22,234 nt of DNA from a virus: positions 1-22,234 of IMG/VR virus record IMGVR_UViG_3300048837_002307; one strand, given 5' to 3'. Position 1 is the stretch's first letter, and the number at the start of each line of letters is the position of its first letter. This document shows positions 1-22,234 of the stretch, piece by piece. The notes beneath the pieces were generated by a model. That model was not told where the DNA came from, did not search any database, and saw nothing but the letters and a program-made list of their open reading frames with translations. Made by a program: the position numbers and the translations under genes.

Positions 1-990
1 TCAATGCGTAAGAGTTTTTACGACAGCCGCCATCACTCGAGGGCACACAGCATTGCCAATAAGCTTGATCTTTTCGCGGCGAGTCGATTCGGGAAGTCGG
101 TGCTCTGGCGGAAAACCCATTGCCGCCGCGAGTTCAGTTGGCTGTAGCATACGCATCTCATGTCCAGTTTTAGTGGGGCGGACATAAGCAAATCTATCTA
201 GTGTGGTCACTGTCCGTAGAGGACGATCTAGTTGCTGAAATCCTCCTGCACCATCACTTCCATAGTAAACCATTATAAAAGGCGTTTTTGCTCCAAGAGT
301 CTCAACAGCTCGTTCAGCTCTTTCTAATGTCGCTGTGGCTCGATCGTCGGTCCACACTTTAGTCATTTTCCAAGGCGCATCAAGACTTTCTCCGCGTCCG
401 AGAATATCGGCAACCGTCTTTGACGTTTCTAACTTCTCTACTGGAAGCGTCGGCTCTCGCTCCCTATCGCAAACCACAAAGAGTCGACGGCGCGAGGTTG
501 GCGTTCCAAAATACCTCGCATCTAGCACACCACTGTTCACCTGATATCCTAGGCTGACGAGCTTGGTTTTCCATTCTTCAAATCTTGCCCACCGTTGCAT
601 CTGAATTACGTTTTCTACAACGATCCACCTTGGTTGCAACACTCTTGCAAAGCGAATGACTTCAAAGGCAGTTTCGCGGCTCTTCTCGCAGCCTTCTTTC
701 TTCCCCTTTGCAACACTGTGTGCTGTACACTCTGGTGACGCCAATAAAAGATCGATTTCTCCGACGTCTTCGAGAATTGTCCTTGGCTTTAGGTCACTGG
801 CTTTCATGTTGTACGTGGTTGCATTTTTGAAATTGGCTGCATATGCGTCCGTTGCTAGTGACCAAATGTCTAGACCAGCAACAGGTGTTGCTCCTGCCAT
901 TGCAGCCCCACGCGAGCTTCCGCCTACTCCACAGAATAAATCACAGGTTCTAATCACGAATTTATTCCCACGAAAACAATGAAACGACAC
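1..990 (-). CDS. C5-cytosine DNA methyltransferase (Dcm-like)
   Basis: This 329-aa protein would methylate cytosine at C5 in a specific DNA sequence using S-adenosylmethionine. Motif I (DLFCGVGG, residues 17-24) binds the cofactor. The catalytic loop reads SPEC with Cys88 instead of the usual PPCQ. Motif VI is VENV (125-128), an SRRRLF segment near 165 fits motif VIII, and LIGNAV near the C-terminus fits motif X. The reading frame is complete, with TGA at the very left edge. The ATG at 988-990 is used, but a GTG giving residue 12 lies closer to motif I and is also possible. No restriction endonuclease is adjacent inside the window, so it may be an orphan that protects the element, or its partner may lie further left. 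The enzyme class is clear; the target sequence cannot be read from the protein. Confidence 0.93.
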   Translation of the reverse strand: MSFHCFRGNKFVIRTCDLFCGVGGSSRGAAMAGATPVAGLDIWSLATDAYAANFKNATTYNMKASDLKPRTILEDVGEIDLLLASPECTAHSVAKGKKEGCEKSRETAFEVIRFARVLQPRWIVVENVIQMQRWARFEEWKTKLVSLGYQVNSGVLDARYFGTPTSRRRLFVVCDREREPTLPVEKLETSKTVADILGRGESLDAPWKMTKVWTDDRATATLERAERAVETLGAKTPFIMVYYGSDGAGGFQQLDRPLRTVTTLDRFAYVRPTKTGHEMRMLQPTELAAAMGFPPEHRLPESTRREKIKLIGNAVCPRVMAAVVKTLTH

Positions 991-1051
991 CCTAATTGTC
1001 TCATACCAGGTTTGCGTCTGCTAGGTCAAGTTGTTTCAGAAAGCAGGCTTA

Positions 1052-1069
1052 GGGAATGTGAGCATTCCC
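1052..1069 (-). terminator. hairpin downstream of the recombinase cassette
   Basis: GGGAATG (1052-1058) and CATTCCC (1063-1069) form a perfect 7-bp stem with a 4-base loop. It starts about 20 bases beyond the stop codon of the HTH gene when read on the minus strand. The tail after it is only weakly T-rich, so termination is a guess from position and shape. Confidence 0.35.
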
Positions 1070-1089
1070 CCCTGAGTTTTGCAATAAAC

Positions 1090-1491
1090 CTATGGGAGAG
1101 CAGACTTGAAAAGTTGCCAGATTTGCCGCTGTGTTTGCCAATCCAAGAACTTGACAATTTTCCTTGCTTCACGTTCCCTCGTGGAGTTAACCCGCGAATC
1201 TGACCCTACCCAAAAGAGGAATTCCTCTTGGATTTCGGGGGCAAGCAAGTTCAGGTCCATGATCTGGGTAAGTCGGGCACGGCTAACATGGCCAACTCGG
1301 GCGAGCTCCGCTTGGTCGGCAACTTGCCCACTCTTGATCAAGTGATCGAGACGGATGGCTAGGGCCATCATCTTTGTAATGCGAGGTATGCGGCCTGGAG
1401 TGGGTTGCTCTGGCTGCGTTCCGGCTTCGACGATCGTCTTGGCGGTTCGCTTGCCGGACTTGAATTCCAGTTTGTGCGTGGCGGTCAGCAT
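1090..1491 (-). CDS. small HTH protein of the recombinase cassette
   Basis: This 133-aa protein is last in the integration cassette; its ATG overlaps the end of the recombinase gene by 7 bases, implying translational coupling. A basic N-terminus is followed by a helix-turn-helix around residues 56-80 (ADQAELARVGHVSRARLTQI), similar to KorB/ParB-type and Xre-type HTH units. The C-terminus is basic and aromatic. Small HTH proteins of this layout are commonly found after large serine recombinases with DUF2924. A role as cassette repressor or as a recombination directionality factor is plausible but inferred only from position. Confidence 0.8.
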   Translation of the reverse strand: MLTATHKLEFKSGKRTAKTIVEAGTQPEQPTPGRIPRITKMMALAIRLDHLIKSGQVADQAELARVGHVSRARLTQIMDLNLLAPEIQEEFLFWVGSDSRVNSTREREARKIVKFLDWQTQRQIWQLFKSALP

Positions 1492-3044
1492 GTGCTAGCT
1501 CCTTCTTTACTTTGCTGTTCTTGGCTGAAGGTTCTGATGCCGATTGGGTGGTAGGAGATGGACAGCTCCTTACGGTGGCCGTCGTACTGAATTGAATCGA
1601 CGATCTGGTGAATAGCTTTTGCGCGTTCGGCCGGAGAGAGCGCTGCCCAGACCTCTTGAAATCGACCAAGGGCATCGCGTACGTCGGACTCATCAATCAT
1701 CAGGCTGGAAACTGCGGCCATCTCATCAACGATCTCCGATACTCGTTGTTCCTTCTCGCGAATCTGGTCTTGGATGTCGGCAAATGACGTTTCATTTGCG
1801 CCGTCGGCGATCGCTTGGTTGAGTCGCTCGTAGTGGCCAAGAATCGCCCGCTCCATCGCGTTCTTTTCTTTCTTGAGTCGTTCTGCGGTCGTCTGGGTTT
1901 GAACGCGACTCTGGGCCAACGTGTCGCGAACGACGCCCGGGTCTTGGCCAACGCATCGTATTTGATCGATCACGAAGTTTTCGATCTGATCTGCCGGCAA
2001 CGATGGTGATGGGCAACTTGCCCAGCCTTGCTTTTGCGCCCTGTGACACACGTAGTAGCGATAAAGCGTCGAGCCTTTCTTCGTGTACGAATGGCTCATC
2101 CCGCAATTGCAGGCAGCGCAGCGAAGCAGTCCTTGTAGTAATGCATTGTGCTTGCATCGGTTCAAAGCTTTCTTCATGCGGCTGTTCTGCTTTAGGGTCT
2201 CCTGGACCTGATCGAACATATCTCGCTTGATGATGGCCTCTTGAAGGCCAGGATGGAGTTGACCTTCGTACTCGATCATGCCGATGTAAGTTGCGTTGGT
2301 CAGGACGGCCGTGACCTTGTTCTTGTTGAACTCGCCGCCACCGATTGTCTTGCCCTTCTTCGTGGTCCACTCTTTCATTCGCCAACCGCGCTCATTAAGT
2401 ACCCGAGCAACCTGCAATGTCGATTTTATTTCCAGGTACAATTTAAAAATCTCTTGAACTCGCAGCGACTCGAGCGGCTCAACGACCAGGTTCGTGTTGA
2501 CAACGTTGTAGCCAAGGATCGGCTTTCCTCCGATCCAACGCCCCTTGCGCCTCGCCGCTCGCATCTTGTCGCGTGTGCGTTCGCTGATCATATCCCGCTC
2601 GAACTGAGCGAAGGATAAGAGCACGTTGAGCGTCAGTCGGCCCATTGAAGAGGCTGTATTGAACGACTGCGTTACACTCACAAACGTGACCTGATGACGA
2701 TCGAAGACTTCGATGATTCTCGCGAAATCTAACAAGCTTCGACTTAGGCGGTCGACCTTGTAGACAGCCACGCAATCAATCTTGCCAGCAGAGATGTCTG
2801 CTAGCAAACGCCGAAGGCCTGGGCGCTCCATGTTGGCTCCGGTGAATCCGCCATCATCGTACTTGGTATCAAGGCACTCCCAGCCCTCGTGCTTCTGGCT
2901 CTTGATGTAGAGTTCGCCGGCTTCTCGCTGCGCGTCCAATGAATTGAACTCTTGCTCCAGTCCCTCTTCGGTCGACTTGCGAGTGTATATCGCACATCGA
3001 AAGGTCTTGCGTGCTTCGGGCTTTGCGGTTTGTTTGTTCGACAT
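1485..3044 (-). CDS. large serine recombinase (site-specific integrase)
   Basis: This 519-aa recombinase would integrate or excise the element by cutting and rejoining DNA through a phosphoserine link. The resolvase domain spans about residues 15-165, with catalytic Ser24 in YTRKS and the conserved KVDRLSRS stretch near 96-103. A recombinase domain follows (about 170-285). A zinc ribbon has Cys309, Cys312, Cys333 and Cys344, and a charged coiled-coil-like region spans about 375-450. The length is normal for the group and no lesion is visible. Its ATG overlaps the DUF2924 stop by one base, and its own stop lies inside the HTH gene start. The att sites cannot be fixed without an empty-site comparison. 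Confidence 0.96.
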   Translation of the reverse strand: MSNKQTAKPEARKTFRCAIYTRKSTEEGLEQEFNSLDAQREAGELYIKSQKHEGWECLDTKYDDGGFTGANMERPGLRRLLADISAGKIDCVAVYKVDRLSRSLLDFARIIEVFDRHQVTFVSVTQSFNTASSMGRLTLNVLLSFAQFERDMISERTRDKMRAARRKGRWIGGKPILGYNVVNTNLVVEPLESLRVQEIFKLYLEIKSTLQVARVLNERGWRMKEWTTKKGKTIGGGEFNKNKVTAVLTNATYIGMIEYEGQLHPGLQEAIIKRDMFDQVQETLKQNSRMKKALNRCKHNALLQGLLRCAACNCGMSHSYTKKGSTLYRYYVCHRAQKQGWASCPSPSLPADQIENFVIDQIRCVGQDPGVVRDTLAQSRVQTQTTAERLKKEKNAMERAILGHYERLNQAIADGANETSFADIQDQIREKEQRVSEIVDEMAAVSSLMIDESDVRDALGRFQEVWAALSPAERAKAIHQIVDSIQYDGHRKELSISYHPIGIRTFSQEQQSKEGASTC

Positions 3045-3532
3045 TAGGCTTTGCCCTCATTAACGCGAAAGAAGTTGAAACCGTTCCAGTGTTTGCCCGT
3101 CACAGCTTTCACTACAGCTGTGAGCGATTTGTACTTCTGACCTTGCCATTCGAAGCCATCGCCTCGAACAACCACGACGATGTTCTGGCCCTTGTAGCTA
3201 CGCTGGAGTGACTGACCAACAGATAGGCTACGTGCGGGCTTCGAATCGACCTTCACAACAACCGTATTTGGCTGCTGGACAACTTCACGTGGCTTTCGCT
3301 CGCGTGGTGGCATCATTCGAATGTCGGCATCATTGGCAATCTCCATCGCTCGACGACGTGCTCGCTCTGATAGATCACCTTCGATGTTGGCCTGCATGCG
3401 CCAGGCGATTCGTTTGATGAGCCAGACCTTGTTACGTGTGTTGGTAGACTCATTAAACACTCCACAATACTTCTTTCGAAGCTCGCCAACACTCATGAGC
3501 TTCATGAGTGCGACTTCCCGTTCGATGTTCAT
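3044..3532 (-). CDS. DUF2924 protein
   Basis: This 162-aa protein matches the DUF2924 layout. The N-terminal half is helical and positively charged (LRKKYCGVFNESTNTRNKVWLIKRIAWR, shown in parts: LRKKYCGVF then KVWLIKRIAWR). The C-terminal half carries the typical YKGQNIVVVVRGDGFEWQG and YKSLTAVVKAVTG stretches and ends in GFNFFRV. DUF2924 genes sit directly before large serine recombinases in many bacteria, and here the stop and the recombinase ATG share one base. Its function is unknown; a recombination accessory role is inferred from this persistent linkage. Confidence 0.92.
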   Translation of the reverse strand: MNIEREVALMKLMSVGELRKKYCGVFNESTNTRNKVWLIKRIAWRMQANIEGDLSERARRRAMEIANDADIRMMPPRERKPREVVQQPNTVVVKVDSKPARSLSVGQSLQRSYKGQNIVVVVRGDGFEWQGQKYKSLTAVVKAVTGKHWNGFNFFRVNEGKA

Positions 3533-3556
3533 TCTTGCCTCGGCTTGGTAAATGGT

Positions 3557-3609
3557 TGAGAACTCAGACGCGAGTTAACCCGCGTGTACACACAGAGCGG
3601 TAGTTCTCA
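3557..3609. repeat. nested inverted repeat between 57-aa gene and DUF2924
   Basis: Outer arms TGAGAACT (3557-3564) and AGTTCTCA (3602-3609) are perfect 8-bp complements. Inside, ACGCG (3568-3572) pairs with CGCGT (3581-3585), followed by the palindrome GTGTACAC (3584-3591). The right outer arm contains the stop codon of the upstream 57-aa gene. It could be an mRNA structure separating the two genes, an operator, or a recombinase-related site. Confidence 0.5.
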
Positions 3610-3780
3610 TGAATCTTCAAGCCCATCGGTGGAAGTTTCTGGCTCGGTTTCGGTTAATTCTGATTTCTCTAGTGATTTGCGCTTCAAGAGGACTCTAATC
3701 ACGCCAGAAGCCAATATGCGGATAAGCTCGCTCCTTTGTTGGCTGGTCTCAACCATGGTTAAATTTGAAAGTTGATTCAT
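3607..3780 (-). CDS. 57-aa protein at the head of the recombinase cassette
   Basis: A 57-codon frame runs from ATG at 3778-3780 to TGA at 3607-3609. A strong ribosome binding site, AAGGGGG, lies about 6 bases upstream (plus-strand 3787-3793). The protein has a helical core (QQRSELIRILASGVIRVLL, residues 14-32) and an acidic tail (LTETEPETSTDGLED). Short proteins with a Q-R-x-E-L/I-x-x-I-L-A-x-G-V-x-R-L core are often found just before DUF2924/recombinase pairs. Position, strand, ribosome site and this pattern support a real gene although it is very short. Function unknown. Confidence 0.7.
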   Translation of the reverse strand: MNQLSNLTMVETSQQRSELIRILASGVIRVLLKRKSLEKSELTETEPETSTDGLEDS

Positions 3781-4205
3781 CCAGTACCCCCTTTTAGTGG
3801 TTCAATGATGTGCAATTCGGCAATTCACCTTGTTAATCCGGTGTCTCCTATTTGTTGGAATACCCGACTGAGGAGCGAAATGACGGACGGTTTCTCAAAG
3901 TTGGGCAAATTGATCGAATTTAGAAAAGTAAAAATTTTTTCAGTTAAAGAATATGTATTGACCAAACGTGTCACGGCGATCGGGATGATAGCACTCGCGA
4001 TTGGCGGTGGCTAAGCCTGGATGGAATCACTCAGGATAAACGATCATGGACTGGTGGATGGGAGGCCCGCAGTTAGGAAATTGCTCGGTGGAAGCCGAAG
4101 GCTTGCCACTGCCAATCGCACTTATTGTGCGTCAGTCGTTTGGATCGCTTGACGTTTTATTTATTGAAGGATTGCTATGGCTTACTGATTTTGAGGTTTT
4201 ACAAC
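3781..4205. other. divergent intergenic region, 425 bp
   Basis: This is the divergent spacer between the integration cassette and the plus-strand unknown cassette, so it should hold promoters for both. An AT-rich core lies at about 3905-3960. One possible mini-gene is seen: ATG 3880 to TAA 4014, 44 codons, with AGGAG just upstream and a hydrophobic C-terminus (AIGMIALAIGGG). It is too short to trust. No tRNA, insertion sequence or convincing att core was seen. Confidence 0.4.
4149..4178 (+). promoter_or_regulatory. possible promoter for the 4206-6417 cassette
   Basis: A TTGACG -35-like box at 4149-4154 is separated by 18 bases from a weak TGCTAT -10-like box at 4173-4178. The position fits a short leader before the ATG at 4206, which has GAGG about 10 bases upstream. 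The -10 match is poor, so this is tentative. Confidence 0.25.
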
Positions 4206-5393
4206 ATGACTACCGTTCGACTCCCACGTTTGTCTCGTCCCGGCGTGTTGGAATCAATCGCTCCTGAGCGCTTGTACGCACTTCTCCAACCATTTGCCGA
4301 TTTCTTTGCAGATCGGTCCGTAACGATCAAGTCGCCGGACAGGATCGATTGTCAAGCAGTTATTCGCGAGATAGCTCTAGCTGATCGCGAAACGCCGGCA
4401 GGCTTGCTCGATGCGATTTGTCTGATTGATGAATTAGCCAACACTGTGGCAGTTGAGCTTCTACTTGATCGAGTGCCAGCTGGATCACTGGGTCTTGACA
4501 ATCATGGTGAACATTCTGCAGCCGATATTGTCACAGCTGCGTGGCTGTTGCAGCGAGAGCAACTTATTCAGACTCATGCCAGAGCGAAGCTGAAAAGAGC
4601 GAGGTCATTTGATTACTTCCAAGCCAATCAGACCAAACCACCAAAATTCATCGCGCCGTCAGACTGTATACTGAAACAGCTCGAAAGCGACATTGATTCC
4701 TGGTATGTCGAGCGATTTCGAGGGCAAGGAACAAAAGTTGAAATCTTTGATAATGGCGATGAAGTAGAGATTTCGATCCTACACGGCAGCCTATTTAGGC
4801 GACAGCCAGTCGTGAAGTCGGGCGTCTTTGGCATGAAGTCATTCTGGCCGGTCCAAAGTGATGTGGCTATTTACAATCGCAGCTTTGGCGAATTACGAAT
4901 CAACGCTAAGTCTGCCAAGGAAAAGGCTCTGTATTGTCGGCTACTTGGCAAGCACCTATTTGGCAATGAAGATTGCTTTCCTACAGGAATAAAGTATTCA
5001 CTAGAACCACTTCGCGATTATGGATTTGCAGCGTTGACGCCAGGCGATATCGAGGATATTCGAGATGTCCGGATGGTTGAGCTTTGGCTTGGCGACCCTG
5101 ATGAAAGGTATGGTGTGATTACCATTCGCAAGGGTGATGATTTATTCGACTGGGCGCAGGCGAAGAACAAAGATATTCACATGAAAAGGCGGCTCATATC
5201 GGCCACTTTCAAGCTGGAAGTGTTTGGACGCAAGGGCGACCTGTCGGTAACAGTGCGTCCACCTAATGTGGCTATGTATAATCGTGGACCAGTTGCATCG
5301 GTCATTGAAGCGTGGCTTGCACAGCGTGGTTTCATTCTCACAGGCAGTCAGGAACGGAGTAGGAGCCATGAGCCAGCCTTGGCTAGCACTTGA
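4206..5393 (+). CDS. unknown protein A of a two-gene cassette
   Basis: I do not recognise this 395-aa protein. The frame is open further upstream, but the ATG at 4206 with GAGG upstream is the sensible start. The N-terminal half (about 1-160) looks mostly helical and includes an E-L-A-N-T-V-A-V-E-L-L-L-D-R helix. The second half (about 170-385) alternates strands and charged loops, with aromatic motifs such as FGMKSFWP and VELWLGDPDERYG. No signal peptide or membrane segment is evident. Its last 26 bases overlap the start of the next gene, so the two are probably translated together and work together. The setting, between a recombinase cassette and a nuclease gene, is typical of cargo or defence, but no catalytic motif was identified. 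Confidence 0.8.
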   Translation: MTTVRLPRLSRPGVLESIAPERLYALLQPFADFFADRSVTIKSPDRIDCQAVIREIALADRETPAGLLDAICLIDELANTVAVELLLDRVPAGSLGLDNHGEHSAADIVTAAWLLQREQLIQTHARAKLKRARSFDYFQANQTKPPKFIAPSDCILKQLESDIDSWYVERFRGQGTKVEIFDNGDEVEISILHGSLFRRQPVVKSGVFGMKSFWPVQSDVAIYNRSFGELRINAKSAKEKALYCRLLGKHLFGNEDCFPTGIKYSLEPLRDYGFAALTPGDIEDIRDVRMVELWLGDPDERYGVITIRKGDDLFDWAQAKNKDIHMKRRLISATFKLEVFGRKGDLSVTVRPPNVAMYNRGPVASVIEAWLAQRGFILTGSQERSRSHEPALAST

Positions 5394-6417
5394 ATCGCTG
5401 GGTGATGTGGCAACTTCCTTTCGGAGTTGGCGGCTATTAATGGCAGACGAGTTTGAAAGGTATCGAGATCTGCTGGTTCCGACTAGAGAATTGGCAGCAG
5501 CGCTCCCGGTGCCTGGCCGTCCATATGAGTGGTTGGAGATTTGCCAGGTTGATGAGGGTGTTTTCGAAGGCTACAACGAAAAGACTGAGGAGTATGTGCC
5601 AGTCGATCGGCAAGACATTGTTTGCTATGAATTTAGCTTTAGCAGACTGGCCGCTGAGCTTGCTGCTCTAGTTGGATTTGATGCGGCCTTCGAGCGGCTC
5701 GGAGGTCCCATGTATCGATACAGGCTTGGTCACTATGGGAATCCTAATGGATCTGGGTTTTCATTGTTCCTGGCCAAAGTAAGCGATCCTGGCCGGCTGG
5801 ATAGGTGCATTGATGCTTTTCTGGCGGAAATCCGACGACCATTTGTACTGTTTCTCACATCCAAGCGAATACTAGGCAGTCGAAATGAGGCTCTGCTGGA
5901 TTCGCGAGGCTGCTTGGTAGTCCCGCTTGAACAAGCGTTATCCCGTGGCGACGACCGCGTGTGGAGTTTGTCGCCATGGGCGCGTCAGCAGTTGATTGTC
6001 TTCCGCGATCGCTTGCTGCCACCTGTGAAAATCGTAGCTGGCCGTTTTCCAACTCCAACCGGCAGCCGCTGGTGCGACTTGGAGATGCGGTTCATCGATA
6101 GCGAGAAAATCAATGTGAATATACGCGATCAGCGGCAAGTGCTGACCTATTCACAGTTGGGGTTGGTCGATTCGAGAAGTGGCAAGCCCAGCAAACAGTG
6201 GGAGCTGCTTAAATTGTTCGCCAGAGAACATGGTGTCATGACCTGGCTATCGCCTGGTGCCTGCAGAAAGAATCGAAAAAGGCGAGAATTGCTTAACAAG
6301 TCGCTTCAGCAATTCTTCGAAATTGATGGTGAGCCGATCGAGCTTACAGATGATCGAAAGGGCTGGCGATGTGTTTTCAAGTTGCAACCCGAGGATTGGA
6401 GTCAGTCATTTTCTTAA
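5368..6417 (+). CDS. unknown protein B of a two-gene cassette, possible C-terminal winged helix
   Basis: I do not recognise this 349-aa protein. The start at 5368 is chosen because AGGAG ends three bases before the ATG; longer in-frame starts lie deep inside the upstream gene. The first ~200 residues are mixed alpha/beta with no clear catalytic motif. The C-terminal ~95 residues have the order helix (ELLKLFAREHG), turn, helix (LNKSLQQFF), then a beta hairpin (IELTDDRKGWRCVFKL). This resembles a winged-helix DNA-binding domain of the response-regulator type. That reading is by eye and unproven. Gene overlap with protein A implies a joint function, perhaps a sensor plus DNA-binding effector or a regulator pair. 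Confidence 0.8.
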   Translation: MSQPWLALESLGDVATSFRSWRLLMADEFERYRDLLVPTRELAAALPVPGRPYEWLEICQVDEGVFEGYNEKTEEYVPVDRQDIVCYEFSFSRLAAELAALVGFDAAFERLGGPMYRYRLGHYGNPNGSGFSLFLAKVSDPGRLDRCIDAFLAEIRRPFVLFLTSKRILGSRNEALLDSRGCLVVPLEQALSRGDDRVWSLSPWARQQLIVFRDRLLPPVKIVAGRFPTPTGSRWCDLEMRFIDSEKINVNIRDQRQVLTYSQLGLVDSRSGKPSKQWELLKLFAREHGVMTWLSPGACRKNRKRRELLNKSLQQFFEIDGEPIELTDDRKGWRCVFKLQPEDWSQSFS

Positions 6418-6528
6418 TCTTGCTACAATGTGCCCCATACTCTTTGCTGTAACTTGTCTAATATCTTCGCCGATTAAAAGAATGGGCATGCTTCCCGAAC
6501 TGTTCGGCTTAACTTCATTGACATAGCG

Positions 6529-7230
6529 TTGAGAAATATTTTGGACGCAAGCCAAACAGTCAGCGATACACTTACCAAGTCCCTCGATGGATTTCGAGCA
6601 GCGGCTTCGGGACTAGCGACGGCCTTCAGGTCATTGAACAACGAGCAAGTACTAGATTCGCGTATTGCGACAAAATTCATACTGTCTTGGATGCGTGATC
6701 TCACGTATTACCATAAACAGTTTGGAGAGTTAATCAATCGAAGCAAGCGTCCGCCAATCGCGGACGACTTCACGGCTTCGGTCGCAATCGCACTAAGAGA
6801 ATTCTTAACCGCTCGCGGCCACGAGAATTCCGTTTATTGCGAAAAACCGACTCACAGAAGTCGTGGTGCCACTCGACCGGATATTTCGGTGCTCGATGGA
6901 AGAAGTCAATTGCTGGCGACGATCGAATGTAAAACCAATTTCGGCTGGAATCGAAAAGGCTGGCAAATAGCCTTTGAAACACGCGAGAATGCATTGAAAA
7001 AATTGTTTCCGAACTGCACTTCGTATCTATGCATAATGACTAAGATCAATTGGGATTCTTCGGAACTGGATAAATCAAACAAGCTCGGTACCAGTTGGTT
7101 CTGTCTCTGCAATGACTACATCGGCAGACTTAGGGGCGCAATAACAGATGAAAACATTTTCACCCCAATTGAACCGCTTTTTGTAGCGACTCTAGAGAAA
7201 TTGGAAAACAGAAAAGGGCAAAATTCGTAA
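6529..7230 (+). CDS. PD-(D/E)XK restriction-endonuclease-like protein
   Basis: This 233-aa protein has a PD-(D/E)XK-like catalytic core: RPDISV (Asp118), then a strand ending in TIECK (Glu133, Lys135), followed by a conserved-looking N-x-x-G-W. The N-terminal ~90 residues are helical. This fits a small nuclease related to type II restriction enzymes or DUF-type defence nucleases. The start is uncertain: the only conventional choice near the 5' end is TTG at 6529, no good ribosome site is visible, and the frame is open back to a stop at 6475-6477. The next ATG would remove about 54 residues but leave the catalytic core. No methyltransferase is adjacent, so it may work with the unknown genes upstream or alone. 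Confidence 0.7.
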   Translation: MRNILDASQTVSDTLTKSLDGFRAAASGLATAFRSLNNEQVLDSRIATKFILSWMRDLTYYHKQFGELINRSKRPPIADDFTASVAIALREFLTARGHENSVYCEKPTHRSRGATRPDISVLDGRSQLLATIECKTNFGWNRKGWQIAFETRENALKKLFPNCTSYLCIMTKINWDSSELDKSNKLGTSWFCLCNDYIGRLRGAITDENIFTPIEPLFVATLEKLENRKGQNS

Positions 7231-7660
7231 GAGTACAGCGATTTGCACGGAGCCCTCGAAGGACCGTTTGGGCAGTGCCTGCTCAACTTCTGCATCAGAA
7301 TCAAGTCAACGGGAATCAGGAATCGCACAGGTTAACTAGAAATCCAGCACTAGCCACTCGGCATGCCCAAGTCCCCTGCTACGTCTACTTACTCTATTCA
7401 CGGATATGCGGGCAGCGATTCTCTTTTTAAGTGATGGCTTGCAAGAGCCAATAATGACTGCCCTTACTCGTTCGTCTTAAACAAGCATTTGGGGAATTTC
7501 CCAAATCCCCTCTCATGGAATTTTAGCAATTTTCTGATTTCATTTTTCCTGATTTTCCTTGGTTTTGCTGCAACCTCGCCAAGGAATTTTCTTCTTTTCC
7601 CAGCCGTTTTGGGAAATTTCGCCAGTAGCGGACGACAGGTCTGATTCACATCAGGAAACA
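7231..7660. other. non-coding stretch with dyads before the sigma-like gene
   Basis: No convincing gene is seen. ATTTGGG (7487-7493) pairs with CCCAAAT (7500-7506). TTCCTTGG (7555-7562) pairs perfectly with CCAAGGAA (7579-7586) and is followed by a T-rich tail at 7587-7598, so it could terminate transcription coming from the nuclease gene. The 7500-7600 region is strongly T/C-rich on the plus strand, unlike the flanking coding DNA. Confidence 0.45.
7555..7598 (+). terminator. possible Rho-independent terminator
   Basis: A perfect 8-bp stem (7555-7562 with 7579-7586) and a 16-base loop are followed by a tail of mostly T (7587-7598). It lies about 320 bases after the nuclease stop and 145 bases before the sigma-like start. 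The loop is long, which weakens the call. Confidence 0.4.
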
Positions 7661-7739
7661 GCCCGCAAACGAGCGGGTGGGCCTCACAGGCTTTCACTCT
7701 CGGACCTGCCAGCCTGTGGGGCCTCGAACACGAGGTCCG
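7661..7739 (+). promoter_or_regulatory. structured leader of the sigma-like gene (pseudoknot / SD-sequestering hairpin)
   Basis: Several mutually exclusive RNA pairings are possible. GCCCGC (7661-7666) pairs with GCGGGT (7673-7678). GCCTCACAGGCT (7681-7692) pairs over 12 bases with AGCCTGTGGGGC (7711-7722), with one G-U. The loop of that stem holds CGGACCT (7701-7707), exactly complementary to AGGTCCG (7733-7739). Alternatively GGGCCTCG (7719-7726) forms an 8-bp hairpin with CGAGGTCC (7731-7738) over a four-base loop. The GAGG ribosome binding site (7732-7735), 7 bases before ATG 7743, is buried in either case. This is the architecture expected of a translational switch; no known riboswitch class was matched. 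Confidence 0.55.
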
Positions 7740-15440: not shown

Positions 15441-15532
15441 AGTGCGCCAGAGTGCGCCATGTATTTTCATTATCTTCCATGCGCGCGTGCGCATGGAAAT
15501 TAACCAAACAACCTAGCGCACTCTGGCGCACT
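15441..15532. repeat. nested inverted repeat downstream of the primase (candidate origin)
   Basis: AGTGCGCCAGAGTGCGC (15441-15457) and GCGCACTCTGGCGCACT (15516-15532) are perfect 17-bp inverted repeats. Each arm holds two direct copies of an AGTGCGC unit ten bases apart. Between them TTCCATGCGC (15475-15484) and GCGCATGGAA (15489-15498) form a perfect 10-bp hairpin with a GCGT loop. It is 45 bases after the primase-helicase stop. P4-type replicons have repeat-rich origins recognised by their primase-helicase, so an origin is the leading idea; a terminator is less likely because no T-run follows. Confidence 0.6.
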
Positions 15533-15678
15533 GCCCCAAAATGCGGACCGCAAAAACAGGATTCAGTGACACCAAATGAATGAACTTTTTGAGTTAAACG
15601 CAAGACCAGAGTTCGAGACCTGTTCGGACCCCGATTGAACGTTTCGAACTGGTGGTTGTTTTTCATGAGATCGAGGAA

Positions 15679-16326
15679 ATGAAAATTGTGAAAACGATGA
15701 GCAGATGTGATGGCAGTCAAGTTGAAGTTGAATCAAACGACCTGCTTCGTAGGAATAACCAAATGTTCAATACGGTTCGAAAGGCTTGGAGGCTGACAGC
15801 GCCAGAATCGCACTATCGAGAGCCTCGTTGGCTGCGAGCGGCTGCATCGATGGCTGGCAAAGCAGGTCGATTGCCAAAACTCCACCGCTGGTCTTCAGTA
15901 ATCGATCAGTTGCATGACGCAGGCTACGGCAGAGCCCTCGATCACATTGGCATCATTCGTGTACAAGGCCAGCGCCACGTGATCTTCGAGCCTTACGAAA
16001 GTAGCTGCAGTATGGATACAGCAAGACGTATTGCGGATGAACTGGCGTCAAAGCTGAAGTGCCGCGCATGGGTATCACTTTGTAGTTGGCATGTGCCAGG
16101 AGCCACCATTCGAATAACGCTCGCACCGTTGCACACGTTAGCGCCTGTCGCAACGGTTGCACATCGTTTGAATCAAATACCAAGCCAGCCAGAGGTCGCG
16201 TCAGTGGGCAAGCAGTGGCCCCAAGGCGCGTCTGCGAAAGTGGCACTCAGTCGCAAGCCCCCAACGGATGGGTCCTCCCAGAAAAACCAACTCCCATGGG
16301 GGGCGTGGGAACAGCCGCGCGATTAG
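15679..16326 (+). CDS. protein of unknown function
   Basis: I do not recognise this protein. The start is uncertain: a GTG at 15652 is the longest choice, an ATG at 15679 is listed, and an ATG at 15763 has the best-spaced AGGA. The conserved-looking body begins after residue ~30 with a basic helical region (RKAWRLTAPESHYREPRWLR), then an alpha/beta part around DAGYGRALDHIGIIRVQGQRHV (read in pieces) and ends in a basic, proline- and glutamine-rich disordered tail. It sits between the candidate origin and the ParB-methyltransferase gene, so DNA binding or replication control is possible, but no domain supports this. Confidence 0.6.
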   Translation: MKIVKTMSRCDGSQVEVESNDLLRRNNQMFNTVRKAWRLTAPESHYREPRWLRAAASMAGKAGRLPKLHRWSSVIDQLHDAGYGRALDHIGIIRVQGQRHVIFEPYESSCSMDTARRIADELASKLKCRAWVSLCSWHVPGATIRITLAPLHTLAPVATVAHRLNQIPSQPEVASVGKQWPQGASAKVALSRKPPTDGSSQKNQLPWGAWEQPRD

Positions 16327-16380
16327 TCACAGTTTGTTTGTTTTGTCCGACCCCCAGCTCCCTAGCCAAAGGATTGCATT

Positions 16381-17775
16381 ATGACCACCACTTCCCTGCA
16401 GATTGAAATGTGGACGCTCGATCGAGTTCGTCCCTATGAAAACAACCCTCGCAACAACGACAAAGCCGTCGACGCGGTTGCAGCTTCGATCAAGGAATTT
16501 GGATTCTCGCAGCCAATTGTTGTCGACACCGACAGTGTCATCATCGTCGGCCACACACGATTGAAGGCGGCACAGAAGCTCGGACTCGAACGCGTGCCGG
16601 TCTTGGTCGCTTCGCATCTGACGCAAGAACAAGTTCGAGCATATCGTATCGCCGACAACAAGACAGCCGAGATCGCGGAATGGAATTACGATCTGTTACC
16701 GATCGAACTGTCGGCATTACAGGAAGCAAACTACGATCTAGGTCTACTGGGTTTCAACGCTGAGGAACTGGCGAAGCTGATGGACACCGGTGTGAGCGAA
16801 GGTCTCACCGATCCGGACGATGTTCCATTGCCACCCGACGAAGCCATCACTCAACCAGGCGATCTTTGGATTCTCGGCAACCATCGATTGCTTTGTGGTG
16901 ATTCATCGAAGCCAGAGGATCTTGATCGGCTGCTGGCCGGCGCACCAATCCACCTTGTGAACACCGACCCTCCATACAATGTGAAGGTTGAACCACGAAG
17001 TAGAAACGCCATAGCCGCTGGTCTGAGTTCATTTGCGAATGATTCGGCATCGAAGAAGCTCAAGCAAGGTCAAGGCAATGCAGCGTCTTTCGGTGTAGAC
17101 CATCAGACGGGAAGGCCCAAGGACGGACCCACGCACAAAAAGCTGCGTCCCAAGGATCGACCGCTGGCGAATGACTTTGTCAGTGACGAAGAATTCAGTC
17201 GATTGCTTGATGCTTGGTTTGGAAACATTGCCAGAGTTCTCCTTCCCGGTCGTAGTTTTTATATCTGGGGTGGATATGGCAATATTGGAAACTACCCAGG
17301 ACCACTCAAACGTAACGGATTGTATTTCAGTCAAGCGATTTGCTGGGACAAAATGCACCCTGTGCTTACGCGAAAAGATTTTCTCGGCGCGCACGAGCTC
17401 GCATTTTATGGCTGGAAAGAAGGTGCTGGCCACAAGTTCTACGGGCCAAATAACATCACGGATATATGGCATGTGAAAAAGATTCCTCCGCAGCAACTAG
17501 AGCATTTGACGGGCAAACCTGCAGAACTCGCTGTTCGCGCCATGCAATATTCATCTGTGCCAGGAGAGAACGTGCTGGACCTCTTCGGTGGAAGTGGATC
17601 GACACTGATCGGCGCTGAGCAATGCGGCCGCAATGCGTTCTTGATGGAACTCGACACACTGTACAGTGATGTCGTTGCAGATCGCTTCCAGCGCTTTACT
17701 GGTATCCCAGCGGTGTTGGAGAGAACCGGCGAATCTCCGATCCCCATGAAAGCGCGTGAGGAGAACATGCGATGA
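16381..17775 (+). CDS. ParB-domain / DNA methyltransferase fusion (beta-class N6-A or N4-C)
   Basis: This 464-aa protein joins a ParB-like N-terminal domain to a DNA methyltransferase. Residues 12-95 show the ParB pattern (NNPRNND, then IVVDTDSVIIVGHTRLKAA). Catalytic motif DPPY is at 196-199 and the S-adenosylmethionine motif FGGSG at 402-406. This DPPY-before-FxGxG order marks the beta class, which modifies adenine N6 or cytosine N4. AAGGA lies upstream of the ATG. It ends in a 4-base ATGA overlap with the HNH gene. Such fusions are common in phages, where they are usually orphan methylases that shield phage DNA. Confidence 0.94.
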   Translation: MTTTSLQIEMWTLDRVRPYENNPRNNDKAVDAVAASIKEFGFSQPIVVDTDSVIIVGHTRLKAAQKLGLERVPVLVASHLTQEQVRAYRIADNKTAEIAEWNYDLLPIELSALQEANYDLGLLGFNAEELAKLMDTGVSEGLTDPDDVPLPPDEAITQPGDLWILGNHRLLCGDSSKPEDLDRLLAGAPIHLVNTDPPYNVKVEPRSRNAIAAGLSSFANDSASKKLKQGQGNAASFGVDHQTGRPKDGPTHKKLRPKDRPLANDFVSDEEFSRLLDAWFGNIARVLLPGRSFYIWGGYGNIGNYPGPLKRNGLYFSQAICWDKMHPVLTRKDFLGAHELAFYGWKEGAGHKFYGPNNITDIWHVKKIPPQQLEHLTGKPAELAVRAMQYSSVPGENVLDLFGGSGSTLIGAEQCGRNAFLMELDTLYSDVVADRFQRFTGIPAVLERTGESPIPMKAREENMR

Positions 17776-18197
17776 AGCAACGGGCACCAGCCAGAGGCTC
17801 AATCACGCCGTTCGGCTATCGACGGATCACGTGCAAGGATCGGAAGCAGAGATTCGAACACGTGATCGTTTGGGAGTCGCATCATGGGCCGATCCCTGAA
17901 GGGATGGAACTGCATCATTGCAATGGTGACAAGCTAGATAATCGGATCGAGAATCTCAGGCTTGTAACTCGTCTTGAGCACAAACGCATTCATAGTGGCT
18001 GTGTCAAAGTAGGTAGCCGCTGGCTGAAGCAGTGTCGGCGTTGTCGATGGTATCGTCCAGTCGACACAGATTTCTACGAGTACAAGGGACGCAGCGGTGT
18101 CATGGGCAAATGCAAACGCTGTCTAACAGACCTTGCCGTCATTGCAAAGCGGAACCGTAAACAGCGTGCTTCTGCCAAACCTAAGTCATCGGACTAA
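17772..18197 (+). CDS. HNH endonuclease with C-terminal zinc ribbon
   Basis: This 141-aa protein has an HNH core: a strand ending EHVIVWESHHGPIP, then MELHHCNGDKLDNRIENLRLV with His48/His49, Asn57 and Asn61. It is followed by two CxxC pairs (Cys88/Cys91 and Cys114/Cys117) that would form a zinc ribbon. HNH proteins of this type are nicking enzymes, homing endonucleases or packaging helpers in phages. It is translationally coupled to the methyltransferase (ATGA), which suggests the methylase could protect sites the nuclease cuts; that link is inferred. Its last 4 bases overlap the end of the convergent gene on the minus strand. Confidence 0.9.
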   Translation: MKQRAPARGSITPFGYRRITCKDRKQRFEHVIVWESHHGPIPEGMELHHCNGDKLDNRIENLRLVTRLEHKRIHSGCVKVGSRWLKQCRRCRWYRPVDTDFYEYKGRSGVMGKCKRCLTDLAVIAKRNRKQRASAKPKSSD

Positions 18198-18520
18198 CCA
18201 AGTTGAACTTTGTTGCTATGCCAAGCCTCGTTTTCAAAGACATAGATGTGCTCCGCTCCGCAGTTCTTCGCGAAATCCTGAAGGGCTGCTCGCGTCGGCA
18301 TGACTACCGTGCGATTGCCGTTGGTGAATCGTTCGGGCGTACCGTCGTTAGCCAGCGAACGAATATCGCCGCCAGCGACAAGCGTCCGGACCGATCTGAT
18401 CGATGTGTAATATTCTTTGAGGACTCTGCCGGCATGGCCTGGGTAGCCATCGAAGTGAAGATAGATCGCTGCGTAGCGACCATCTTCCTGCTGGCAGGCA
18501 ATCGTTGCTCTTGTGGACAT
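18194..18520 (-). CDS. small phage-type protein of unknown function (MSTR family)
   Basis: This 108-aa protein opens MSTRATIACQQEDG and continues with YLHFDGYPGHAGRVLKEYY, matching a widespread small phage and plasmid protein family that begins MSTRxTI and has a W/F-DGYP motif. Its biochemical role is not known to me. It is the last gene of a three-gene minus-strand operon, 12 bases after the DUF4314-like gene. AAGGAAA lies about 10 bases before its ATG. The stop overlaps the convergent HNH gene by 4 bases, so there is no room for a terminator between them. Confidence 0.82.
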   Translation of the reverse strand: MSTRATIACQQEDGRYAAIYLHFDGYPGHAGRVLKEYYTSIRSVRTLVAGGDIRSLANDGTPERFTNGNRTVVMPTRAALQDFAKNCGAEHIYVFENEAWHSNKVQLG

Positions 18521-18532
18521 GTGTTGGTTTCC

Positions 18533-18757
18533 TTACTTCGATGGTTCGTGGTGGTTGGGTTTGACGATGGCAACGCAATCATCGGGCATCGTCAGCATGA
18601 GTGTACGCCCGTTGTCCCAGTCAACATCGACTTGCGTCCAATCGTGATGCTCGTGAACATCAATTACGGTCCCCAGCGAACCAACGGGTATTGGGTTTGG
18701 GTCTTGCGGCATCGATACCAAGTGGATGCGATCACCTTTCTTCAATCGTGTCTGCAT
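18533..18757 (-). CDS. DUF4314-like small beta-barrel protein
   Basis: This 74-aa protein contains KGDRIHLVSMPQDPNPIPVG, SLGTVIDV and a VDWDNGRTLMLTMPDD stretch. This is the characteristic DUF4314 pattern, predicted as a small SH3-like beta barrel with a glycine-aspartate turn. AAGGAACC lies upstream of the ATG. It is the middle gene of the three-gene operon, 18 bases after the 71-aa gene. Function unknown; SH3-like barrels of this size often bind nucleic acid or partner proteins. Confidence 0.85.
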   Translation of the reverse strand: MQTRLKKGDRIHLVSMPQDPNPIPVGSLGTVIDVHEHHDWTQVDVDWDNGRTLMLTMPDDCVAIVKPNHHEPSK

Positions 18758-18775
18758 AGTTGTTGGTTCCTTGTT

Positions 18776-18991
18776 TCATTTGGTGGTTGCGTTAAGTTTG
18801 TCGAGCAGCTCGCCGGCTTGAGCCAAGCGGGCGTTAACCTGTGCCATCATGTGAACATTCCGCCAGCGCAGAGCTGGGTCATCGGGTTGTTTCAATGCGT
18901 CGAGCGATTGACGCAATCGGTCGAGGTAGTCGCGTGCAACAATGTGAAGATTTTCGTAGGCAGACGCCGGCTCAATGGCTGGTTTGGCCAT
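18776..18991 (-). CDS. small helical protein of unknown function (71 aa)
   Basis: The frame opens at 19033, but the ATG at 18991 is preferred because CAGGAACG lies a few bases upstream and similar leaders precede the two following genes. The protein is helical, with a likely coiled coil (ARDYLDRLRQSLDALK and NARLAQAGELLDKLN). First gene of the three-gene minus-strand operon. I cannot assign a function. Confidence 0.72.
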   Translation of the reverse strand: MAKPAIEPASAYENLHIVARDYLDRLRQSLDALKQPDDPALRWRNVHMMAQVNARLAQAGELLDKLNATTK

Positions 18992-19015
18992 GGTTCGTTC
19001 CTGGTTGTTGGAGTA

Positions 19016-19044
19016 AAGATAGTCGAACCCCAACAGTCAGCCAA
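19016..19044 (-). promoter_or_regulatory. possible promoter of the 18991-18194 operon
   Basis: Read on the minus strand, TTGGCT (19039-19044) is followed after exactly 17 bases by TATCTT (19016-19021), a fair sigma-70-like pair. It ends about 25 bases upstream of the ATG at 18991. No transcription evidence is available. Confidence 0.4.
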
Positions 19045-19082
19045 CGAATGCCAAAACCATCAAGCCAACATGCGACCAAGTC

Positions 19083-19099
19083 TTGCAAATTATTTGCAA
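19083..19099. promoter_or_regulatory. 17-bp palindrome, possible operator
   Basis: TTGCAAAT and ATTTGCAA are perfect arms around a single T, in the spacer upstream of the three-gene minus-strand operon and about 40 bases upstream of its possible -35 box. The symmetry and AT content are typical of a dimeric repressor or activator site. No regulator was linked to it. Confidence 0.4.
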
Positions 19100-19180
19100 A
19101 CATGTGGATGCGCCCGCGAACCGCAGTTTTGCGACGTGTCGCGTTGTGTTACTTGTTGGGCTTATATTCGCACCAACGAG

Positions 19181-19210
19181 AAAACGCCCACACGGTGCAA
19201 ACGTGGGGCG
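19181..19210 (-). terminator. Rho-independent terminator after the 77-aa gene
   Basis: Read on the minus strand, CGCCCCACG pairs with CGTGTGGGCG (9 bp, one bulged T) across a 7-base loop and is followed by TTTTCTC. It starts about 33 bases after the stop of the 19244-19477 gene. It separates that transcript from the next operon. Confidence 0.7.
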
Positions 19211-19243
19211 ATTGGTGGGAAGCGTTCCGTACTTCGGGCTTGT

Positions 19244-19477
19244 CTACAAGTCGTGCGGTACCAAGATGGCAGCGCCATGTCCGGAAACAGGGATCAAATC
19301 TCCGTTGGTCGTTCGGGCGAACAGTGTTTCACCTGTTCGGATGACGTCGACCACGCAGCCGACGTCAAGTCTGCGATTGTTGATGGTTCGCAGGACGTAG
19401 GTGATGCCTGGCTCTGGCGTTGCAGTTTCACCGTCGGCCAGGTCATCCACCGTTTGCAAGTCGTAAAAGTATTTCAC
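19244..19477 (-). CDS. small protein of unknown function (77 aa)
   Basis: Starts with GTG at 19475-19477, supported by GGAG about 9 bases upstream; that GGAG follows directly on the stop of the previous gene 12 bases away, so the two are coupled. The protein appears beta-rich (ITYVLRTINNRRLDVGCVV, then LFARTTNGDLIPVSG), suggesting a small barrel. A good terminator follows. Not recognised. Confidence 0.7.
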   Translation of the reverse strand: MKYFYDLQTVDDLADGETATPEPGITYVLRTINNRRLDVGCVVDVIRTGETLFARTTNGDLIPVSGHGAAILVPHDL

Positions 19478-19489
19478 CGAATCAGTCTC

Positions 19490-20059
19490 CTAGCCCCGCA
19501 CTGTGAACCGACCGCGCTCAGCCTTCACGAACTTGCTGTCGTCGCCCTTGGCCAGATCGCGAAGGATTGCGCTGTACAAGGTCGCGTGGGGAGTCTTGCC
19601 ACCAGGACTAGTCCAGTAACCCTTGGCCTGCATCGCGGTGATCAACTCCTGGGCGTTCATCGGTTCGCTAGATTCACTAAGCACTTTCAAAGCGGCCGTG
19701 ACGCAGCTCAATCGCTTTTCGCCAGATTCGGTGGACTCGGCGTTTTCCGACTTTGTTTTGCGTGGCTTTTTGAGAACCGGCACCGCTGTGGACGGTACGC
19801 CTCCAATCGTCTCGACGGTAGCCGGTTCGTTCTCAACAACCGTTATGTTGCCTTCGGTGGTGACCTTCGTGCGTCCGCGCTTCGCACCGACTTCTCCCTG
19901 CAAGCGTTGAGCGCTCTTGACGTGAATTTTCTTGCCTGTCGCAAGGTTGGTCGCGTCCCAGCCGCCTCGTGGCTTCTCAGCATCAATTCGAACCTCGCAG
20001 CGTTTGCCCGAAACGTTCGCATAGTACTTGCCACCAATCTTTACTTCTGCCTTCTTCAT
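19490..20059 (-). CDS. HARE-HTH domain protein
   Basis: The frame is open to 20098, but the ATG at 20059 is preferred because GGGAG lies 8 bases upstream, giving 189 aa. The N-terminal ~60 residues form a beta-rich unit (VKIGGKYYANVSGKRCEVRI). A charged, disordered linker follows. The last ~70 residues match the HARE-HTH winged helix (ALKVLSESSEPMNAQELITA, then a GYWTSPGGKTPHATLYSAI stretch and GRFTVRG). HARE-HTH is known from chromatin proteins and bacterial restriction and DNA-modification systems, and is thought to read DNA or its modification. It is first in a pair with the 77-aa gene. Function here is inferred to be DNA binding. Confidence 0.85.
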   Translation of the reverse strand: MKKAEVKIGGKYYANVSGKRCEVRIDAEKPRGGWDATNLATGKKIHVKSAQRLQGEVGAKRGRTKVTTEGNITVVENEPATVETIGGVPSTAVPVLKKPRKTKSENAESTESGEKRLSCVTAALKVLSESSEPMNAQELITAMQAKGYWTSPGGKTPHATLYSAILRDLAKGDDSKFVKAERGRFTVRG

Positions 20060-20152
20060 CTTCGTATCTCCCAATCTTTGTTCGTGGTTGGCTGCCATCG
20101 TCAGGCCGATCGAACCACCGATCGACGACGCGGGTGTGGTCCGCGTTTCGGC

Positions 20153-20467
20153 TTACTCACCAAAGACCAGATCCGACAAACCCTCGCAGAGAAAATCCAC
20201 GATCACCTGGATCTCGGTATGGGCTGCCGGTACGTCCAAACCACGGTCGAAGTTGAACATGGTCTTACGATCCGAAATCTGCCCAATCCAAAGCTTCGAA
20301 ATCTTGCTTCGGCCCAGTTCGTATTCTTCGCTCTCCGCATGGTCGGCGAAAACAAGTGCTTCGAATCGGTACTGGTCGTTCATTTTGCCCTGCACCCAAG
20401 AGCCGCCAGCGCTCGCGGTGCGGTTGGTAATCTTGGTGATGGTCAGGTCCAGGTCGTTAGTTGTCAT
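20153..20467 (-). CDS. small conserved protein of unknown function (104 aa)
   Basis: Starts at ATG 20467 with CGGAGA upstream. The sequence has the order GGSWVQGKMNDQYRFEAL, then ELGRSKISKLWIGQ, then MFNFDRG, and a helical C-terminus (TEIQVIVDFLCEGLSD). From memory this resembles the DUF7678-type layout (W-x-G..Y-x-F...SKLWI..DRG), which I could not verify. The fold would be a small antiparallel sheet with a closing helix. A copy of the 40-nt repeated element lies about 39 bases upstream of the ATG. Confidence 0.8.
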   Translation of the reverse strand: MTTNDLDLTITKITNRTASAGGSWVQGKMNDQYRFEALVFADHAESEEYELGRSKISKLWIGQISDRKTMFNFDRGLDVPAAHTEIQVIVDFLCEGLSDLVFGE

Positions 20468-20506
20468 TTGGTTATCTCCGGTTCGGGGTTGATGAAATAC
20501 ATGGCA

Positions 20507-20546
20507 TTAACACACATGAGCCATGAACTTCGCATCCTTGCAAGCC
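20507..20546 (-). promoter_or_regulatory. 40-nt repeated upstream element, copy R1
   Basis: Read on the minus strand this copy begins GGCTTG, has 15 bases of spacer, then CATGGCTC and TGTGTGTTAA. It is one of three copies of exactly 40 bases, each 39-43 bases before a start codon. This is the most divergent copy. Its distal end forms part of the large hairpin 20539-20607. Confidence 0.6.
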
Positions 20547-20607
20547 GCTGGGGAAAAGACTCGGAGAATTTCTCGGGATTCTTTTCCCCCAGCCTTTGGG
20601 GCTTGCA
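20539..20607 (-). terminator. long imperfect hairpin after the 87-aa gene
   Basis: TGCAAGCC (20539-20546) pairs with GGCTTGCA (20600-20607), and GCTGGGGAAAAG (20547-20558) with CTTTTCCCCCAGC (20581-20593), with small bulges; a further dyad, GAGAATTTCTC, sits at the tip. It begins one base after the stop of the 20609-20872 gene. It could end or slow that transcript, or stabilise its 3' end. Confidence 0.5.
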
Positions 20608-20608
20608 G

Positions 20609-20872
20609 TCAGCTGTCGCGGTAGTTCTCCCAAGCCCGCTTGCTGCCGTAACAGATCTGGCCACCTTCGACGATGTAGACCGTGTTGTCGTTGGCGACCT
20701 CTTGGTCGTCGTCATCGTCGTCGCCAGGTTCATTCATATCGCGGCCGCTGGTCACTCCGCAGATGCGGTTCTCAAATGGCCAGTTCTGCTGGGTCATCAG
20801 CCGCACTTCAGTGTCACCTCCGAACTCTTCGCGGTAGTCGTTAAGGATTTCGATCAGGGTGTCGAGGGTCAT
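20609..20872 (-). CDS. small acidic conserved protein (87 aa)
   Basis: The protein opens MTLDTLIEILNDYREEFGGD and continues EVRLMTQQNWPFENRI, has an acidic loop with six consecutive Asp, and ends VYIVEGGQICYGSKRAWEN. This matches a small family I associate with planctomycete genomes and other bacteria (TxxQPxWPFE... and VYIVEG motifs); its function is unknown. GGAGA lies just upstream of ATG 20872, and repeat copy R2 lies 40 bases upstream. A large hairpin follows the stop at once. Confidence 0.8.
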   Translation of the reverse strand: MTLDTLIEILNDYREEFGGDTEVRLMTQQNWPFENRICGVTSGRDMNEPGDDDDDDQEVANDNTVYIVEGGQICYGSKRAWENYRDS

Positions 20873-20912
20873 GTGTGGTTCTCCGTTTGGGTGAATGGAA
20901 ATTGGTCTTTCA

Positions 20913-20952
20913 ATGACACCATGGAGCCATGCGACTTGAATCAGCTCAAGCC
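20913..20952 (-). promoter_or_regulatory. 40-nt repeated upstream element, copy R2
   Basis: Read on the minus strand it begins GGCTTGAGCT, then a variable 10 bases, then GCATGGCTCC and ATGGTGTCAT. It shares the first 10 bases and the GCATGGCTCC block with copy R3 and lies 40 bases before the ATG at 20872. Confidence 0.65.
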
Positions 20953-21157
20953 GGGTTCTTCAGGTTTTGGTCTTGTTTTTTCATGTTTCTTCGCATGCCC
21001 CACGGTGCCCCACGTTGGCCCGGGTCGCGTTCTTTTGAATGTTGGGTTGATGGCCGCATGTGGCCGGGAAAACGCGACGGTGGGCAAGTGTCGCGACCAA
21101 GCGGAAGAACGCCTCGCTTCCGTTCGCGGCGTCCGTGGCATTCCGCTGGTATATGAT
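20953..21157. other. intergenic stretch with several hairpins
   Basis: No gene is seen. GTCGCGTT (21024-21031) pairs perfectly with AACGCGAC (21071-21078), and CGGAAG (21102-21107) with CTTCCG (21117-21122). CGCGACC at 21092-21098 could compete for the same left arm. These lie downstream of the 85-aa gene on the minus strand and may shape its 3' end. Confidence 0.4.
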
Positions 21158-21415
21158 TTAGAGAATCTTTCCGAGTCGGCTGTTTTTCATCGCGTCCAGG
21201 GCTTGGACAGCGTGAAAATGTTCATTCAGCAGAGGGCCGGCGGTGGGCGTCTGTTGTGCGTCGGCGATTTCCAAGGTTTCCGCCAAGGTCATCAAGCCCT
21301 CGATCGCCTTGTAGTAGGCTTCGCGGATCTCTTGGGCTTGGTGGGCATCCATCTCTTTGAAAATTTGGCGCAGGGTGGCGTCAGTTGCTGCATGAGGGTT
21401 GATTGCGTTGGTCAT
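21158..21415 (-). CDS. small helical protein of unknown function (85 aa)
   Basis: The protein is almost entirely helical and acidic to neutral, with segments such as LRQIFKEMDAHQAQEIREAY and GLMTLAETLEIA. GGAGA lies upstream of ATG 21415, and repeat copy R3 lies 43 bases upstream. Its codon pattern and the shared upstream element tie it to the neighbouring small minus-strand genes. Not recognised. Confidence 0.72.
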   Translation of the reverse strand: MTNAINPHAATDATLRQIFKEMDAHQAQEIREAYYKAIEGLMTLAETLEIADAQQTPTAGPLLNEHFHAVQALDAMKNSRLGKIL

Positions 21416-21458
21416 GTTTGTGTCTCCGTTTCGGAAAAAGGTTTGAATCGTTTACGCG

Positions 21459-21498
21459 ATGACACACAGGAGCCATGCGGTCGGCGAAAGCTCAAGCC
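21459..21498 (-). promoter_or_regulatory. 40-nt repeated upstream element, copy R3
   Basis: Read on the minus strand it begins GGCTTGAGCT, then 10 variable bases, then GCATGGCTCC and TGTGTGTCAT. Similarity to copy R1 continues beyond the 40 bases (AAGACT, then GAGAAT and ATTCT blocks on the plus strand near 21499-21526 and 20556-20582). Confidence 0.65.
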
Positions 21499-21703
21499 AA
21501 GACTGCGAGAATCTCAGCAGAATTCTGAATGTTTCTGCCATTGCGAACAATTCGCACACGATGCCACCGTTCGCATTGCTGCAGACCGTTGGCCACTATT
21601 AGTTACATACACGAAACAGGCCCACAGTGACGAAACGTTGGCCCAATGTTGCCAACGATTCGTAGGCCGAACCTCCGTGTTCGGTGTCTTGTTCGGGTGC
21701 GGC
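21499..21703. other. structured intergenic stretch before the amidoligase stop
   Basis: No gene is seen. TGCGAA/TTCGCA (21542-21547 with 21551-21556) and CGTTGGC/GCCAACG (21636-21642 with 21651-21657) are perfect short hairpins. Confidence 0.4.
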
Positions 21704-21706
21704 CTA
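21663..21706 (-). terminator. hairpin overlapping the amidoligase stop codon
   Basis: TAGGCCGAACC (21663-21673) pairs with GGTGCGGCCTA (21696-21706), 10 of 11 bases. Read on the minus strand it begins at the stop codon itself. No T-run follows, so it may protect or attenuate the transcript rather than end it by itself. Confidence 0.4.
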
Positions 21707-22234
21707 TGCCGCGCGGTCGTATTTGCGTGCCAGATCCAGGAGCTTGGTCTTGATCGTTTTCCATTCGGGCCTGGTTTCCCCGGCGATCTCTCCGTAAACC
21801 TTGTCGCGAAGGGCTCCCTTGTACCAGCCCTTGGTCCATCCCAGTCGGTAGAACAATCGGTTGAGTTCCGTTTCACCCAGGCCGGCACCAGGTCGATCCC
21901 AACAGCTCTTGGTGCCTTCTTTTTTGGTGTAGTCCCAATCGCTGCAGCGCCGGGTGTTGAGGGCCAGTTCTACCAAACCCAGCACCATCATCAGGTATCC
22001 AACCACCTTGGTCTTGTTGAGAGTTCCGGCGAAGGCGCGGAATTCGATTCGGTTCTTTCCGCGAGCCACGTGTGTCAGGTTCAGCAGGTGGTAGCGATCC
22101 GATTCGCATCGGCTCTTGGCGTTGTCCTTGTCACCGTATTGCTTGATCCGCTTGGCGTAGGTCATCTGTTCGCGTTTGCGCGTTCCGGTCGAAGCGTAGA
22201 TCGCTCGTTCATGGTTGCCGACCAAAGAAATCAA
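21704..22234 (-). CDS. amidoligase-family protein, C-terminal part (cut by window edge)
   Basis: This frame runs off the right edge; 176 residues of the C-terminal part are visible. The segments RYHLLNLTHVARGKNRIEFR and FAGTLNKTKVVGYLMMVLGL match putative amidoligases (ATP-grasp/GCS-related enzymes that join amines to carboxyl groups), where the E-F-R-x-F/x-x-G-T-L block is near the active site. The C-terminal ~80 residues are a basic helical tail. Amidoligase genes of this type are common in phages and planctomycete accessory regions; substrates are mostly unknown. The apparent TTG first codon at the edge is an artefact of the cut. ATP-binding residues further upstream cannot be checked. Confidence 0.75.
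   Translation of the reverse strand: MISLVGNHERAIYASTGTRKREQMTYAKRIKQYGDKDNAKSRCESDRYHLLNLTHVARGKNRIEFRAFAGTLNKTKVVGYLMMVLGLVELALNTRRCSDWDYTKKEGTKSCWDRPGAGLGETELNRLFYRLGWTKGWYKGALRDKVYGEIAGETRPEWKTIKTKLLDLARKYDRAA

What the first reader, a model, noticed from the sequence alone, without database searches (positions are those of the whole stretch)
20507..21498. Three 40-nt elements of identical length, each ~40 nt before a small gene
Copies at 20507-20546, 20913-20952 and 21459-21498 share GGCTTG, then after 15 bases CATGGCTC and a TGTGT-like end, with a variable middle. Each lies 39-43 bases before a start codon on the minus strand. Fixed length, two conserved boxes and fixed placement point to a promoter or regulator-binding element shared by a regulon, not to random duplication.
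Basis: seen in the sequence. Interest (0 to 1): 0.75.

Follow-up and report, generated by a model that had tools for sequence, protein, structure and literature searches.

The report
Shared promoter array in planctomycete phages
The three repeats are copies of one conserved promoter-like DNA signal that sits in front of a run of small genes in a large family of viruses of Pirellulales bacteria, and the opposite DNA strand across that run is kept free of stop codons by selection, which is unusual.

Summary
GGCTTG-N15-CATGGCTC occurs exactly three times in the window, all on the minus strand, and never in 100 shuffles. About 300 distinct copies exist in related phages and prophages, 1-11 per phage. 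In the records mapped they lie on one strand, in one module between the ParB-methyltransferase gene and the terminase gene. The strict pattern occurs only in Planctomycetota genomes, and in nine host genomes nearly all hits fall in a few clusters.

The best reading is a promoter. The spacer length is fixed although its sequence varies. There is no sign of an RNA hairpin. A-tracts phased at 10.5 bp lie upstream where UP-element/alpha-CTD contacts fall. No transcription start was mapped. The "-10" box CATGGCTC is not sigma-70-like.

Unexpected: opposite the module, one plus-strand frame stays open for 1350 to 2514 codons, with all 122 module genes in phase and no stop where 20-57 were expected. 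Its amino acids show no selection. A hammerhead ribozyme also lies in the module.

The parts
20507..20546 (-). Element 1 (promoter-like), before the DUF7678 gene
   Evidence: Exact GGCTTG-N15-CATGGCTC; orthologous copies before the same gene in relatives
20913..20952 (-). Element 2, before the 87-aa gene
   Evidence: Exact motif; A-tracts at -36, -26 and -16 upstream, read
21459..21498 (-). Element 3, before the 85-aa gene
   Evidence: Exact motif
20953..20990 (-). Phased A-tract (UP-element-like) region of element 2; equivalent stretches 20547-20584 and 21499-21536
   Evidence: A-tract phasing over 86 nonredundant elements
20153..20467 (-). DUF7678 protein gene (104 aa)
   Evidence: Pfam PF24726 E 6e-14
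20609..20872 (-). 87-aa protein gene, found in all 24 oriented records
21158..21415 (-). 85-aa protein gene, related genes in the module of all oriented records
21704..22234 (-). C-terminal part of amidoligase gene (the record ends here; relatives have 285 aa and their own element upstream)
   Evidence: PF12224 E 4e-5 and phrog_2443 E 1e-7
19490..20059 (-). HARE-HTH protein gene, found in all 24 oriented records; candidate reader or modulator (speculative)
   Evidence: PF05066 E 9e-14
20086..20153 (-). Type II hammerhead ribozyme between the DUF7678 and HARE-HTH genes
   Evidence: RF02276, 52.3 bits over a cut-off of 37, E 2e-8; found in 12 of 13 related loci
18194..19477 (-). Module genes without their own element: 18194-18520 (phrog_1987), 18533-18757 (DUF4314), 18776-18991, 19244-19477
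18185..22234 (+). Stop-free plus frame opposite the whole module (at least 1350 codons, runs off the record); not a conserved protein
7743..8339 (+). Phage sigma-factor gene; tested as reader of the element, probably not
   Evidence: PF04542 and PF08281

Best explanation
Each element is a promoter that drives the next small gene of a minus-strand module; the last one drives an operon. Inferred anatomy: phased A-tracts at about -73, -63, -53 and -42 contact the alpha subunits of host RNA polymerase. GCTTG is the -35-like box. After a spacer of fixed length, CATGGCTC is the -10-like box. CATGTGTG runs towards a start site near the A of T(C/T)A(A/T)CGC, followed by an untranslated leader of roughly 40 nt with a GGAG-type ribosome site. 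The copies form one regulon. The polymerase is the host's, with a sigma factor or activator that is the same across these phages. It is therefore more likely a host sigma factor, or a module-encoded factor such as the HARE-HTH protein, than the phage's own divergent sigma factor. Shown: motif, copies, orientation, fixed spacing, phasing, orthology. Inferred: transcription start, polymerase, co-regulation.
For: About 300 distinct copies, no hit in reversed control sequence with the full matrix and 7 for the loose core. Of 298 cores, 268 have GCTTG at exactly the same distance and most of the rest have a near-match in that register; some loci were fetched with a fixed-spacing pattern, but many were fetched by protein. 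All copies in a record lie on one strand, control 0. Copies are orthologous by gene. AAA frequency in 86 nonredundant copies is 0.55 at -36, 0.37 at -26 and 0.28 at -16, near 0 in between and low further upstream; the periodicity peaks at 10.5 bp. With TTG of GCTTG set at -35, two A positions fall in the known UP subsites (-45 to -37 and -58 to -45; PMC2613000). Swapping spacer halves between copies does not change predicted folding, so there is no RNA hairpin signal. Nine Pirellulales genomes have hits almost only in a few clusters.
Against: No transcript data. The -10-like box lacks the TATAAT features, and no sigma-70-like site was found at the elements. Conservation of CATGGCTCATGTGTG is stronger than the -10 region of most promoters needs, so a bound regulator may overlap it. 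No reader has been identified.
Confidence: 0.78

Rival explanations
1. The elements are operators: a phage repressor or activator binds them, and the real promoter lies beside them and is not recognised.
For: Strong conservation of CATGGCTCATGTGTG; partly palindromic spacers such as ATGCGGTTTGAACCGCAT in some copies; a regulator could overlap the promoter.
Against: No conserved promoter-like sequence up- or downstream of the element. The left spacer arm varies while the right is more constant. The phased A-tracts end at the -35-like box, as UP elements do.
Confidence: 0.13
2. The elements are promoters of the phage-encoded sigma factor (window 7743-8339).
For: A sigma gene is found in 21 of 25 records; most of the others are cut short. 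The motif is not seen as a host regulon. Spacing would suit an ECF-type sigma factor.
Against: Sigma proteins of phages with near-identical elements (window-like versus G003) are 22% identical, with unrelated recognition helices (TINDWM versus KVSQVL), while GCTTG and CATGGCTC are unchanged. G015 and G017 have a sigma gene but no strict element.
Confidence: 0.12
3. The element works in RNA, as a leader hairpin or translation signal.
For: It lies before start codons; some spacers can form a hairpin.
Against: Swapping spacer halves leaves folding unchanged (-6.13 versus -6.07, sd 0.16 kcal/mol). Helical phasing is a DNA feature. Distance from element start to ATG varies from 66 to 102 nt. No Rfam match in the element region.
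Confidence: 0.04
4. The repeats are recombination sites that shuffle gene cassettes.
For: Copy number varies from 1 to 11 and gene content between copies differs.
Against: Copies are orthologous by gene. Six gene families are shared by nearly all records. The whole module keeps one reading phase in the window's group.
Confidence: 0.02

Closest known systems
Phage T4 early promoters (PMC2988021)
   Same: Many near-identical phage promoters before small genes; UP element, -35 box and TG before the -10 box, with conservation beyond the core boxes
   Different: T4 early promoters match sigma-70 (TATAAT); here the near-invariant -10-like box is CATGGCTC, the copies sit in one module only, and hosts are Planctomycetota
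Start-associated sequences SAS/ESAS of cluster K mycobacteriophages (PMC3203893)
   Same: Repeated oriented sequence before a subset of non-structural genes, conserved by gene family, nearly absent from the host; about half have inverted repeats upstream
   Different: SAS is 13 bp, 3-7 bp from the start codon and overlaps the ribosome site; here the element is 39-43 nt away in the window and clear of the ribosome site
17-bp palindromes of cluster O mycobacteriophages (PMC4351075)
   Same: High-copy phage DNA motif of unknown reader
   Different: Those are symmetric and spread through genes and intergenic DNA; these are asymmetric, oriented and placed before genes
Phage morons (own promoter and terminator; from general knowledge)
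   Same: Small genes with their own promoters set against the direction of the flanking lytic genes
   Different: A conserved syntenic module present in every related phage compared, with a shared promoter, not a sporadic insertion

Membership tests
Sigma-70 promoter | TATAAT-like -10 hexamer with A at position 2 | tested here: not met
   Position-matched hexamer is CTCATG, near-invariant; no sigma-70-like site at the elements
Sigma-70 promoter | TTGACA-like -35 box and 16-18 nt spacing | tested here: inconclusive
   TTGA or TTGC is present, and TGn falls where an extended -10 would with a 17-nt spacer, but no -10 hexamer fits
UP-element promoter | A-tracts phased with the helix at about -42 and -52 relative to a -35 box | tested here: met
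   AAA peaks at -36, -26, -16 and A at -4 from the box; power peaks at 10.5 bp; subsite limits from PMC2613000
Promoter of the phage-encoded sigma factor | Element changes when the sigma DNA-binding regions change | tested here: not met
   Sigma regions 2 and 4 diverge, element boxes do not
Sigma-54 promoter | GG at -24 and GC at -12, a fixed distance apart | tested here: not met
   Read directly from the consensus: the bases 12 after the invariant GG are not GC
SAS/ESAS | Sequence ends 3-7 bp before ATG and overlaps the ribosome site | tested here: not met
   39, 40 and 43 nt before ATG in the window; definition in PMC3203893
RNA leader element | Covarying or shuffling-sensitive hairpin | tested here: not met
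Single-subunit phage RNA polymerase promoter | A phage-encoded T7-type polymerase gene | not tested
   Only selected proteins were scanned against Pfam and PHROGs
Any promoter | Transcription start at a fixed distance | not testable with these tools
   No RNA data at hand

The most novel reading that the evidence does not exclude
In these phages the DNA strand opposite the promoter-driven module is under selection to stay free of stop codons in one frame for up to 2514 codons, without selection on the amino acids. Ribosomes would follow plus-strand read-through transcripts from the early genes to the terminase and so keep Rho from ending them: an open frame kept as a transcription bridge, not as a gene.
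Probability: 0.45. Interest if true: 0.85.

Novelty: new variant of a known kind. Interest (0 to 1): 0.6.

Why it matters
The element looks like a promoter class that fits no sigma factor checked here, reused up to 11 times in one phage module and found only in Planctomycetota, whose phage transcription is little studied. It gives a ready set of about 300 natural variants for finding the factor that reads it. The stop-free antisense frame is the larger surprise. It is a case in which openness itself, not protein sequence, appears to be selected, and it makes the idea of translation as protection of a transcript directly testable.

Tried and rejected
Phage sigma factor as reader: co-occurs, but its DNA-binding regions diverge while the element does not. 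RNA hairpin: no signal. Known RNA family over the elements: none. Sigma-70 promoter scan: no hit at the elements. Host regulon: strict pattern with up to 3 mismatches in nine host genomes gave almost only clusters of hits. Random duplication: copies are orthologous by gene. Plus-strand giant frame as a real protein: rejected for its sequence, because substitutions between genes show no third-position excess (1394/1236/1039) and in gene regions follow the minus code (7502/1146/2042); no PHROG match for a 1089-codon part of the frame in one relative. Codon optimisation as the cause of the open frame: other rare codons such as ATA, AGA and GTA are not depleted in the window's group. Searches for published accounts of planctomycete phage promoters or of stop-free antisense bridges found none among the titles and abstracts listed; the library lacks most subscription journals.

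Full report
Observation. The three copies are real, exact and placed as described. GGCTTG-N15-CATGGCTC occurs three times, all on the minus strand, with none in 100 dinucleotide shuffles. No other copy with fewer than two mismatches is in the record. The start codons lie 39, 40 and 43 nt further on. The window is a whole virus record of 22,234 bases, cut within the amidoligase gene, so a fragment.

Copies elsewhere. A matrix made from 22 seed copies found the element in about 90 loci and never in the reversed control. Up to 11 copies occur in one contig. The longer pattern GCTTG-N15-CATGGCTCATGTGTG hit 41 stretches in genome contigs, all of them Planctomycetota by record title. In nine host genomes of 6.6 to 10.8 Mb nearly all hits fall in a few tight clusters, so there is no sign of a host regulon with this strict sequence. 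In 36 of 40 phage records the element is present, and within a record all copies lie on one strand, with no control hit.

Gene context. In the records mapped, the elements sit between a ParB-DNA methyltransferase gene and the terminase large-subunit gene, both on the other strand. The late genes include portal, protease-capsid and tape-measure genes. The module genes are a conserved set: amidoligase, an 85-aa and an 87-aa protein, a HARE-HTH protein and a DUF4314 protein are found in all 24 oriented records, and the phrog_1987 protein in 23. Upstream regions of the amidoligase gene from 65 loci carry the same element or diverged forms of it at the same place, so copies are inherited with their genes.

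Anatomy. In 86 nonredundant copies the fixed parts are GCTTG, 15 variable bases, and CATGGCTCATGTGTG. The spacer length holds in 268 of 298 cores, and most others have a near-match in the same register. A caveat is that some loci were fetched with a fixed-spacing pattern. Upstream, AAA is frequent at -36, -26 and -16 from the box, near zero in between and low beyond. An A is favoured at -4, and the spacer has A at 6 and 16-17. The power of the A profile peaks at 10.5 bp. If TTG of GCTTG is set at -35, two of these A positions fall in the known proximal (-45 to -37) and distal (-58 to -45) UP subsites (PMC2613000). This is a DNA signal, as expected of a promoter bound by a polymerase with alpha C-terminal domains. 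The predicted hairpin does not depend on pairing within a copy.

Reader. The -10-like box does not suit sigma-70. The phage encodes a sigma factor and relatives do too. Between the window and G003 the sigma proteins are 22% identical with unrelated recognition helices, yet their elements share the same boxes. A host sigma factor, or a conserved module protein such as the HARE-HTH protein (54-88% identical to the window's), fits better. This is inference.

Antisense frame. Opposite the module, in 13 records of the window's group, one plus-strand frame is open for 1350 to 2514 codons. From the codon use of other genes, 20 to 57 in-frame plus-strand stops were expected in each; the chance of none is about 10^-9 to 10^-25 per record, though the records are related and so not independent. 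All 122 module genes of nine conserved families are in phase with that frame. In element-led genes the codons TTA, CTA and TCA occur 0 times in 6568, against 20.7 per 1000 in plus-strand control genes and 17.2 per 1000 in other minus genes. Other rare codons such as ATA, AGA and GTA are not depleted. Between genes, plus-strand stops number 0, 200 and 290 in the three frames; the zero follows from how the frame was chosen, the other two counts show what chance gives. Element-to-ATG distances in this group are mostly 77, 80, 83, 86 or 95, i.e. equal modulo 3. Yet substitutions show no trace of a selected plus-strand protein. In the second group (mostly isolate prophages) phases are mixed, but open plus frames are still longer than in controls and TTA, CTA and TCA together are down to about 3.3 per 1000 against 16.6 in controls.

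How it may work. The early and late genes are on the plus strand on both sides of the module. A plus-strand transcript crossing it would be antisense to the module and, if untranslated, open to Rho, which is known to suppress antisense transcription (PMC9931155). An open frame beginning at or near the stop of the upstream plus gene would let ribosomes follow. This is a hypothesis; neither plus-strand read-through nor its translation has been shown.

Ribozyme. A type II hammerhead lies between the DUF7678 and HARE-HTH genes on the minus strand, and hammerheads were found in 12 of 13 related loci scanned. Prophage-associated hammerheads are known (PMC3088659). It suggests that the transcript from element 1 runs on into the HARE-HTH gene and is cut there.

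Verdict. It is a new variant of a known kind. The stop-free frame opposite is the more surprising feature and deserves its own study.

Noticed in passing
window 18185-22234 (+): A plus frame of at least 1350 codons without a stop, opposite all nine minus-strand genes, which are all in the same phase; relatives reach 2514 codons. Stops were expected 20-57 times per record; the amino acids are not under selection.
   Followed up: yes
window 20086-20153 (-): Type II hammerhead ribozyme (RF02276, 52.3 bits) between the DUF7678 and HARE-HTH genes; hammerheads found in 12 of 13 related loci scanned.
   Followed up: partly
window 7743-8339 (+): Phage sigma factor whose DNA-binding regions are replaced by unrelated versions in relatives that share the same element; its own target promoters are unknown.
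   Followed up: partly
window 20540-20610: Inverted repeat (GCAAGCC...GGGGAAAAGA / TCTTTTCCCC...GGCTTGC) just upstream of element 1 that includes its GGCTTG; several relatives have a hairpin at the same place, possibly a terminator of the gene before.
   Followed up: no
record G019 (behind L178), 14716-34392 in the orientation used: A single open frame of 6560 codons in a related phage record; G014 (behind L169) has one of 3386 codons that runs to the record end.
   Followed up: no
window 16381-17775 (+): ParB N-terminal domain fused to a DNA methyltransferase (domains read from the G003 homologue), a family present in all 25 records compared.
   Followed up: no
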